Source: Armatimonadetes bacterium Uphvl-Ar2 (GTDB lineage: Bacteria; Armatimonadota; Fimbriimonadia; Fimbriimonadales; Fimbriimonadaceae). From it: 64,000 nucleotides of DNA. The DNA lies in contig CP021424.1 of NCBI GenBank assembly GCA_002162095.1, forward strand, positions 124,001-188,000. The letters are read 5' to 3'. A program made the position numbers and the translations under genes. Positions 1 to 64,000 of this stretch are shown here, one piece after another (position 1 is the stretch's first letter; every line of letters begins with the position of its first letter). The notes below the pieces were generated by a model. That model was not told the origin of the DNA. It searched no databases and saw nothing but the letters and a program-made list of their open reading frames with translations.

Positions 1-1
1 A

Positions 2-181
2 CAGTGTCTATCATGTCATTCCAAGAATAACTTAGGTGATGTGGCAGGAATACTGATCGGCCGAATTAGCCATGAAGAGGCTGAAAAGGCCATTGAACTG
101 AACTCCAGATTTAGCGGCGCGAAGAAGTCACAGCGAGAATCGACTTTCAATTCAGAGCAGCAATCATTGATTTCACACTAA
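2..181 (+). CDS. C-terminal fragment of an unidentified protein (5' end outside window)
   Basis: An open frame runs from the window edge to a TAA at 179-181 and encodes 59 residues with no stop. The start lies outside the window. The visible part begins with a CLSCH (CxxCH) motif, followed by an acidic, helical-looking stretch and a polar Ser/Gln-rich end. CxxCH is the heme c attachment motif but also occurs in zinc sites, so no function is assigned. The base composition is clearly more AT-rich than the following genes, which could mean transfer or simply an atypical gene. It is supported only by the open frame and codon-like composition. Confidence 0.45.
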   Translation, partial: QCLSCHSKNNLGDVAGILIGRISHEEAEKAIELNSRFSGAKKSQRESTFNSEQQSLISH

Positions 182-274
182 GCAGGGGCATTCCAAACAC
201 AAATGAGCGACTTGCGCCTTGGAATCGCAATCCCTAACCTCACCCGCACCCCTCCGGTATCCTAGCGGGCGTTG

Positions 275-350
275 CGAGGCGTAGCGCAGTTGGTAGCGCG
301 TCGGCTTTGGGAGCCGAAGGTCGCCGGTTCGAGCCCGGCCGCCTCGACCA
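275..350 (+). tRNA. tRNA-Pro (anticodon UGG)
   Basis: The acceptor strands cgaggcg (275-281) and cgcctcg pair over 7 bp. The anticodon stem tcggc/gccga encloses the loop tttggga, which gives anticodon TGG. The T arm has the GGTTCGAGCC pattern. CCA is encoded at 348-350. A TATCCT box (258-263) lies 11 nt upstream and is a plausible -10. The M28 peptidase starts 30 nt downstream but has its own -10-like box. Confidence 0.95.
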
Positions 351-368
351 CCTCGGCACATTTTCGGC

Positions 369-374
369 TACTAT
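369..374 (+). promoter_or_regulatory. Leaderless-type -10 box TACTAT before the M28 peptidase
   Basis: TACTAT ends 5 nt before the ATG at 380 and there is no Shine-Dalgarno sequence. The same TAnnnT box at 5-7 nt recurs before six other first-of-unit genes in the window, which suggests that transcription starts at or next to the start codon. Confidence 0.5.
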
Positions 375-379
375 GAGCC

Positions 380-1525
380 ATGTTTGCCGCACTCCTGGTG
401 GCGATTCAGAGCGACGCCCTCGGCCTTAAGCTCCAATCCGTGGACCCGGCCCGCCTGCGTGCCACCGTCACCAAACTGGCCAGCTACCCCACCCGCAACT
501 CCCTTTCCAAGGAAGTGCACCAAGCCGCCGCGTGGCTGGCCGATGAATACCGCGCCATCCCGGGGATCGAAGTCGAACTGATGGAATACACCCTGCCCCA
601 GGGGCGGCGCGTCCCTCAGCCCACCCCGTGCGTGCAGGTCGTCGCTACCCTTAAAGGCAGCAGCCCCGAGACCATCATCATCGGCGCGCACCTGGATTCG
701 CTGAACCTTTCCGTAGCCCCCACCGAAGGCCCGGCCCCCGGCGCCAATGACGACGCCAGCGGCGTCGCACTGACCCTGGAACTCGCGCGGCAACTGGCAG
801 GCACCACGCCCCGCCGCACCATCAAATTTGTGGCCTTTACCGGCGAAGAGCAGGGCCTGCTGGGGGCCATCGCCCTGGCCCAGCGTGCCAAAGACGAGAA
901 CTGGCCTATCGTGGCCATGCTGAACAACGACACCGTGGGCAGCAGCCGCAACCTGAGCGGACAGGAGAACACCAAGCAGGTGCGCGTTTTCAGTGAAAAA
1001 GGCGACAACCACGACAGCCGCGAGCTCGCCCGTTTCATTGAATGGACGGTGCGCCAGGCTGTGGATGACTTCACGGTCAAGCTCGTGCTGCGCCGCGACC
1101 GGTTCGGGCGCGGAGGCGACCACACTCCGTTTGTGCTGCAGGGCTTCTCGGCGGTGCGCTTCATCGAGGTTCACGAGGAGTTCAAGCACCAGCACACGCC
1201 TGATGACCTCGTTCAGCAGATGGACTTTGACTACCTGGCCAACGTGACCCGGGCCAACCTGGCCGCCGTGTGGAGTCTGGCCCATGCCTTGCCCGCCCCC
1301 ACCAAGGTGACCCTGGTGCGTGACCAAACGCACGACACCACCCTGACCTGGGAAGGTGAACCCGGTGTGCCCTACACCGTCTATTGGCGCGACACCGCCA
1401 GTGCAGAGTGGCAAGGCTCGATGGCCGTGGGCGAAGTGGAACGGGCCACCGTGCCGCTCGTGAACAAGGACGACCATATCTTTGCCGTGGGGGCCGCCGG
1501 CGGCGTGCCCGTGCTGGCCGAGTAA
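380..1525 (+). CDS. M28-family zinc aminopeptidase with C-terminal FnIII-like domain
   Basis: This is a 381-aa metallopeptidase of the M28 (aminopeptidase Y/Vibrio leucyl aminopeptidase) family, which removes N-terminal residues using two zinc ions. Visible motifs in family order are GAHLDS (His104, Asp106), GANDDASG (Asp124 bridging region), TGEEQGLLG (Glu156/157, catalytic base), NNDTVG and a late HTPDDL histidine. Residues from about 288 to the end resemble a fibronectin III/beta-sandwich domain. The N-terminus is short and mildly hydrophobic, so export is uncertain. The ATG at 380 was chosen because of the TACTAT box 5 nt upstream. The gene ends at a bidirectional terminator shared with the converging metzincin gene. 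Confidence 0.88.
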   Translation: MFAALLVAIQSDALGLKLQSVDPARLRATVTKLASYPTRNSLSKEVHQAAAWLADEYRAIPGIEVELMEYTLPQGRRVPQPTPCVQVVATLKGSSPETIIIGAHLDSLNLSVAPTEGPAPGANDDASGVALTLELARQLAGTTPRRTIKFVAFTGEEQGLLGAIALAQRAKDENWPIVAMLNNDTVGSSRNLSGQENTKQVRVFSEKGDNHDSRELARFIEWTVRQAVDDFTVKLVLRRDRFGRGGDHTPFVLQGFSAVRFIEVHEEFKHQHTPDDLVQQMDFDYLANVTRANLAAVWSLAHALPAPTKVTLVRDQTHDTTLTWEGEPGVPYTVYWRDTASAEWQGSMAVGEVERATVPLVNKDDHIFAVGAAGGVPVLAE

Positions 1526-1544
1526 CCCAAGCCCCAAAAGGCAA

Positions 1545-1581
1545 GAAACCCCACCGGCTTACCAAGAGCCCGTGGGGTTTC
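1545..1581. terminator. Bidirectional terminator between M28 peptidase and metzincin
   Basis: The 10-bp arms gaaaccccac and gtggggtttc enclose a 17-nt loop that itself contains ggct/agcc. The A- and T-rich ends allow termination in both directions, matching the convergent genes on either side. Confidence 0.75.
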
Positions 1582-1598
1582 GTTATGTCAAGCGCCGA

Positions 1599-4500
1599 TC
1601 AGGGCTTGCGGCCGCCCAGCAGCATCTGCATGAGGTCGCCACCGCCACCGCCGCCACCCGCGCCCAGCACTTCCTGGGCGTTGAGGTTGCGTTCGATGCG
1701 CTCGATCATGTCGGCCACGTAGAGCGAGGTGGTTTCGTCCTTGACCTTGCTCTGGTTGGCCTTGAACACCGCCAGCACGCCCTTAAGGTGCGCCCGCGCG
1801 ATGAAGTTGGCTTCCGAAGCTCCGCCCGGGGCGCCCTTCACGCCCAGGTCGATCAGCCGCGTCACGTACGCCGTCTGGAGTTCGCGGCGGATCGGATCCA
1901 CCGCTTGGCCGGCCGGCAGCTCGGTGAAGAGGCTGCGCGTCAGGGTGCCGAAGATCTCGGAGACGGTGAACCGCTCCTCGCCCGGCAGCGCCTTGTACTC
2001 GTTGTTGGCCACGCGTTCCAGCGTCGGCGAGCTCAGCACCATGTTCAGGAACATCTGCGGGAATCCGCTGATCTGCGTGCGCACGTTCCACGGGCTCGGG
2101 GCTTCGGCGAGACCGTAGTCATCGCGCAGATCTTCCGAGAAGTACCGGAAGAGGTCCTTCGGGAAGTCCAGGGCACCCGCCGCGAAGATGTTCTCGTTGA
2201 TCATCCGCAGGGCCGCGCGTTGCTGGCCGGCCGAAACCGGAATGGACGTCGGACCATCCGAAGAAGTGCCCCGGATCGCCGTGCGCTGTTCCACGCCACC
2301 GATAAACGACACGACGCTGAACGCCGCGCTGAGATGCATGCTCACTAAGTTGCCGAAGCGGTTGGTGAGTTGACTGTAGTTTTCGCCGTTTTTCGGCTCC
2401 TTGTCGCGAAGCTCGGTGATGAGCTTCTTGGTGCGGGCCATCATGGCCATGGAGTAGTCCATGGGGTTCTTGCTCAGGTCGAACCGCTGCACGAACGGGT
2501 CGAAAGAGTCCGCGTGCTGGTCAGTGCGATAGGCGTAGCCCTCTCGGACGCCCTGGTTGGCAATAGCGCGCAGCGCGCCGGCTTCAGCATCGGCCGTGGT
2601 GCCCGGAACATCCGAGTAGCCCCAGCGGATCGCCCACTTGTCGTAGGTGCCAAGTTCGCCGTAGTAAGGAACGTTGGGGTTGTTCACCGCATTCAGGTTG
2701 TAGGGGACGTAGTCCATCACCGAAGCCGTGGTGCCGTACTTGGCCACCATCGCCGGGTCGTTCATTTGCGCAAAGGTCAGCTGGGTCGAGGCCACAAAGT
2801 TGTGGCGCAGGCCCAGGATGTGACCGAACTCGTGGGCCACCGTGTGGCGGACCGCTTGGTAGAGATATCGCTCGCGCTCTTCTTCATTGACGGAAGAAGC
2901 TTCCAGCATGCCCGTGGCCCGCATCAGCTGGCCCTCGTGAGACATACCGCACACGTTGCATCGCTGCGTCTTCTTCTCCGCTTCCGGCAGTTCAATGCCG
3001 AGGAACGAAGCGGCGCGGCGCGCCATCATCTGCGCGATTTCGTTGCTGTTGGCTTCGAAGCTCAGATAGTTGATGTCGAACGTGATGCTCGAGTTCATGA
3101 TCTGGCCCGTCAGCGGGTTCACCCGGAACAGAGCCACGGCGTAAGCATCGCCCGGCGAAGCTACAAACCGGATGGTGTTGTAGCGCATGTCGGCGTGGTC
3201 AAAGTCCGCATCTTCCGGCATGTCCTTCACCACAATGGCGTTGCTGAAGCCAGCTGCGCGCATGGGTCCGTTCCACAGCAGGATTCCGTCGCGAGTGGCC
3301 TTACGGAACTCTTCCGGAATGCCCTTGTCAATGTAAAACACGATCGGCTCAACCGGATCACTCACGACTTGGCTCGGATTCGCCTTGCGTAGGTTCCAGC
3401 GTAGCACATGCTTGACGCGGCGGTCTTGCGCAGTCGGGTCGCTGAAGTCTTCCAGCGTCGCCGTGAAGTAGCCCACGCGCTCGTCGAAGAGTCGCGGCAC
3501 AAAGCCGTTGTTCTCCGGCATTTGGTAGAGGTTGTAATTCACACTGACGACCACGGAGCGCCCGTCAGCGTTCACGCCACCACCAAAGAGAGCGGACTCA
3601 ATCCCGGTGGGCGCGTTGCCATCGGCAAAGGTGTAGGTGCTGCGCACCACGGTGTTTAGCGGGAAGTTCTTGACTTCGCTAACGAACGTGTTGTCGCGAT
3701 CCAGCGAGTAGCTGGCGCCCCCGCCAAAGAGGCCGCCACCGCCGCCCTGGAACCGAGCTTCGATGCCCGCCACATCGCCCTTGAAGAAGTCGCTAACGTC
3801 GATAAGCACGCTGTCGCGATCCTTCTGCGTCGCTTCGATGTCAAACGTATCGAGGTAGCTGGGCGCAAACGAATTGGCGATTGTGTTGGCAATCGGCAGT
3901 TCGGGATCGGCCAGCAGGCGGTAATTCGGCACCACCACGGTCAGGCGACCCGGTTGCACTTCGCGGAATTGGAACAGGAGGTCAACGAGCGGGTCGCCCG
4001 TCACCACTTGCGAGCTGGTGCCCGAAGCGGCCGTGGCCTGCAGCATCGTCCACTTGTCCAGTTGCGAGCGCTTGATCTCCATGTAGATTGTCTTCTCGCC
4101 GTCTTCTTCCTTCACGTAGAGGGGGAAGAGGCCGTCCATCTTGGTGAAGTCCTCGACGGTGCTATCGATATTGTCGCCTTCTTCTTCCTCACCTTCACCC
4201 TCTTGAGCGGGGGCATTGGTGTCTTCGGTGGCATCGGAGGCCGCCTTGTATGACTTGAGCTCCATCGAACCCGTGAACTCCGGGTTACCCGGCAGGCCGA
4301 GCGGCATGCCGATGATCTTGAACTCCGACTTCTTGATGACGCCCGTGGTGGGGTCCACCCAAGCGGTCATCGTCACGGACATCTTTTCTTCGGTATCTCG
4401 TTCCTTGTAGGTCGCTTCGATCTGCGCAAGGCCTTCGTCGCTCGCGCCATCAAAGGCCACGAGCTTGGCGGAGAAATCCGCGGCTACGAGGCCGTTCGCA

Positions 4501-4970
4501 TTGGACGCGCGCGGATAGGAGTACGTCCAGGTATCACCCACGCCCACCGGCTTGTCGGCAAACACAATCGTGAACGCTTGGCCCAGGCGCGGACCCAAGT
4601 CATCGTCGTCTTCAAAGCCCGACTGCTTTTGGAGGGCACCGTTGGCCCCTTGCACGGCCTTGATGACGTTGCCGGAAACTTCGTTGTCCTGCTCTTCACC
4701 GTTGACGCTGATGATGGAGGACACCGTTTTGGATTCCGTGGTGACCGAACCGTCGCCGACGCTGCTGGCCTTGGTCTCGGATTCATCGGTGATACTAAAT
4801 TCGAGGGCCTGGCCTTCGATGGTCGCCTTCCCATTCACGTTCAGCACCGAACGCCACAGGGCGCCCGCCGAAGGTGAGAATGTGAGTAAGACCTTATCTT
4901 GTGCGGAGGCCGACGCCGCCACGGCTAATGCCATGACCGCCCAAGCCCCGAAACGCATGGAGATACGCAT
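1599..4970 (-). CDS. Secreted zinc-dependent metzincin metalloprotease (DUF5117/DUF5118-like)
   Basis: This 1123-aa exported protease has an N-terminal signal peptide (hydrophobic segment about residues 9-22 ending ASASA). The zinc site HEFGHILGLRH lies at residues 713-723, the HExxHxxGxxH of metzincins, followed by a Met-turn SVMDY with Met752. The arrangement of a long N-terminal beta-rich region before a metzincin core matches the bacterial 'zinc-dependent metalloprotease' families with DUF5117/5118. Residues about 250-275 are a very acidic insertion and the C-terminus has a Gly run followed by LMQMLLGGRKP. A second ATG 12 nt downstream (4958) is an alternative start. It is probably a single-gene unit, divergent from mccB and convergent with the M28 peptidase, suggesting extracellular or periplasmic proteolysis. 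Confidence 0.85.
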   Translation of the reverse strand: MRISMRFGAWAVMALAVAASASAQDKVLLTFSPSAGALWRSVLNVNGKATIEGQALEFSITDESETKASSVGDGSVTTESKTVSSIISVNGEEQDNEVSGNVIKAVQGANGALQKQSGFEDDDDLGPRLGQAFTIVFADKPVGVGDTWTYSYPRASNANGLVAADFSAKLVAFDGASDEGLAQIEATYKERDTEEKMSVTMTAWVDPTTGVIKKSEFKIIGMPLGLPGNPEFTGSMELKSYKAASDATEDTNAPAQEGEGEEEEGDNIDSTVEDFTKMDGLFPLYVKEEDGEKTIYMEIKRSQLDKWTMLQATAASGTSSQVVTGDPLVDLLFQFREVQPGRLTVVVPNYRLLADPELPIANTIANSFAPSYLDTFDIEATQKDRDSVLIDVSDFFKGDVAGIEARFQGGGGGLFGGGASYSLDRDNTFVSEVKNFPLNTVVRSTYTFADGNAPTGIESALFGGGVNADGRSVVVSVNYNLYQMPENNGFVPRLFDERVGYFTATLEDFSDPTAQDRRVKHVLRWNLRKANPSQVVSDPVEPIVFYIDKGIPEEFRKATRDGILLWNGPMRAAGFSNAIVVKDMPEDADFDHADMRYNTIRFVASPGDAYAVALFRVNPLTGQIMNSSITFDINYLSFEANSNEIAQMMARRAASFLGIELPEAEKKTQRCNVCGMSHEGQLMRATGMLEASSVNEEERERYLYQAVRHTVAHEFGHILGLRHNFVASTQLTFAQMNDPAMVAKYGTTASVMDYVPYNLNAVNNPNVPYYGELGTYDKWAIRWGYSDVPGTTADAEAGALRAIANQGVREGYAYRTDQHADSFDPFVQRFDLSKNPMDYSMAMMARTKKLITELRDKEPKNGENYSQLTNRFGNLVSMHLSAAFSVVSFIGGVEQRTAIRGTSSDGPTSIPVSAGQQRAALRMINENIFAAGALDFPKDLFRYFSEDLRDDYGLAEAPSPWNVRTQISGFPQMFLNMVLSSPTLERVANNEYKALPGEERFTVSEIFGTLTRSLFTELPAGQAVDPIRRELQTAYVTRLIDLGVKGAPGGASEANFIARAHLKGVLAVFKANQSKVKDETTSLYVADMIERIERNLNAQEVLGAGGGGGGGDLMQMLLGGRKP

Positions 4971-5198
4971 AAATGGATGTCCTTACTTGTAGCGGCCTTG
5001 CCGCTAGTACCTTTACTTTGACACAGCAGCCTCCGTTGCAACTCAAGAGTTTTTTGAGAGCGGGACGGATGGTGGGACTGATTTCGAGAACTTTTCGGAG
5101 ACGGGAAAAATCCGGCGAGTGAGTTGCGTAAGAACTGATGTCCAAGGTGGACTGCGTACCGCAGGTAAGCCGCAAGACGACAAGCACAAGACATTCGG

Positions 5199-5224
5199 CC
5201 GGCCAGTAGGTCGGCCATTTTTTT
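5199..5224 (+). terminator. Terminator-like hairpin in the leader of mccB (possible attenuator)
   Basis: Arms ggccggcc and ggtcggcc (one mismatch, loop agta) are followed directly by a run of seven T on the plus strand, ending 34 nt before the ATG at 5259. The upstream gene is divergent, so no plus-strand gene in this window ends here. Transcription reaching it would have to start inside the 4971-5198 interval. No known riboswitch was recognised in that interval. It also contains a small agcgg/ccgct hairpin near 4990 and ctcaa/ttgag near 5042-5056. Confidence 0.55.
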
Positions 5225-5258
5225 GCCTGAGGCTCGGCTCGGTAAGATGGTCTTGGCC

Positions 5259-6881
5259 ATGGAGATCCTCCACTCGAAGACCGACATCCACTCCCCCGAG
5301 GCACGCGCCGACCGGGCCGAAATGCATCGCCTGCGCGAAGAACTGCGCGAGCGAGCGGCGGTAGTGAGCGCGGGAGGCGGCGCGGCCGCCGTGGAGAAGC
5401 ACAAATCGCGCGGCAAGCTGCTGGCCCGCGAGCGGATTGACGGCCTGTTGGATCCGGGTTCGCCATTCCTTGAAGTTTCTCCCTTCGCCGCCTGGGACAT
5501 GTACGACGGGGGTGCACCGGCGGCGGGCGTTGTGGCCGGCGTGGGGTGCGTGCAGGGCCGCTTGGCCATGATTTTGGCCAATGACGCCACGGTGAAGGGC
5601 GGCACCTACTTCCCCATCACGGTCAAAAAGCACCTGCGAGCGCAGGAGATCGCCATGGAGAACCGCCTGCCGTGCGTGTACCTGGTGGACTCCGGCGGCG
5701 CGTTCTTGCCGCTGCAGGCCGAGGTCTTCCCGGACCGTGACCACTTCGGGCGCATTTTCTACAACCAGGCCAACCTGAGCGCGCGCGGCATCCCCCAGAT
5801 TGCCGCCGTGATGGGCTCTTGCACCGCCGGGGGCGCCTATGTCCCCGCTATGAGCGACGAGACCGTGATCGTGAAGGAGCAAGGCACCATCTTTTTGGGT
5901 GGCCCGCCGCTGGTGAAGGCCGCCACGGGCGAAGAAGTGACGGCCGAAGAGCTCGGGGGTGGGGATGTTCACACCCGGCTGAGCGGGGTGGCCGACCACC
6001 TGGCCGAAGACGACGAGCACGCCCTCGAGATCGTCCGGTCGCTGTTCGAATCCTTGCCGCCGGGGCAGATTCCGGAAGGGGCCTTTGCCCGCCCGGCTCC
6101 GGCCCCGGTGGAAGAGCCGCTCTACCCCATCGAGGACGTGGACGCCTTGGTGCCGAGCGATACCAAGCGCCCCTTCCCGATGCGCGACCTGCTGGCCCAC
6201 CTGCTGGATGGATCGCAGATGCACGAGTTCAAGCCGCGCTTTGGCACCACGCTCATCTGCGCATTCGCCCGGATTGAAGGGCACATGGTGGGCATCATCG
6301 CCAACGACGGGATTCTGTTCAGCGAGTCGGCCCAGAAGGGCGCGCACTTCATCGAGCTTTGCCAGCAGCGCGGGGTGCCGCTGGTGTTCATCCAGAACAT
6401 CACGGGCTTTATGGTGGGCAAGCGGTACGAAAACGAAGGCATAGCCCGGCACGGGGCCAAGCTGGTGACGGCGGTTTCTACGGCCACGGTGCCCAAGATC
6501 ACGCTCATTGTGGGCGGGAGCTACGGCGCGGGCAATTACGGCATGTGCGGGCGGGCGTATCAGCCCCGGTTCCTCTTCATGTGGCCCAACGCCAAGATCA
6601 GCGTGATGGGCGGCGAGCAGGCCAGCAACGTGCTTTTGACGGTGAAGATGGACCAGCTGGCGGCGAAGGGCGTGACGATGTCGCAGGAAGAGCAGGACGC
6701 CTTCCGCAACCCGATCCGCGAGAAGTACGAAGCGGAGGCCAACGCCTACTACTCCAGTGCGCGGCTGTGGGACGACGGCATCATTGACCCGCATGACACC
6801 CGCCGGGTGCTGGGTTTGGCACTCGAAATCTGCCGCAACGCCCCAGTGGAACCGGCCGGCTTTAGCCTGTACCGGATGTAA
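5259..6881 (+). CDS. mccB: Acyl-CoA carboxylase carboxyltransferase, methylcrotonyl-CoA carboxylase beta type
   Basis: This 540-aa biotin-dependent carboxyltransferase transfers CO2 from biotin to an acyl-CoA. The C-terminal half carries [16 protein letters not shown] and [16 protein letters not shown], characteristic of the 3-methylcrotonyl-CoA carboxylase beta branch (leucine catabolism). The first half holds the GGAFLP and [12 protein letters not shown] acyl-CoA/oxyanion regions. The start was set at ATG 5259 (MEILHSK), which matches the usual N-terminus; ATG 5247 is in frame, and a TTG at 5223 would lie in the T tract of the hairpin. TAAGAT (5243-5248) is a possible -10. No alpha (biotin carboxylase) subunit is adjacent. 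The 3' end overlaps the converging beta-lactamase-fold gene by 20 bp. Confidence 0.9.
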
Positions 6882-7704
6882 TCTGGTCCGCGATTTCCAG
6901 GCCGCCCCGCACGACGGCCTGGAGGACCTCGGGTTGCTCACGGTAACCATCGGTGAAGGCGGCAATCACATGCCACACGTCGCCCGGGCGGCGCACGGCC
7001 AGCAGATCGTGCCGCACTTGGTAGGCGGTGCCGGACTTGCTGAGGTAGTCCAGGATTTCGCCCGTGACGACTTCCCCGCCGTAGCCGATGACTTGAAGGT
7101 CTTGACTTTTCGGGTCGCGGCGGTGGAGTTCTTGGAGCCACTCTTGGTTGCCAAATCGTCCAGTGGCAATGCCGACCATGATCTCAGCGGCGGCACGGGT
7201 CGTCATCGAGTTGGCGAGTTCGCGGTTCGGGCCGTAACCCTGCCGCTCCCGGCCGTAGGGGCCCTCGTTCCAGGTTTTCTGGCAGGCGTTGATACCGGTG
7301 ATGCCCATTTCCCTCAGCCAGCGGTTGACAAGCTGACGACGCCGCATCCACTCTTCTAATAGACTGGCTTCTAACTCAGGACCACCCGTCGTGTGCGTGA
7401 TCAAATCCACCACGTGCCCCGTGGCATCGTTACTCGAATCCTGAATCATGTCGCGGAAGGCGCGTTCGTCCTCCTCGCTAAGAACCCATCCGTGGGGATC
7501 CCATTCATAAGCTGCATAGGCGGCATACACGCTCTTGACCACGCTGGCGGGATAGAACGGCTGGTCGCCGTTCGCTTGGGCGTATTCCACGCGTTGGCCG
7601 GGCCGCGCCACCCCCACGACTAAGGCAAGTTGGCTCTCTTCGGCCCCCGTCTCAGCGGCCACCCGCGACAAAACGGCCTGGCAGGCGGCATCGGCAGAAG
7701 TCAT
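6862..7704 (-). CDS. Class A beta-lactamase-fold serine hydrolase, no signal peptide
   Basis: This 280-aa protein of the beta-lactamase-2/class A fold has the motifs in correct order: SVVK (Ser54, Lys57), SND (91-93, inverted relative to the classical SDN), an omega-loop-like REL at about 161-163, and KSG (223-225). These place it with serine beta-lactamase-related hydrolases. The missing secretion signal and altered SDN argue against a conventional resistance enzyme. It follows the O-acetylhomoserine sulfhydrylase gene on the same strand after 42 nt, and an inverted repeat sits immediately before its ATG. The 3' end overlaps mccB tail to tail. The substrate is unknown. Confidence 0.75.
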
Positions 7705-7724
7705 CGCCCGGTGTTACCCGGGCG
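7705..7724 (-). repeat. Inverted repeat abutting the start codon of the beta-lactamase-fold gene
   Basis: The arms cgcccgg and ccgggcg pair over 7 bp around a 6-nt centre and touch the ATG at 7704. No T tract follows, so this is not a standard terminator. In RNA it would bury the translation initiation region. Confidence 0.5.
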
Positions 7725-7746
7725 AGACTCCGCGATGAGCGCAGTT

Positions 7747-9054
7747 TTAGCCGCGCAGGGCTTGATCGAGGTCGGCGAGGAGGTCGTCAATGTCCTCGAT
7801 GCCCACGCTGAGGCGAATGAAGTCCGCGCTCACGCCCGTGCTGGCCTGCTCTTCCGGCGTCAGCTGCTGGTGCGTCGTGCTGGCCGGGTGAATAACGAGC
7901 GACTTGGCATCGCCGATGTTGGCCAGTAGCGAGAACACCTTGAGGCGATCAATGAACGCCACCGCCGCATCGTAGCCGCCCCTCACGCCGAAGCCGAGCA
8001 ACGCGCCGAAGTGACCCGGGCGGAACGTGGACTTGGCCAGTTCATGGCCGGGGTGGCTGCTCAGGCCCGGATAGTTGACCCAGCTCACATTCGGGTGCTG
8101 GCTCAGCCACTCGGCAATGCGCTGCGCGTTCTGGCTGTGCCGTTCCATGCGCAGGTGCAGAGTTTCGAGGCCCTGGAGGATCAAGAACGAGTTGAACGGC
8201 GAGATCGCTTGGCCCTGGTCGCGCAGGCCCTGGACCCGCGCCTTGAGGCCAAACGCCACGTTGCCGAGGCCCGGGAACGCCCCGAAGGTCTCCCAGAACT
8301 TGAGGCCGTGGTAGCTCGGGTCGGGCTCGGTGAAGTTGGCAAAGCGGCCTTGGCCCCAATCGAAGTTGCCGCCATCCACCAGGATGCCGCCGATGCTGGT
8401 GCCGTGTCCGCCAATGAACTTGGTGAGCGAGTGCACCACCACCGCAGCGCCGAGTTCAAACGGGCGCACCAGGTAGGGGGTCGGGACGGTGTTGTCCACC
8501 ATCAGCGGGATGCCGAGTTCGCGGCCAATGGCGGCCACGGCGGCAATCGGGAAGACGTCCACCTTGGGATTACCCACCGTTTCCGCATAGTAGAGCTTGG
8601 TACGGTCGGTGGTGGCGCGGCGGAAGTTCTCCGGGTCGCTGGGGTCTACAAAGTGAACCTTGATCCCCATCTTGGGCAGGGTGTAGTGGAAGAGGTTGTA
8701 GGTGCCGCCGTAGAGACTGGAACTACTCACGATCTCGTCACCGGCTTCGCAGATGGTGGTGATGGCCAGCAGTTCGGCGGCCTGGCCGCTGGCGGTGGCG
8801 ACGGCGTGGGAGCCACCTTCCAGCGCGGCGATGCGATTTTCCAGCACCGCCGTGGTGGGGTTCATCATGCGCGTGTAGATGTTGCCGAACTCTTGCAGGG
8901 CAAAGAGGCGCGCGGCGTGGCTGGTGTCATCAAAGAGGTAGCTGGTGGTTTGGTAGATGGGGACGGCTCGGCTCTTGGTGACCGGGTCGCCATCGAACCC
9001 CGCGTGAAGGGCGAGGGTGCCAAAACCAGGGGCGGGAGTCTTGTTTTCGGACAT
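7747..9054 (-). CDS. metY: O-acetylhomoserine sulfhydrylase (PLP-dependent)
   Basis: This 435-aa Cys/Met metabolism PLP enzyme makes homocysteine from O-acetylhomoserine and sulfide in the cytoplasm. The PLP lysine is Lys212 in [16 protein letters not shown], preceded by the [17 protein letters not shown] segment typical of the long MetY branch rather than the shorter cystathionine gamma-synthases. Length and C-terminus ([14 protein letters not shown]) are standard. The start is the ATG at 9054. No SAM riboswitch was recognised in the short divergent interval to 9168. It may be cotranscribed with the downstream beta-lactamase-fold gene. Confidence 0.92.
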
Positions 9055-9167
9055 ATGACTTACGATTATTTTGCCACGCCGGGGATTTGCGGCCCAGGGA
9101 CTTGCGATTATTTGCTGGCGCGTGCGTGGGAACTGCGGTTGGGGGTTGCGTGTTGAAGGTATTACAC

Positions 9168-10055
9168 GTGGCGAAAGGGACGGGCTGGAATCGAGAACTA
9201 AGCTTTGGAACGGTGGTGATCGTAACGATCTTCATGGGCCTGCTGGCGTACGTGTTGTGGCCCATAGGCTCCTGCGGCCCCATGTTTTGGCCAGGATCGA
9301 CGGCCACATGTCGAAGGATCGCTCAGCGAACGATGCTAATGAACCACGCGAAGCAAGTGGGGGTGGCTGCAAACCTTTACGCAGCGGACTTCAACGACAC
9401 CTTCCCGGTCTGGTCATCGGCTCTCGGGCAGCCCGAGGTGTTGGACTCTGACCACCTTTACACACAGGCTATGAAGCTGTACACGAAGAACGACCAAATT
9501 TGGCAGCACCCGGTTGCGAAGCTAGATATGGATGGACTGAAGCACGGTTTCGCCTACAACTTCTGGGGGTTGGGGGGCATTTTCCAGTGCGCAAACCCCA
9601 CCTATGCGTCGACATCGCCGCTCTGCACCGACCGGACGGAAGCACGTTTCGCGGAGTTCGCTGATGAAAAGTACAACCGCCCGGCCCGGACGAGCGAGAT
9701 TGCCGACATCAGCAACACCGTCCTCTTCACCGAGGGATCCGTGCTGGCCCGCCCGCCGCAATTCGGCATTGCCTTCCCGAAGGCGGATGCGAAGTACATC
9801 GGTGTGTGGTCGCTTTCCAAGAAGGGCGAGGGCCCGCTCTCCGGCCCGGCGGGCGTCTCGAATGCCAAAGGCGCTCTGGCCAGTTTCCTCTCTGGCTCCC
9901 GTACCACCTTCATTAGCACCGATTCCTCATACAAATCCAAGCCAACCAGGGAGTTCTACGGCACGACGTACTCCACGCCCGAGTGGCGCGGCACCCTCAC
10001 CAACAATGCCGGATGGTCGCGCGATGCTGGTAGATCGGCGCCCGATCCAAAGTAG
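9168..10055 (+). CDS. Membrane-anchored pseudopilin-head protein, paralog 1 (no prepilin leader)
   Basis: This is a 295-aa protein. The GTG at 9168 is aligned with the ATG of the next paralog (shared LH-V/M-AKGTG-NRE) and has AAGGT upstream; an upstream TTG at 9087 opens the frame but is not shared. Residues about 14-33 form one transmembrane helix, with no KxxFTxxE prepilin motif. From about residue 55 the sequence matches the pseudopilin encoded at 11122 ([84 protein letters not shown]), including a conserved Cys pair. The result is a DUF1559-like pilin head on an ordinary anchor, probably facing the periplasm. Function unknown. Confidence 0.72.
9552..9809 (+). repeat. Near-identical block shared with 10529-10786 (copy 1)
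   Basis: This block of 258 bp differs from the copy 977 bp downstream at only two positions, as read by eye. Similarity drops sharply 5' of it and more gradually 3'. It encodes the pilin-head core in both paralogs. Confidence 0.85.
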
Positions 10056-10135
10056 GTTGCCATTCTGCTCCCACCCGGTTTGAATACAAGGTTGACGGAA
10101 CGTCGCCGCCACTCTCTTTGTTAAATGGGTTACAC

Positions 10136-11014
10136 ATGGCGAAGGGGACGGGCTTGAATCGGGAGGTCAACCTCTGGACAGTGGGGTGTATCGCCGTGGC
10201 GACGGCCGTTGCCATCACGTTTCTTCATCCCCTCTACAACCCTCACACCTGCTATCCAGGGCCGGCCTCAGCAATCAACCCCGAAGCCTGCGCACGGCAC
10301 CGCAACGTTCAAGTTCTCAATTCGACGAAGCATATTGGGGTGTCCGCCTGCATTTACGCCACGAACTTTGACGACACATTCCCGATTTGGTCATCGGCTA
10401 TGGGGGAATCCGAAGTGCTGGACTCCGACCGCTTATATCCGGAGGTGATGGAGAACTACGTGAAGGATCATAAAGCGTGGACCAATCCGAAGGTTGACCT
10501 CCAAATGCGGGGCGTGCGCAACGCGTTTGCCTACAACTTCTGGGGGTTGGGGGGCATTTTCCAGTGCGCAAATCCCACCTATGCGTCGACATCGCCGCTC
10601 TGCACCGACCGGACGGAAGCACGTTTCGCGGAGTTCGCTGATGAAAAGTACAACCGCCCGGCCCGGACGAGCGAGATTACCGACATCAGCAACACCGTCC
10701 TCTTCACCGAGGGATCCGTGCTGGCCCGCCCGCCGCAATTCGGCATTGCCTTCCCGAAGGCGGATGCGAAGTACATCGGTGTGTGGGCGCTTACCAAGAT
10801 GGGCGAGGGCCCGCTCTCCGGCCCGGCGGGCGTCTCGAACGCCAAAGGCGCCTTGGCCCGTTTCCTCTCCGGCACCCGCACCACCATGGTGGGCACCGAT
10901 TCTTCCGCTAAGTCCAAGGCCACGAGCGAACTTTACGGCACCGCGTACTCAACTCCGGACTGGCAAGGCGCCCTCAGTAACAACGCCGGATGGAGCCGCG
11001 AGAGCAGAGAATAA
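10136..11014 (+). CDS. Membrane-anchored pseudopilin-head protein, paralog 2 (no prepilin leader)
   Basis: This 292-aa protein starts at ATG 10136. Its N-terminal helix (about residues 12-29) is unlike the prepilin helix. It is followed by a Cys-containing segment (HTCYPGP, EACARHR) and then the same head as its neighbours (ATNFDDTFPIWSSAMG onward). The middle is almost identical at DNA level to paralog 1, while N-terminal regions and the last part differ, which fits local gene conversion. The gene sits 80 nt after paralog 1 and 107 nt before the true pseudopilin gene, on the same strand. It is likely an inner-membrane protein with a periplasmic head. Function unknown. Confidence 0.72.
   Translation: MAKGTGLNREVNLWTVGCIAVATAVAITFLHPLYNPHTCYPGPASAINPEACARHRNVQVLNSTKHIGVSACIYATNFDDTFPIWSSAMGESEVLDSDRLYPEVMENYVKDHKAWTNPKVDLQMRGVRNAFAYNFWGLGGIFQCANPTYASTSPLCTDRTEARFAEFADEKYNRPARTSEITDISNTVLFTEGSVLARPPQFGIAFPKADAKYIGVWALTKMGEGPLSGPAGVSNAKGALARFLSGTRTTMVGTDSSAKSKATSELYGTAYSTPDWQGALSNNAGWSRESRE
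10529..10786 (+). repeat. Near-identical block shared with 9552-9809 (copy 2)
   Basis: This is the partner of the block at 9552-9809, offset by 977 bp. The two differences noted are T for C in the CAAATCCCACC region and A for G in GAGATTACCGAC, the latter changing Ala to Thr. Confidence 0.85.
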
Positions 11015-11121
11015 TTCTCAACCTTTCAGGCCAACCCGTAGTTGTACCGGACTAGCAGAAACGCAAGTTTTTTGAAGTAATATGAACCTGGGCAGGTTTG
11101 CGCCTTCCCCGGAACAACGCG

Positions 11122-11970
11122 ATGAAGCGACGTGCCTTTACCCTTATCGAACTCCTCGTTGTGATTGCCATCATTGCCATCCTGGCGGCGATCCTCTTCC
11201 CCGTCTTTGCCAAGGCCAAGAATGCGGCCAAGCAAACCCAGACCGTGAGCAATGTCAAGAACATCAGCCTCGGCTTCCAGCTCTATCTGCCGGACTACGA
11301 CGACACGTATCCGCTGTGGAGCGCCGCCATGGGCCTGACCACCACGTTCAACCTGGAATTCATGTACCCGAACCTGGTGAACCCGTACATCAAGAACGGG
11401 GTCAACGCCACCACCGGCGAACTGCAAGGCATTTGGGCCAGCCCGAACTCCAAGACGTACCTGAGCAACATCAGCAACACGTACGCCTACAACCACTGGA
11501 CCCTGGGCGGCTTCTCGTCCTGTGCGCGCCAGGTGGGCTTCCCGCTGCCGGCGATCTGCACGGGTCGATCCCAGGCCACCTACGCTGAGTTCGCGGATGA
11601 AAGCTACAACTTCCCCGCCAACGCCACTTCGCTGGCTAACGTGGCCGAAACGATCGTGATTCACGACGGTGCGCAGCTCAGCCGCCCGCCGCAGTACGCC
11701 ATCGCCTTCCCGACCGGTGACGCGCAGTTCATCGGGGTGTGGGGCCCGCACGACCTCGGTCGCGGCCCGCTCAGCGGCCCGGCTGGCATCAGCACCCGCA
11801 CGGGCGCCATTGCCCGCCTGCAGGCCGGCAAGAAGACGGTCGTCGGTTACGCCGACAGCCACGTGAAGGTGGTGGCCTCGAGCTCGCTCTACCACAACCT
11901 GTACTCGACGCCGGACTGGCGCGGCGGCCTGAACAACAACAAGGGTTGGAGCCGGGACTGGGGCAACTAA
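11122..11970 (+). CDS. Type II/IV pseudopilin with DUF1559-like head
   Basis: This 282-aa protein has a canonical class III prepilin leader, MKRRA cut before FTLIELL, with Glu at +5 and a hydrophobic helix continuing to LFPVFAKAKNAAKQ. It would be processed and N-methylated by prepilin peptidase and anchored or assembled in the inner membrane. The head shows the DYDDTYPLWSAAMG, EFADESYNFPA, RPPQYAIAFP and STPDWRGGL blocks shared with the two preceding genes. The ATG at 11122 was chosen because it gives a short positively charged leader. TAATAT at about 11079-11084 is a possible -10. The stop overlaps the ATG of the lipoprotein gene (TAATG), implying translational coupling. No pilus assembly genes are nearby. 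Confidence 0.88.
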   Translation: MKRRAFTLIELLVVIAIIAILAAILFPVFAKAKNAAKQTQTVSNVKNISLGFQLYLPDYDDTYPLWSAAMGLTTTFNLEFMYPNLVNPYIKNGVNATTGELQGIWASPNSKTYLSNISNTYAYNHWTLGGFSSCARQVGFPLPAICTGRSQATYAEFADESYNFPANATSLANVAETIVIHDGAQLSRPPQYAIAFPTGDAQFIGVWGPHDLGRGPLSGPAGISTRTGAIARLQAGKKTVVGYADSHVKVVASSSLYHNLYSTPDWRGGLNNNKGWSRDWGN

Positions 11971-12104
11971 TGAAGACCTTCAGTTGGGTGGCCGTGTTGG
12001 CCCTGGTTTCGATGGTTTTGACGGCTTGCAGTTCGCCGGAACCGGCCACGCCCGAGGGTCAAGCCCCGGGTGCGGATCAGGCGCAAGCCCCCGACATGCA
12101 GTAA
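11970..12104 (+). CDS. Tiny lipoprotein (44 aa)
   Basis: The start codon overlaps the pseudopilin stop as TAATG. The product has a Lys-containing start, a hydrophobic helix and a lipobox LTAC with Cys at residue 20. A short Pro/Ala/Gln-rich tail follows, with no folded domain. It should be lipid-modified and anchored in the inner or outer membrane. The tight coupling to the pseudopilin gene suggests a joint role. A terminator follows 22 nt downstream. Confidence 0.75.
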   Translation: MKTFSWVAVLALVSMVLTACSSPEPATPEGQAPGADQAQAPDMQ

Positions 12105-12125
12105 GGCTCCATCTGAGCTAAACAA

Positions 12126-12171
12126 GAACGACCGCTCGGAACTCAACGCGAGGCCGGGCGGTTGTTCGTTT
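12126..12171 (+). terminator. Rho-independent terminator after the pseudopilin/lipoprotein unit
   Basis: Arms gaacgaccgc (12126-12135) and gcggttgttc (12158-12167) pair over 10 bp with one G-U, followed by gtttt. It separates the pseudopilin module from pgk. Confidence 0.7.
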
Positions 12172-12202
12172 TCGGCAGGCCCGGAGGCGCGGGTGCGGGC
12201 AG

Positions 12203-12208
12203 TAGAAT
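12203..12208 (+). promoter_or_regulatory. Leaderless-type -10 box TAGAAT before pgk
   Basis: TAGAAT lies 7 nt before the ATG at 12216 and just after the terminator. It overlaps an alternative ATG at 12207, which argues for 12216 as the real start. Confidence 0.55.
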
Positions 12209-12215
12209 GGAAGCC

Positions 12216-13394
12216 ATGCCCCTCGCCAAGAAGACGATTGCCGACCTGAATGCCGCTGGCCAGACCGTGCTGGTGCGCTGCGACTTCAACGTGCCGCTGG
12301 ATGGCGACCGCATCACCGACCCGCGCCGCATCCAAGAATCGCTGCCCACCATCAGGCACCTGCTTGCCCAAGGGGCCAAGGTAGTGCTGTGCAGCCACCT
12401 GGGGCGGCCCAAGGGCAAGCGCGCGCCGGAGCTCAGCCTGGCCCCGGTGGCGGCGGCGCTGAGCGAGATGCTGGGGCAACCCGTGGCGCTGGCCCCGGAC
12501 TGCGTGGGCGATGAAGTGAAGGCGCTGGTGGCGGCCCTGACCCCCGGCCAAGCCCTGCTGCTGGAGAACCTGCGCTACCACGATGCCGAAGAAGCCAACG
12601 ACCCTGACTTTGTGGCGCAGCTGGCCTCCCTGGCCACGGTGTACGTGAACGACGCCTTTGGTACCGCGCACCGCGCCCACGCCAGCACCGAGGGCGTGGC
12701 CCACCATCTGCCGGCTTACGCGGGCTTCCTGATTGAGAAGGAACTGCGCTATCTGGGGGCGGCGCTGGATGAACCCAAGCGACCGTTTGTGGCGATTCTG
12801 GGCGGGGCAAAGGTGGCCGACAAGATTCCGGTGATTGAGAGCCTGTTGCCCAAGGTGGATCAGCTCATCATCGGCGGCGGGATGGCGTACACGTTCTTTA
12901 AGGCGGCGGGCCACGAGATCGGTTCCAGCCTGCTGGACGAGGCGAGCCTGGACTTCGCGCGGGAGCTGATGGCCAAGGAAAGCCACCGCGTATTCTTGCC
13001 GACCGACACGGTGACGGCTGACCGATTTGCCGCCGACGCCGAGCCGCTGGTGGTGGCCTCCAACGCCATCCCCGCCGACCGCATGGGCTTGGACATCGGG
13101 CCGGAAACCCGCGCCCGCTTTGCCGAGATTATCGCCCAGGCGGGGACGGTGATCTGGAACGGGCCGATGGGCGTCTTTGAGTTCGAAAACTACGCGGCGG
13201 GCACCCGGGCGGTGGCCGAGGCCATGGCGGCGAGCGATGCGGTCACCATTGTGGGTGGCGGTGATAGCGCGGCTGCCGTGGAGCAGATGGACCTGGCCGA
13301 CCGCATGACGCACGTGAGCACCGGCGGCGGCGCGAGCCTTGAATTCTTGGAAGGCCGCACCCTGCCCGGCATCGCGGCGCTGCTAGACGCGTGA
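12216..13394 (+). CDS. pgk: Phosphoglycerate kinase
   Basis: This 392-aa glycolytic enzyme interconverts 1,3-bisphosphoglycerate + ADP and 3-phosphoglycerate + ATP. Signature segments are VRCDFNVPLDGD (N-terminal, substrate Asp/Asn), SHLGRPKGK, a VNDAFGTAHRAHAS stretch, GGAKVADKI, and the C-terminal GGGDSAAAV and STGGGASLEFLEG nucleotide-domain motifs. The length is normal. The start at 12216 gives MPLAKKTIADL, typical for the family. The stop overlaps the GTG of the next gene by 4 nt, so translation is likely coupled. It heads a short carbohydrate unit with the GH65-like lipoprotein and glucan phosphorylase genes downstream. Confidence 0.96.
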   Translation: MPLAKKTIADLNAAGQTVLVRCDFNVPLDGDRITDPRRIQESLPTIRHLLAQGAKVVLCSHLGRPKGKRAPELSLAPVAAALSEMLGQPVALAPDCVGDEVKALVAALTPGQALLLENLRYHDAEEANDPDFVAQLASLATVYVNDAFGTAHRAHASTEGVAHHLPAYAGFLIEKELRYLGAALDEPKRPFVAILGGAKVADKIPVIESLLPKVDQLIIGGGMAYTFFKAAGHEIGSSLLDEASLDFARELMAKESHRVFLPTDTVTADRFAADAEPLVVASNAIPADRMGLDIGPETRARFAEIIAQAGTVIWNGPMGVFEFENYAAGTRAVAEAMAASDAVTIVGGGDSAAAVEQMDLADRMTHVSTGGGASLEFLEGRTLPGIAALLDA

Positions 13395-13876
13395 CGCTGA
13401 CGGTTCGCGTGGATTTGAACGCTTGCCCCTGGGATGATGACCCCGGGGCGGCGGACGAAGCCGCGCGGCTGTTGATGCTGCTGGATGCGGCCCGGGGGGC
13501 GGGTTGGAAGCTGCACTTCTTTGTTTCCCGGCGGGCGCTGGCGTGCTTTCGCACCTACCCGGACGCGATTTTAGGTGAGGGGCACCACCTGGACGGGTTG
13601 GTGGCGTCGAATGATTTTCAGGCCGAGTGGACGGCCTTGCGCTTGGCCATGTTGAGAGAGAACCACCTGGTGCAGGGGGTGGGGGTGCTCGGCCCGGCCC
13701 CGGCGGAGCTGCCTGAGGGGCTGGCGTGGGTGCTGCCCTCGTTGCCCGCGCCGCCTTCCGTACTGCACCTGACTTCCCCGCTGGCATTGAATGCGGCTTC
13801 GCTGATTGCGGACGAACTTGCCCGTCATCCAGGTGCCAAAATGCGCACATGGCGCGAGCGTATGGCCTCCTCTTAG
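13391..13876 (+). CDS. Hypothetical protein, translationally coupled to pgk
   Basis: This 161-aa soluble protein starts at a GTG inside the pgk stop (GTGA). It has no signal peptide or membrane segment. The visible sequence alternates hydrophobic strands and helices (VRVDLNACPWDDD; LHFFVSRRALACF; HHLDGLVASNDFQAEW), which gives an alpha/beta impression, but no family was recognised. Its last 28 nt overlap the start of the lipoprotein gene. The overlap at both ends supports it being a real operon member. Confidence 0.55.
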   Translation: MTLTVRVDLNACPWDDDPGAADEAARLLMLLDAARGAGWKLHFFVSRRALACFRTYPDAILGEGHHLDGLVASNDFQAEWTALRLAMLRENHLVQGVGVLGPAPAELPEGLAWVLPSLPAPPSVLHLTSPLALNAASLIADELARHPGAKMRTWRERMASS

Positions 13877-15477
13877 GGTTTGCCCTGCTCGGCTGCGCGC
13901 CGGGTCCGCCGGGGACGGGCGGGCCACCCCAAGATCTCCCGAAGGCGAAGCCGCTGCCGGCCTACCCGGTGGTCCAAGACGGCCAGCGGTATCTCATCGG
14001 GAAGAGGGATGGCCTATACCGGGGCGAACGGTCTTCGAACACTTATCCGCGCCGGTTTCTCATCGTGGATGGCACCGATGCGCCGAAGTGGGACGCCAAG
14101 ACGCGATCCTTGACTTGGCCTTTGCGCGAGGGTGAAAAGCGCATTTACATTTCCGAGAGCCTGGAGACTTCGGACACCCCGGTTCCAGTTACTGATTCTC
14201 CGGTGATTGAGATCGCCGGGGATGCCGAGGCCAGCCAAGCCGTGGCGCAACTGCAGGAGATGCTCCGGCAGGGGGTGATTGCGAATGGTGACGTGGCCCC
14301 CAGCCCGTTCGGGGCAGTGAGCACGCGGTTCGGGGGGCACGTGTTTTGGGATGCCGATGTGTGGGTGTTCCCGGCGCTGATGTTCACGGACCCGGCCCGG
14401 GCGCGGACGATTGCCAACTACCGTTTGAAGCACGCACCGCTGTGGCGAGTTGAGGCGCAGAAGTGGGTCCGACAGAATCGCCCCGTTTGGGGCCGTGAGA
14501 TCGGCCCGCTGCCAAGCGACACTTCAGGGGCAGAGCATCGTTCGACCGGCCTCAAAGTGCCCTGGGAGACCGATGTCAACGGCAACAACAAGGCCATGGG
14601 CAATAGCCAGTACCAGGATCACATCACGGCGTCGGTTGCCCTCGGTTTGAGCTGGGCCGCCGACCTGGGCCTGGCTCCCGCAGATGAAGTGAATCATTTT
14701 CAGGAAGCCGCAACGAACTTCTTCTTGTATCGAATCGAGGACAACGATCAGGACGAGTACCACATCCGGAATGTGATGGGGCCAAACGAGTTCCACCGGG
14801 TGGACAACGATCTGTATACGAACTTGGCCGCGCGCGCGGTTTTCTATCGTACTTCCGCTTTCTATCGCGCATCCAACAGACATACATCCTACAGAGTGGA
14901 CGCCGCCCGAATCGTCATCCCCCGGGACGCCGAAGGCCGCCTGAAGAACGCCAGCAACGACCCCGAAACCACCTACCAGCAGGTCAGCGGCCTCCTGGCC
15001 GCCTTCCCTTTGCAAGACCCCGAGGCCGAGCGCGAAGCCCTCAGCCTGATCGAGCGATTCTCCTCCCGCATCACCCCCAACGGCCCGGCCATGTCGGCCA
15101 GCATCGAGGCCACCGTCCTCGCCCGCAACGGAAAAGCCGATGAGGCGCTCAAACGATGGCGGGAGAGTTGGCAACCCTACATGGATGGCCCGCTGATCTT
15201 CCGGGAGAAGCCCCTGACGGGCGATACACCCTTCATCACCGGCGCGGCGGGGTGCCTCAACACGGTCATTTACGGGTTCTGCGGGGTGCGCCTCGATCGC
15301 ACCGCCCAGCCCGGGGCCAAGTTCGATTACAAGCTGCGCTCAGGCATGGTCGTTTCCATCCGTCCGAATCTGCCCACCGGCTGGGAGCGCATCATCCTCC
15401 CCGAGTTTTGGCTGGATGGACAGAAGCACCGCCTTGAGGTCACGCGGGACACGGTAACGGTCACCCCACTTCCCTGA
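13849..15477 (+). CDS. GH65-like glycoside hydrolase/phosphorylase lipoprotein
   Basis: This is a 542-aa protein. The ATG at 13849 gives a lipoprotein signal (MARAYGLLLGFALLGC, Cys16), although the frame is open upstream to 13726. The catalytic-region blocks FWDADVWVFPAL and YHIRNVMGPNEFHRVDND are typical of GH65 (alpha/alpha)6 enzymes, which act on kojibiose, trehalose, maltose or glucosyl-galactosyl units. Glu in GPNEF is the expected catalytic acid. It is shorter than most GH65 enzymes, with a reduced N-terminal beta-sandwich. Most GH65 phosphorylases are cytoplasmic, so a lipid-anchored one is unusual and suggests a hydrolase working outside the inner membrane. Confidence 0.72.
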   Translation: MARAYGLLLGFALLGCAPGPPGTGGPPQDLPKAKPLPAYPVVQDGQRYLIGKRDGLYRGERSSNTYPRRFLIVDGTDAPKWDAKTRSLTWPLREGEKRIYISESLETSDTPVPVTDSPVIEIAGDAEASQAVAQLQEMLRQGVIANGDVAPSPFGAVSTRFGGHVFWDADVWVFPALMFTDPARARTIANYRLKHAPLWRVEAQKWVRQNRPVWGREIGPLPSDTSGAEHRSTGLKVPWETDVNGNNKAMGNSQYQDHITASVALGLSWAADLGLAPADEVNHFQEAATNFFLYRIEDNDQDEYHIRNVMGPNEFHRVDNDLYTNLAARAVFYRTSAFYRASNRHTSYRVDAARIVIPRDAEGRLKNASNDPETTYQQVSGLLAAFPLQDPEAEREALSLIERFSSRITPNGPAMSASIEATVLARNGKADEALKRWRESWQPYMDGPLIFREKPLTGDTPFITGAAGCLNTVIYGFCGVRLDRTAQPGAKFDYKLRSGMVVSIRPNLPTGWERIILPEFWLDGQKHRLEVTRDTVTVTPLP

Positions 15478-15514
15478 CCCGGCCCCCGGAAGATTACGGG
15501 GGAATCCGCCCATA

Positions 15515-18106
15515 ATGAAGGAGCGGATGAGGACCACGAAGTACGCCCACGCTTTTGAAGTTGTTCGAGAGCTTCCCGAGGCCTTGCAACCCCTGCGGGA
15601 GCTTGCCTACAACTTCCGGTGGTGCTGGCACCCCGAAACGCGGGCTCTCTTCCGCGACATTGATCGCGAACGCTGGGAGCAAGTCGAACACAACCCGGTG
15701 GAGTTGCTCAATTCCCTCACCCACAGCGACGTGGCCCGGATCTCGCAAGACGAGCTGCTGCAAACCAAGATTCAGCGCGCCCACCGCGACCTGACCGAAT
15801 ACATGAACGGGGAGACGTGGTTCGACCGCACCTTCCCCGGCGAGCGCGCCACCAACCAGATTGCCTATTTCTGCGCCGAGTTCGGCATTAACGAGTGCCT
15901 GCCAATCTATTCCGGCGGCCTCGGGGTGCTGGCCGGTGACCACCTCAAGGCGGCCTCGGACCTCGGTGTGCCGCTCACGGGCGTGGGCTTGCTGTACGCG
16001 CGGGGCTATTTCCGCCAGTTCCTCACCCCCGACGGCTGGCAACAAGAGCACTATCCGCAGTACGACTTCTACCGCCTTCCCCTCGCGCTGGTGCGGGGCG
16101 CGGACGACCAGCCGCTGCGCGTGACGGTGGAGTTTCCCGACCAAAACGTGCATTGCCAGGTGTGGCGGGCGCAGGTGGGCCGCGTGGAGCTTTACCTGCT
16201 GGACTCGAACCTGCTCGAGAACGCCCCTCGCGACCAAGGCATCACCGACACGCTCTACGGCGGCGACGAGGAGATGCGCATCCGCCAAGAGCTGGTGCTG
16301 GGCGTGGGTGGCTATAAGGCGCTGGTGGCCGTGGGCAAGACCCCGCAGGTCTGCCACATGAACGAGGGCCACGCCGCCTTCTTGAGCCTGGAACGCATCC
16401 GCCAGTTTATGGATGCCCACCAGTGCGACTTCCGTACCGCACGGCAGTGCGTGGTGGCGGGCAACGTCTTTACCACCCACACCCCGGTGCCGGCGGGCTT
16501 TGACCTGTTCCCGCGCCCATTGCTGGAGCGGTACGTCTCGCGCATGGTCAATGGCCTGGATTTGAGCTTCGACAAGTTCATGGACATGGGCCGCCTGCAC
16601 CCCGAGAACAAGGACGAGAAGTTCAACATGGCCATCTTGGCGATGGAGAACGCGAACTACGTGAATGGGGTTTCGCGCCTGCACGCCGAAGTGTCGCGGG
16701 GGATGTTCCAGGATCGTTGGCCCGATTTCCCAGTGGAAGAAGTGCCGATCGACGCCGTGACCAACGGGGTCCACCTCATGACCTGGATCAGCGATCGCAT
16801 GGTGCACCTACTGGACCGCTACGTGGGGCCGAATTGGCGCGATGATGCCGCCGACCGCGAAGTGTGGGCCGCCGCCACCGACGCCATCCCGGATGCCGAA
16901 CTGTGGGAGATGCGCGAAAACCAACGGGGCGATCTGGTGCGGTTCTGCCGCCGCCACATGCGCAAGGCGATGGAACGCAACAGCATGAGCCCGGCCGACA
17001 TGAACGCAGCCAACAAGGTGCTGGACCCGCGCATTCTCACCATCGGTTTTGCCCGGCGCTTTGCCACCTACAAGCGGGCGACCCTGCTCTTCGGGGATAT
17101 CGAGCGGCTGAAGGCGATGATCCACCACGCCGACCGGCCGGTGCAGTTCGTTTTTGCGGGCAAGGCGCACCCCCGAGACGAGGGCGGCAAGAAGCTCATC
17201 CAAGACATCGTGCAGTACGTGCGGGCCGAGGGCGCAAACTCGCGCGTGGTGTTCCTTGAAGACTACGAAATGAACGTGGCCCGGCACATGGTGCAGGGCG
17301 TGGACGTGTGGCTGAACAACCCGCGCCGACCCATGGAAGCCAGCGGCACCAGCGGCATGAAGGTGTGCGCCAATGGCGGCCTGAACTGCTCCATCCTGGA
17401 CGGATGGTGGGCGGAGGGCTACGCCAAGGGCGTGGGCTGGGCGATTGGCAACGGCCAGGAGAACCCGGACGAGAACTTCCAGGACTGGATGGACAGCCAG
17501 GCGCTGTATCACCTCATTGAGAACGAGATTGCGCCGGTGTTCTACCACCGCATTGACGGGGGCATTCCCCGCCGCTGGGTGGACATGATCCGCGAGAGTA
17601 TGCGCGTGCTGGCGCCTCGATTTAGCACCAACCGCATGGTGCGTGAGTACACCACGCGGTTCTACGTACCGGCGGGGCGGGCTTACAATGCGCGCACGCA
17701 GGAAGGATTGGCGCCCGCGCGGGCGCTGCTGGATTGGCGCGACAAGGTGCAGGCGAACTGGTCTTCGGTGCAGATCGGCTCGGTCTCGCAATTGAGTTCG
17801 GCGCAGCTCAAGGTGGGTCAAACTTTTGAAGTGGAGGCCCGGGTGAGCCTGGGGGCGCTTTCGCCGGCGGATGTGAAGGTGCAAGTGCTGACCGGTCACG
17901 TCGGCCCGAACCGCGACCTGGATGACCTGAGCGTGCACGACCTGGAAGCCGTGGAGCAAGGTGGCGAGGGTGTGGTGTTCCGGGGGTCGATTCCCTGCGA
18001 CCGGCCGGGGCTGCGCGGGTACCGGGTGCGCGTAGTGCCCTACCACGAAGGCTTGGCCATCCCGACCGAGCTGGGCTTGGTCACCTGGGAGCGAGTGGCC
18101 GACTAA
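15515..18106 (+). CDS. glgP: Alpha-glucan (glycogen) phosphorylase with DUF3417 N-terminus
   Basis: This 863-aa GT35 enzyme releases glucose-1-phosphate from alpha-1,4-glucans. The N-terminal about 110 residues (LRELAYNFRWCWHPETRALF) are the DUF3417 domain found in the bacterial/archaeal short phosphorylase branch. GVGLLYARGYFRQ, NEGHAAF and ARRFATYKRATLLF follow. The PLP lysine lies in EASGTSGMKVCANGGLN. The start is ATG 15515; ATG 15527 is an in-frame alternative with AAGGAG only 3 nt before it. The gene is 37 nt downstream of the GH65-like gene, so both may be in one glycan-use unit with pgk. It ends at a strong bidirectional terminator. Confidence 0.93.
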   Translation: MKERMRTTKYAHAFEVVRELPEALQPLRELAYNFRWCWHPETRALFRDIDRERWEQVEHNPVELLNSLTHSDVARISQDELLQTKIQRAHRDLTEYMNGETWFDRTFPGERATNQIAYFCAEFGINECLPIYSGGLGVLAGDHLKAASDLGVPLTGVGLLYARGYFRQFLTPDGWQQEHYPQYDFYRLPLALVRGADDQPLRVTVEFPDQNVHCQVWRAQVGRVELYLLDSNLLENAPRDQGITDTLYGGDEEMRIRQELVLGVGGYKALVAVGKTPQVCHMNEGHAAFLSLERIRQFMDAHQCDFRTARQCVVAGNVFTTHTPVPAGFDLFPRPLLERYVSRMVNGLDLSFDKFMDMGRLHPENKDEKFNMAILAMENANYVNGVSRLHAEVSRGMFQDRWPDFPVEEVPIDAVTNGVHLMTWISDRMVHLLDRYVGPNWRDDAADREVWAAATDAIPDAELWEMRENQRGDLVRFCRRHMRKAMERNSMSPADMNAANKVLDPRILTIGFARRFATYKRATLLFGDIERLKAMIHHADRPVQFVFAGKAHPRDEGGKKLIQDIVQYVRAEGANSRVVFLEDYEMNVARHMVQGVDVWLNNPRRPMEASGTSGMKVCANGGLNCSILDGWWAEGYAKGVGWAIGNGQENPDENFQDWMDSQALYHLIENEIAPVFYHRIDGGIPRRWVDMIRESMRVLAPRFSTNRMVREYTTRFYVPAGRAYNARTQEGLAPARALLDWRDKVQANWSSVQIGSVSQLSSAQLKVGQTFEVEARVSLGALSPADVKVQVLTGHVGPNRDLDDLSVHDLEAVEQGGEGVVFRGSIPCDRPGLRGYRVRVVPYHEGLAIPTELGLVTWERVAD

Positions 18107-18128
18107 CCCGGCTGCCACTGCCAAGTAC

Positions 18129-18167
18129 AAAAAATCCCCTCTAGGCTTGGTGCCGGAGGGGATTTTT
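18129..18167. terminator. Bidirectional terminator between glgP and the ABC permease
   Basis: Perfect 12-bp arms aaaaatcccctc and gaggggattttt enclose a 15-nt loop. The A/T tracts at both ends suit the convergent genes. Confidence 0.85.
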
Positions 18168-18184
18168 GTTTGCGGGTGACGGGA

Positions 18185-19498
18185 TTAGTCCTTGCGGAGG
18201 GCGACGATGGGGTCGAGCTTCGCGGCGTTCATGGCCGGGAAGAACCCGAACACCATCCCAATCGCCGCCGAGAAGCCCGCCGCCATGATGGCCGCTGTGA
18301 CCGGGAACGGGGCGGCTAAGCCCGCCTCGCTTGGCACCTTCATCGCCTTAGTGATGATGGTGATGATGAGGCCGAACCCCCAGGCAATGCTCATCCCGAT
18401 GAGCCCGCCCACCAGCGACAAGAATGCCGCCTCAATAATGAACTGGGTGAGAATGACCTTGCGCCTCGCGCCGAGTGCCATGCGCAGACCGATTTCCTTG
18501 GTGCGTTCGGTCACGGACACGAGCATGATGTTCATGATCCCAATCCCGCCGACCAAGAGCGAAAGCGCCGCCACCGAGGCCAACACCATCCCGACGCCCC
18601 CGATGATGCTCTGGAATACGCCCAGCAAGGCTTCGCTGGAGTCCACCCGGTAGATCGGTTTGTTGTCCGCCCGGCGCATCAGCAATTCCCAAATCTGGTC
18701 CATCGCCTCGCTCACCTTCACGTCCGGCTTGCTCCGCGCCAAGAGGTAGCTGTAGCTCCGCCCCCCTTGCCACTTGCGTTGCACGGTGGTGACGGGCATT
18801 TCCATCGTCTTGGTGTTGCTGGGGCCGAGGTTTTGATTCCTCTCCTTCACCACCCCGACGATGGTCACGCTAATGCCACTAAAGACAACCGTCTTGCCAA
18901 GTGGATCGGTCCCGGGCATAAGTTCATCCGCCAGCTGAGAGCTGATGATGCCCACGTTGGCGAGGTTGTCGACGTCGTTCTTCTCGATGAGGCGCCCGGC
19001 CACTAGGTCGCGAGAGACCGCTCCGTAGTAGTCCTGGCTGACGCCCGTGACCTGAACGCCCGAGACTTCCTTATCGCCAAAGCGCGCCTGTTGCCCCCCC
19101 ACCATGACGACGCCGGTGACATTAAGCACCTTGTCAGCATTGGCGAGGATGTATTCCCGGTCTTCTTCCTTGATCTCCGTAAAGCGACCGCGGCCCTCAC
19201 CCCGGCCCAGGCGGCTGGGGTCATAGATGATGAAGATCGTGTCGGCACTGAGTTCACTGAACTCGCTTTCGATATACGCTTTGAGCCCGTTTTGGAGCAA
19301 AACGATCATCGAGACCGCCATGACCCCGATGATCACGCCCAGCATCGTGAGGAAGGAGCGCATCTTGTGCATGCGCAACATATCCATGGCGATGCGGCCA
19401 CTTTCGAGGAGCGTACCGAGGCCGTTTTGGCCGCGGCGCTCGAGCCGGGGTTGCGGCCCCGGATCGATCACCACGGGGGGCATCGGAGTTTCGGACAT
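18185..19498 (-). CDS. MacB-type ABC transporter permease (FtsX family)
   Basis: This 437-aa protein has the MacB layout: a first membrane helix (about residues 50-70, LTMLGVIIGVMAVSMIVLL), a large periplasmic MacB_PCD domain, then three helices near the C-terminus (from GVGMVLASVAALSLLVGGIGI). The motif GGIGIMNIMLVSVTERTKEIGLR is the FtsX-domain hallmark. It lacks the N-terminal ATPase found in full MacB, so it needs a separate ATPase, and none is in this unit. It lies 15 nt downstream of the adaptor gene on the same strand. Probable role is efflux or envelope extrusion through a tripartite pump. Confidence 0.88.
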   Translation of the reverse strand: MSETPMPPVVIDPGPQPRLERRGQNGLGTLLESGRIAMDMLRMHKMRSFLTMLGVIIGVMAVSMIVLLQNGLKAYIESEFSELSADTIFIIYDPSRLGRGEGRGRFTEIKEEDREYILANADKVLNVTGVVMVGGQQARFGDKEVSGVQVTGVSQDYYGAVSRDLVAGRLIEKNDVDNLANVGIISSQLADELMPGTDPLGKTVVFSGISVTIVGVVKERNQNLGPSNTKTMEMPVTTVQRKWQGGRSYSYLLARSKPDVKVSEAMDQIWELLMRRADNKPIYRVDSSEALLGVFQSIIGGVGMVLASVAALSLLVGGIGIMNIMLVSVTERTKEIGLRMALGARRKVILTQFIIEAAFLSLVGGLIGMSIAWGFGLIITIITKAMKVPSEAGLAAPFPVTAAIMAAGFSAAIGMVFGFFPAMNAAKLDPIVALRKD

Positions 19499-19513
19499 GA
19501 GACTCAGCCCTCC

Positions 19514-21091
19514 TTAGTTGTCGCCGCCGTCGCCGCCGTCGCCGCCGTCGCCGCCGTCGCCGCCGTCGCCATCGCCGTCACCGCCACCGCCGCCCAGCAT
19601 GCCGCTGCGTTGGGGTCCGGAGAAGCTCGGCAGAATCAGCTTTTCGCCGCCGCTCAGGCCTTCAATGATTTCGATGAATCCACCCCCTTCCAGGCCGGCG
19701 GTGACGTAGGTCTTGTCTTGCGGCTTCTTGGGGTCAGGCTTGGTGCCGGCGGCGGGTTCCTTCACCACGTACCGGCGTCCATCCTTCTCCTTGGCCACGT
19801 AGGCAAAAGGCACGCGGATGACATTCTTGCGCTCGGCGGCCTTGAGGGAGCAGCTGGCCGACATCCCGCTCTTGATGGCCGGGTCGGTCTGCGTCATCAG
19901 CACTTCCACGTCGTACTTGACCACGGGGTCGCCGACCACGCTCTGACCCACGGCCGCGTTGCCCGCCGCCACGCTGGTGGGGGCGATCTTGCGGATCGTG
20001 CCCGAGAACTTCTTGCCCGGGAAGGAATCGACCGTAATCTCGGCCGTGGTGCCTTGGCTCAGGCGGGCCACGTCAATTTCGTTGATTTCGAGGCGGACAA
20101 GGAGACCGGAGCGATCTTCCACGCGCACGATCGGGGTTCCGGCGGAGAAGCTACCGAGCGCCGCCACCAGTTCGCCCTCTTGCACCAGGCGCTTGGTGAC
20201 CACGCCACTGATGGGGGCGCGGATTTCGGTTTCGGCCAGTTGCCGCTCCGTATCTTGGAGTTGAACGGAAATCTGGTCCACCGAAGCGGCCTGTTGGGCG
20301 CGGCTGGCGATGTCGGCATCAATGCCGCGCAGGTTCGCTTGGGCGTCGCTCAGGGCCTTGAGGGCTTGCTGATACTGCTCGCGCTTGGCCACGTCTTGCA
20401 CGCTACCCAGGCGGGCGCGTTGGAGTTCCACTTCTGCTTGCTTCACTCGCTCTTCGGCTTGCTTGCGCTCCAGAATCTGTTGCTCATCAAAGCGGCTGAG
20501 GGTGGCCTGGGCGGTTTCCACGCGGGTGGCGGCCAGGCGCAGGTTCAGCTGGGCACTTTCGTAGGATCGCTGCGAGACGTAGCCCAGGTCCAGCAGTTCC
20601 TTTTGGCGTCGCTCTTCGGCGGCGGCTTGGGCCAGCTGGTTCTTGGCGTCTTCCACGCTGGCCAAGGTGTTGGCGCGGGAGTTGGGTTGAGTGATCTTCA
20701 CCAACTGATCGTAAGCTTGTTGCGCGCTGCGCAGGCTGGCCTCGGCCGTGGAAATGGCATTGCGAGTGAGGTCCGGCTGAACCTTGTTCTCGGCTTCAAG
20801 CTGGCGGATGATGGACCGCTGTCGCTCGATGTTGTTAAGCGCCGTTTGCCGAGACTGCTGAATGCGAGCATCCGAAGCACGCACCGCGCTTTGGGCACCG
20901 CGCAGTTGGGCGCGGGTTTGCTTCACTTGCAGTTCGGTTTCTTGCGGGTCGATGACCCCGATGAGCTGACCCTTGGTGACGTAATCGCCTTCGTCCACTA
21001 ACAAGCGGGCCACGCGGCCACTGATGCGGCTCTTGACCTCGACTGTTTTCAACGCCTCCAGACGACCGGACTCGACCACCTCACTGGCCAC
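19514..21091 (-). CDS. HlyD/MacA-family periplasmic adaptor, body (separated from its signal sequence by a frameshift)
   Basis: This 525-aa frame begins at GTG 21091 and covers the beta-barrel/lipoyl hairpin of a membrane fusion protein: ESGRLEALKTVEVKSRISGRV, a long coiled coil (about 60-270), then IRAPISGVVTKRLVQEGE and the barrel. Adaptors need export, but this frame has no signal. The missing lipoprotein signal and first strand lie just upstream in another frame, so one deleted base near 21092-21098 best explains the arrangement. The C-terminus is a GGD repeat (about 8 Gly-Asp units). It is cotranscribed with the MacB-type permease. Confidence 0.82.
   Translation of the reverse strand: MASEVVESGRLEALKTVEVKSRISGRVARLLVDEGDYVTKGQLIGVIDPQETELQVKQTRAQLRGAQSAVRASDARIQQSRQTALNNIERQRSIIRQLEAENKVQPDLTRNAISTAEASLRSAQQAYDQLVKITQPNSRANTLASVEDAKNQLAQAAAEERRQKELLDLGYVSQRSYESAQLNLRLAATRVETAQATLSRFDEQQILERKQAEERVKQAEVELQRARLGSVQDVAKREQYQQALKALSDAQANLRGIDADIASRAQQAASVDQISVQLQDTERQLAETEIRAPISGVVTKRLVQEGELVAALGSFSAGTPIVRVEDRSGLLVRLEINEIDVARLSQGTTAEITVDSFPGKKFSGTIRKIAPTSVAAGNAAVGQSVVGDPVVKYDVEVLMTQTDPAIKSGMSASCSLKAAERKNVIRVPFAYVAKEKDGRRYVVKEPAAGTKPDPKKPQDKTYVTAGLEGGGFIEIIEGLSGGEKLILPSFSGPQRSGMLGGGGGDGDGDGGDGGDGGDGGDGGDN
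19520..19573 (+). repeat. 9-bp tandem repeat (gtcgccgcc) at the 3' end of the adaptor gene
   Basis: Five perfect copies are followed by a sixth with two changes (gtcgccatc). Read on the minus strand each unit encodes Gly-Gly-Asp, giving an acidic flexible tail. The in-frame unit length means copy number can vary without breaking the gene. Confidence 0.85.
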
Positions 21092-21231
21092 GTCCCTCGG
21101 CTTACAGTGTGGACACTACCCTTGTCCGCCGGCTTGGCACCTCCCATTGCCGGCATTCGGCACCCGGCCAGGGCCACAACCCCGACGACTGCCGCCACCA
21201 GCGGTACCCAACGTCGATCACGATTCATCAT
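21049..21231 (-). pseudogene. 5' fragment of the adaptor gene (lipoprotein signal and first strand)
   Basis: From ATG 21231 (or 21228) this frame reads a lipoprotein signal with lipobox LAGC (VVALAGC), then PADKGSVHTVSRGT, and then leaves the adaptor sequence and stops at 21049. The N-terminal pattern 'signal peptide, linker, VxTVSRG' followed in the other frame by VASEVVESGRLEAL reconstructs a normal MacA N-terminus if one base is restored near 21092-21098. It may be a true mutation or an assembly indel. Confidence 0.7.
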
Positions 21232-21363
21232 AAACACACCGCACGCTTGCGCGCACTAACCCCTTACCGACGTAGCAGACCCGAGGTTTCGATTCGTAAT
21301 GCGTTCGTTGGGACCATTCACCCGGCCCGGGAGAGGCTTTTGTTCGGCTAGACTAGGAATCCT

Positions 21364-22068
21364 ATGCTGAAGGTCGAAGGACTGAATGTCTTTTACGGCG
21401 CCATTCAGGCCCTTGATGACGTGACGATTGAAGTCAACGAAGGCGAGATTGTCTCGATCATTGGCAGCAACGGCGCGGGCAAGAGCACGCTCCTTCGCAC
21501 CATCTCCGGCCTCAATCGCCCGCGCGGTGGCGACATTTTGTTTGAGGGCGAGAGCATTGCCGGTGACACCCCGGACAAGATCGTGGCACGGGGCATCAGC
21601 CAGTCACCCGAAGGCCGCCGCATTTTCACCAACATGACCGTGTGGGAAAACCTGCAACTCGGCGCTCACATTCGCAACGATGCGGCCGGCATCCAACAAG
21701 ATATGGACCGGGCAACCAAGCGCTTCCCTCGCCTGGCCGAGCGCATCAAGCAAAACGCGGGCACCCTGAGCGGCGGCGAGCAACAGATGGTGGCGATGAG
21801 CCGCGCGATGATGAGCCGCCCCAAACTGCTGCTGTTGGATGAACCCAGCATGGGCCTGGCCCCGAACCTCGTGACCGAGATTTTCCGCATCATCACCGAA
21901 TTGAACGCCGACGGGACCACCATCTTGCTGGTGGAGCAGAACGCCAGCCGCGCCCTGGACATTGCGCACCGGGCCTATGTGCTGGAAACCGGCCGGGTGG
22001 TGCTGGCGGACACCGGGAAGAACCTGCTGGCCAACCCGAAGGTGAAAGAAGCGTATCTGGGGGGCTAA
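21364..22068 (+). CDS. livF: Branched-chain amino acid ABC transporter ATP-binding protein, LivF type
   Basis: This 234-aa ATPase has Walker A GSNGAGKST (34-42), Q-loop region ISQSPEGRRIFTNMTVWENL (the LivF-specific PEGR-F-MTV-ENL block), signature LSGGEQQ, and Walker B LLLLDEPSMGLAP. The length is typical of LivF. No livG, livH, livM or binding protein is nearby, which is unusual because these genes normally cluster. TAGACT (21349-21354) lies 9 nt upstream of the ATG and is a possible -10. The gene is divergent from the adaptor and followed 6 nt later by rimI. Confidence 0.9.
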   Translation: MLKVEGLNVFYGAIQALDDVTIEVNEGEIVSIIGSNGAGKSTLLRTISGLNRPRGGDILFEGESIAGDTPDKIVARGISQSPEGRRIFTNMTVWENLQLGAHIRNDAAGIQQDMDRATKRFPRLAERIKQNAGTLSGGEQQMVAMSRAMMSRPKLLLLDEPSMGLAPNLVTEIFRIITELNADGTTILLVEQNASRALDIAHRAYVLETGRVVLADTGKNLLANPKVKEAYLGG

Positions 22069-22074
22069 CGCCGC

Positions 22075-22533
22075 GTGAACACCCTCCGCTTTGTGCCCTT
22101 TGCTGAGCAACACGTCGCGGACGTGGTGCGGATTGATCACGCCTGCCAAAGCAAGCCCTGGTCGGAGGCGGCGGTGCGACTTGAACTGGAACGGCCGGAA
22201 GGTGTGTTTTTGGTGGCGTTGGTGGATGGCGAAGTCGCCGGGTTTGCCGGGGCCTGGATGGTGCTGGACGAAGCCCACGTAATCAATGTGGCGGTGGACC
22301 CGCCTCGTCAGCGGCAACGCATCGGGGAGCGGATGATGACTGCTTTGCTCGAGGCTTGCCAAAAGAAGGGCGCCACCTGCGCGACGCTGGAAGTGCGCGC
22401 GAGCAACGAACCCGCGATTGCGCTCTATAAGAAGTTCGGATTCCGTGATGTGGCGCGGCGGCGCGGCTACTACATTGATAACAAAGAGGATGCCGTGGTG
22501 ATGTGGTGCGACGCGCTGGCCGAGGTGGTCTGA
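22075..22533 (+). CDS. rimI: Ribosomal-protein-alanine N-acetyltransferase (GNAT)
   Basis: This 152-aa GNAT enzyme, by family, acetylates the N-terminal alanine of ribosomal protein bS18. The acetyl-CoA loop is visible as VDPPRQRQRIGERMM (RxxGxG variant), followed by LEVRASNEPAIALYKKFGF and the YYIDNKEDAVVMW end typical of RimI. It starts at GTG 22075, 6 nt after livF, and is followed after 9 nt by tsaD, a very common rimI-tsaD pairing. The usual tsaB partner is absent here. Confidence 0.9.
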   Translation: MNTLRFVPFAEQHVADVVRIDHACQSKPWSEAAVRLELERPEGVFLVALVDGEVAGFAGAWMVLDEAHVINVAVDPPRQRQRIGERMMTALLEACQKKGATCATLEVRASNEPAIALYKKFGFRDVARRRGYYIDNKEDAVVMWCDALAEVV

Positions 22534-22542
22534 GCGGATCCC

Positions 22543-23541
22543 ATGCGCGTACTGGGCATCGAAACCAGTTGTGACGAAACGGCGGCCGCGTGGCTGGTAG
22601 ACGGCGCCGTGGTGCGCAATGTGATTAGTTCTCAGGTGGCCCTTCACGCCCAGTGGGGCGGCATCGTGCCGGAGGCAGCGGCGCGGGCGCACGTGGAGGC
22701 AATCTTGCCCGTACTGAGCGAGGCAATGGGCGAAGCGATTGGTGAAGACGGCCCCCCTGACGGCATTGCCGTGACGAACCGGCCCGGCCTGGTGGGCGCC
22801 CTGAGCGTGGGCGTAAGTGCCGCCAAGGCCCTGGCCACCCTATGGCGGGTGCCGCTGGTGGGGGTGCACCACATCGAGGGGCACATTTTGAGCCCATTTG
22901 CGGCGGGCGAACCTCAGCCGCCCTTCCCTCACCTGTGCCTGGTGGTGAGCGGGGGCCACACCGAGTTGGTGCGCGTGGATGCGCCGGGGCAATACCGAAT
23001 CCTGGCCGAAACCGTGGATGACGCGGCGGGGGAAGCCTTTGACAAAGGGGCGCGGCTCCTTGGTCTTGGCTACCCGGGCGGGCGGGCTTTACAAGAACTG
23101 GCCCGGAATGGCGATGCCAAGCGCTATGCCCTGCCCCGCGCGCTGCCGGGCGACGGAGCGAAGTTTTCTTTTTCGGGGTTGAAGACGGCGATGCGGTTGC
23201 TGGTAGACCGCGAGGGCGAGGCCCTGAGCCGGGCGGATGCGGCAGCTTCGTTGCAGGCGGCAATTGTAGATGCCTTGGTGCGCAAGGCCCTGCGGGCGCT
23301 GGACGAAGAGGGGCTGAAGGCGATGACCCTGGTGGGGGGCGTGGCGGCCAATGAGAGCCTGCGTGAGACCTTGCGCGCGGCGTGCGAACGGGTGGGAGCG
23401 GAGTTCTTTACGCCGCCGTTTGACCGCTGCACAGATAATGCCGCGATGATCGCGATTGCAGGTTCGTTCCGGCTGGCGCGGGGGATGGCGGACGACCTCT
23501 CCCTCGACGTGATGCCGAACGCAGACTTGTCGGCTTACTAA
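22543..23541 (+). CDS. tsaD: tRNA N6-adenosine threonylcarbamoyltransferase
   Basis: This 332-aa ASKHA-fold enzyme of t6A37 modification transfers threonylcarbamoyl from TC-AMP to A37 of ANN-decoding tRNAs. GIETSCDETA opens the protein. The metal ligands are His110 and His114 in HHIEGH, followed by VVSGGHTELV and the C-terminal CTDNAAMIA. The length is normal. It ends tail to tail with xerD (4-bp overlap). Confidence 0.96.
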   Translation: MRVLGIETSCDETAAAWLVDGAVVRNVISSQVALHAQWGGIVPEAAARAHVEAILPVLSEAMGEAIGEDGPPDGIAVTNRPGLVGALSVGVSAAKALATLWRVPLVGVHHIEGHILSPFAAGEPQPPFPHLCLVVSGGHTELVRVDAPGQYRILAETVDDAAGEAFDKGARLLGLGYPGGRALQELARNGDAKRYALPRALPGDGAKFSFSGLKTAMRLLVDREGEALSRADAAASLQAAIVDALVRKALRALDEEGLKAMTLVGGVAANESLRETLRAACERVGAEFFTPPFDRCTDNAAMIAIAGSFRLARGMADDLSLDVMPNADLSAY

Positions 23542-24446
23542 GCGCGAGGGTGCGCCTTGCGGTACTGGTTTTCCGTTTGCCGCAGGTCCAATTGGGTGTA
23601 GATCTGGGTGGTGGCGAGGCTGGCATGGCCTAGTAGCTCCTGCACCGCCCGGAGGTCCGCGCCGCCCTCCAGCAAATGCACCGCATAGGTGTGGCGCAGG
23701 GTGTGCGCCGAGATGCCCCGCCCCAGACCCGCACGACGAGCGCGCTGCCGCACGATGCGATCCGCTGACTGCCGGGAGAGCGGCCCGCCCCGGTCGTTCA
23801 GCCACAGCGCGGCGACAGGCTTGGTCGCCAGTTGGGGTCGTGCGTCGCGCACATAGGTTTCCACCCAGGCCCAGGTTTCGCCGGGGACGGGCAGCACGCG
23901 GGTCTTGCCGCGCTTGCCGGTCACGCGCAGGGCTTGGTCCCCGGTGAGTACGGCGTCGGTGCGGAGGCTCACCGCCTCGGAAACCCGCAGCCCCGTGCCG
24001 TAAAGCAGCTCCAAGAACGCTCGATCACGGAGGTTGCGGGGGGAATTGAGGTCAGTGTTCTCCAAGAGTTGGGTGAGTTCGGTGGCGGGGAGCGCTTTGG
24101 GCAAGTGGCGCAAGGGCCGACCAAAGCGCAAGTCCGGCCAATCCCACTGCGCCCGCCGGCCCGTGCGGATCATCCACCGGTTGAGGCTGCGCAAAGCGGC
24201 AAGCCGGCGTAAGCGCGTGCGGGGGGCCACATCTGCCAGTTGAGAGTGATACGCCACCACGTCGGGGGCGTGGATCTGGGCGAACTGGGAGTACCCCTGT
24301 CGCCCGAACAACTGCGCCGCCAGGTGCAGGTCGTTCTCGTACGCGGCTAGGGTGTGGGGGCTGGCGCCTCGCTCGTGCCGGAGGTGGTCGAGGAAGGATT
24401 CGATGTCGAGGCGGAATCCGTCGCCGATTTCGGTTTTTTCCGCCAT
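23538..24446 (-). CDS. xerD: Tyrosine recombinase XerC/XerD
   Basis: This 302-aa site-specific recombinase resolves chromosome dimers at dif with its partner. A SAM-like N-terminal DNA-binding domain (about 1-100) precedes the catalytic domain with Arg154 (TGLRVSEA), Lys178, His258 and Arg261 (HTLRHTYAVHLLE), His284 (LLGHASLATT) and nucleophile Tyr293 (QIYTQL). All catalytic residues are present. Length and lack of nearby mobile-element genes favour the housekeeping XerC/D role over a phage integrase. ATG 24446 was chosen over a GTG at 24452. The first 100 nt are also read by the preceding GT39-like gene in another frame. Confidence 0.9.
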   Translation of the reverse strand: MAEKTEIGDGFRLDIESFLDHLRHERGASPHTLAAYENDLHLAAQLFGRQGYSQFAQIHAPDVVAYHSQLADVAPRTRLRRLAALRSLNRWMIRTGRRAQWDWPDLRFGRPLRHLPKALPATELTQLLENTDLNSPRNLRDRAFLELLYGTGLRVSEAVSLRTDAVLTGDQALRVTGKRGKTRVLPVPGETWAWVETYVRDARPQLATKPVAALWLNDRGGPLSRQSADRIVRQRARRAGLGRGISAHTLRHTYAVHLLEGGADLRAVQELLGHASLATTQIYTQLDLRQTENQYRKAHPRA

Positions 24447-25870
24447 ATCCACACTTCAGGACGGATGTACATCAGGTCATGGATGCGCGGTCCGCCCGTT
24501 CCGATACGCTGCCACACTTCGTAGTCTTGCTGAAGCCGGTCGCGGAACCGCTCCATATCCTTCACCGCCGCCTCAAACTGCGGTCGCGCGGCGGGGTCGG
24601 CGGCGATCCGGGCGAGGTCGTCTGATTCGAAACTGCTGAAGGCGATGTAATCGGGCTGAACCTCGTCAATCAGGCGCACATCCCAGTTGATGCGGCCGCC
24701 ATCGGGGGCAATGTAGCGCACGACCGAGGGTTTGGTGGCTTCGCGCATGGCGGCATCTCGCTGGTCCACGGGCACAAAGCGCGGCGCGGTGGCCATGGGA
24801 TACAGCGTGGGGGAATAGAACCACGGGTCCGACACGAGACCGACGGTGACCGGCCCCTTGGCGGCTTCGGCCTTCAGGATCGCAGCGGCTTGCTCGCGCG
24901 AGTCCGGCCCCGCCATCCACATCGTCATTTGGGCAGCCCCAACCGCTCCCCCGCCGAGCAAACCCGCCACGGAGAGCATCGCAGCGGCCACGCCGATGCG
25001 GCCCGAATTCTTGCCCTGGGCGTGCCACTGCGAGACCAGCGCCCCGAGCCCAACCATGAGAGGAGCGACCATGGGCAGGGTGTAGCGGAGGAATTTGACT
25101 TCCGCGCGGCCGATGAGCACGTAGGTCACCAGAGCCCAGGCCAGGGCCGCCACCACGTAGGGTTGCTTGCGCCAGGCACCGAAACCAAGGCCGAAGACGC
25201 CGAGCAACAGCACGGGCGCGCCCAGCACCGCCACCAGATTGCCGAGATGGTAGACCCAGCCCGGCGCGGTGGCCCCGAACACGAACTCGTGCCCCGTTTG
25301 GGTGTGCAGCCATTCGTAGCGTAGGTCACGGAAGAAGGCTTCTTGCTCCAGGAAAATCCCGGGCGTGGTGAAGCAGAACGTGGCCAACGCCACCAGCCCC
25401 GCGATGGCGATGGACTTAAGGCGGCACGTCCAGGCGAGTTCCGCAAACATCAGCACCACCACCAATCCAATGAGGGCCGTGATGCCGGTGTATTTGGTGC
25501 CCGCACTGAGCCCGGCGAGCAAACCCGCCACCACCGCCGCCTTGGTGTGCGTCCATACCTTGCCGTGGGCAGTGGGCAACATCATGCTGGCCGCCAGGAG
25601 CGAACCAAAGCCAAACGCTGCTGCGACCATGTCCACGCTCTGGAACCGGCTGTGCACCACCATCCCCGGAGCCACGGCGACGCCCATGGCGGCAATCACC
25701 GCACCCGTAGCGCGACCCTGCCGAGCCACGTAGGTGTAGGTCATCCACACAAGGGACGCCCCGGCCAGCACGCTCATCCAGCGAGCCATGAGGGTGGCAT
25801 TGCCCACAATCTGCCAGGGCTCGGTGCCGCCCATGTAGGCTCCCGCGAGCTTGGCGGCCACGCTACTCAT
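24347..25870 (-). CDS. GT39-like polytopic membrane glycosyltransferase, body (frameshifted from its N-terminus)
   Basis: This 507-aa frame has about nine hydrophobic helices (e.g. ATGAVIAAMGVAVAPGMVVH; LIGLVVVLMFAEL; MVAPLMVGLGALV) and lies next to the sequence HPDEP of the upstream fragment, the catalytic-loop pattern of GT39/PMT-like enzymes that use polyprenyl-phosphate sugars. The frame is open upstream of its first ATG and reads FYNYGTLYLI, continuing the fragment at 25867-26103 if one base is restored. The C-terminus ends with 35 Ser/Thr/Pro-rich residues read through the start of xerD. Start codon is uncertain because the natural N-terminus is in the other frame. Confidence 0.7.
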   Translation of the reverse strand: MSSVAAKLAGAYMGGTEPWQIVGNATLMARWMSVLAGASLVWMTYTYVARQGRATGAVIAAMGVAVAPGMVVHSRFQSVDMVAAAFGFGSLLAASMMLPTAHGKVWTHTKAAVVAGLLAGLSAGTKYTGITALIGLVVVLMFAELAWTCRLKSIAIAGLVALATFCFTTPGIFLEQEAFFRDLRYEWLHTQTGHEFVFGATAPGWVYHLGNLVAVLGAPVLLLGVFGLGFGAWRKQPYVVAALAWALVTYVLIGRAEVKFLRYTLPMVAPLMVGLGALVSQWHAQGKNSGRIGVAAAMLSVAGLLGGGAVGAAQMTMWMAGPDSREQAAAILKAEAAKGPVTVGLVSDPWFYSPTLYPMATAPRFVPVDQRDAAMREATKPSVVRYIAPDGGRINWDVRLIDEVQPDYIAFSSFESDDLARIAADPAARPQFEAAVKDMERFRDRLQQDYEVWQRIGTGGPRIHDLMYIRPEVWIWRKKPKSATDSASTSNPSSTTSGTSEAPAPTP

Positions 25871-26103
25871 GATGAGATAGAGCGTGCCGTAGTTGTAGAA
25901 CCCGGGAGGAGGTCACCCTTGCCCAGGTCTACCGCCTGCGAGTACAGCCAAACAATGGGTTCATCCGGGTGGAGACTCCAATGGTTGTCGGCCGTAGGAA
26001 GCCCCCAACGAATGCCAATGGCACGGACCAGCACCGCAAACAGAAAGAGCCCCGGGGCGAACCAGGGGCTTCTGAGGATCTGTTGGAGACGAGTACCGGT
26101 CAT
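25867..26103 (-). pseudogene. 5' fragment of the GT39-like gene
   Basis: From ATG 26103 this frame gives a first membrane helix (WFAPGLFLFAVLVRAIGI), then GLPTADNHWSLHPDEPIVWLY, a typical GT39 first loop with the acidic catalytic motif. It loses homology after DLLPG at a CTCCCGGGTTC sequence (about 25900-25908). The expected continuation FYNYGTLYL is found one frame over. A one-base deletion there is the simplest explanation. Confidence 0.7.
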
Positions 26104-26115
26104 TTCGGCGGACAA

Positions 26116-27054
26116 TTAAGGCGCAAGCGACAACTGGCTGCGCCCGCTGAGCTTTTGCTCCAATACCGGCTGACCCGGCACCTGGGAGATGCGCACGTCA
26201 TAGCCGCCCTTGCTGACGGCCAGTGCACGCAATGTCTTGCGGGTGTTAAGGTCGAGATCGAAGTCAATCGTGGCGTCCAGCTTAAGGTTGATGGCTTCCA
26301 GACCCGATTGGCCCGGCGTCATGCCCATGGACTGATTCACAAACTCAGCCGCGTTGCTATCCAGCGACATTGTGGCTTGCACCCGGTGGAACTTCTGCCC
26401 ATTCGCTTCCATCACGCCCTTGTAGGTGAAGGTGTAGTCGAGGCGTTGCACGGCGGCCTTGTCACTATTGGCAATGCGCTGCGGGGAGTAACCCACCGTG
26501 CGCTTCCAGGTGTCGCCGACGCGGACTTCGTCGTATGGGAGTTTCGGGCTAAGGTCCATCCCCGAGTCGAGCGAACCAGTGAACAGAGCCAGACGCTGGA
26601 GCTCACCCGTGAACTGCCCCACCACGCCCATCAAGTCCTGCGGCGCGGGCGCGGCCGGACTGCTGGCCGCCGCCCACCGAGCGACCAGCGCCTTCGCATT
26701 GGTCATCTCGTTGGCCGGAGAGAGGGTCATTTCGTAGTTGATATTGGTCTGCTCGACGTTCTTGCGCGGCGGCGAAGACGCGGTTTCCCCGTCCGTGATC
26801 GTCATCGTCGGGCGACGATAGATATGCACGGCAAACCCCTCGTCCAACATCTGCTTCACGTTGAGTGTGAAGTCGTAATCAATGCGCACCGAACTGGGCA
26901 AAAACACGGTTTGCCCGAGCTGCCGGGTTTCCATTTGCAGCCGCGAGCGCACGGCGTACTTGCTGGTCTCTCCCGCCTTAAAAACGCGGGAGATATCAAC
27001 GTATTGGGGAGAGGTTTGCAGACTGGTCGCCAGCGCCAGAGTGGAAATCAGCAT
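26116..27054 (-). CDS. Secreted hypothetical protein
   Basis: This 312-aa protein has a short hydrophobic N-terminus (MLISTLALATSLQTSPQ) that looks like a signal peptide. The rest is beta-rich with several Tyr/Phe strands (VRIDYDFTLNVKQML; DYTFTYKGVM; TIDFDLDLNTRKTLRALA). A VGDTWKRTV motif recurs in secreted 'DUF6263-like' beta proteins and also appears as VGDTWTYSY in the metzincin at 1599-4970, hinting at a related fold. No family is assigned with confidence. TAGAAT lies 9 nt upstream. It precedes the GT39-like gene on the same strand. Confidence 0.6.
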   Translation of the reverse strand: MLISTLALATSLQTSPQYVDISRVFKAGETSKYAVRSRLQMETRQLGQTVFLPSSVRIDYDFTLNVKQMLDEGFAVHIYRRPTMTITDGETASSPPRKNVEQTNINYEMTLSPANEMTNAKALVARWAAASSPAAPAPQDLMGVVGQFTGELQRLALFTGSLDSGMDLSPKLPYDEVRVGDTWKRTVGYSPQRIANSDKAAVQRLDYTFTYKGVMEANGQKFHRVQATMSLDSNAAEFVNQSMGMTPGQSGLEAINLKLDATIDFDLDLNTRKTLRALAVSKGGYDVRISQVPGQPVLEQKLSGRSQLSLAP

Positions 27055-27058
27055 GAGC

Positions 27059-28222
27059 TTATGATTCTAACGCGCGAAGACGTTGCTTCGCGATCACCAT
27101 TCGTTGAATTTCGCTACAACCTTCGCCGATTTCCGTCAGCTTCGCGTCGCGCCACAGCTTTTCAACCAAGAATTCGAACGTCATGCCGCGTCCCCCGTGG
27201 ATCTGGATGGCGTTGTTGGTCACGCGATTACTAGCTTCGCTGGCAAAGAGCTTGGCCATGCTGGCGATGGTGGTGACGTTTTCGCCTCGGTCGTACATCG
27301 CCGCACCCTTGTGCAGGAGCAGGCGGGCCGCTTCCACATCCAGTTCGTTGTCGGCGAGCATGTTTTGCACCGATTGCATATCGGCCAGACGGCGATTGAA
27401 CTGCTCGCGCTTCACGCTGTATTCGGCCGCGAGTTCGGCGGCCTTCTCGGCGATACCCACGGCCATGGCGGCGATGCCCAGGCGACCTCGGTAAAGCAGG
27501 CTGATGGCTTGCTCAAAGGTGCACGGGGTGTGCCAGCCCTGCGCGTTGTTGAGCTTGAATTCGCTGGTCCAGCTAGCCTTCACGCCCACGGTCGGGATGC
27601 GGCCGACGAGTTCAAATCCGGGCTGGTCCGTTTCAACGAGGAACGCGCTCAGTTCCTTCTCGCTCGTGCGGGCGATGAGAATGATGAGGTCGGCGGGGCC
27701 ACCGTTGGTGATGAACTTTTTGTGTCCGTTGATGGTGAAGTAGCCGTCGTTGCCCGGGGTGGGTTCGGCCTTGGTTTGCACACGGCGGGCGTCGCTGCCG
27801 GCGTCGGGCTCGGTGAGGCCCCAAGCGAGCTTGAGACGGCCGGCCATGGCATCGGCCAGATACTTTTCGCGCTGGGCGTCGGTGGCAAAGTGCACGAGGT
27901 GGGCAATGCAGAGCGCATTGATGGCGGCGACGTTCATCGATAGCGCGGGGTCACCCTTGGCCAGTTCGCGGCACATTTCCACGTAGGCCATGCAGCTCCG
28001 CTCGCTTCCGCCCATCGCCTTCGGCACCGTGACATCCAGCATCCCGGCGGCGCCGAGCTTGGTCCAGATGTCCGCCGCGAAGGTGTCGTTCTCCCATTCC
28101 CGGGTGTAGGGGGCCACGTGCTCGGCCACAAAGGCACGGACTCGATCGAGGAATTGGCTTTCCTCAGCGTTGAGGGTGGGGATCAGCACGGGGGCACTGG
28201 GCGTCGTCATCGTCGCGCTCAT
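27059..28222 (-). CDS. Acyl-CoA dehydrogenase
   Basis: This 387-aa FAD enzyme oxidises an acyl-CoA to the 2-enoyl-CoA. Visible segments are AWGLTEPDAGSDA (FAD-binding TEPxAGSD), KKFITNGGPADLIILIA, YSVKREQFNRRLADMQSVQNMLAD, IQIHGGRGMTFEFLVEKLWRDAK and the C-terminal EIGEGCSEIQRMVIA, where Glu in the EGxSEIQ region is the usual catalytic base. Substrate chain length cannot be read; the presence of mccB in the window would suit an isovaleryl-CoA role in leucine breakdown, but the genes are far apart. The ATG 28222 is supported by TAGAAT 6 nt upstream. Confidence 0.92.
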   Translation of the reverse strand: MSATMTTPSAPVLIPTLNAEESQFLDRVRAFVAEHVAPYTREWENDTFAADIWTKLGAAGMLDVTVPKAMGGSERSCMAYVEMCRELAKGDPALSMNVAAINALCIAHLVHFATDAQREKYLADAMAGRLKLAWGLTEPDAGSDARRVQTKAEPTPGNDGYFTINGHKKFITNGGPADLIILIARTSEKELSAFLVETDQPGFELVGRIPTVGVKASWTSEFKLNNAQGWHTPCTFEQAISLLYRGRLGIAAMAVGIAEKAAELAAEYSVKREQFNRRLADMQSVQNMLADNELDVEAARLLLHKGAAMYDRGENVTTIASMAKLFASEASNRVTNNAIQIHGGRGMTFEFLVEKLWRDAKLTEIGEGCSEIQRMVIAKQRLRALES

Positions 28223-28228
28223 GCCTGC

Positions 28229-28234
28229 ATTCTA
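28229..28234 (-). promoter_or_regulatory. Leaderless-type -10 box TAGAAT before acyl-CoA dehydrogenase
   Basis: Read on the minus strand, TAGAAT is followed by gcaggc and the ATG at 28222, a 6-nt gap with no room for a Shine-Dalgarno sequence in a leadered transcript. Confidence 0.55.
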
Positions 28235-28331
28235 CTGCTCTAAACCTAGTGGCATCCCCGCCGAGCGAGGGAATCAGGACCGTTCCCCGCCTCATTGCGA
28301 GGCTGGGAAGATGTAACGAGAGTTGTAGCGG

Positions 28332-28922
28332 CTAGCGAAACGTGATTTCGGCTTCCGTAAGGGGTTCCAGCAAGCGGCGCAGTTCAATCTCGGCCTGAGT
28401 GTGCGCAGCCTCGGCGATGCCTGCCGTTCGGGCCTTCTCAATGGCGTCGGCTCCGGCCACGCGCTCGGCGTCCAGGGTCACGTTGGCATCCTTCCACAGA
28501 AATCCGGGGCGCACCCATTCCGCACGGGCTTGCACCCCGGCAAGTTCAACACTGGTCGGGGGAAGAGTGACGGTGAACCCTTTCTCCGGGTCCCCGCTCA
28601 CCTTCACCATCCGTAGATCCACACCGGCCCGAACTTGCGCACGATAAGTGATCAGGGCATCGTTGCGCGTGGTGGTGTGGACGAGTGACGCGACGCCCGG
28701 CACCGCGTTCCAGCCGTCTTCGGCCTCCTTCGCGGTGGTGTGCCGGAGCACGCCGTTGTAGTTGTGCTGCACGGTTTGCAATCGGCCCATAGTTTGCACC
28801 TGGGTCAGCAATGCCTCCGCCGTCACCGGGGCCTCGCCCTGGGGGGTCAGCAGTTGCACGCCGGCCAGAATGGCCATCACGGCCGCTCCGGCTCCGATGC
28901 TGATGCGTGTGCGCTTCGTCAC
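28332..28922 (-). CDS. DUF4230-like membrane-anchored protein
   Basis: This 196-aa protein starts at GTG 28922. One N-terminal helix (about residues 8-26) is followed by an extracytoplasmic domain. The order VQTMGRLQTVQ / ALITYRAQVRAGVDLRMVKV / GFTVTLPPTSVELAGVQ resembles DUF4230 proteins, where a YxGxVxAGIDL-like segment is followed by an LPxPxI strand. The function of that family is unknown. It is divergent from glnA and lies 109 nt upstream of the acyl-CoA dehydrogenase gene, which has its own promoter. Confidence 0.65.
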   Translation of the reverse strand: MTKRTRISIGAGAAVMAILAGVQLLTPQGEAPVTAEALLTQVQTMGRLQTVQHNYNGVLRHTTAKEAEDGWNAVPGVASLVHTTTRNDALITYRAQVRAGVDLRMVKVSGDPEKGFTVTLPPTSVELAGVQARAEWVRPGFLWKDANVTLDAERVAGADAIEKARTAGIAEAAHTQAEIELRRLLEPLTEAEITFR

Positions 28923-29020
28923 ATTCAGTTAGACGACTTTTCCCCACTCATTCGAGCCCGAGTCCCAATTCTGTGCCCGGAACCCGGCAATTTTGGCAAT
29001 ACACCCGGTAGGATGAATGT

Positions 29021-29080
29021 CCATCGGGACGGACCGATGGGCAAGGGCGCCCGACCTTTTTTAAGGTAGGGCGCTTTTTT
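29021..29080 (+). terminator. Hairpin plus rho-independent terminator in the glnA leader (possible attenuator)
   Basis: A 7-bp hairpin ccatcgg/ccgatgg (29021-29040) is followed by a terminator with arms gcgcccgacctt and aaggtagggcgc (11 of 12 paired, 4-nt loop) and TTTTTT at 29075-29080. It ends 34 nt before the glnA ATG. The gene on the left is divergent, so the only plus-strand transcript it can stop is one starting in the 28923-29020 leader. The known cyanobacterial glutamine riboswitch consensus was not recognised. Confidence 0.6.
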
Positions 29081-29114
29081 CTTTGGAGTCCTTGTCTCGG
29101 GAGATCCTATCCTC

Positions 29115-30536
29115 ATGAGCGAAATCAAGACCCCTCAGCAAGCCCTTCAGTATCTGAGCGATCAGCATGCTGAATTCGTGGACATTCGGTTTACCGACCC
29201 CTTCGGAGCCTGGCAGCACTTCACCGTCCCCGTTCATGTGTTCAATGAGGAAACATTTGAGAACGGGTTCGCGTTTGATGGTTCGAGCGTGCGTGGGTTC
29301 CAGTCCATTGACCAGTCGGACATGCTCATGATCCCGGATCCGTCTTCGGTGTTCATGGATCCGTTCACCGAGCACGCCACAGCCGTAATGGTGTGCAACA
29401 TCGAGGACCCGATCACCCGCGAGCGCTACAGCCGCGACCCGCGCTACGTGGCCGTGAAGGCCGAGCAGTACCTGAAGAGCACGGGCATCGGGGACATCGT
29501 TTTCTTCGGCCCCGAGGCTGAGTTCTTCGTCTTTGACCAGCTTGCCTACGGTTACGGCCCGGATGGCGGCTTCTTTAGCGTGGATGGAGAGGAAGCCCCG
29601 TGGAACAGCGGCAACGAAGACGCCCTGGGCTACACGATGCGCACCAAGGGTGGCTACTGCCCCTGCTCGCCGAGCGACAAGCTCCGCGACCTGCGCAGCA
29701 CGATGGTGACCCTGCTGGAAGACGTGGGCATCACCACCGAAATCCATCACCACGAGGTGGGCGTGCCGGGCCAGTGCGAGATTGGGATCAAGTTCGGCCA
29801 ACTGCTGGAAATGGCGGACAAGCTAATGCGCTTCAAGTACGTCATCAAGAATGCGGCCGCCGCCGAGGGCATGGTGGCCACGTTTATGCCGAAGCCGATC
29901 TTTGGCGACAACGGCTCGGGGATGCACTGCCACCAGAGCATCTGGAAGAACGGCGAGAACACGTTCTACGATGAGGCCGGTTACGCCGGACTGAGCGACA
30001 CCGCCCGCTGGTACATCGGCGGCCTGCTGAAGCACGCGCCTTCCCTGCTCGCCTTCACCAACCCGACCACCAACTCGTACCGACGACTGGTGCCGGGCTA
30101 CGAAGCTCCGATCAACCTGATCTACTCGGCCCGAAACCGCTCGGCGTGTGTGCGCATCCCGATGTTCAGCAAGAGCCCGAAGGCGAAGCGCATCGAGTTC
30201 CGCGCGCCGGACCCGATGGCGAACCCGTACCTGGCCTTCTCCGCGATGATGATGGCCGGCCTCGACGGGATTCAGAACCGCATCGAGCCGCCCGCCCCGC
30301 TGGACAAGGACCTCTACGAACTGCCCCGCGAGGAGCGCGCGAACATCCAGCAAACGCCGGGTTCGCTGCAAGCGGTGCTGGAGAACCTGCAGAACGACCA
30401 CGCCTACCTGCTCAAGGGCGACGTGTTCACGCCGGACCTCATTGAGGCGTACATCAGCTACAAGATGAAGCACGAAGTGGAGGCGATCGCCCTGCGGCCG
30501 CACCCGTACGAGTTCTTCCTCTACAGCGACAACTAA
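29115..30536 (+). CDS. glnA: Glutamine synthetase type I
   Basis: This 473-aa enzyme condenses glutamate and ammonia with ATP. FAFDGSSVRGFQSIDQSDM opens the catalytic part, then GPEAEFFVFD (metal-binding Glu), GSGMHCHQSIWK, the YKRLVPG-like YRRLVPGYEAPINLIYSARNRSA, and FRAPDPMANPYLAF. Tyr401 in DLYELPREE is the adenylylation site of the GSI-beta subgroup, so post-translational control by an adenylyltransferase is likely. The leader contains a terminator-like hairpin, suggesting additional transcriptional attenuation. It is a single-gene unit with its own terminator. Confidence 0.96.
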   Translation: MSEIKTPQQALQYLSDQHAEFVDIRFTDPFGAWQHFTVPVHVFNEETFENGFAFDGSSVRGFQSIDQSDMLMIPDPSSVFMDPFTEHATAVMVCNIEDPITRERYSRDPRYVAVKAEQYLKSTGIGDIVFFGPEAEFFVFDQLAYGYGPDGGFFSVDGEEAPWNSGNEDALGYTMRTKGGYCPCSPSDKLRDLRSTMVTLLEDVGITTEIHHHEVGVPGQCEIGIKFGQLLEMADKLMRFKYVIKNAAAAEGMVATFMPKPIFGDNGSGMHCHQSIWKNGENTFYDEAGYAGLSDTARWYIGGLLKHAPSLLAFTNPTTNSYRRLVPGYEAPINLIYSARNRSACVRIPMFSKSPKAKRIEFRAPDPMANPYLAFSAMMMAGLDGIQNRIEPPAPLDKDLYELPREERANIQQTPGSLQAVLENLQNDHAYLLKGDVFTPDLIEAYISYKMKHEVEAIALRPHPYEFFLYSDN

Positions 30537-30560
30537 GCTCTCATTGAGCTAGCGAGAGTG

Positions 30561-30597
30561 GCCCTGAGATCGGAAACGGTCTCGGGGCTTACTTTTT
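30561..30597 (+). terminator. Terminator after glnA
   Basis: An 11-bp stem (gccctgagatc with ggtctcggggc, including G-U pairs) around ggaaac is followed by a T-rich tract ttacttttt. It overlaps the 3' end of the converging GT2 gene. Confidence 0.7.
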
Positions 30598-31344
30598 GTG
30601 TGCCTTCGGCGTTTGGAAGGGGCGGAAGCGCCAGCGGAGGAGGGTCCAGAACGCCTCGGGGGCGTCGGTCCAGCGGATCTTTTTCCCCGCTTGCTTGCCG
30701 CGAGGGACGTACGTGATGGGCACCTCGTGGATGCGGTGCCCGAGGCGGATGGCCTTGGCCGTGACCTCCGGGCAGAACTCGAAGCGCTCGCACTCCAGGT
30801 TCATTTCGTTCATCACATCGCGCTTCACGGCCTTGTAGCAGGTGGCTTCATCGGTGATCTTTCGCCCGTAGAGCAGGGCCACCGCCCAGCGGAGCATGAG
30901 GTTTACCAACTTGTTGGGCAGGGCCATACCGTTGACTAGCCCCTTGGCAAAGCGGGTGCCGTACACCACGGTGTGCTCGCCGGCCAGGATGGGCTGGATG
31001 AGTTGGGCGAGCTCTTCGGGGACGTACTCGAGGTCGGCGTCTTGAATCACGACCACGCGGCCCGTGGCCACGGCCAGGGCCTTGCGGATGGCATTGCCCT
31101 TGCCGGTGCGGTGCGGGTTCGTCAGCACTCGGATCTGGTCGCCGTAGCTGGCGAGGATTTCGCCGGTGCGGTCGTCGCTGCCGTCGTTCACCACTATCAC
31201 CTCGGCTTGCATCGGCAGGGCCAGCAAGCGGTCAATGACCTCGCCGATTGTGTCCTCCTCGTTCAAAGCAGGCACGATGATGCTCACATCCGGCGCGGCG
31301 GGCGCGCCAGGGGCATCAGCGGGAGTGGGCGAAAGCGCGTCCAT
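30589..31344 (-). CDS. Family 2 glycosyltransferase (dolichol-phosphate mannosyltransferase-like)
   Basis: This 251-aa GT2 enzyme has the GT-A fold. Sequence signs are VSIIVPALNEEDTIGEVIDRLLAL, VVNDGSDDRTGEI, NPHRTGKGNAIRKAL and VVIQDADLEYVPEEL (DxD-type metal motif as QDADLE), the set typical of DPM1/polyprenyl-phosphate sugar transferases. It has no C-terminal membrane helices, so it is peripheral. Start ATG 31344 (MDALSPTPAD), with TATCCT 13 nt upstream overlapping the divergent pyrC promoter. A product of this type could supply polyprenyl-linked sugar to a GT39-like enzyme such as the one at 24347. Confidence 0.88.
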   Translation of the reverse strand: MDALSPTPADAPGAPAAPDVSIIVPALNEEDTIGEVIDRLLALPMQAEVIVVNDGSDDRTGEILASYGDQIRVLTNPHRTGKGNAIRKALAVATGRVVVIQDADLEYVPEELAQLIQPILAGEHTVVYGTRFAKGLVNGMALPNKLVNLMLRWAVALLYGRKITDEATCYKAVKRDVMNEMNLECERFEFCPEVTAKAIRLGHRIHEVPITYVPRGKQAGKKIRWTDAPEAFWTLLRWRFRPFQTPKAHKK

Positions 31345-31378
31345 GCGACGGCAGAAGGATACACTCCCCAAGAGGATT

Positions 31379-32719
31379 ATGGGAGAACGGTTCGACTTGG
31401 CCCTGGTGGGCGGTGAAGTTCAAAGCGGGACGGGCCGCTTCCGGGCGGATGTGGGCATTCGGGATGGACGCATTGCGGCGGTGGGTTCGCTTGACCTTTC
31501 TGACGCCCAAGAAGTCGTGGAAATCACCGGGCTGTGGGTCTGGCCGGGGGTCATTGACTCCCAGGTGCACTTCCGTGAGCCCGGCTTGGTGCACAAGGAG
31601 GACCTGGCCACCGGATCGATGGCGGCGGTGCTGGGTGGGGTGACCACGGTCTTTGAAGAACCCAACACCAATCCCACCACCACCACCCGGGCGACCTTGC
31701 AAGACAAGCTAGCCCGCGCCGAGGGCCGGATGTGGTGCCACTACGCCTTCTGGGTGGGGGCGAGCATGGAGAACCTGGACGACATTCCGAATCTGGACCC
31801 GCTGCCGGGTTCGCCGGGCATCGGCGAGGTGTTCATGGGCAGTAGCACCGGACCGCTCTTGGTGGCGGATGACGACGCCCTGCGCCGGGTGCTGCAGGGG
31901 GCGACCCGCACCGTCAGCATCCATGCCGAGGATGAGAAGCGGCTGCTGTCGAGACTGGAGATTCGGGATGCCGACCGGCACGCCCGCAACCACCCGGTGT
32001 GGCGAGATGTGGAGAGCAGTGTGATGGCCACGCGGCGCATCTTGGCGCTGAGCGCCGAGACCAAGCAACCAGTGCATATTCTGCACGTCAGTACGCGGGA
32101 TGAAGTGGCCTTGCTGGCTGATGCCAAGCGCCGCAACCTGGGCACCACCTGCGAGATCACGCCCCAGCACCTGACCTTTACGGCCGATGACTACGAGGCC
32201 TTGGGCTCGCGCATCCAAATGAACACCCCCATTCGGGAGGCGGAACATAAGAGCGGCCTCTGGAAAGCCGTGCGGGACGGCGTCTTTGATGTGATTGGTA
32301 GCGACCACGCCCCCCACACGCTGGAAGAGAAGATCCAGCGCTATCCGCAGTCGCCGAGCGGGATGCCCGGGGTGCAAACCTTGCTCCCCGTGATGCTGGA
32401 CCACGCGGCGGCCGGACGAATTTCTTACGAACTGCTGGTGCAGTTGACGAGCGAGAATCCGGCGCGCATCTTTGGGGTAGCGGGGGCAGGCACGGTGACC
32501 CCGGGCGCCTACGCGGACTTGGCCTTGGTGGACCCGAAGGCGCAGTGGGAAGTGACGGATGCAGCCATGGCCAGCAAGTGCGGGTGGACCCCCTACGCCG
32601 GACGCACCCTGACCGGGAGGGTGGTGCACACCCTGGTGCGCGGGACGTGGGCCGTGAGGGACGGGGCACTTGCTGACGGCCCCCACGGCCAGATGGTCGA
32701 GTTTACGAACCTGGGCTGA
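31379..32719 (+). CDS. pyrC: Dihydroorotase (Bacteroidetes-type class), with an altered carbamylated-Lys position
   Basis: This 446-aa amidohydrolase of pyrimidine synthesis cyclises carbamoyl-aspartate. GVIDSQVHFREPGLVHKEDL (His64), FEEPNTNP, HAEDE, HILHVSTRDE and the Asp in VIGSDHAPHTLEEK are present in the order of the D-x-Q-V-H dihydroorotase subgroup. The segment usually written KVFMGSSTG reads EVFMGSSTG, so the expected metal-bridging carbamylated lysine appears to be glutamate. This may reduce or change activity, or Glu may take its place. Start ATG 31379 has AGAGG 4 nt upstream. It is divergent from the GT2 gene. Confidence 0.85.
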   Translation: MGERFDLALVGGEVQSGTGRFRADVGIRDGRIAAVGSLDLSDAQEVVEITGLWVWPGVIDSQVHFREPGLVHKEDLATGSMAAVLGGVTTVFEEPNTNPTTTTRATLQDKLARAEGRMWCHYAFWVGASMENLDDIPNLDPLPGSPGIGEVFMGSSTGPLLVADDDALRRVLQGATRTVSIHAEDEKRLLSRLEIRDADRHARNHPVWRDVESSVMATRRILALSAETKQPVHILHVSTRDEVALLADAKRRNLGTTCEITPQHLTFTADDYEALGSRIQMNTPIREAEHKSGLWKAVRDGVFDVIGSDHAPHTLEEKIQRYPQSPSGMPGVQTLLPVMLDHAAAGRISYELLVQLTSENPARIFGVAGAGTVTPGAYADLALVDPKAQWEVTDAAMASKCGWTPYAGRTLTGRVVHTLVRGTWAVRDGALADGPHGQMVEFTNLG

Positions 32720-32720
32720 G

Positions 32721-34205
32721 TTACCAGCCGCGGCTGCTGACGCCCAGGCGTTGGCTGCCCCGGTTGCCCGGCATGGCCATGCCACCCGGCGGGTTGAACG
32801 CGTGCGATCCCCCGTTGCCCCCTTCGGGTTCGCCCAAGCCCCCAATGACGTTGGTCGCGTGCATCAGGGCTTCGGCCAGGTTGGCGTGGGTTTGGGCAAT
32901 CCAACCGAGGCGCTCCCCGCTGGTGCCGCGCACCGCGGTGTCCACCCCGTCGACGTAGTGACCAACGTCCAGAGCGCGATCGGCGCTCGGGTTGCCGGTG
33001 CCGATGTCGTAGGCTTGCTCACCCAGATCGTAGGCGTCGCTGGCTTCATCGTAGGCTTCGTAGGCGCGGCCCCCGTAACGCTCACCCAGGCGATCCTGCG
33101 CGTAGTCGCGGCCCGCACCCCACCAGTCTTGGATGAGCGGCATCATCGAGGCGCGCCACGCCCCCACTTGGTCCACCGGGGCGGAGCAGATGATGAAGTT
33201 CTGCACTTCTAGGCTGGCTTCGTTGGTGCCGTCGGTCACCTTCACCGCCTTGATCGGGTAGGCGAGCGCCCACGGCTTGCCGGGGATGGCCTTCGGTTGG
33301 AATTCGTCCGCGTAAGTCACGGTGAAGGACGTGCCACCCGGCGTGTTCATCGTCACGATCCGGTTCAGCTGATCGCGGATGAGTTCTGGCGCGCGGGGCA
33401 CCACCACATCCACCGTCATGTTCCGGTAGCCCTGCGGCTTGTAGCGGAAGAACGCGCCCCGTCCATCGGCCAGCCAGCGACCCGCATCAATCTCGGACTT
33501 GATATCCGCCGGGGCCTCGGGCACGGCAATGCGCTCGAGATCTTCGAACGAAGTCCCGGCCCGCGTGAGCCCCGCTCGGAGATCGTTTTCGGCCTTGACA
33601 ATTGGGGCCATGGCGCGGTCAATGCCGCGCAGCACCGGACCCATCAGTCGGTCTTCCACCACCTTGATGGCGTTACTCTCCAGCACCGCGATCTCTTGCG
33701 GTTGCAGCAGGATAAGAGCATGACGGGCATCGCCCGTCATGTCACTCGGCTTGACGCGCGAGATCATCGCCCACAGCAGTTGCTGCGTGCTCTTTTGGGG
33801 CACCTCGCTGGAGCTGTGCCGCCGAATGACGTTCTGAATAATGTTCGCCTGCGGGCCGAGGTACGGGGCGTGCCCGTAGCCCATGCCCAAGTTGGGGCCG
33901 TAGCCACCCGCGCGGAGGCAGAACGACTGCACCTGCAGCGCCATGCGGCCGCGAGGCAGGGTGAGCACCCCTTCATTCGAAGGTGAAAGCCCGGCGCGGA
34001 CTTCAAAGTCGCCCCACTGCCAGCCGTCGAAGGCTTTGATGCCCCGGTCGGCGTCGTCCAGGCTGCTGGAAAGCACGGTTTGCTTGGTCAAGCTGCCGAT
34101 GAGGTTCCGGATTTCGAGCGGGTTCTGCCCTCCCCCCGGGATATTGAACTGCGCCTGGGCCGTCCCGCAAACGGCCAACAGTGCCAGACCCAACCATGGT
34201 CGCAT
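32721..34205 (-). CDS. Secreted hypothetical protein
   Basis: This 494-aa protein has a clear signal peptide ([18 protein letters not shown]). The mature part has no recognised domain. It begins with Gly/Pro-rich sequence and a [14 protein letters not shown] segment with a conserved-looking Cys, continues with a helical middle and ends with a Tyr/Asp-rich stretch ([19 protein letters not shown], about residues 385-405) followed by a Gly-rich tail. ATG 34205 is supported by TAAAAT 6 nt upstream. The gene is back to back with gpmA and convergent with pyrC (stops 1 nt apart). Confidence 0.65.
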
Positions 34206-34211
34206 GCCCCT

Positions 34212-34217
34212 ATTTTA
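34212..34217 (-). promoter_or_regulatory. Leaderless-type -10 box TAAAAT before the secreted hypothetical
   Basis: TAAAAT on the minus strand lies 6 nt before ATG 34205. With the box at 34255-34260 it forms a compact divergent promoter pair in a 62-bp intergenic space. Confidence 0.55.
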
Positions 34218-34254
34218 GCGGGTCTGGGCGCGTTTCGGGTGCGGTCGGCTCCGG

Positions 34255-34260
34255 TAATCT
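34255..34260 (+). promoter_or_regulatory. Leaderless-type -10 box TAATCT before gpmA
   Basis: TAATCT lies 7 nt before ATG 34268. No Shine-Dalgarno sequence is visible between them. Confidence 0.55.
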
Positions 34261-34267
34261 CGCGCTC

Positions 34268-34873
34268 ATGGCAAAACTCGCCCTCGTCCGTCACGGTCAA
34301 TCGCTTTGGAACCTTGAAAATCGATTCACAGGATGGGTGGACGTGCCCCTGACGGCGCTGGGTGAAGAGGAAGCCCGCCGCGCGGGCGAACGCCTGAAAG
34401 GCCTGCACCTGGACGTGGCCTACACCAGCGGCCTGCGCCGCGCCCAGGACACTCTGCGCTTGATCTTGGAATCGATGGGCACGGATATCCCCACCATCCG
34501 CGACCAAGCCCTGAATGAGCGCGACTACGGCGACCTGGCCGGCCTGAACAAGGACGACATGCGCGAGAAGTACGGCGAGGAGCAGGTGAGGATTTGGCGC
34601 CGCAGCTACGATGTCGCACCTCCGGGCGGCGAAAGCCTGAAGATGACCCGCGAGCGCACGGTGCCCTTCTTTGAGCGAGCGGTGCTGGGCGACATCCGCC
34701 AGGGCAAGGACGTGCTGGTGGTGGCGCACGGCAACAGCAACCGCAGCATTGTGATGGCGCTGGAGAACCTGACCCCCGAGCAAGTGTTGGAGCTGGAGCT
34801 GGCCACCGGGATTCCGCGTGTGTACGAACTCTCGACCAGCGGCGAAGTGCTGGGCATCGAGACCCTGAGTTAA
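34268..34873 (+). CDS. gpmA: 2,3-bisphosphoglycerate-dependent phosphoglycerate mutase
   Basis: This 201-aa histidine-phosphatase-fold enzyme interconverts 3- and 2-phosphoglycerate. [18 protein letters not shown] contains the phospho-histidine (His9), then [14 protein letters not shown], and [12 protein letters not shown] carries the second active-site His. It is shorter than the E. coli enzyme (about 250 aa) but has all core blocks, like other short GpmA forms. The frame is open upstream to 34181, but ATG 34268 matches the family start and the -10 spacing. CorA follows after 5 nt. Confidence 0.92.
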
Positions 34874-34878
34874 TCCTT

Positions 34879-35847
34879 ATGTCGGTGGTCGAGCGGCGCG
34901 TTTATCGCCGGCAGGAAGGGCGGGCGCTGCCCGTGGCCTTGCCGGAAGGGGAAAGCGCGCTCCCGGCCGAATTGTGGAACGCGCCGCAGACCGAGGCCAT
35001 CCTGATCTATGAACAGGCCGCGGATTCGAGTGCCGCCGTCGCCTGGGCTGAGCAGTACGGGATTCCCTTGCATCTCGCCGGGTCGGTGTTTGAAGACCAC
35101 ACGCGCCCTCGACTCTATGAAGATGGCGAGGCCCTGCTGGTGTCCGTGATGGATCCCCTGGACCCGGAAGCCGAGATGCTGGTGCTGACCAAGCCGCACG
35201 CTCTGGTTTGCCTGAGCAACCGGCCGATGTCGTGGTGGAATGAGTTTGTGGTGCGGTGGGGGCGCGGCAACTATCTGCCGCCCTACGCTGGCCCGCGCGC
35301 CCTCTATTCCCTGCTGGACGAAGTGGTGGACGCCGTGTTTCCGGTGCTGGATGCCGCCCAGGAGCGGGTGGATGACCTGGGAAGCCAGATTATCGCGGGG
35401 GGCACCGTGCAACAGGCCTCGGTGCTGCAAGAGCTACGGATTCTGATTCAATTGCGGCACCAAGTCGCCCCGATGCGTGACCAATTGAACAGCCTGCTTC
35501 GCCGCGACCAGGGATGCATCCCGGACGAGATGAGGGATGACTTTGCCGATGTTTACGCGCACACCCACCGGATCCTGGAATCGGTGGAATTGATCCTGCC
35601 TTTCCTTTCCACGCTCATCGAGACGCAGCTCAACTCGGCATCATTGAAGCTGAACGAGATCATGAAGGTGCTCACGGTCAGCTCCATCGTTTTGATGTCG
35701 GTGACCCTTATTGCCAGCATCTACGGCATGAACTTTAAGAACATGCCGGAGCTGAACCACCCTTGGGGCTACCCGATTGCGTTGCTCTCGATGCTTTTGC
35801 TGGCCGGAGGATTGATCCTTACCTTCCGGCGGCGCGGCTGGCTGTAA
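34879..35847 (+). CDS. corA: CorA-family magnesium/divalent cation channel
   Basis: This 322-aa protein has a large cytoplasmic N-terminal domain, a long helix (about 150-255) and two C-terminal membrane helices. The signature YGMNFKNMPE lies between the helices, and the last segment YPIALLSMLLLAGGLILTF is followed by RRRGWL. CorA proteins form pentameric Mg2+/Co2+ channels in the inner membrane. It starts 5 nt after gpmA and is probably cotranscribed. The 3' end overlaps the converging cyclophilin gene by 29 bp. Confidence 0.92.
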   Translation: MSVVERRVYRRQEGRALPVALPEGESALPAELWNAPQTEAILIYEQAADSSAAVAWAEQYGIPLHLAGSVFEDHTRPRLYEDGEALLVSVMDPLDPEAEMLVLTKPHALVCLSNRPMSWWNEFVVRWGRGNYLPPYAGPRALYSLLDEVVDAVFPVLDAAQERVDDLGSQIIAGGTVQQASVLQELRILIQLRHQVAPMRDQLNSLLRRDQGCIPDEMRDDFADVYAHTHRILESVELILPFLSTLIETQLNSASLKLNEIMKVLTVSSIVLMSVTLIASIYGMNFKNMPELNHPWGYPIALLSMLLLAGGLILTFRRRGWL

Positions 35848-36385
35848 CCCGGCGAATGCGCGTGATGCGATCGCCGCGCTCAATGCGGTCCACCACATCC
35901 ATCCCCTTCACCACCTGCCCAAACACGCAATAGAGGCCGTTGAGGCGATGGTTGTCGGCCAGGTTGATGAAGAACTGACTGTCGCCGGTGTCGCTCATCG
36001 GGGCTTCGAGCGCCATGCCGACGGAGTACTTGTGGTGCTGCAGGTCGTTGACTTCGTACAACACCGATTTGCCGCTGCCGCCATCGCCCAGGGTCTCCGT
36101 GCCGCCGTATTCGCCCGGATGCGCACGCGCCCACGCCGGGGTGACGCTGCGGCTCTTGGGGTCGCCGGCCTGGGCCACAAACCCATCCACTTTGCGGTGG
36201 AACAGCAGCCCGTTATAGAACCCAGCATCCACCAGATCCATAAAGTGGGCGGCCAGCTTGGGGGCTTGATCCTTGCGGATTTCGATGGTGACCGTGCCGC
36301 GGCCTTGCACCGCCATTTCGATGAGCGGGTTGGTCATGGGAGCCGGGGTGGCCGCCAAGCTGAGGGCAAGAATCGAGCTAAACAT
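35819..36385 (-). CDS. Cyclophilin-type peptidyl-prolyl cis-trans isomerase
   Basis: This 188-aa cyclophilin has FYNGLLFHRKVDGFVAQAGDP (catalytic Arg in FHR), GMALEAPMSDTGDSQFFINL and LNGLYCVFGQVVKGMDVVDRI. A short hydrophobic N-terminus (MFSSILALSLAATPA) suggests export to the periplasm. The frame is open upstream to 36544, but ATG 36385 with TACACT 6 nt upstream is preferred. It is its own transcription unit downstream of crtI on the same strand. Confidence 0.9.
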   Translation of the reverse strand: MFSSILALSLAATPAPMTNPLIEMAVQGRGTVTIEIRKDQAPKLAAHFMDLVDAGFYNGLLFHRKVDGFVAQAGDPKSRSVTPAWARAHPGEYGGTETLGDGGSGKSVLYEVNDLQHHKYSVGMALEAPMSDTGDSQFFINLADNHRLNGLYCVFGQVVKGMDVVDRIERGDRITRIRRVTASRAAGR

Positions 36386-36389
36386 GCCT

Positions 36390-37847
36390 TCAGTGTAACC
36401 CGCTAGGGCGCGGGCAAGGCATCGGCAGCAAATTTTCCGCTGAGCGTGACCATAGGCAAACCCGCCCCAGGCTGGGCGGTGCCGCCGGCGTAGGTGAGGT
36501 TGCGGAACTGCGGGTCGCGCGGGCCGAGAGAGAACAGGCCCCACAGGCGTTCCTTTTCATCCGGGCCGTAGAGCGAGCCCCGCCAGGAGCCGTGGGCGGA
36601 CTGGAAGTAGCGCGGGTCTTGCTGCCGCTCGAAGATGATGTCGCTGTCATCGAACCCGAGGCCGAAGCGGTCGAGTTCTTGCCGGGTGATTTGGCGCAGG
36701 CGGGCGGATTCTTGCGCCCAATCCAGGTGATCGTGCATAGCGGGCACGGTGAGGACGGCAAACAGGTTGGTATGCCCGGGGGTGCGGACTGCGGATCCAC
36801 CCGACCGGGGTTGTTGAGATAGATCACCGGGCGCGAGGGGGGCCGCCGTTGCTGGTAGAGCTCCTCAAATCCCTCTTCAAAACCATTGGGGATGAGGAGG
36901 GTGTGGTGCTCGACCTCGGGGCGTTCGCCTTTGAGCCCCCAGTGCAGAGTGTAGTAGCTGTAGCTGGGCGTTTGGGGTTCGGGGCGCTGGAGCCACGGGC
37001 CGAAGGTGTAGCGGTCCATGGCGCAGATGACGGCGTCGGCCTTTAGGGCTGTGCTTCCTTCGATGTGGACTTCGGTGAGGCGGCGGCCCTGGGTGGCTAC
37101 CCCGGTGACCTTGGCTTGAAGCTGAATTTCAACGCCCAGTTCTTGCGCCAGGCGCGTGAAGGCAGCCGGGATGGCGTGGATGCCGCCCTTGGGGTACCAG
37201 ACACCGTGGCGGAGCATGTAGAACGGGATGAGGAGGGCGCCGGCGGCCTTGCTGTCGTAGGTTTGGCCGCTGTAGCTGGGGAACCCGTAGAAGAACGCCC
37301 GGAGCAGCGGGCTCTTGATCTGCTCATCCACTAGTTGCCGATAGGTGAGGCGGGGATTGAAGTGGAGGGCGAACCGAGCCAGCTTGGGGTGCAAGAGTTG
37401 GTACGGCTTATCAATGGGGTGGGCGAACACCGTGTCGTCCACGTAGGGGGCGGCGCTGGCCAGGGTGGCCATGAGCGTGCGGAGGCCGGGTTCATCCTGC
37501 GGGGCCACGCGCCCGAGGGCCTGGATGCAGGCTTCCTCGTCGGCGGGGAGATCAAGCGGGCCATCGAGGCCGTCCATCAGCACCCGGGTGAAGGGATCGA
37601 GCCGCTGAAACTGGAGATAGTCGTCCGGGTTGCAACCGGCGCGCCGGAACACCTCTTGGTAGATGTGCGTGAGGATGATGATGCTGGGGCCGGGGTCCAG
37701 CGTGAATCCGTCGCGGCGTACGGGCGCGGCCTTGCCGCCTAAGGCGTCGCCTTGCTCAAGCAGGGTGACATCGTAGCCGCGCAAACGGGCATGAATGGCG
37801 GCGCTGAGGCCCGCTACGCCTCCGCCAATGACAACGCAACGTGCCAC
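36390..37847 (-). CDS. crtI: Phytoene desaturase/CrtI-family oxidoreductase, frameshifted
   Basis: The first about 360 residues are a normal CrtI-type FAD-dependent desaturase or isomerase: VIGGGVAGLSAAIHARLRG (FAD Rossmann motif), LLEQGDALGGKAAPVRRDGFTLDPGPSI, GVWYPKGGIHAIPAAF. After GRVDPQSAPPG at about 36770 this frame turns into a low-complexity Ser/Thr stretch with no family resemblance. The true C-terminus is one frame over. One missing base in the CCCCCGGGC sequence (about 36768-36776) reconstructs a full protein of about 480 aa. It would act in carotenoid synthesis. The start lies 3 bp after the stop of the 52-aa membrane peptide gene. Confidence 0.82.
   Translation of the reverse strand: MARCVVIGGGVAGLSAAIHARLRGYDVTLLEQGDALGGKAAPVRRDGFTLDPGPSIIILTHIYQEVFRRAGCNPDDYLQFQRLDPFTRVLMDGLDGPLDLPADEEACIQALGRVAPQDEPGLRTLMATLASAAPYVDDTVFAHPIDKPYQLLHPKLARFALHFNPRLTYRQLVDEQIKSPLLRAFFYGFPSYSGQTYDSKAAGALLIPFYMLRHGVWYPKGGIHAIPAAFTRLAQELGVEIQLQAKVTGVATQGRRLTEVHIEGSTALKADAVICAMDRYTFGPWLQRPEPQTPSYSYYTLHWGLKGERPEVEHHTLLIPNGFEEGFEELYQQRRPPSRPVIYLNNPGRVDPQSAPPGIPTCLPSSPCPLCTITWIGRKNPPACAKSPGKNSTASASGSMTATSSSSGSKTRATSSPPTAPGGARSTARMKRNACGACSLSARATRSSATSPTPAAPPSLGRVCLWSRSAENLLPMPCPRPSGLH
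36392..36397 (-). promoter_or_regulatory. Leaderless-type -10 box TACACT before the cyclophilin gene
   Basis: TACACT on the minus strand is followed by gaaggc and ATG 36385. It lies between the crtI stop and the cyclophilin start. Confidence 0.5.
36403..36747 (-). pseudogene. True C-terminal part of crtI, out of frame
   Basis: This frame reads PAMHDHLDWAQESARLRQI, then FERQQDPRYFQSAHGSWRGSLYG and the CrtI end motif LTYAGGTAQPGAGLPMVTLSG. These are standard for the FAD-binding C-terminus of carotenoid desaturases. The frame extends upstream to about 36770 as HTNLFAVLTV. It has no independent start signal and only makes sense as the continuation of the frame at 36770-37847. Confidence 0.75.
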
Positions 37848-37850
37848 GCG

Positions 37851-38009
37851 TTAGTCGGCGCGGGCGGCTTCCAGCGCGGCGAGTTGCTGGCGAATGGTAT
37901 CGGAGAGCGCGTCGGCTTCTTCCCTTTCCTCACGCAGTTTGGTGAGGGCCGCTGCGACCAAGAATCCCACCGCCGTGCTGAGAACGGCTACCGCCAAGAG
38001 GTTTTTCAT
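37851..38009 (-). CDS. Small membrane protein (52 aa) upstream of crtI
   Basis: The ATG at 38009 opens a 52-codon frame with one N-terminal membrane helix (NLLAVAVLSTAVGFLVAAAL) and a charged amphipathic helix (KLREEREEADALSDTIRQQL) that could form a coiled coil. TACAAT lies 7 nt before the ATG and crtI begins 3 nt after the stop. The placement between its own promoter and crtI, and the codon use, support a real gene. No family was recognised. Confidence 0.6.
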   Translation of the reverse strand: MKNLLAVAVLSTAVGFLVAAALTKLREEREEADALSDTIRQQLAALEAARAD

Positions 38010-38016
38010 GCTTCCC

Positions 38017-38022
38017 ATTGTA
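38017..38022 (-). promoter_or_regulatory. Leaderless-type -10 box TACAAT before the small membrane gene/crtI
   Basis: TACAAT on the minus strand is 7 nt before ATG 38009 and lies just after the terminator of the preceding gene, so it probably starts the small-gene/crtI unit. Confidence 0.55.
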
Positions 38023-38050
38023 CTTGAATGAGGTGGGCCAAAACGAAGGT

Positions 38051-38083
38051 GAGGCCCCGAACCTTTCGGTTCGGAGCCTCACC
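38051..38083 (-). terminator. Terminator after the SBBP/Ig-like surface protein gene
   Basis: Arms of 13-14 bp, tgaggctccgaacc and ggttcggggcctca (one mismatch), enclose a gaaa tetraloop. On the minus strand the stem is followed by ccttcgtttt. Confidence 0.7.
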
Positions 38084-38103
38084 GGCCAGGAGTGGATCTG
38101 GCC

Positions 38104-41100
38104 TTACGGGATCAAATAGATGACCCCAGTGGCTTCGCTATCCAGGCCGCTTGCGCGGAATCGGACAGCGATGCTGCGGCTGACGCGGCTGGTGGCCACG
38201 CGGAAGGTGCCCTGGAGGGCGCCCGCCGGGATCGTGATGGTCGCAGAGCCGACCGGAACGGCAAATTCCGGATTCAGGCTTTCGATCGTCACGGTGTAAC
38301 CACCGGCCGGGGCCGGCTGACTGAGCGTGATGGTGCCCACGCTCTGGCGACCGCCACGGACGCGCGCCGGGTTGAACACGATGGTGTTCACTTGCGGGCC
38401 GCGCACCAGCAGGGTGTCCGTTGAGTTCACGCCGTTCAGCGTGGCCGTGAAGGTGACCAACGTCGTGACCGGGATGGACACGGTGGTGATCGGGAACGTC
38501 ACGGTGTTGGTACCGGCCCGGACGGTGACCGTACCCGGGAAGGTGGCAATGCCCGTCGGGTTCGCACTAAGAGCGATCGCGAGGTCGCCCACCGGCGCGT
38601 TGCCGTTGAGGATGATAGTGCCGGTTGCGCCGTCACCGCCATTGACCTCGATCGGGTTGATCTGCAGGCTTTGGATGACCGGGGCCAGAACTTCGAGCAC
38701 TGCCGAAGCCGACACCAACGGGCTAGCCGTAGCCGTGATCGTGACGTTGCGGTTGGTCGAGACCGCGAACGTGTTCACGAGGAACGTCACTTGCGTGGCG
38801 CCTTCGGGAATGGTCACGTTGTTGGCCGCCGGCTGCGCCGCGGTCGTATCACTCGACGAGAGAGCGAGCGGGATGCCGCCGAACGGAGCCGGCTCGCTGA
38901 TGGTCGCCGTGGCGACGGACGGGCCGCTACCACCCAGGAGGGAGGTCGGGGCGAGGCTGAGCGACAGGTTCAGCGGGCGGACGGTGATGTCGATCGTGCG
39001 ATCGGTGAAGCCACCGGGCTTGCTGGCCGTGAGCGTCGTCGTTTGCTGCACGTTGACCGCCAAGGTCGTGAAGGTGAACGGCTCGGAGACGAGTTCGTTC
39101 GGCGCCACATTGACCGTAGCCGTGGAGAGCGTGCCCGCATTCGCGTTGCTGTTGCTCAGGTTGATGAGGAACCCACTCGGGCCAGCGGCACGAGTCAGGC
39201 GGACCACACCGGTGAGCACCGAACCGCCCAGCACGTTGGTGCTCGGAGTGATTTCGATGCGCAGGAGGTCAATGTCGTCCAGCACGAGCGTGCCTTGGAC
39301 CGTGACCGCGCCTTCGGTGGCCTGGAGGGTCATGTTGGTGGTGGAACCCACCGCAGGGGTACCCACGGTCACATCCACGAAGCGCTGCTGCGCCGGGATG
39401 ACGACTTGGGTCGGGACCGCATTGCCACCCACGGTCACGTTCGGCAGAGCCGTCAGCTGCGTGATGTCAATGGTGCGGTCGTTGCCAGCCTTACCGTTCA
39501 GCTCGACGCGCATGGTGGACGTTTCGCCACCATTGATGCGGTTCGGGTTGAACGAGATGTTGCTCAGCACGGCCGGGAGCAGGGTCACCGTGGCGCTGCG
39601 GTTCACACCGAGCAGGTTGCCGCTGACCGTGACGTCTTGGTTGGTGACCACACCGGCGGTTGCCATGGAAACCGTGGCCGTGGAGGAACCAGCCGGGACG
39701 ACGATTTCCGGCGGGTTGGGGAGCGTAATGAGCGTATTGTCATTAGCGCTTACCGGCACGCGGACGTCGTTGATGGCGTTCTGGAAGAGCACCACGCGGA
39801 CGGAGACGTTGTTGCCACCCGGGGTCGTGGACGGGGCGACGGTGAGATCGCTGAGCCACGGGGCCACGGTGAGACGAGCGAGCTTGAAGTCGTTGTCCAG
39901 CGTCGCACGGATGTCAACGGTTTGTTGCGAGGTCACCGGGAGCGAGAACACTTGAACCGTTCCGGTGGTCGCGCCGGCCGGGATGGTCACCACGGTGGTG
40001 ACGTTGCCCGGGGTCGGGGTGAACGAAGCGACGTTGGGGTCGCTGAGAGTGACGTTGATCGTCACGCCACCCGCCGGTGCCGGATCTCGCAGGGAGATCG
40101 TCGCGGTGGTGTTGGCACCCAGACCACCCGCAATCGCGCCCGGAGGCGGAAGCGTAATGTTCTGGAGGATCGGCAGGTCGATGCGGAGTTTAACGGCCCA
40201 CGCGTCTTGGTCACCAAAGCCCGGCTGAGTGCGGAAGGCGTTGGTGGTGATGTACTGGCCGAGCCCGTGCGGGTTCTTGCGGCCATTTTGGGCGTTGAAC
40301 ACCGGCACGATTTGGCCCGCGATCCAACAAGCACCCACGGTGTCCACGTGGAGAGCAGTGGCGAATTCGTCGCCATTCTCACCGAGGCTATCGATATAGG
40401 CAGCTTCCGTACCCGACGGATTCAGAACCATGATGAAGGCGTCCGTGGAAGCCGGGAAGGCCGCCGCGTTGTTCGCCCAGTCCGGAGTGTTCGGCGGGAA
40501 GACCGCGTCATCGCCTCCGTTATAGTTGTTGTCGATGCCGGGGATGCGAGAGCGACCGTAAGCGATCGAACCCGGGGTCGCCGGCGTCGGGTTCCCGTTG
40601 GCGTCGGGCGGGTTGGCGGTGAAGCCAAGCGTCCCGGCCACGTAGGCATAGCCACGAGCGTCCACATCGATTTGAGTAGCCACAACGTTGCCCGTCGTGC
40701 TCAACAAGGTCGAGTAGGAGATCGCGCTCAGGTCGCCATTAAACTTGGAGAGGAACTGCTGCGCGAGGCTGCTGTTCTGGTCGAAGGCACCAATCGTTCG
40801 CGGGAAGTCAGGCGTGCCCGAGGTCCCCGTGATGTAGATGTTGCTGTTCGAGTCGAAGGCGGCGGCTTGCGCACCGTCCAGACCGGACGAACCGAACACC
40901 GCGCTGCGGAGAGCGGCACCGGCCGGGTCCAGCGTCACGATGAACGCGTCGTTGTTGCGGATGAGACGACCGTTCGGGAAGACCCCCGCAGTCGTCGGGA
41001 AGGCCGGATTGGGGGCGGTGGACGTATCTTGCGTGCCCGCAAAGCCCACACCACCGGTGAGGACCACGCGGCCACCCGCATTGACATCCATGCTGCCCAC

Positions 41101-42561
41101 AGCTTCATCACCAGGACCACCCACGATGGTTTGGTAGGTGACGTTGCCGCTTTCATCGAAGCTGGCAACCCAGCCATCGTCGCCACCGCCTGCACCCGGA
41201 AGGAACGGAGTCATGGCGTTACCCGGATTGGTACCACCCACCAGGTTACCGTTATCGGCCTGACCCGCGAGGTGGACGGTGTCGACGCCCGAGACTTTGA
41301 AGCCCTTGAAGTCATCAAGGGCGATCGCCACACCCGGTCGGTTGTAATAGCGCGAGAAGGCTCCCGTGATGGCACCATTCGAAGCGATATTGAAGCGACT
41401 GATGAAGTAGGCATTCGCGCCCGCTCGAGTATTGGCCTGGGCACCGGGGTCATTCGCGTCGGTGAACAGGTTGGCACCCGGGAGGTTCGGCGAAAGCGTG
41501 ATCCCCGCGATGAAGACCGCCGTGGCATCGCTATTGAGGGCAATACCCAGAGCGAAGTCGTTGGCCGAACCACCGTAGTAGGTGGCGTAGTCCAGCGCGT
41601 AAGCGTCGCCTCGGAGGCGGATCATATAAGCGTCGCGACCACCCTGCTGGGATTCCTGATAGGCACCCGCGAGGATCGGGAACGTGATGGACGTGGTGGA
41701 ACCCGCCATGTAAACGTTGCCCGAGGCGTCCGCCGTCAGGTCGTCAATTTGCTCGTCACCCGTGCTAAAGAACGGGATGGCGTCGGAGCCCACGTAGGTT
41801 CCATAAACCAGCGGGTCGATGATGAGGGGCAGGCGCTTGTCGTAGCTACCGACCTGGAACGTGATGACGTCGCCGTTCACCACAAATTCCGCCGGAATGC
41901 GTCGGACTTGGTTGCCCACCGGTTGATAAACGTAAAGGTCATCCTGCTTGATGGCGCCGAGGCTGGTGCCAATGCGCAGGTTGCCGTTGTCGTCCAGCGT
42001 AACGCCGTCCGCACCCGATACGCGCATCTTGATGTCGCCGACATTCCCGCCGGGCATCACGATCAGGTCATATCGCAGACCGTTCTCGGTGCGATAGTGA
42101 CGCGCGTGGACGTTCTCGTAGATGTTCTGCTGATACGCTTCCCCGAACGCTCGCACGTCCACGGCCCAATCTTCTTGGCCGCCGACGTAGAAGCTCTGTC
42201 GGAGGTCGGCCATTTCCACGCCCTGCGTGGTCGACCGGCGGTTTGCACCATCAAATGTCACCTGCACGACGTGACCGCTCTTAACCGTTTCGCTACCCAT
42301 CTTGTTGTAGCGGTGAAGGTCAAAAACGATCCCGTTGCCGGTGACCCAATAATTCATGCCCGGTTGGGCGCTCAGGAACCTAGCCTGACCATCCCATTGC
42401 CCACGGTTCTCCGTAAAGATCTGCGCACGCTTTTCTCTCAGGATCTTGCCGGCATCAGGTACCGGTTCAGGTTGCACAGACGGCGGTGCCGCCAGTGCCA
42501 TCCCAAATCCTAAGGCAGCGAGACCGATCCACGGTCGCATCACCAATTGACTCATATTCAT
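38104..42561 (-). CDS. Large secreted surface protein: DUF7948-like domain, SBBP beta-propeller repeats, seven Ig-like repeats
   Basis: From ATG 42561 this is a 1485-aa protein (ATG 42555 and 42540 are alternatives; the last gives MRPWIGLAALGFGMALA). A signal peptide is followed by a domain opening with FTENRGQWDGQARFL (about 45-285), the usual partner of SBBP propellers. SBBP-type units follow, e.g. DPLVYGTYVG and DLTADASGNVYMAGSTTSITFP, with several copies of this pattern up to about residue 795. The rest is seven repeats of about 95 aa with the frame GG-v-L-AP-gG...vTIPAG...v-T-v. No C-terminal sorting motif was recognised. It is probably an adhesin or structural surface protein. A structured leader precedes it. 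Confidence 0.8.
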   Translation of the reverse strand: MNMSQLVMRPWIGLAALGFGMALAAPPSVQPEPVPDAGKILREKRAQIFTENRGQWDGQARFLSAQPGMNYWVTGNGIVFDLHRYNKMGSETVKSGHVVQVTFDGANRRSTTQGVEMADLRQSFYVGGQEDWAVDVRAFGEAYQQNIYENVHARHYRTENGLRYDLIVMPGGNVGDIKMRVSGADGVTLDDNGNLRIGTSLGAIKQDDLYVYQPVGNQVRRIPAEFVVNGDVITFQVGSYDKRLPLIIDPLVYGTYVGSDAIPFFSTGDEQIDDLTADASGNVYMAGSTTSITFPILAGAYQESQQGGRDAYMIRLRGDAYALDYATYYGGSANDFALGIALNSDATAVFIAGITLSPNLPGANLFTDANDPGAQANTRAGANAYFISRFNIASNGAITGAFSRYYNRPGVAIALDDFKGFKVSGVDTVHLAGQADNGNLVGGTNPGNAMTPFLPGAGGGDDGWVASFDESGNVTYQTIVGGPGDEAVGSMDVNAGGRVVLTGGVGFAGTQDTSTAPNPAFPTTAGVFPNGRLIRNNDAFIVTLDPAGAALRSAVFGSSGLDGAQAAAFDSNSNIYITGTSGTPDFPRTIGAFDQNSSLAQQFLSKFNGDLSAISYSTLLSTTGNVVATQIDVDARGYAYVAGTLGFTANPPDANGNPTPATPGSIAYGRSRIPGIDNNYNGGDDAVFPPNTPDWANNAAAFPASTDAFIMVLNPSGTEAAYIDSLGENGDEFATALHVDTVGACWIAGQIVPVFNAQNGRKNPHGLGQYITTNAFRTQPGFGDQDAWAVKLRIDLPILQNITLPPPGAIAGGLGANTTATISLRDPAPAGGVTINVTLSDPNVASFTPTPGNVTTVVTIPAGATTGTVQVFSLPVTSQQTVDIRATLDNDFKLARLTVAPWLSDLTVAPSTTPGGNNVSVRVVLFQNAINDVRVPVSANDNTLITLPNPPEIVVPAGSSTATVSMATAGVVTNQDVTVSGNLLGVNRSATVTLLPAVLSNISFNPNRINGGETSTMRVELNGKAGNDRTIDITQLTALPNVTVGGNAVPTQVVIPAQQRFVDVTVGTPAVGSTTNMTLQATEGAVTVQGTLVLDDIDLLRIEITPSTNVLGGSVLTGVVRLTRAAGPSGFLINLSNSNANAGTLSTATVNVAPNELVSEPFTFTTLAVNVQQTTTLTASKPGGFTDRTIDITVRPLNLSLSLAPTSLLGGSGPSVATATISEPAPFGGIPLALSSSDTTAAQPAANNVTIPEGATQVTFLVNTFAVSTNRNVTITATASPLVSASAVLEVLAPVIQSLQINPIEVNGGDGATGTIILNGNAPVGDLAIALSANPTGIATFPGTVTVRAGTNTVTFPITTVSIPVTTLVTFTATLNGVNSTDTLLVRGPQVNTIVFNPARVRGGRQSVGTITLSQPAPAGGYTVTIESLNPEFAVPVGSATITIPAGALQGTFRVATSRVSRSIAVRFRASGLDSEATGVIYLIP

Positions 42562-42582
42562 CGAAGCCACTCCAGCCTTTGT

Positions 42583-42641
42583 CCGGGATACCCCGGACGC
42601 CAAGGCGCTCTGGTGAAATCACCAGAATGTCTCAAGCGCCT
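42583..42641 (-). promoter_or_regulatory. Structured leader of the surface-protein gene
   Basis: On the minus strand an outer ggcgc/gcgcc pairing encloses a perfect hairpin tctggtg-attt-caccaga (42609-42626). It is followed 7 nt later by gtccggggtatcccggac, a 7-bp hairpin. TAGAAT further upstream (about 42643-42648) is a possible -10. The hairpins lie in the 5' UTR, about 25 nt and more before ATG 42561. They match no riboswitch I recognise. Confidence 0.4.
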
Positions 42642-42792
42642 CATTCTAACCGAAAAAGCGCGAGAAACGCACGACTTGAGAGGCGATTACTCCAAAAGCA
42701 GGGACGCACCGTTTTGCCCTAAGGGTTCATTGACCTCCGAATCCCGTGAAAATTGGTGACAGGTCGCCCAAAAACGGGCGCGAGGCGAGACG

Positions 42793-42830
42793 AAAAAACG
42801 CCCGCACTGACCATCGGTCAGCACGGGCGC
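42793..42830 (-). terminator. Terminator after rpmB
   Basis: On the minus strand gcgcccgtgctgacc pairs with ggtcagtgcgggcg (one mismatch) around a short loop and is followed by TTTTTT. It lies 20 nt after the rpmB stop. Confidence 0.85.
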
Positions 42831-42850
42831 ATGGCTTTCGCGGAGCGGCC

Positions 42851-43120
42851 TTAGACGTCGTAGGACGGCTTGTTCAGCCAGGACTTCGGGATCGGGCGCA
42901 GACCGCAGAGGATGCTGGCGAATTCGGGACTCTTAAGAACGGAGGTGCTCACCGTGAGGCGGACCTTGCCGTTCGGGGTCTTCACGGTCACCGTTTGCAG
43001 GTTGGCGTGTTGAAGGCGATTCTTCTTGGGGGCGCGGAACTTCCATTGACCGGAGTGCCGGTGCCGAATGTGCTTGGCGTTGTTGGCGCGCTTCCCGCTG
43101 ACTTGACAGACTTTAGCCAT
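42851..43120 (-). CDS. rpmB: 50S ribosomal protein bL28
   Basis: This 89-aa protein starts MAKVCQVSGKRANNAKHI, continues with RHRHSGQWKFRAPKKNRL and ends GLRPIPKSWLNKP, all conserved in bL28, although it is slightly longer than the E. coli protein (78 aa). The ATG at 43120 has a strong GGAGG 8 nt upstream, so unlike many neighbours it is a leadered gene. It has its own terminator. The DUF2256 gene lies 27 nt upstream on the same strand. Confidence 0.95.
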   Translation of the reverse strand: MAKVCQVSGKRANNAKHIRHRHSGQWKFRAPKKNRLQHANLQTVTVKTPNGKVRLTVSTSVLKSPEFASILCGLRPIPKSWLNKPSYDV

Positions 43121-43146
43121 GATAAATCCTCCGTTGCGAACGCCTA

Positions 43147-43335
43147 TTATGGTCGGTCTTGAGACCGTTTATCCACATGACCCAGGACACCTGAGCCGGC
43201 CGAGGGCCGATGGTTACGGCAACGCTGACTGCAGTATTGAACCTGATCCCACACCCGGGCCCACTTTTTGCGCCAGGCAAAGGGCCTGCCACAGGTTCGG
43301 CAGTTCCTCTGCGGAAGGTGCTGGTTGTTCCGCAC
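43147..43335 (-). CDS. DUF2256 small zinc-finger-like protein
   Basis: This 62-aa protein starts at GTG 43335. The core CRTCGRPFAWRKKWARVW followed by YCSQRCR is the DUF2256 signature, with four Cys likely to bind one zinc. The frame is open further upstream, but the next in-frame sequence runs into the tRNA-Ser promoter region, and family members start just before the first CxxC. DUF2256 proteins have no established function. The C-terminal 18 residues after RNHR are unconserved. It lies between tRNA-Ser and rpmB, both translation genes. Confidence 0.75.
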   Translation of the reverse strand: MRNNQHLPQRNCRTCGRPFAWRKKWARVWDQVQYCSQRCRNHRPSAGSGVLGHVDKRSQDRP

Positions 43336-43387
43336 GCCCCATTCTACGAGCAGATTGCGAGCCGGTTTGCCATAATAGAGATTGCGC

Positions 43388-43475
43388 GGAGTGGTGTCCG
43401 AGTGGTCGAAGGAGCACGATTGGAAATCGTGTAAGGGGCAACTCTTCGTGGGTTCGAATCCCACCCGCTCCGCCA
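43388..43475 (+). tRNA. tRNA-Ser (anticodon GGA)
   Basis: The acceptor strands ggagtgg and ccgctcc pair with one G-U. The anticodon stem cacga/tcgtg encloses ttggaaa, giving GGA. A long variable arm follows (class II tRNA), then gtgggTTCGAATcccac. CCA is encoded at 43473-43475. The total length of 88 nt fits tRNA-Ser. CATAAT at 43370-43375 is a plausible -10. Confidence 0.95.
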
Positions 43476-43506
43476 GCCTTTTCCTTTGACCCTTTCCTGA
43501 CGAGCC

Positions 43507-43926
43507 ATGTCGAATCTCTCTCCGCTCTCGCCGACTCCCGAGGAGTTCGCTCAGCGCAACGAGGTGATGGCCGCCATTGTGGATGCGGTCCGGGCTGGGA
43601 AGACCATTTTTCTGCCCCCCTATGATGCCAGCCTGAGCCAACCTGGCGAGGAAGCCCTGGTGACGGTGGGGATTGAACCCAACCCCTACGGTGGCACCGT
43701 GGGTGAGTTTCGCTATCAGCTCGAAGGTGAGGAGGACTTACTGCACCTCTATATCGTCCGGCGAGACGGGGAGCCCTTAACGCCGGAAGAAGGTCAGTTG
43801 GTGGCGGGCTTCGTGTGGCACGGCGTACCTTCGGCTCTCATCTGGCTGAAGCCCGGACGGCTGACGCAGCACTTCTATGTGGGTCACGATGACCTGCTGG
43901 GCAGCCTGACCGAACGCCTCGGCTAA
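43507..43926 (+). CDS. Hypothetical protein
   Basis: This 139-aa soluble protein starts at ATG 43507, 31 nt after tRNA-Ser. It has no signal peptide or membrane helix. The sequence is acidic, with predicted strands (EFRYQLEGEEDLLHLYIVRRDG; GFVWHGVPSALIWLKPG) and a tail LTQHFYVGHDDLLG. No family was recognised. Codon use matches neighbours and it ends just before a good terminator, so it is likely real. Confidence 0.65.
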   Translation: MSNLSPLSPTPEEFAQRNEVMAAIVDAVRAGKTIFLPPYDASLSQPGEEALVTVGIEPNPYGGTVGEFRYQLEGEEDLLHLYIVRRDGEPLTPEEGQLVAGFVWHGVPSALIWLKPGRLTQHFYVGHDDLLGSLTERLG

Positions 43927-43951
43927 TCCTTTCGCTCATTCAACTAAAGAG

Positions 43952-43983
43952 AAACCCCTGAGGAGATCACTCCGTAGGGGTTT
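43952..43983. terminator. Bidirectional terminator between the hypothetical gene and ftsZ
   Basis: Arms aaacccct and aggggttt (8 bp) enclose a 16-nt loop that can pair further (gag/ctc). T tracts flank both sides. It marks the end of the dcw operon. Confidence 0.75.
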
Positions 43984-44008
43984 TGCTTGTCCGGTGGCGA
44001 GTTGAGGG

Positions 44009-45235
44009 TTAGTCCTTCCCTTCGCGCTTCTTCCGTTCGCGGAGGAAGGCGGGCAGGTCCAGATCTTCTTCCGGCTCTTCATCGGCGGGCTGCACATTCT
44101 TTTGCTGCTCGCGTCGGAACTCGTCCCAGATCTTGCTGGGCTCCACGCGCTTCTCCACGCGCGGCTCGGGGCGCGTTTCGCGCACCGGTTCCGGCGCGCT
44201 GGGCAGCTCGGCTTCCACTTCTTCCACCACTTCGCGGGCGACCTCGCGCGGGGCGGGGTTGTGTCGCTCGCGGACGGGGCGGCTCGGTTGCGGCACCGAG
44301 GAGAACCCCGTGGCCAACACGGTGATGCGAACTTCGCCCTTCAGGCTCGGGTCGGTGACTTGGCCGAAGAAGATGCTCGCCTCGTCCTCGTCCGTCAGGC
44401 TGCGGAGGTAGGTCATGGCTTCGTCTAGTTCGACCAAGGTGAAGTCTTCGTCGGCCGTGATGTTCACCAGCATGCCGCGGGCATTCTCGATACCCGTCTC
44501 CAGCAGTCGGCTGCTGGTGGCGCTCTGAGCGGCCTGCAGCGCGCGGTGTTCGCCGGCGCCGTAGCCAATGCCCATGAGGGCCGGACCGGCGTTTTGCATC
44601 ACGCGGCGCACGTCGGCAAAGTCCACGTTGATGGTGCCCGTGATGCTGATGATGTCGGAGATGCCCTGCACACCTTGGCGCAGGATGTCATCCGCAATGC
44701 GGTAGGCCTCAGTGAGGGTGGTCTTGCGTTCCACTACGTCAATCAGGCGCTCGTTCGGGATCGTGATCAGCGTGTCGGCGTGCTCCATCAGCGCGCTCAC
44801 CCCTTCTTCGGCTAGACGTTGGCGGGCCGCGCCTTCAAATCGGAACGGCTTGGTGACGATGCACACGGTAAGGGCACCGAGTTCGCGGGCAATTTCCGCC
44901 ACGACGGCGCAGGCCCCGGTTCCGGTGCCGCCGCCCATCCCGGCGGTGAGGAAGACCATGTCGGCCCCGTCCAGCACCTTGCGGATTTCTTGACGGCTTT
45001 CTTCGGCGCTTTGGCGGCCAATGCTGGGATCGCCCCCGGCCCCGAGGCCGCGCGTGAGGTTGACGCCGAGTTGCACCTTTTTGGTGGCCTTCGAGCGATC
45101 AAGGACCTGAATGTCCGTGTTCATGGTAATGAACTCCACGCCCATCACCTTGGCTTCGATCATGCGATCTACCGCATTGCCGCCGCCACCGCCGACCCCA
45201 ACCACTTTGATGATTGCGCCACCCGCGTCACTCAT
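44009..45235 (-). CDS. ftsZ: Cell division protein FtsZ
   Basis: This 408-aa tubulin-like GTPase forms the Z ring. It has GVGGGGGNAVDRM near the N-terminus, the tubulin signature GGGTGTG at 101-107, and the T7 loop region NVDFADVRRVM. The globular part ends at about 315. A linker of about 75 residues, first Arg/Pro- then Glu-rich, leads to the C-terminal peptide DLDLPAFLRERKK, which would contact FtsA. It is the last gene of the dcw operon, 24 nt after ftsA. Confidence 0.97.
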   Translation of the reverse strand: MSDAGGAIIKVVGVGGGGGNAVDRMIEAKVMGVEFITMNTDIQVLDRSKATKKVQLGVNLTRGLGAGGDPSIGRQSAEESRQEIRKVLDGADMVFLTAGMGGGTGTGACAVVAEIARELGALTVCIVTKPFRFEGAARQRLAEEGVSALMEHADTLITIPNERLIDVVERKTTLTEAYRIADDILRQGVQGISDIISITGTINVDFADVRRVMQNAGPALMGIGYGAGEHRALQAAQSATSSRLLETGIENARGMLVNITADEDFTLVELDEAMTYLRSLTDEDEASIFFGQVTDPSLKGEVRITVLATGFSSVPQPSRPVRERHNPAPREVAREVVEEVEAELPSAPEPVRETRPEPRVEKRVEPSKIWDEFRREQQKNVQPADEEPEEDLDLPAFLRERKKREGKD

Positions 45236-45259
45236 ATGTTTTGCCTGATCCTGACTCCT

Positions 45260-46489
45260 TTACTTCGAGCCGGTGGGAAGCATCGCCCACACCGCTCTCA
45301 ATCGCTCGCGCCAACCCGCGGAGTCACGGGCCGGCTGCAATTCTTCAACGCCTTCTTCGAGGGCAATCCGGGCTAATCCCACCGCGACGGTCGCTTCGGG
45401 CACCCCGAGGTGCCGAGCGTGCATGCCGGTGAGTTTGGGCCAAGTTGTGCGAGCTCTCTGAACGCCTAATTCTTGTTCGACGGCCGCGTCCATTCCGCCC
45501 AAGAGTGCTCCGCCTCCGGTGAGGAGGGCCACGGGCACACCCTGAGTGGAAAACCCTTCCGATTCCACCAAACGGCGGATATGGGCGAGGGTTTCTCGCA
45601 CACGGCTTTCAACAATCTCACAGAGTACCCGCCGCTTGAGCTTGCGCGCGGGCTCACCTTCGTTCTGAACCACTTCCACGGCTTCGTCAGCCACAACTTC
45701 TGACAATTTCACGTGGGCTTGCTGGGTCTTGAGCCGCTCGGCTTCGGCCTCGGAACATTGCAATAACGCGGCGATATCTTTGGTGATATGGTGAGAGCCC
45801 ACGGGCACGATGCCCACAAAGGCGACGGTGCCGTGCCGGACCACCGAAACGGACGTGGTGGAATAACCAAAGTCGAGAACGAGTGCATGGTCCTCGCGCA
45901 TCTCGCGCGGAGCGAGGCCAAAAACAGCGGCCAACGGAGCGGGCACCAGGTCGGCAATCTTGCGATTCGCGGCTTCGACTGCGGCTTGCAAGAGGTCGAG
46001 TTCTTGGGAAGGCGCGTTGACGAGGAGCGTAAGCACCTCAAGCCGATCCCCGGTCATCCCGAGCGGGCGGGTGACTTGGCGACGGCCATCCAGGCGGTAC
46101 TCGCGCACCGAGGCCATGATCTGCTCGTATCCGGCGGGCAATCCCACGTGGCGACTGTGGTCCACCACTTGGAGGAGATGAGACGACCGAACCTTTTGAT
46201 CAGGCGGCAAAAGCTTGACGAACCCCTGCGACGAGGAGCACGTGATGTTGCGCCCGCCGATGCTGATGATGAGGTCTTGGTACCGTTCGCCAGTTTCTCG
46301 TTCGAGGCGTTGAAGGGCGTAATCGAGGGCGCCCGCCAGGCGATCGACATCGGTGACCAGTCCGCGCTCGACACCCCGCGCGGGACCGGCTCCGTAGCCC
46401 AAAACTTTCAGCTCGGAGCCATGACGGCTAAAGGCCACCGCCAGGATCTTAGAAGACCCGATATCGACACAACAAACCGTTTGGCTCAC
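45260..46489 (-). CDS. ftsA: Cell division protein FtsA
   Basis: This 409-aa actin-like protein tethers FtsZ to the membrane. It shows VDIGSSKILAVAF (phosphate 1), a 1C-domain segment, DFGYSTTSVSVVRHG (phosphate 2) and LLTGGGALLGGMD (adenosine motif). The C-terminus ends WRERLRAVWAMLPTGSK, a basic amphipathic helix suited to membrane targeting. The start overlaps the preceding sbp stop by 4 nt (ATGA). Confidence 0.93.
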   Translation of the reverse strand: MSQTVCCVDIGSSKILAVAFSRHGSELKVLGYGAGPARGVERGLVTDVDRLAGALDYALQRLERETGERYQDLIISIGGRNITCSSSQGFVKLLPPDQKVRSSHLLQVVDHSRHVGLPAGYEQIMASVREYRLDGRRQVTRPLGMTGDRLEVLTLLVNAPSQELDLLQAAVEAANRKIADLVPAPLAAVFGLAPREMREDHALVLDFGYSTTSVSVVRHGTVAFVGIVPVGSHHITKDIAALLQCSEAEAERLKTQQAHVKLSEVVADEAVEVVQNEGEPARKLKRRVLCEIVESRVRETLAHIRRLVESEGFSTQGVPVALLTGGGALLGGMDAAVEQELGVQRARTTWPKLTGMHARHLGVPEATVAVGLARIALEEGVEELQPARDSAGWRERLRAVWAMLPTGSK

Positions 46490-46869
46490 GAACGTTCTGC
46501 CTCCACCCGCCGCCGACGCTGCGTTTCGTAGAATCGTGACAGAAGTTGCCGCCGAATGAGGCCCAGATTGTTAAAAATTCTCCAGCCCATCACCACCACG
46601 GCCGCCAGTGCCAGCTGAACGCCGATCTGATCACCAAACCAGGCTAGGCCCGCTGCGGCCAGTACGTTCACCAAGAAGCCGGTGACAAAGACGTCCGTGC
46701 GGAACTCATCCGTCAGCACACTCTTGACGCCGCCCAGCACGGTATCTAGGCCGGCGAGAACCCCTATACCCAGATAGACCCCGGCGATGCCGCTGAGGGG
46801 AGTGCCCTGAAAGAGCGTCCAACCAATGGCCGCCCCAATCAAAAACGCGAAAATGGGAATGAGGATCAA
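46486..46869 (-). CDS. sbp: Small basic protein Sbp (DUF1290)
   Basis: This 127-aa membrane protein has three to four helices (ILIPIFAFLIGAAIGW; IAGVYLGIGVLAGLDTVLGG; VFVTGFLVNVLAAAGLAW; LALAAVVVMGWRIF) and a basic C-terminus (ETQRRRRVEAERS). The GLDTVLGGVKS segment is the DUF1290 core. Its position between a DUF881 gene and ftsA matches the ylxW-ylxX-sbp-ftsA order of Gram-positive dcw clusters. Its molecular role is not established. It overlaps both neighbours by 4 nt. Confidence 0.88.
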   Translation of the reverse strand: MILIPIFAFLIGAAIGWTLFQGTPLSGIAGVYLGIGVLAGLDTVLGGVKSVLTDEFRTDVFVTGFLVNVLAAAGLAWFGDQIGVQLALAAVVVMGWRIFNNLGLIRRQLLSRFYETQRRRRVEAERS

Positions 46870-47624
46870 TTGGCCTTCTTCGGCTCCTCAAGAATTTCCT
46901 TGGCCGTGGAGCCACTGAACGGCGGCAGATTGAGCTTGGTGGCCATCTCGATACGCACCATGGCGGGGTCGGTTTGGCGAAGCTGGTCCAGGTAGCCGCC
47001 CGGCATGTTCATGGAGTTGTAAAGGTTCTTGCTATCCCCGATAGCGCGAATGACCACGGGCGCGGCGACCTGCACACTATCCACCAGGATGCGCGTGCCA
47101 GCGCAGCGAACCCAGCTGCCTGGGCCGATGCGCTTATCGTTGATGGAGATGGCTTCCGCACCGGCGTTCCAAAGTTCATTGATGACCGAGAGCACGTCCT
47201 GGTCGTGGATGATGTTCTCGTTGGCATCAAGCACTTCGTCCAGCGGGCGCTTGCTATCCGTGAGCACCACCGTCACGCCGGGGCCTTCCACTTCGGTTAG
47301 GCCAGCGAAGGTCTTCAAATCCTGCAGAGACTTATTGAGTTCGGTGCTGGCACTGTCGTTGTTGGCTACCAGCTTTTGTAGGCGCGTGTTTTCGTCGCGC
47401 AGCTTTTGCACTTCGGCCCGCTGCTTTTCGATTTCGGCGGCGGTATCCAGTTCTTCGATTGTCAGGCGACGTTGCGCCTCGGGCGAGAGCGCTTGGAGCC
47501 GTGCTTGCTTGGAGGTATTCGTGACCCAGGCCAGGCTGGCCAGCAAACCGAGCAGAACGCTAAACACGCTAATCCACGCGACGCCGGCAATCGGCTTGGA
47601 TGAATTGGTATTCAAGATGCTCAT
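46866..47624 (-). CDS. DUF881-family protein (YlxW/YlxX-like)
   Basis: This 252-aa protein has one N-terminal helix (about 14-32), a coiled coil (EELDTAAEIEKQRAEVQKLRDENTRLQKLV) and a periplasmic DUF881 domain with GPGVTVVLTDSKRP, VNELWNAGAEAISINDKRI-like and RCAGTRILVDSVQVAAPVVIRAIGD. Members sit beside ftsQ/divIB in many dcw clusters and are presumed division-associated. ATG 47624 overlaps the ftsQ stop by 4 nt. Confidence 0.88.
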   Translation of the reverse strand: MSILNTNSSKPIAGVAWISVFSVLLGLLASLAWVTNTSKQARLQALSPEAQRRLTIEELDTAAEIEKQRAEVQKLRDENTRLQKLVANNDSASTELNKSLQDLKTFAGLTEVEGPGVTVVLTDSKRPLDEVLDANENIIHDQDVLSVINELWNAGAEAISINDKRIGPGSWVRCAGTRILVDSVQVAAPVVIRAIGDSKNLYNSMNMPGGYLDQLRQTDPAMVRIEMATKLNLPPFSGSTAKEILEEPKKAN

Positions 47625-48517
47625 GGTTGTTTGATGGGTTCTGCAGGTCGGGGGCGTTTGGTCGGCCAATCGGGAGCGGTGACGTTGACAATCACTCGCT
47701 GGTCAGGCAGGGTGGGTTCGCTGGCAATCAATCGTTCCCAGGTCTTCCATTTCTTGTCCCAATCGTCCGGAGCGCCAAAGATAAGTTTAACACCTTCGGG
47801 TTTCGAGATAGAGATAATGCCCGCGCTGTCCATGGCGAGTGCCCAGTTTTCGCCGGGCATGGCGCGCCCCACCCGTTCGACCAGTTGGGCGAGTTCGAGC
47901 GTGGGGTACGGGCCGATGAACCCGGGGACCGCCGAAGCTTGGCCCGGATCCAGGCTGAGCACCATCACACCCTCGGGCGCCTTCATGCCGTAAACAATGC
48001 GCCCTGAGCGCGTGAGGACGGCCTCGACCCCTTCGATGTGCGCGATGGGCTCGGCCCACTCAACCTTGAGCAAGCCACGCCCAAAGAGGGTTCGTTCAAG
48101 CTTGGCGGATTCAACTTCGGGAGTCTGAAGCACTTGGGCTTCCACGATGGCGCTGTGGGCGCGCACGAACGGGATGGCCTGGAGGGGTTCCACCGCCTTT
48201 TCGATCGCCTTGGTGGGGGTGCCATCGGGCAGGCCGATGACGCGCACCGATTGCAGACTGGTGGCCTGGCTGGCCAGCAGCCCCGCCGCGAGGTTGAGCG
48301 CAAACGCACCCCATGCCAGGCGGCTCCAAGAAATCGGGCGGCGCGGACGCGGGGCGGGCTTGGTCGCAGTCTTGGTGCCAGGGCGGGTCGCACGCGGGCG
48401 GGTGCCCGTGCTCTTGGGGGCCGTGGCCCTGGGCGCCGGCTTCTTAGTGCCGGACGGTCGGCGCGAGTTCGGCCCGGGGGGCAAGTCCTTCCTCCACAAT
48501 GAGATTGACGAGGTCAT
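47621..48517 (-). CDS. ftsQ: Cell division protein FtsQ (POTRA domain) with basic Pro-rich N-terminal tail
   Basis: This is a 298-aa bitopic protein. Residues 1-62 are cytoplasmic and very basic and Pro-rich (KKPAPRATAPKSTGTRPRAT; TKPAPRPRRP). A membrane helix spans about 66-83, then a POTRA domain (SVRVIGLPDGTPTKAIEKAV) and the FtsQ beta domain (VEWAEPIAHIEGVEAVL). It links FtsL/FtsB-type proteins in the divisome. From ATG 48517 the first 74 nt overlap the end of murC-ddl; an internal TTG (about 48484) preceded by AGGAAGG is an alternative. Confidence 0.85.
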   Translation of the reverse strand: MTSSISLWRKDLPPGPNSRRPSGTKKPAPRATAPKSTGTRPRATRPGTKTATKPAPRPRRPISWSRLAWGAFALNLAAGLLASQATSLQSVRVIGLPDGTPTKAIEKAVEPLQAIPFVRAHSAIVEAQVLQTPEVESAKLERTLFGRGLLKVEWAEPIAHIEGVEAVLTRSGRIVYGMKAPEGVMVLSLDPGQASAVPGFIGPYPTLELAQLVERVGRAMPGENWALAMDSAGIISISKPEGVKLIFGAPDDWDKKWKTWERLIASEPTLPDQRVIVNVTAPDWPTKRPRPAEPIKQP

Positions 48518-50720
48518 CGAACCCGAGGCCGTCGGCCTGCGCGGCGCGGGGAGCGAGGCTGGTGGGGGTCATGCCCGGGAGCGTGTTGATCTCAAGGACG
48601 ACCACCCTGTCTTCGGTGACGATCATGTCGGTGCGGGTGAGGCCGCGTGCGCCGAGGGCAAAATGGGCATCCCGCGCCATGAGCTGAATGCGGCGGGTGA
48701 GGGCGGGGTCGAGGCGGGCTGGGCAAATCTCTTCGGTGGCGCCGGGGACGTACTTGCGCGTGAAGTCGTAGCGGCCGCCATCGGGCACGATCTCAACCAC
48801 CGGGAAGACGCGGCTTCCCAGCACGGGCACACTCACTTCGGTGCCGCGCACCCACTCTTCCACCAGCACCTCGGTGTCGTAGTGGAAAGCCTTGGCGAGG
48901 GCCGCCGGGAGGTCAGCGCGGCGCTCCACAAAGACGAGGCCGACCGTGGAACCCTGACGGTTGGGCTTGACGACGAAGGAATCGCCTTCCAGGCCGCGGA
49001 GTTCGGGCACACCTTCCCCTTCCTTCAGCAGCACACCCTTCGGCACATCGAGGCCATGGGCGGCCAGCACCCGCTTGGTGGCGTCCTTATCCATTCCGGT
49101 GGCCGAAGCCAGAATGCGCGAGCCCGTGTAGGGGATGTGCAGGAGTTCGAGCAGTCCTTGGAGGGCGCCGTCTTCGGCATGGGTACCGTGAACGGCCATG
49201 ACCACGAGGTCGGGGCGGTTCGGGCCGACAAACTCAGGGAATCCCTGGCCACTCATCAGCCGCTCGGTGGCGTCCGTGAGGGTGGCGTCGTAGCCGAGGC
49301 GTTGCAGGGCTTGGTACACGCTGAGGCCGCTGAGACGGCTGACTTCCCTTTCCGCGCTATCACCCCCGGCTAGAACGGTGATCCGCTTGGTGCGCTTAGC
49401 GCGCAGGCGTTCGACCTCAGGCACCACATCGGCCACGCAGTCGCCGATGTTGCCGGCGCCCATCATCACCACTACATCGTCGGGGCGCATGTGACGGGCG
49501 GCCTCGCGGGCCACCAGGAATCGGCTAGGCACGTAGTGGCACTCCTTGCGCATCAGCTCCGCAATACGGACGCTGCTGATGCCCGCCATCGGGGCCTCGC
49601 GAGCGGGATAGATGTCGGTGAGGATGACGACGTCCGCCCCATCGAGGGCTTGGGCGAATTCGTTGAGGAGCGGCGCGGTGCGCGAATAGAGGTGGGGCTG
49701 GAAAGCGACGAGCAGGCGGCGGCCGGGGAATTTCTCCCGCAACGCCTGAATGCTCGCCTGGATTTCGGTGGGGTGGTGGGCGTAGTCGTCCACCAAAGTC
49801 CAATCGGCATCGTGGATGATTTGGAGGCGGCGTTCGGCCCCTGAGAAAGTGCGCAGAGCTTCATCCACCGCCGGGGCAGCGGCGCCCAGGCTGAGGGCCA
49901 CGGCACGGGCAAGTGCAGCGTTGCGGCGGTTGTGGTCGCCGGGGGTTCCCACTTCGGCGGGGGCTTCTTGGGGCAGCACGGCCACCGCGCTCGGCCCAGC
50001 CACGCTCAGGGCCGTGTCATCGTCGGCGAGGACGAAGCACGCCCCACCGTTCTCGATGCGGTTGATGAACCCCTCAATGGCATCCAGCAGGTGCTGTTCG
50101 GTGGGATAGAAGTCGACGTGATCGTGCTCGAGATTGGTGAGCACAACCATATGGGGGACGAGGTGTTCGAAGCTGGCGTAGGCTTCACATGCCTCGACGA
50201 CGGCCCAACCGCCGCGCCCGATGCGGGCACTAGAACCCCAAGCCGGAACCTCCGCCCCCACGATGACCAGCGGATCCTGCCCCGCTGCCGCAAGGGCTTC
50301 GCCGAGCATGGTGGTGGTGGTGGTTTTGCCGTGCGTGCCGGTGACGGCGATAACTTTGTAGTCACGCAGGGCGTGGGCGAGGGCTTGACTTCGTCGCCAG
50401 AGGGGGCGTCCGTGTTCGCGTGCCCAGGCGACTTCGGGCGATTCATCCAGTTCCACCGCATCGGTGACAACGATGAGGTCGCCCTCGTGAGGGCGGGCGT
50501 GGGCGTGGCCAATGGTGACGGGAATTCCTTCGGCCACCAGACGGTCAGTGACGAGGCTGGCAGTGCGGTCACTCCCGGAAACTCGGAATCCTTGCTGGTG
50601 GAGCACCCGGGCAATCCCACTCATCCCGGCCCCGCCAATGCCCACGAAGAAGAACCCAGTGCTCTGTTGCGCCGCATCCGCACCGGCGAACCATTCCGGT
50701 CGCTCGTAAGGGCGGCTCAC
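48444..50720 (-). CDS. murC-ddl: MurC-Ddl fusion: UDP-MurNAc-L-Ala ligase + D-Ala-D-Ala ligase
   Basis: This 758-aa bifunctional protein has a MurC part (1 to about 440) with GIGGAGMSGIARVL, the ATP loop GTHGKTTTT (128-136), TNLEHDHVDFY, GDHNRRNA and DDYAHHPTEI. At about residue 445, after a basic linker ERLRAKRTKR, ITVLAGGDSAEREVSRLSG begins a complete Ddl: VHGTHAEDGALQGLLELL, FVVKPNRQGSTVG and VLEINTLPGMTPTSL. Fusion of the two activities in this order is known from Chlamydia. No frameshift or stop lies between them. It overlaps murG by 4 nt and ftsQ by 74 nt. Confidence 0.95.
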   Translation of the reverse strand: MSRPYERPEWFAGADAAQQSTGFFFVGIGGAGMSGIARVLHQQGFRVSGSDRTASLVTDRLVAEGIPVTIGHAHARPHEGDLIVVTDAVELDESPEVAWAREHGRPLWRRSQALAHALRDYKVIAVTGTHGKTTTTTMLGEALAAAGQDPLVIVGAEVPAWGSSARIGRGGWAVVEACEAYASFEHLVPHMVVLTNLEHDHVDFYPTEQHLLDAIEGFINRIENGGACFVLADDDTALSVAGPSAVAVLPQEAPAEVGTPGDHNRRNAALARAVALSLGAAAPAVDEALRTFSGAERRLQIIHDADWTLVDDYAHHPTEIQASIQALREKFPGRRLLVAFQPHLYSRTAPLLNEFAQALDGADVVILTDIYPAREAPMAGISSVRIAELMRKECHYVPSRFLVAREAARHMRPDDVVVMMGAGNIGDCVADVVPEVERLRAKRTKRITVLAGGDSAEREVSRLSGLSVYQALQRLGYDATLTDATERLMSGQGFPEFVGPNRPDLVVMAVHGTHAEDGALQGLLELLHIPYTGSRILASATGMDKDATKRVLAAHGLDVPKGVLLKEGEGVPELRGLEGDSFVVKPNRQGSTVGLVFVERRADLPAALAKAFHYDTEVLVEEWVRGTEVSVPVLGSRVFPVVEIVPDGGRYDFTRKYVPGATEEICPARLDPALTRRIQLMARDAHFALGARGLTRTDMIVTEDRVVVLEINTLPGMTPTSLAPRAAQADGLGFDDLVNLIVEEGLAPRAELAPTVRH

Positions 50721-51808
50721 GCCTTCACCGCCTTTTGGATCTCATTGAGGACGAGCTCGGTGGCGTCAGGGCGATCCCAATTCGCCAGCGCCTCGCGGGC
50801 GTGGCGGGCGGCGTTTTCATCACTCAACCACTTGAGAATCCGGACCTCCAAACCCGCCGGAGTCAGTTCATCTTGAGGGATCAAATCGGCCGCGCCCATC
50901 TCTACAAATTCTGTCGCATTGCGCGTTTGGTGATCGCCAAATGCGCTGGGGAACGGAACGAGAATCGAGGGCTTGCGGAAGGCGGCCAGCTCGGCCAGGG
51001 TCCCCGCCCCTGCCCGGCTCACGCACACCGCACACGAGAACAGGGCCGCCGCCAGGTCGTCCTCGTGGAGATACGGCCGCACCGAATAGTCGCTCTTGAT
51101 CGCGAGTTTGTTGCTGGAGGCCAGAGTCTCTTCGTAGTGCTTGGGTCCGGTGACGTGGATCCACTGCACTTCGGAGCGGGCCATGCGGGCCGCGCAGGTG
51201 AGCGCGACGTCATTCAGGGCCGCGCTGCCTTGAGAACCGCCCATCACCAGCACCACCGGGGCGCTGTGGGAGATGCCTTCTTCAAAGAGTCGCCCCTGGG
51301 CGCTATCGCGCAGCGCCTTGCGCACAGGCATGCCGGTGCGCACCACGCGCGCCCCCGGGAAGTGGGATTCGGCTTCGGCGAACACCGTGCAAACCGCCGC
51401 CGCCCGCTTCGACATCAGTTGTTGCGTACGGCCAGGGACGGCATTCTGCTCGTGCAAAACGGTGGGAATGCCGAGACGCTGAGCCGCCCGCAAAATCGGC
51501 GCGCTGGAATAGCCCCCGGTGGCAAACACGGCTTCCGCCCCTTCGCGGCGCAGGGCCTTTCCGGCCTGCAAGCTAGCTTGATACAGCCGCACCAGAGCCC
51601 GCAGGCCCCGGAACGTCTTGAGCGAATACACCGGCTCACTGGCAAAGGCCGTAAAGCGCAAGCCGACGCGCTGACACGCGTCGCCTTCTTGGCCCCGGAA
51701 GCTCCCGAAGTACTGGACGTGCCACTCGCGCCGCTGGGCGCCGAGAGCGACCTCAAGCGCCGGGTAGACGTGTCCGCCCGTTCCGCCGCCGGTCACGACC
51801 AGACGCAT
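50717..51808 (-). CDS. murG: UDP-GlcNAc:lipid I GlcNAc transferase
   Basis: This 363-aa GT28 enzyme makes lipid II at the inner face of the membrane. GGGTGGHVYPAL lies at residues 7-18, followed by ATGGYSSAPIL, HEQNAVPGRTQQLM, VMGGSQGSAALND, SRAGAGTLAEL and PFPSAFGDHQTRNA. ATG 51808 is the conserved start (MRLVVTGGG) with GGGAGG upstream; the frame is open to 52120 but lies within ftsW there. The first 56 nt overlap the 3' end of ftsW. Confidence 0.96.
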   Translation of the reverse strand: MRLVVTGGGTGGHVYPALEVALGAQRREWHVQYFGSFRGQEGDACQRVGLRFTAFASEPVYSLKTFRGLRALVRLYQASLQAGKALRREGAEAVFATGGYSSAPILRAAQRLGIPTVLHEQNAVPGRTQQLMSKRAAAVCTVFAEAESHFPGARVVRTGMPVRKALRDSAQGRLFEEGISHSAPVVLVMGGSQGSAALNDVALTCAARMARSEVQWIHVTGPKHYEETLASSNKLAIKSDYSVRPYLHEDDLAAALFSCAVCVSRAGAGTLAELAAFRKPSILVPFPSAFGDHQTRNATEFVEMGAADLIPQDELTPAGLEVRILKWLSDENAARHAREALANWDRPDATELVLNEIQKAVKA

Positions 51809-53210
51809 AGGCTGCCTCCCTTTGCATGGATTGGAACTGAGGCGACCCCGGCATTGGACGCCGCACGGGCGTCTTGGCCCTGGGTCGCGGGGCGGGCTTG
51901 CGCACCGGTTGGGGCGCCGGTCGACGCTTGGCTTGAGGAGCCGGGCGGCGAGTCGCCAATGTCTGAGGGCGGGTCTTGCGCACGGGAGCCGGTTGCGGAC
52001 GCCGCACCGGGCGGGCACGCTTGACCGGCCGAGGACGTTCCTCTTCGGCAAAGAACGACTCGTCCACGGGTTCGTACACCGCATCCTCACGGAGGCACGC
52101 CTGCGCCACGCCCAGGCCAATCCAGAGGGCGAGCAAGCTCGAGAATCCGTCGCTGAAGAACGGCATCGGCAAGCCCATGGTCCACAGGGTGCCGTTGGCC
52201 ATCATCAGGTTGAGCCCCGCCTGCAGGGCCATCCACACGCACAAACCTTGGAGCACGAAGCGGCCGAAGAGGCCATTCATGCGCAGGGACAGGTACCACA
52301 GCCGCCCCACGATGCCGGCGATGACGCAGAACGCGATGAGGAAGCCGACGAAGCCGAACTCTTCGCCCACCGTCGTCATGATGTAGTCGCTGGTGACCTC
52401 GGGGAGCTTAACCTTCGCTTGCCCTTCGGTGAATCCCACCCCAAACAGGTTGCCCCGGTTGATCGCATCCGAGCTGATGGCGGTTTGGTAGCCCACCCCT
52501 TCGCGCACCGCGATGTTTTCGCGGTCGAAGTGCTTAATCATGCGCTCAAAGCGGTACGGCGCGGTAGCAGCCACGGCCAGGAGCAAAACGACGCCCCCGG
52601 TGAGCAACGTGAGTACCACGCGGCGATTGATGCCGCCCATCCACAGCATGAGCACGCTCATGAGGGCCATGACGGCGGCGGTGTCCATATCGGGCTGGGC
52701 GATGACGGCCCCGGCCATCAGGAACGTGCCGACCGTGGGCCACACCCAATACTTGGCGGCCCCGGGCAAGCGACGGGCCTTGGGGTTGGTGCGCTGGGCG
52801 CGGCGCTCCCAGTAAAGCGCTAGCCCGAGGGCCAGCGCCAAAACGATGCCGAGCTTGGCGAATTCAGCGGGCTGAATGACCAAGGGCGTCGCTTCCAGAC
52901 CCAGCCAGCGGCGCGCATTGTTGCGCTTGATCCCCACCAGCGGCACGGCGGCCAACAGGAGGAACGAGAGCACTCCGGCGGGGACAACCCACTGGCGGAG
53001 GCGCGATTCCTTTTGACTACTCACCCAGAAATACAGGGGCAGAGCCACGCACAGGAACTGCAGGAGGGTGATGATGGGGTCCATGGGGAACACCTTTCCC
53101 TCGGCCGCGCTCTGCACGTACGCCGCATTCCATACAAAAAACACGCCAAGAACCGTGGCGAGGCTCGCCAAAGCGGTCAATAGCGGGTCGCGTCCGGTGA
53201 CCCTTGTCAT
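51753..53210 (-). CDS. ftsW: FtsW lipid II polymerase with long basic Pro-rich C-terminal tail
   Basis: This 485-aa SEDS protein has nine to ten membrane helices up to about residue 370. Family signs are IQPAEFAKLGIVLAL, QPDMDTAAVMALM, YQTAISSDAINRGNLFGVGFTEGQAKVKLPEV and DYIMTTVGEEFGFVG. After about 390 comes a tail of about 95 residues composed almost entirely of Arg, Lys, Pro, Ala and Gln (KRRPAPQPVRKPAPRPRAK). Its last 18 codons overlap murG. SEDS proteins normally end soon after the last helix, so the tail is unusual. It overlaps murD by 4 nt. Confidence 0.92.
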   Translation of the reverse strand: MTRVTGRDPLLTALASLATVLGVFFVWNAAYVQSAAEGKVFPMDPIITLLQFLCVALPLYFWVSSQKESRLRQWVVPAGVLSFLLLAAVPLVGIKRNNARRWLGLEATPLVIQPAEFAKLGIVLALALGLALYWERRAQRTNPKARRLPGAAKYWVWPTVGTFLMAGAVIAQPDMDTAAVMALMSVLMLWMGGINRRVVLTLLTGGVVLLLAVAATAPYRFERMIKHFDRENIAVREGVGYQTAISSDAINRGNLFGVGFTEGQAKVKLPEVTSDYIMTTVGEEFGFVGFLIAFCVIAGIVGRLWYLSLRMNGLFGRFVLQGLCVWMALQAGLNLMMANGTLWTMGLPMPFFSDGFSSLLALWIGLGVAQACLREDAVYEPVDESFFAEEERPRPVKRARPVRRPQPAPVRKTRPQTLATRRPAPQAKRRPAPQPVRKPAPRPRAKTPVRRPMPGSPQFQSMQREAAYASGRDRRRNGRTRLPGA

Positions 53211-54529
53211 ATTTCAAGCCATTCCTTGGCAATGTCGCGGAAGTGATCTCCGCGCTCCTTAAAGTTAGCGTATGGCTCGGCGCTAGCGCAACCCGGAGCG
53301 AGAAGAATGGCCCCCTTTTTTGCACATTTTTCGACAGCCAAGGCAAAGGCCGCCGGTAAATCGGGAACGTGGGGCGCATCCAGGCAAGCGCGGAACTTCT
53401 CCGTCACCGGGCCGAAGAGGATGGCCTGGTGGGGCTGGGTCTTGAGATATTCGGCAACGGGAGTGAAATCGAGGCCCTTGTCGTGCCCACCCATGAGCAG
53501 GATTTGAGGCCGATTGAGCGATTGACTGCTGGCGATGACGGCCCCAGGGTTGGTGCACATCGAGTTGTTGATGACCAGAATGTCGTCCCGCTCACCTACA
53601 CGCTCCATGCGGTGCGTGAGGCCGGTGTAGCCCTGGAGGGCAAGGTGGGGGTCGACGTTCGGAACCACAGCGCAGGCGAGTTGGTACGCAGCGGCGAAGT
53701 TGCTGCGCCCGATGCGCCCGTAGATGGCCACATCATCCCAGTTCAGCGGCGGCGTGCCCGCCGGGAGATCGCAGTTGGGATCGGCGATGCTGGCTTCTTC
53801 GATGGTCTTGACAATGACTTCGGGGCGAGCGGGATCGAGGTCCTCGAGGCCCGGGGCGCCCGCAATGCGGACGATGGTGCCGCCGTCGGCCACGGCGTCC
53901 AGCAACTTGAGCTTGGTGGCGCGGTAAGTGGCGAAGTCGGGATAGCGGTCCAGGTGGTCGGGGGTGACGTTGAGCACGCAGGCCGCTTGGGGGGCGAAGG
54001 TGTCAATGCGTTCCAGTTGGGCGCTGCTGATTTCGGCCACGATGATGTCCTCGGGGGCGGCCAGACGCGCGGCATCGGTGAGGGTGTGCTCGGAGTAGCC
54101 ACTCCCAGCGATGTTCCCCGCCAGCCAGGTGCGCCGACCGCTGGAGCTCACGAGCTTCCAGGTAAGGACGGTGACCGTGCTCTTGCCGTTGGTGCCCGTT
54201 ATGGCGACCATGGGGGCCTTAGCAATGCGGAACGCGAACTCGATTTCGCCCCACACTGGCTTGCCCGCGCGGTCGGCGGCCAGGATGGCCGGGTGCTGAG
54301 GCGGGAACCCCGGACTGACCACCAGGACATCGTATTCGTCGTCGGCTAGCCGCCCAAACCAGCCGGTGACAACCTCTACACCTATGGCCCCGAGGGCATC
54401 CAAATTGCGGAGCGTGGCCGGGCTTTCGGCCATGCGTTCGTCGTAGACCACGGGCGTCCAGCCCTGCTCCACGGCGGCACGGGCCACTGCGACCCCGCTA
54501 ATCCCGAGACCAAGTACGGCCAGGCGCAT
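53207..54529 (-). CDS. murD: UDP-MurNAc-L-Ala:D-Glu ligase
   Basis: This 440-aa Mur ligase adds D-Glu to UDP-MurNAc-L-Ala. It has an N-terminal Rossmann segment LGLGISGVAVARAA, ATP loop ITGTNGKSTVTVL, EISSAQLERI and LNVTPDHLDRYPDFATY (central domain), and C-terminal GGHDKGLDFTPV and LLAPGCASAEPYANFKERGDHF. It shares single-base or 4-nt overlaps with mraY and ftsW, as expected in a tightly coupled operon. Confidence 0.95.
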   Translation of the reverse strand: MRLAVLGLGISGVAVARAAVEQGWTPVVYDERMAESPATLRNLDALGAIGVEVVTGWFGRLADDEYDVLVVSPGFPPQHPAILAADRAGKPVWGEIEFAFRIAKAPMVAITGTNGKSTVTVLTWKLVSSSGRRTWLAGNIAGSGYSEHTLTDAARLAAPEDIIVAEISSAQLERIDTFAPQAACVLNVTPDHLDRYPDFATYRATKLKLLDAVADGGTIVRIAGAPGLEDLDPARPEVIVKTIEEASIADPNCDLPAGTPPLNWDDVAIYGRIGRSNFAAAYQLACAVVPNVDPHLALQGYTGLTHRMERVGERDDILVINNSMCTNPGAVIASSQSLNRPQILLMGGHDKGLDFTPVAEYLKTQPHQAILFGPVTEKFRACLDAPHVPDLPAAFALAVEKCAKKGAILLAPGCASAEPYANFKERGDHFRDIAKEWLEI

Positions 54530-55590
54530 CAGGCTTCTCCCGGGGCGGCTTGCGGGTCGGGCTCGACGGGCTTGACCTTATCCTTGGCCCATTGCGACCA
54601 GCGCCACGGACTAAGGACGAGAATGAGGAGCAAGCCGGCGGCGAGATACGGCGCATAAGGCCGGGTGGGGGCGAACATCGCCAGCCCGACGGCACTGACG
54701 AGGATCTGCACCACATAGAACATGGCGACGATGCGGGGTTCCAGCCAGCCCGCACTCTGGAAACCGTGGTGCACCGGCGTCTTGAACGAGAACATCCGCT
54801 TGCCGCGCAGCTTGACGCTGGCGATTTGAAGCGGCACGGGGATGAGCTCGATCAGCATCACAATGGAGATGACCAGCAGCGGCCAGAAGGCGGCGGGCAT
54901 GATTTGCCCCTGCGCGTTGGTGCCCAGGAGCAAAAACGCCCAGCCAAAGAGGGCCCCGATGGGCAGCGCGCCGACGTCGCCCATGAACACCTTGGCCTTC
55001 GGGCGATTGAACGCCAGGAACGGCAAGAACCCGACCCCCAGTACGCCCATGGCAATAGCGATGGGGGTGTTGCCGGTGGCCCACGCCCACAATCCCAGCG
55101 TGCCCGCGAGGATGACGCCGAGGCCACCCGCCAGGGCATCGAGGCCGTCGGCAAAGTTGTAGGCATTGCTCATAAAGAGCAGGAGGAAAACCCCGATGAG
55201 GAAGGGCGTGACCTCGCGGAAGCCGCCCAGCCACAAGCTACCGACACTGGCCGCGACCTGCATGGCGAGTTTGGGCTTCCAACCCAGCCCGCGTGAACCC
55301 TGCACCCGGCGCGGCACCACGTAGTCGTCAATGAAGCCCACGGCGCCAAACCCGAGGACGAGCGCCAAGGCCGAAATGTTGTAGGGCGCGGGGATGCTGA
55401 CGGCGCACCCGACCAGCATCGCCACCAGCATAATCATGCCGCCCATGGTGGGGGTTCCCTGCTTGTGGGCGTGCTCGGCCAGGTGGGCGCTCACGTTTTG
55501 ACCGCTGCGCATGGCGCGGAGGGCGGCCATCCAGAGCGGGGCAAAGACCGACGCCACGGCCAGGGGGATGAGAAAGTGCTCGGGCTTCAT
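54529..55590 (-). CDS. mraY: Phospho-MurNAc-pentapeptide transferase
   Basis: This 353-aa polytopic enzyme makes lipid I on undecaprenyl phosphate. HKQGTPTMGGMIML (first catalytic loop), GFIDDYV (Asp pair), NAYNFADGLDALAGG and GDVGALPIGALFGW are present, plus the late cytoplasmic His motif KTPVHHGFQSAGW. About ten membrane helices are visible. The ATG overlaps the murF stop by 4 nt. Confidence 0.96.
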   Translation of the reverse strand: MKPEHFLIPLAVASVFAPLWMAALRAMRSGQNVSAHLAEHAHKQGTPTMGGMIMLVAMLVGCAVSIPAPYNISALALVLGFGAVGFIDDYVVPRRVQGSRGLGWKPKLAMQVAASVGSLWLGGFREVTPFLIGVFLLLFMSNAYNFADGLDALAGGLGVILAGTLGLWAWATGNTPIAIAMGVLGVGFLPFLAFNRPKAKVFMGDVGALPIGALFGWAFLLLGTNAQGQIMPAAFWPLLVISIVMLIELIPVPLQIASVKLRGKRMFSFKTPVHHGFQSAGWLEPRIVAMFYVVQILVSAVGLAMFAPTRPYAPYLAAGLLLILVLSPWRWSQWAKDKVKPVEPDPQAAPGEA

Positions 55591-56939
55591 TCCGGCGAGA
55601 CCTCCAGGGCGCGTTCAAGGCCGAGGGCGCGGCTGCCTTTGAGGAGGATCGCGTCGCCGGGTTGCGCTTGCTGCATCCAAGCATGGATGGCCACCGGGTC
55701 GGGGGATTCGAGGGATTGGATCCGCTCGGGCGGGAATCCGGCTTGCACGGCTTCGCTTTCTATGAACTTGGTGGGGCCACCGGTGAGGAGCACGGCGTCC
55801 AGTTCGGATTCCATGAGCGCGCGGCCGACGAGGCGGTGACCGCCTTCGCTAAAGTCACCGAGTTCGCGCATCTCACCCAGCACGGCCAATCGGCGACCGG
55901 CGATGGGGGCTTCGCGCAGACTGCGGATGGCGGCGACGGTGCTATCCGGGCTGGCATTATAAGTGTCTACGATGATCGTCACGCCGTTGCGCTCGCGGAT
56001 TTCGAGCCTCATAGGCGGCCACTCGGCGTGGGCGAGGTCAGCAATGGCGGTGGCGGGGTCAATACCCACCGCCGTGGCCACGGCAATGGCGGCGGCGGCG
56101 TTCTTGGCGTTGTGCCGGCCCACCGTGGGCAGCTCAAACTCGTAGGGCGTGCCATCCACGCGCACCGCGACTTGGCATGCCGTGAGGCTGAGCGCGCGGT
56201 AGCCGGTGATGACCACATCGGATTCGGGGGCAAAGCCGAAAGTGCGCACTGGGCCGGGGGCGGCGGCGCGGAGGTCTTGGAGGAAGTCGTCATCGGCAGG
56301 CAGGATGCTCAAGCCGTTGGCAGGGAGGTCCCGCAGAAGTTCGCTCTTGGCGCGGCAGATGCCTTCGCGGTTGCCCACCATCTCGGCGTGGGCGGTGCCG
56401 ATGCCGGTGATGAGCCCCAGGGTTGGCTGGTGAATGCGGGCCAGGTGCGCAATTTGCCCGAAGCCGCGCATGGCCATTTCAATCACGGCAATGCCCTTGC
56501 CCGCCGCTTCCGCCCACACCAGCGGCGAGGTGTACTCGGTGTTGCGGTTACCCGGACTCTTGAGCACCGGCCCCCGGGAGCGCAGCGAGGCGGCGATCAG
56601 CTCCTTGGTGGTGGTTTTGCCGTTGCTACCGGTGATACCGATGACCGGGTGCGACCACTCGGCGCGCCAACTGCGGCCGAGGTTGGCCAGGGCCTCCACC
56701 AGGTTCGGCACGAGGATGTAGGGCTCTTCGACTTCCCGCTCCGCCACGGCCACGGCGGCCCCTTGGGCGCGGGCTTGCGGCCAAAACGTGTGGCCATCCA
56801 CTTGCGCGCCTTGGATGCATAAGAATGCAGTGCCCGGCCCGGCTTCGCGGCTGTCGGTGGCAAAGTTCGTAAGGTCCGTGGAAGGGCCGTGCAGCACCCC
56901 GCCGAGGCGAGCAGCGAGTTCGGCGGAGGTTAGATTCAC
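55587..56939 (-). CDS. murF: UDP-MurNAc-tripeptide:D-Ala-D-Ala ligase
   Basis: This 450-aa Mur ligase adds D-Ala-D-Ala, completing the pentapeptide. It has ITGSNGKTTTKELIAASL (ATP loop), SPGNRNTEYTSPLVWAEA, GIGTAHAEMVGNREGICRAKSELL, GRHNAKNAAAAIAVA and VDTYNASPDSTVAAI. Its substrate is made by the Ddl half of the MurC-Ddl fusion encoded downstream. It overlaps murE and mraY by 4 nt each. Confidence 0.95.
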   Translation of the reverse strand: MNLTSAELAARLGGVLHGPSTDLTNFATDSREAGPGTAFLCIQGAQVDGHTFWPQARAQGAAVAVAEREVEEPYILVPNLVEALANLGRSWRAEWSHPVIGITGSNGKTTTKELIAASLRSRGPVLKSPGNRNTEYTSPLVWAEAAGKGIAVIEMAMRGFGQIAHLARIHQPTLGLITGIGTAHAEMVGNREGICRAKSELLRDLPANGLSILPADDDFLQDLRAAAPGPVRTFGFAPESDVVITGYRALSLTACQVAVRVDGTPYEFELPTVGRHNAKNAAAAIAVATAVGIDPATAIADLAHAEWPPMRLEIRERNGVTIIVDTYNASPDSTVAAIRSLREAPIAGRRLAVLGEMRELGDFSEGGHRLVGRALMESELDAVLLTGGPTKFIESEAVQAGFPPERIQSLESPDPVAIHAWMQQAQPGDAILLKGSRALGLERALEVSPE

Positions 56940-58423
56940 CGGCGAGCCTCCAGTCCGGCGCGGACCAGATCGCGGTCATCCATGGGGTACTTGGTGTGGC
57001 CGATGATTTGGTAATCCTCGTGACCTTTGCCCGCAATCACGACGATGTCGCCAGGCTGAGCGAGGGCCACAGCGCGGGCGATCGCCTCAGGGCGATCCGC
57101 CACTACTTCGTGCGGGAAACCCGTCGGGATGCCCCCCACTACGTCCTGCAAGATGGCGTGCGGATCCTCGGTGCGGGGGTTGTCGCTGGTCACCACGGCC
57201 AGGTCGGCATCGCTCGCCACCGCCGCCGCCATCTTCGGACGCTTGGTGCGGTCGCGGTCGCCACCGCAGCCAAAGACGGCAATGATCCGCTGGGGTAGCA
57301 GCGCGCGCACACTGCGGAGAAGTTGCGTGAGAGCATCCGGCGTGTGGGCGTAGTCCACGATGATGTCGAGGCCAAGATCGTTGGGGACGGGTTCAAAACG
57401 GCCCCTCACCGGCGTCACGCGGGCGAGTTCTTGTTCAAGATCGGCGTTGGTGGCGCCTCCCGCCACCCGGGCCGCAATGGCACTGGCAAAGTTCTCGCGG
57501 TGGAAGACCCCACCCACTCCCGGCCGCACTCGGAATGAACCCGAAGGCGTGCGGACATCCAGCACCATCGAATCCACGCGCATTTCGGAGGCGTGCACCT
57601 CGACGTGGGCATCGGCGGTGCCGTAGGTGATGGCATCGGGCACGTCGGCGAGCCACGCGGCGCCGTAGGGGTCGCTGATGTTGAGCGCAAAGCGAGGTTG
57701 CTTGCCCAGGCCGCGGGCTACATCCGCCCATTCGGTAAAGAGCCGCTTCTTGGCGGCGGCGTAAGCCTCCATCGTGCCGTGGTAATCCAGGTGATCTTGG
57801 CTCAGGTGGGTCAGCACGCTCACGTCAAATCCGAGGCCGGCCACCCGGGCTTCTTCCAGCGCGTGGCTACTCACTTCCATCGCCACGGTGCGGGCGCCGC
57901 CCCGCGCCATGCCGCCCAGCAGGTTCTGAAGCTCCACCGGGAAGGGCGTGGTGTTCTCCAGCGTGCTCAGGGCGTCCGGCGAGCCGTACCCCAGGGTGCC
58001 CATGTATTGGCACCCCATCATCTGGGCCAAGAAAATGGCGGTGGATGTTTTGCCGTTGGTGCCGGTCACGGCATAGAGCTCCAACTCGCGGCCCGGGTTG
58101 CCACATACCGGCGCAATCAGCTTCGCCAGGTCTTGGTGCCACTCGCGCCCCGTGCTCGTCACCAAAATCGAATCAAGACCCAGTTCTTGCGCCCGGGCCA
58201 GGGCCGACTCCTCGCGCACCACCACAGCGCTAGCCCCGGCCGACGCCACATCGGGCAAAAACTCGTGCGTATCTCGCCGGGCGGAGGGCATCGCCACCCA
58301 CAATGCACCAGAAGTCACCGCGCGGGAATCGGCGGTGACGGACTTGATCTCACGGTCTCCGCCCACCATGCGGGCGGAGGCCAAACCAGAAGCCAAAGAC
58401 AAACCCCGGAGGGTGAAGCTCAT
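56936..58423 (-). CDS. murE: UDP-MurNAc-dipeptide:meso-diaminopimelate ligase
   Basis: This 495-aa Mur ligase has the ATP loop VTGTNGKTSTAIFLAQMM, AMEVSSHALEEARV, LTHLSQDHLDYHGTMEAY and DYAHTPDALTQLLRSV. The specificity motif is DNPR (414-417), typical of ligases that add meso-DAP rather than Lys, so the cell wall is inferred to be A1gamma-like. The start overlaps the ftsI stop by 4 nt. Confidence 0.95.
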   Translation of the reverse strand: MSFTLRGLSLASGLASARMVGGDREIKSVTADSRAVTSGALWVAMPSARRDTHEFLPDVASAGASAVVVREESALARAQELGLDSILVTSTGREWHQDLAKLIAPVCGNPGRELELYAVTGTNGKTSTAIFLAQMMGCQYMGTLGYGSPDALSTLENTTPFPVELQNLLGGMARGGARTVAMEVSSHALEEARVAGLGFDVSVLTHLSQDHLDYHGTMEAYAAAKKRLFTEWADVARGLGKQPRFALNISDPYGAAWLADVPDAITYGTADAHVEVHASEMRVDSMVLDVRTPSGSFRVRPGVGGVFHRENFASAIAARVAGGATNADLEQELARVTPVRGRFEPVPNDLGLDIIVDYAHTPDALTQLLRSVRALLPQRIIAVFGCGGDRDRTKRPKMAAAVASDADLAVVTSDNPRTEDPHAILQDVVGGIPTGFPHEVVADRPEAIARAVALAQPGDIVVIAGKGHEDYQIIGHTKYPMDDRDLVRAGLEARR

Positions 58424-60120
58424 GGCGTCATCGTACCGCTGGGGCGGGCCGGAAGCCGCTCGGCCTCGACCTCAAGACTAGGCCCCGGGATGGTGCGGCG
58501 CTGCGGCATGCGCATGACGGCTTGCGCCATCTCGCGGAACACCGGCCCCGAAACCTGACCGCCGTAGTACTGGCCGTCCTTCGGGTCATCCACCACCACC
58601 ACAATCACCGCGCGGGGATTGTCGGCGGGCACCACGCCCGCAAAGTTGGCGACGTAGTTCTTACTGCCCCGCGTCACCCCGTTCACCGTCTTTTGGGCGG
58701 TGCCCGTTTTTCCGGCGAGCGGCACCCCATTCAGGCGCAAGTGCTTACCGGTTCCGTTGTCCGACTCAATGACCCCAATCATGCTTTGGAATGCACGCCG
58801 AGCCGCCTTGGCTTCGATCACCGATCGCGGCGCGGGCCGCTGATACGGCATCCCGTCCACCTTGGCGATGATATTGGGCGGCGTATACAAACCGTCGTTG
58901 GCGAGGATGGAATACAGGCTGGCCATGCGGATGGGCGTGAGCTGAACCGACTGCCCGATGGACCAGGTGGCGAGTTGAAGCCGCTTGGCATCGTCCACTT
59001 GGATGACGCCGATGGATTCCCCGCCCAGGCCGAGCCCCGGCCGCTTGAGCAGTTCGCTTTCTTCAAAGAAGCGGCTCATGCGCTCGTGGCCGACGGTGGC
59101 CCCCCACGTCATGGCGGCGCCGTTACAGCTGACTTCCATGGCTTGGTTGAGGCCGACGTGGCCGTGCACGTGCGTGCAGCGGATGGAGTGGCCCGAAACG
59201 GTCATGGCGCCATCGCATAAGTACGACCAGTTCTCGCCCACCTGGCCGGATTCCAAGGCGAGGGCCTCAGTGATCGGCTTCATGATCGAACCCGGCTCGT
59301 ACGGGTTGGTGTAGGCGTAGTTGTAGCCCGAGCGCTCCTGCGGATCGCGACTGTAGGGGTTAAACACGGGAGCGCTGGCCAGGGCCAGAAGGTCTCCGGT
59401 GTACAGGTCCATCACAATCACGGCCCCGCCGGTCGCTTTGTGTCGTTCCACCGCCTGGGTGATGACACGCATGGCCTCCTGTTGCAGTTGGGTGTCGAGG
59501 GTCAGAGTCACGGACTTTCCGCGACCGGGCCGGACACCCTCCTGCGACAGCATGGCATCGGCGGAGCGCTCGGCTCCAATCAAAAACGGGTTGCCGTCAA
59601 TCTCGATTTCGGGGTTGAAGTAACCCACGGCACTGATGGCGTCGCGGCCGGCCGGGTAACGGCGGGTTTCGCGGCGTTCCAGCGAAAGACCGTCGGCCTT
59701 CCAGCGCTTCTTTACGGCTTCGACTTGTCGAGTGCGCTCAGAGCTTAATTCCACATTCCAGCGGCGGACGAATTCGCCGTTGTTGCGCGGGCGATCGAAT
59801 TCGACCATGCCCAGGCCCGTGGCAGCGGCCAGGTCGGCGTAGAAGGCGTAGCTCATGGGGCTGCGGCGGTCATCCAGGCGCAGTTCGTAGCTCGGCGTGG
59901 TCTCGGCCAGCACTTCCCCGTCCGCGCTCAAGAGCGTGCCACGCATTACGGTTTTCTCCGAGGTGCTGTGGCGCTTGGCAGCGGGCTCGGGGCGCATGAG
60001 TTGGGCGTAAGCCTGACTGCCGACGCAGGCAATGGCCAGGCAGCCAAGCGCAATGGCTCCGGTGGACGAGCGCGAGCGCAGCACGTTGGCGTTGCCGGCG
60101 CGGCGGCGCGGATTAGCCAC
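58420..60120 (-). CDS. ftsI: Class B penicillin-binding protein FtsI (PBP3)
   Basis: This 566-aa septal transpeptidase has one membrane helix (about 20-38, TGAIALGCLAIACVGSQAYA) after a basic N-terminus, a PBP dimer domain and the catalytic domain: Ser278 in PGSIMKPI (SxxK), SCN (SxN) and KTGTAQK (KTG). GTG 60120 was chosen because AGGGAGGTG lies 6-7 nt upstream; it overlaps ftsL by only 8 nt. The ATGs at 60150 and 60165 are alternatives that add 10-15 residues. No PASTA domain is present. Confidence 0.93.
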   Translation of the reverse strand: MANPRRRAGNANVLRSRSSTGAIALGCLAIACVGSQAYAQLMRPEPAAKRHSTSEKTVMRGTLLSADGEVLAETTPSYELRLDDRRSPMSYAFYADLAAATGLGMVEFDRPRNNGEFVRRWNVELSSERTRQVEAVKKRWKADGLSLERRETRRYPAGRDAISAVGYFNPEIEIDGNPFLIGAERSADAMLSQEGVRPGRGKSVTLTLDTQLQQEAMRVITQAVERHKATGGAVIVMDLYTGDLLALASAPVFNPYSRDPQERSGYNYAYTNPYEPGSIMKPITEALALESGQVGENWSYLCDGAMTVSGHSIRCTHVHGHVGLNQAMEVSCNGAAMTWGATVGHERMSRFFEESELLKRPGLGLGGESIGVIQVDDAKRLQLATWSIGQSVQLTPIRMASLYSILANDGLYTPPNIIAKVDGMPYQRPAPRSVIEAKAARRAFQSMIGVIESDNGTGKHLRLNGVPLAGKTGTAQKTVNGVTRGSKNYVANFAGVVPADNPRAVIVVVVDDPKDGQYYGGQVSGPVFREMAQAVMRMPQRRTIPGPSLEVEAERLPARPSGTMTP

Positions 60121-60571
60121 GGCGGGCACCTCCCTGGGGCTGGCGGACATTGGCGTTAGAGGCATTGGCTGCGGCTTCCGCTTCCGTAGGTTCTTCCGGT
60201 GCGCCCACGTATCGCATGCCGTTGCCAATCGCGTAGGTTTCCCAAGCGGCCGTGTTGGTGCGCATTTGAATCTGATCAGTCAGCAGATCGGACTCGGCCC
60301 GGATCGCATCCAGTTCGTGGCGCATGCGGTTGGCTTCGGCCCGCTGACGGGCGGCCTGCGATTCGGCGGTGAGGGTGCTGGAGGCAAAGGCCACGAAGAA
60401 CGCCCCGGCCGCCCAAATCCACGCGTTGGAATGGGCCCGGGAACGGCTTCGCACCGGCCTTGCCACTGGGGCGGCGACCGGAGTGGCCACCCGCACGGCC
60501 CGGGGACGAGCGCTGGTGGTGGACGGTTGCGGAGAACTGACTTGGGGTCGAGGGGGCGTGGTGGTTTTCAT
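60113..60571 (-). CDS. ftsL: FtsL-like divisome protein with basic Pro-rich N-terminal tail
   Basis: This is a 152-aa bitopic protein. Residues 1-48 are basic and Pro/Ala/Val-rich (PVAAPVARPVRSRSRAH), followed by a membrane helix (about 50-67, WIWAAGAFFVAFASSTL) and a periplasmic coiled coil (AESQAARQRAEANRMRHELD). Position between rsmH and ftsI identifies it as FtsL; sequence similarity is low, as usual for the family. A C-terminal Ala/Asn/Gly-rich extension follows the short conserved part. The ATG overlaps the rsmH stop by 4 nt. Confidence 0.82.
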   Translation of the reverse strand: MKTTTPPRPQVSSPQPSTTSARPRAVRVATPVAAPVARPVRSRSRAHSNAWIWAAGAFFVAFASSTLTAESQAARQRAEANRMRHELDAIRAESDLLTDQIQMRTNTAAWETYAIGNGMRYVGAPEEPTEAEAAANASNANVRQPQGGARRG

Positions 60572-61506
60572 GCAGCACCTTCCGGGGCTTTTTTCTTGGA
60601 TTTCGGTTGGCGCACCAGGGTGCGCAGGCGCACACTGCGCGCCTTGGGGTTGCGGGCCACTTCGGCCTCGCTGGGCCGGGCCGGCTTGCGGTGGGGTTCG
60701 GAAAACTCGTTGGTGCGGGCGAGGGCGTGGAAGGCGTGCTTCACCGCGCCATCCTCGCCGCTGTGGTAGGCCAGCACCACCATGGTGCCGCCCGGGCGTA
60801 GCGACTGAGCAATGGCGGTGACGCACTCGCCGAGGTCCTCTAACTCATCATTGATGAAGATGCGGACCCCCTGAAACGTGCGGGTGGCCGGGTGGATGCG
60901 CGGATCACGCTTGGCGGCCGGGATGGCCGCCATCACGCAATCCACCAAGTCCGTAGTGGTCGCCAGAGGCTTGGTCTTACGGCGCTCGACGATGGTGGCG
61001 GCAATGCGGCGCGCCCAGCGCTCTCCACCTTCATTGAACAGCACGTCCTCAATCTCCTGGGCAGTGGCGTGGTTCAGCCAGTCGGCGGCCGTGGTCTCGC
61101 GGCGCTTGTCCATGCGCATGTCCAGCGGGCCTTCGCGCAGGAAGGAGATGCCGTACTCGGCGTCTTCGATCTGGGCGTTGTTGAGGCCCATATCGATGAA
61201 AATGGCGTCGGCGCCCGGCTCGACTTGCTTTTGCAGAACCTCGGGGATGGCGCGGTAATCCTCGTGGACGTACTGCACGTCGCAGCCCTCCACTTCAGCC
61301 AGGCGCTCGCGCGCGATGGACATCATGCGGTCATCCCAATCGAAAGCGATGAGCTTGCCGCCCGGGGCAATGCGGCGCGCGATCTCGCGCGCGTGACCCG
61401 CGAGGCCCAGGGTGCCATCCACGGCCACTATGCCGGGACGAAGGCGCAGGGCCTCCATCACTTCGTCAAACATCACCGGGACGTGGGTGGGAGCGGGCGC
61501 CGTCAT
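60568..61506 (-). CDS. rsmH: 16S rRNA (cytosine1402-N4)-methyltransferase
   Basis: This 312-aa SAM methyltransferase has HVPVMFDEVMEAL, VDGTLGLAGHAREI (SAM motif I), GPLDMRMDKR, TFQGVRIFINDELEDLG and VLAYHSGEDGAVKH. Two normally conserved spots differ: DLGVSSPQLD reads DMGLNNAQIED, and the HS of SYHSLEDR is kept while the following residues vary. The start ATG 61506 overlaps the mraZ stop (TAATG). Confidence 0.94.
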   Translation of the reverse strand: MTAPAPTHVPVMFDEVMEALRLRPGIVAVDGTLGLAGHAREIARRIAPGGKLIAFDWDDRMMSIARERLAEVEGCDVQYVHEDYRAIPEVLQKQVEPGADAIFIDMGLNNAQIEDAEYGISFLREGPLDMRMDKRRETTAADWLNHATAQEIEDVLFNEGGERWARRIAATIVERRKTKPLATTTDLVDCVMAAIPAAKRDPRIHPATRTFQGVRIFINDELEDLGECVTAIAQSLRPGGTMVVLAYHSGEDGAVKHAFHALARTNEFSEPHRKPARPSEAEVARNPKARSVRLRTLVRQPKSKKKAPEGAA

Positions 61507-62060
61507 TAGCGACCCTCCCGCATGCGGGTGCGCGCATCCTGAATGAAGGTGCGCCACTTCTCGTTGTAGCCTTGGGTGTCTTCGAAAAAGAGTTCGCGCT
61601 GGGCTTTCGACCAGAGCTCGATGTGGCCCGGGGCGCCGATGACGATGACATCCTCGCCGACGGTGATCTTGGCGCGCTTGCACAGCGATTGCGGTAGCAC
61701 GCAACGCCCCACATTATCGAAGCGGCCGGCCACTGAGGTGCCAAGGATTTCGCGCGCGAGATCCATCTTGCCGGTCTCGTGCATCTCGGGCTCTAGAAGC
61801 GGCTTAAAGGTTTCGTTGAACTTGCTGACCGGGTAGCAAATGATCTGCCCCATGTCGCCGATGACAAATACGAAATCGCTGGTGCCTACGGGGCAGAGAT
61901 AGTCCCGCTTGGGCTTGGTGATGAGGAGGCGATTTTTGCTGTCCACCTTGGCGGAATCTTCGCCAGTGTGACCAAGGCCAAAAATGGGTGCAGTTGCCAC
62001 CTTTATCGCTCCGAGTGGTCGGGTTCCTAGAAATTCGAAGCCGGGCTTGCTGCCCTCCAT
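61506..62060 (-). CDS. mraZ: Transcriptional regulator MraZ
   Basis: This 184-aa protein has two SpoVT/AbrB-like halves. The first contains AKVDSKNRLLITKPKRD (the LDxKGRLxIPxKxR block) and the second VAGRFDNVGRCVLPQSLCKRAKI with VIVIGAPGHIELWSKAQ. MraZ represses its own dcw operon by binding repeats in the promoter. ATG 62060 has GGGGGAG 6 nt upstream and gives about 20 extra N-terminal residues; GTG 62000 would give a more typical length. It is the first gene of the operon. Confidence 0.92.
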   Translation of the reverse strand: MEGSKPGFEFLGTRPLGAIKVATAPIFGLGHTGEDSAKVDSKNRLLITKPKRDYLCPVGTSDFVFVIGDMGQIICYPVSKFNETFKPLLEPEMHETGKMDLAREILGTSVAGRFDNVGRCVLPQSLCKRAKITVGEDVIVIGAPGHIELWSKAQRELFFEDTQGYNEKWRTFIQDARTRMREGR

Positions 62061-62131
62061 GGCGGCTCCCCCGGCTGAATTTTTCGGCTCCCGGCCTTCA
62101 ACCCTGACTCCTTGTGCGGGCTGATGTTGTT

Positions 62132-62160
62132 ATGATACTGGGATGGGGCTTACCTGTCAA
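62132..62160 (-). promoter_or_regulatory. Sigma-70-type promoter of the dcw operon
   Basis: On the minus strand TTGACA (62160-62155), a 17-nt spacer and TATCAT (62137-62132) form a near-consensus promoter. Transcription would begin near 62125, about 65 nt before the mraZ ATG. Confidence 0.8.
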
Positions 62161-62161
62161 G

Positions 62162-62176
62162 CCCCTCTTTCCCCCA
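62162..62176 (-). promoter_or_regulatory. MraZ-box-like repeats
   Basis: On the minus strand TGGGG (62176-62172) and AGGGG (62166-62162) are spaced by 5 nt, giving 10-bp periodicity, directly before the -35; a weaker CAGGT continues the phase over the -35. This resembles the TGGGN-N5 repeats bound by E. coli MraZ and suggests autoregulation. Confidence 0.55.
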
Positions 62177-62434
62177 ATTTGGGATGAGTTGTAAGAGATG
62201 GACGATCACCCGCAAAACTGCTAGGTTCAAAAGGTGTCATTCATGTAGAACCGTGTATATGAGTTTTGGCTCCCAGTTTCGTCCCAAAAAAAGTGAAAAA
62301 AGTTTTGGGAGGCCTGGCGGGTGGGGGGTTTGGCGGGCATTCGCCGGAATTCGAGGGGGCCAAAAATGCCGATGACCCACCCCAGGCGGGGCGGGCCAAT
62401 CAGCGGACCAGACGAGGGGAAAGAAGTCTTGTCG
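62177..62434. other. Non-coding interval upstream of the dcw promoter
   Basis: No convincing gene is seen here. The interval contains an imperfect A/T-rich inverted repeat, tcccaaaa and ttttggga (about 62283-62310), with runs of A between the arms. A G-rich stretch (gtggggggtttgg) follows. It has no adjacent T tract in the right place for a standard terminator on either strand. Confidence 0.4.
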
Positions 62435-62530
62435 TTAGGGTTCAGGTTGTCGCAAAGCGTCTTTGGTCAATTCCCAGGCGGCAACCATGGCGACCACAGC
62501 GAGAAAGGCGGCAATCATCGAGAACGTCAT
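62435..62530 (-). CDS. Putative 31-aa membrane peptide
   Basis: A short frame from ATG 62530 to TAA 62435 encodes one hydrophobic helix (MIAAFLAVVAMVAAWEL) and a short charged end (TKDALRQPEP). The layout resembles the 52-aa peptide at 37851. No clear ribosome-binding site is visible, and length alone gives little support, so it could be chance. Confidence 0.3.
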   Translation of the reverse strand: MTFSMIAAFLAVVAMVAAWELTKDALRQPEP

Positions 62531-62805
62531 GCTTTAGAGTGGGCTCCGGACATGGTTTTCCCTGTTTGGCGCGGGCGGTTGCCCGCCGGGTTACCAGGGT
62601 GAGGAATGTCCGGCGGATGTACCGTCAGCAGGCTTACTGGTGGCACCCTTACCAGGCTCGATTGAACCTGGCGCGATTCCGATAGGTTTGATCCATGTAC
62701 TCCCCAAAAGTGCTCTTGCTCCATATGCCCCTGAACCGCCAGAATGCGGGTGCAAGTGATGCGCCTGCATGGTAACTCGTGCGGACGACCGAAAGTGAGT
62801 AGTGA

Positions 62806-63375
62806 ATGAGTCAGCTTGTTGTGGACCCTGCACCACGTCAATCGAGGTGGCGAAAGCTGCTTGAGCTCTCCGTACGTTCGACAAACTCTGGTGGCTTGGC
62901 TGCTTTCTGGCGGATTTGGACTGCGCTCGGCTTGTTTCTCGACGCCTTGGCCAAATTCATCATTCACGACCTCGAAGCCGATCGGATACTGAACGTTCGC
63001 GCAGAGTTTCCCGTGCACCTCATGCCTCTCTTTGGCGGCATCGAGGCGCTGGTCGGTATCCTGATGCTCGTCGGCCTGTTCGTTCGTCCGGTCGCAGTCT
63101 TGGTTTTCGTCGTGGCAGCGGCCCTCTACTTTCCGGTTTTCATTCCGGACCTCATCCAAGAGGGGCTGACTCGTGGTCTTCTTCGCAGGAATCCCTTCAA
63201 TACGCTCGCAGTAATGCCCTGGCTTGTATTCCTAGGTGCTGGCAAGTGGTCACTTGATGGATTGATTGAATCTCGACTGGCGAGTTCAAGGCAAGAGCTG
63301 AAGACCCCGACCGACGTGGCCGAGAACGAACCCGATCACTCCGCGATTGCCGAAGCTCAGAACCGGAACGAGTAG
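62806..63375 (+). CDS. DoxX-like membrane protein
   Basis: This 189-aa protein has four membrane helices (about 30-48, 70-92, 97-117 and 138-155). The sequence GGIEALVGILMLVGLFVRPVAVLVFVVAAALYF resembles the core of DoxX/DUF417-type quinol-oxidase-associated families. The polar N- and C-termini are cytoplasmic-looking. It starts at ATG 62806. Its codon use is less GC-biased than the dcw genes. The last 19 nt overlap the converging outer-membrane protein gene. Confidence 0.7.
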   Translation: MSQLVVDPAPRQSRWRKLLELSVRSTNSGGLAAFWRIWTALGLFLDALAKFIIHDLEADRILNVRAEFPVHLMPLFGGIEALVGILMLVGLFVRPVAVLVFVVAAALYFPVFIPDLIQEGLTRGLLRRNPFNTLAVMPWLVFLGAGKWSLDGLIESRLASSRQELKTPTDVAENEPDHSAIAEAQNRNE

Positions 63376-64000
63376 TCGAACCGCAGACCCCACTGGTTGG
63401 GGGCAAAGGACTGCGGACGGGCATGTTCCCAGTTCAGGTTGGTCACCGAAATCCCGAAGGTCTGGTTCGGGCCGGGGCGCTGGTCGTAGGCCAAGGAGAA
63501 CCAGTGACGCGTTTGACGCTTATCGTTGCGCTCGTCTTGGTTCAATCGGTATTCCAGGCGGAGCGGGCTCGGCGAGCCCGCGAACAGCAAAGCGTCAATC
63601 CCCATGCTGCGGATGAGCTGCTTGGTGTTGTCGTTGATCTTTTCATCAAAGACGAGGCCGAGCTTGGCATCATCCAGGCCGTTGTAGCCGATGCGCCACT
63701 GGTTGACGCGCCACTCGGTGGCCACGCTGCCGAGCAGGGCGCGGGATTCATCGCGAAGCGGGTTGGTCTTCATCTCGTGCGAGACAGACCAGGTTTGCCC
63801 GGCGCCAGCGATAAAGCGGAAATCACGCACCATCACCATGCTGTTGTCCGGCATGGTGCGCACGTTATAGTGGATGTCGGCGCGGATGGAAGCCTTGCCC
63901 GTGGTATCCGTGCTGACGGTGAACACACGGTCAATGGCGCGCTGCTGAAGGGCGTCAATCTGGCTGCGGTAGTCGAAACCGAAGCCAAAGTTGCCCGAGC
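63357..64000 (-). CDS. Outer-membrane beta-barrel protein (5' end outside window)
   Basis: The frame is open from the window edge to TGA at 63357 and gives about 214 C-terminal residues. It alternates short amphipathic strands and turns (FRFIAGAGQTWSVSHEM; EWRVNQWRIGYNGL; LRLEYRLNQDERNDKRQ; HWFSLAYDQRPGPNQTFGISVTNLNW). It ends WGLRFDYSFRF, with the terminal Phe and aromatic pattern recognised by the BAM complex. This supports an outer membrane in the organism. The specific family is not identifiable. Confidence 0.7.
   Translation of the reverse strand, partial: SGNFGFGFDYRSQIDALQQRAIDRVFTVSTDTTGKASIRADIHYNVRTMPDNSMVMVRDFRFIAGAGQTWSVSHEMKTNPLRDESRALLGSVATEWRVNQWRIGYNGLDDAKLGLVFDEKINDNTKQLIRSMGIDALLFAGSPSPLRLEYRLNQDERNDKRQTRHWFSLAYDQRPGPNQTFGISVTNLNWEHARPQSFAPNQWGLRFDYSFRF

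Follow-up and report, generated by a model that had tools for sequence, protein, structure and literature searches.

How glnA is controlled in Armatimonadetes bacterium Uphvl-Ar2 is a question raised by the short interval ahead of the gene, in which two hairpins and a run of six T residues are crowded together. Within the window, meaning the whole 64,000-nucleotide stretch of DNA that was analysed, the gene, its upstream neighbour and the elements of its leader are arranged as follows.

28332..28922, minus strand: DUF4230 protein gene, the upstream neighbour of glnA (Pfam PF14014)
29009..29014, plus strand: candidate -10 element TAGGAT of the glnA promoter, proposed from the hexamer (4/6 match)
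29018..29043, plus strand: hairpin P1, 10 bp, TGTCCATCGG-GACGGA-CCGATGGGCA, hexaloop at 29028-29033 (fold z -4.74)
29039..29052, plus strand: hairpin P2, GGGC[AAGGGC]GCCC, with an A1/G4 hexaloop, a candidate antiterminator and ANTAR-binding hairpin (-7.6 kcal/mol; motif GCAANGRNGC)
29045..29080, plus strand: intrinsic terminator with T6 at 29075-29080 (-21.2 kcal/mol; z -4.57)
29098..29105, plus strand: candidate ribosome-binding site CGGGAGAT, from a reading of the sequence
29115..30536, plus strand: glnA, type I glutamate--ammonia ligase, 473 aa (Pfam PF00120/PF03951; NCBIfam TIGR00653)

The glnA product scores 644.8 bits against NCBIfam TIGR00653 (cut-off 429), and the closest named entries among the best 80 glnA records are from Fimbriimonadaceae/Armatimonadetes, in line with the phylum suggested in the initial annotation. 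Because the DUF4230 gene lies on the minus strand, the interval before glnA is divergent. The glnA leader is structured beyond chance: the fold of 29015-29082 reaches -39.9 kcal/mol (z -6.76), a value equalled or bettered by none of 200 dinucleotide shuffles, and the slightly longer stretch 29010-29082 gives z -5.28. The initial annotation, which had described two hairpins and a T6 tract in a divergent interval 34 nt before the glnA ATG, is thereby confirmed by both sequence and fold, and its view of the leader as an attenuator distinct from the glutamine riboswitch is supported as well: an Rfam search of the window returned no family for the leader at gathering score. A permissive Rfam scan of the same leader likewise yielded neither a glutamine riboswitch nor any other usable family.

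The likely beginning of the transcript can be placed with some care. A sigma-70 consensus scan found no full promoter before glnA, and a good -35 element was not seen. TAGGAT stands 6 nt ahead of the 7-bp P1 stem in both this genome and a second one of its genus (G001), a third genome of the genus (G002) has TATACT at the equivalent position, and relatives often show a -10-like hexamer ahead of their first leader hairpin. From the hexamer and this layout, transcription would start just upstream of P1.

The core of the leader is the relation between P2 and the terminator. The terminator stem pairs GCGCCC (29047-29052) with GGGCGC (29069-29074) and continues inward as ACCTT/AAGGT, and the 3' arm of P2 (29049-29052) falls within its 5' arm, so that the two structures are mutually exclusive and the terminator cannot form while P2 is held. 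The computed energies, -39.3 kcal/mol for P1 with the terminator versus -14.2 kcal/mol for a 5-bp P1 with P2, favour the former, suggesting that termination is the default and that P2 would need a bound protein to hold it. P2 has the stem of at least 3 bp and the hexaloop with A and G at positions 1 and 4 that characterise ANTAR targets, and in the eut leaders, according to the available text of PMC3369931, a shared 13-nt element, AGCAANGRRGCUY, has a corresponding overlap with the terminator. The P2 decamer motif is common by itself (8 occurrences in the window vs 10.6 expected), and therefore its position on the terminator had to be tested. Because the second hairpin carries an ANTAR hexaloop overlapping a terminator, the sensor is probably a protein, namely a two-component ANTAR regulator, rather than the RNA itself, a point that the initial annotation did not anticipate.

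Both proteins expected of such a system are encoded in the genome. The single ANTAR protein (PF03861; 79 bits vs a cut-off of 27.3) is an orphan response regulator with a receiver and an ANTAR domain, located at ~1.243 Mb (G000:C1), ~1.09 Mb from glnA. Among solved structures it is closest to 1s8n (189.6 bits), mycobacterial PdtaR (Rv1626), the partner of PdtaS, and to EutV, 6wsh (145.3 bits). Eleven EutV residues contact RNA, with Tyr164 stacking on the flipped G4, as described in the part of PMC8934654 that we draw on. In our alignment eight of the eleven are identical in the regulator (Arg142, Lys143, Lys149, Glu160, Tyr164, Met172, Asn173 and Arg175), and three are changed (Lys147 to Arg, Arg168 to Gln and Arg177 to Ser). 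The only HisKA_2 kinase, with GAF, HisKA_2 and HATPase domains, is encoded at ~52 kb of the same contig, well apart from the regulator gene. ANTAR proteins were found in 57 of the 61 genomes searched as relatives, in 114 of 151 genomes of the phylum and in none of 14 control genomes, and HisKA_2 in 52/61 relatives and 2/14 controls. The two near-complete genomes that lack ANTAR (G030 and G042) also lack HisKA_2, and a further genome (G039) has ANTAR without HisKA_2.

Whether the arrangement recurs was examined in the glnA leaders of other genomes. The strict core GCAANGRNGC occurs in 24 of 47 stretches of at most 330 nt upstream of glnA in order-level relatives, where about one would be expected from the shuffle rate in the window. 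Sixty further leaders from across the phylum brought the total to 107, and these were scanned for hexaloop hairpins in which the 3' arm shares bases with a terminator's 5' arm. An A1/G4 hexaloop on a terminator was found in 20 of the 93 leaders that come from genomes with ANTAR (mean 0.8 and at most 2 over 15 rounds of shuffling) and in 0/13 from ANTAR-less genomes (shuffle 0.13), a difference that is not decisive by itself with only 13 negatives. One of those 13 (G184) was counted as ANTAR-less because it was not among the ANTAR-positive genomes of the phylum search, and one leader from a genome 68 per cent complete (G034) was excluded from the split. Terminators as such were present in 48/93 ANTAR-positive leaders (shuffle mean 18.2) and in 4/13 ANTAR-less ones (2.6). 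The 20 positive leaders span seven families, although three come from the same genus as the present genome and several form close pairs. An earlier version of the scan, which chose a wrong terminator in the window, had given 13/107 (shuffle mean 1.1); as the scan was widened after that result, the count of 20/93 is partly tuned. In a repeat on other loci the unchanged scan was applied to the best 80 glnA records: the A1/G4-terminator overlap was found in 0/76 leaders outside the phylum and in two of the four from records titled Fimbriimonadaceae, Armatimonadetes or Chthonomonadia. Among the 76 outside loci, one from an uncultured bacterium (L317) has an R1/G4 hexaloop on its terminator and closely resembles a Chthonomonadia leader (L245).

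The signature is far from universal, being absent from 73 of the 93 ANTAR-positive leaders, and 45 of the 93 gave no terminator in the scan. In family f2 (L035-L045), two hexaloop hairpins lie ~40 nt apart in the glnA leader and no U tract follows, and a TTGACA/TATAAT promoter is seen in some of these leaders; ANTAR control may operate in this family without an intrinsic terminator. In some of the remaining ANTAR-positive leaders that lack the signature, nothing recognisable was found. Seven genomes from the family of the present genome (L084-L090) encode ANTAR and a different, GS-like protein, with just ~34-39 per cent identity to the glnA product over the matched stretch, and no strict hexaloop motif was found upstream of its gene.

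Covariation, which the initial annotation had proposed as a check, was counted in f2 and in the genus of the present genome, where it is thin. Only P1 of f2 has more than one pair changed on both sides: three such pairs, with 95.8 per cent of cells paired, reached by 0/500 shuffles, while the f2 P2 pairs never vary. In the present genus a single terminator pair is changed on both sides across three genomes, a value reached by 159/500 shuffles. A MAFFT alignment of P1, linker and P2 from 11 leaders misplaced P1 on account of the variable linkers, and so no covariance model was built.

Other possible targets were sought in the same genomes. The ammonium transporter gene amtB was rejected as a second target, since only 16 of 61 genomes have it and the present one does not; of the 16 amtB loci examined, two have the strict motif close to where the open frame begins, and in one of these two it is upstream. 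The transporter (PF00909) is absent from the whole genus, and the 16 genomes that carry it are all in the same family. In the present genome a pattern of P2 followed by T5 gave five matches vs one in the control. Of the four matches away from glnA, three fall within long ORFs on the matched strand; at the fourth (L099) no ORF of 80 aa covers the site on that strand. With a relaxed pattern the matches were numerous, and in most genomes their number was close to that of the control. A two-hexaloop pattern matched three glnA leaders (G015, G028 and G033) among many other sites, and in the present genome its six matches vs two in the control included none at glnA. In another genome (G017:C8:32012-32105), four overlapping two-hexaloop matches with a 21-nt spacing belong to a tandem repeat. 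Its unit is based on GCAATGGAGC, a decamer that is also that of an ANTAR hexaloop hairpin.

P1 is the less orthodox half of the leader. Against the ANTAR rule, the stem of at least 3 bp and G4 are present and A1 is absent, the loop GACGGA having G at position 1. Its outer pairs use bases of the P2 5' arm (29039-29042), so that the full stems overlap, and a linker of 3 nt is obtained from the coordinates only when both stems are taken as 3 bp. The P1 stem is identical in three genomes of the genus (G000, G001 and G002) and hence provides no evidence from covariation; the loop in G002 is AGGAAA, and this genome offers an alternative hairpin, TCC[ATCGGA]GGA, with A1/G4 and a linker of 7. In the available texts, the linker of dual-hexaloop targets is 2-25 nt in PMC8164766, the methods of which allow one point variation in the hexaloops, and 5-12 nt in the eut leaders of PMC3369931, where a 3-nt linker lowered induction. 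Among 23 R1/G4 hits examined, ten from other genera show a P1 that is also R1/G4, separated from P2 by a linker of 7-12 nt, with 8 nt in five of those ten (e.g. G098, G150 and G161), in agreement with the eut range given in PMC3369931. As read from its sequence, P1 in the window is a departure from the ANTAR rule, with its G1 loop and nearly no linker. The loop would be tolerable in principle, since EutV, in the portion of PMC8934654 at hand, makes its sole base-specific contact with G4 and can bind a single hexaloop. The glnA leader suggests that the first hairpin of an ANTAR target may be a long one merged with P2.

The genomes show directly the structures of the leader, that P2 and the terminator exclude each other, that the motif recurs among relatives and that both proteins are encoded. 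On this basis we propose ANTAR-controlled attenuation of transcription in the glnA leader, in which a kinase and a receiver-ANTAR regulator would relieve the terminator, and we give this reading a probability of roughly three in four. Counting against it are the atypical P1, the many ANTAR-positive leaders without the signature, the seven genomes with ANTAR and a different GS, the thin covariation in the genus, the loss of EutV Arg168 and Arg177, the unlinked kinase and regulator genes and the genome with ANTAR and no HisKA_2. RNA polymerase would start just upstream of P1 and, by default, the terminator at 29045-29080 would form and transcription would stop before glnA. The GAF-HisKA_2 kinase, presumably activated by low nitrogen, would phosphorylate the orphan regulator, which as a dimer would bind the P1 hexaloop and then P2 on the nascent RNA, by analogy with EutV. 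The P2 so held would take the 5' arm of the terminator, block it and allow glnA to be transcribed. Nitrogen limitation is suggested as the signal by the nature of the target gene and by the precedent of NitR, as far as PMC6316151 describes it.

The overlap of P1 and P2 also invites a bolder reading, in which P1 would belong to the switch and mask the bases of the P2 5' arm. P1 may, speculatively, also block the antiterminator; the leader in this genus would then be a three-state switch, with P1 (29018-29043) acting through 29039-29042 as an anti-antiterminator, and the ANTAR dimer would have to open it first if P2 is to prevent the terminator from forming; more broadly, one PdtaS/PdtaR-like pair with glnA as its main target would be a dedicated nitrogen regulator of the Armatimonadota. 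We regard this extended proposal as tentative and on balance doubtful.

Several other explanations have to be set against ANTAR-controlled attenuation. An undescribed riboswitch, sensing glutamine, 2-oxoglutarate or ammonium and driving the terminator directly, would suit a structured 5' leader with a terminator on a biosynthetic gene, the more so as binding of the regulator is itself deduced; it is nonetheless unlikely, given the Rfam results described above, the simplicity of P1, a hairpin with no evident aptamer, and the fact that leaders of different families have no common core beyond short hexaloops, the recurring bases being those of ANTAR hexaloops. It is also conceivable that the features act at the DNA level, the repeat CCATCGG-N6-CCGATGG at the start site being a repressor operator and the terminator merely insulating glnA from stray upstream transcription. 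In its favour, all three genomes of the genus share the same repeat, directly downstream of the -10-like box. Against it, other families have a hairpin at a comparable position with an unrelated sequence, and the N6-spaced repeat does not recur in the genome, where the one other match has a 7-nt spacer. The upstream gene is moreover divergent, and with only 34 nt between T6 and the ATG a promoter could hardly be accommodated downstream of the terminator. This account is judged quite improbable.

A constitutively leaky terminator with no regulator, to which P2 would owe its resemblance by chance, draws on the abundance of the decamer alone (8 in the window vs 10.6 expected), yet its placement on the arm of a terminator is seen in seven families, at a rate far higher than in shuffles, and was not found in the 76 leaders from outside the phylum, which makes this very improbable. 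Hardly any credence attaches to ribosome-mediated attenuation through a leader peptide running from ATG 29013-29015 to TAG 29067-29069 (MNVHRDGPMGKGARPFLR): such a frame exists, as the tail of ORF 28740-29069, but it has no glutamine codons, its ATG overlaps the candidate -10 hexamer, and it is absent at the equivalent place in G002.

A second leader in the window had been said to have the same layout as glnA.

5197-5224, before the carboxyltransferase ORF at 5247-6881 (plus strand): terminator GGCCGGCC-AGTA-GGTCGGCC, a perfect stem (5197-5216) followed by T7

The ORF encodes an mccB/mmdA-like carboxyltransferase, its leader is divergent, and the terminator with T7 is kept ahead of the gene in both genomes of the same genus. 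The likeness holds for the terminator in a divergent leader and stops there, as the ANTAR hexaloop signature was not found in this leader, which is a candidate attenuator.

Among known systems, control at the 5' leader of glnA is exercised in cyanobacteria by the glutamine riboswitch (glnA RNA). The likeness ends with the location, for the covariance models of the glutamine riboswitch (glnA RNA and downstream-peptide RNA) in Rfam left the present leader unmatched, and there is no common aptamer. The initial claim of a distinct system stands with respect to this riboswitch, but ANTAR control of glutamine synthetase was already on record elsewhere (in the available texts of PMC6316151 and PMC3369936). 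With PdtaS-PdtaR of mycobacteria the present system has in common the closest solved relative of its regulator and an unlinked kinase with GAF, HisKA_2 and HATPase domains; it differs in that a terminator mechanism is explicit in the glnA leader. To our knowledge, the targets of mycobacterial PdtaR do not include this leader. A probable job can be assigned here to an orphan PdtaR-like regulator.

EutW is a HisKA_2-type kinase, and the eut system of Enterococcus faecalis resembles the present one in this respect. It is also similar in its receiver-ANTAR regulator EutV (PMC8934654, as available) and in an A1/G4 P2 overlapping the terminator 5' arm (the eut leaders of PMC3369931, likewise). It is unlike it in that the target here is glnA, that P1 is long, abuts P2 and has a loop starting with G, and that the kinase and regulator genes are unlinked.

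In the literature searched, no description of nitrogen-assimilation control in Armatimonadota was found; a search for ANTAR with Armatimonadetes/Armatimonadota gave, in the texts as available, matches on microbial communities or inoculants and no report of ANTAR leader control, and Fimbriimonas was not in the best matches listed. The survey in PMC3369936, in the part available, predicted ANTAR leaders beside GS genes in Actinobacteria, Bacteroidetes, Firmicutes and Proteobacteria, and the present leader would carry ANTAR antitermination to a phylum absent from those named there. The nearest precedent is NitR of Clostridium saccharobutylicum, which according to the available text of PMC6316151 controls GS/GOGAT genes by ANTAR antitermination, with induction on nitrogen limitation. 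The two systems would have in common an ANTAR protein, antitermination, a glutamine synthetase target and induction on nitrogen limitation, all but the first being predicted here; they differ in phylum and in that the present regulator gene does not lie beside glnA. Control of glutamine synthetase by ANTAR, known in Clostridium, would thus be extended to a new and little-studied phylum, in the form of a testable circuit of one kinase, one RNA-binding regulator and one leader in a genome without amtB.
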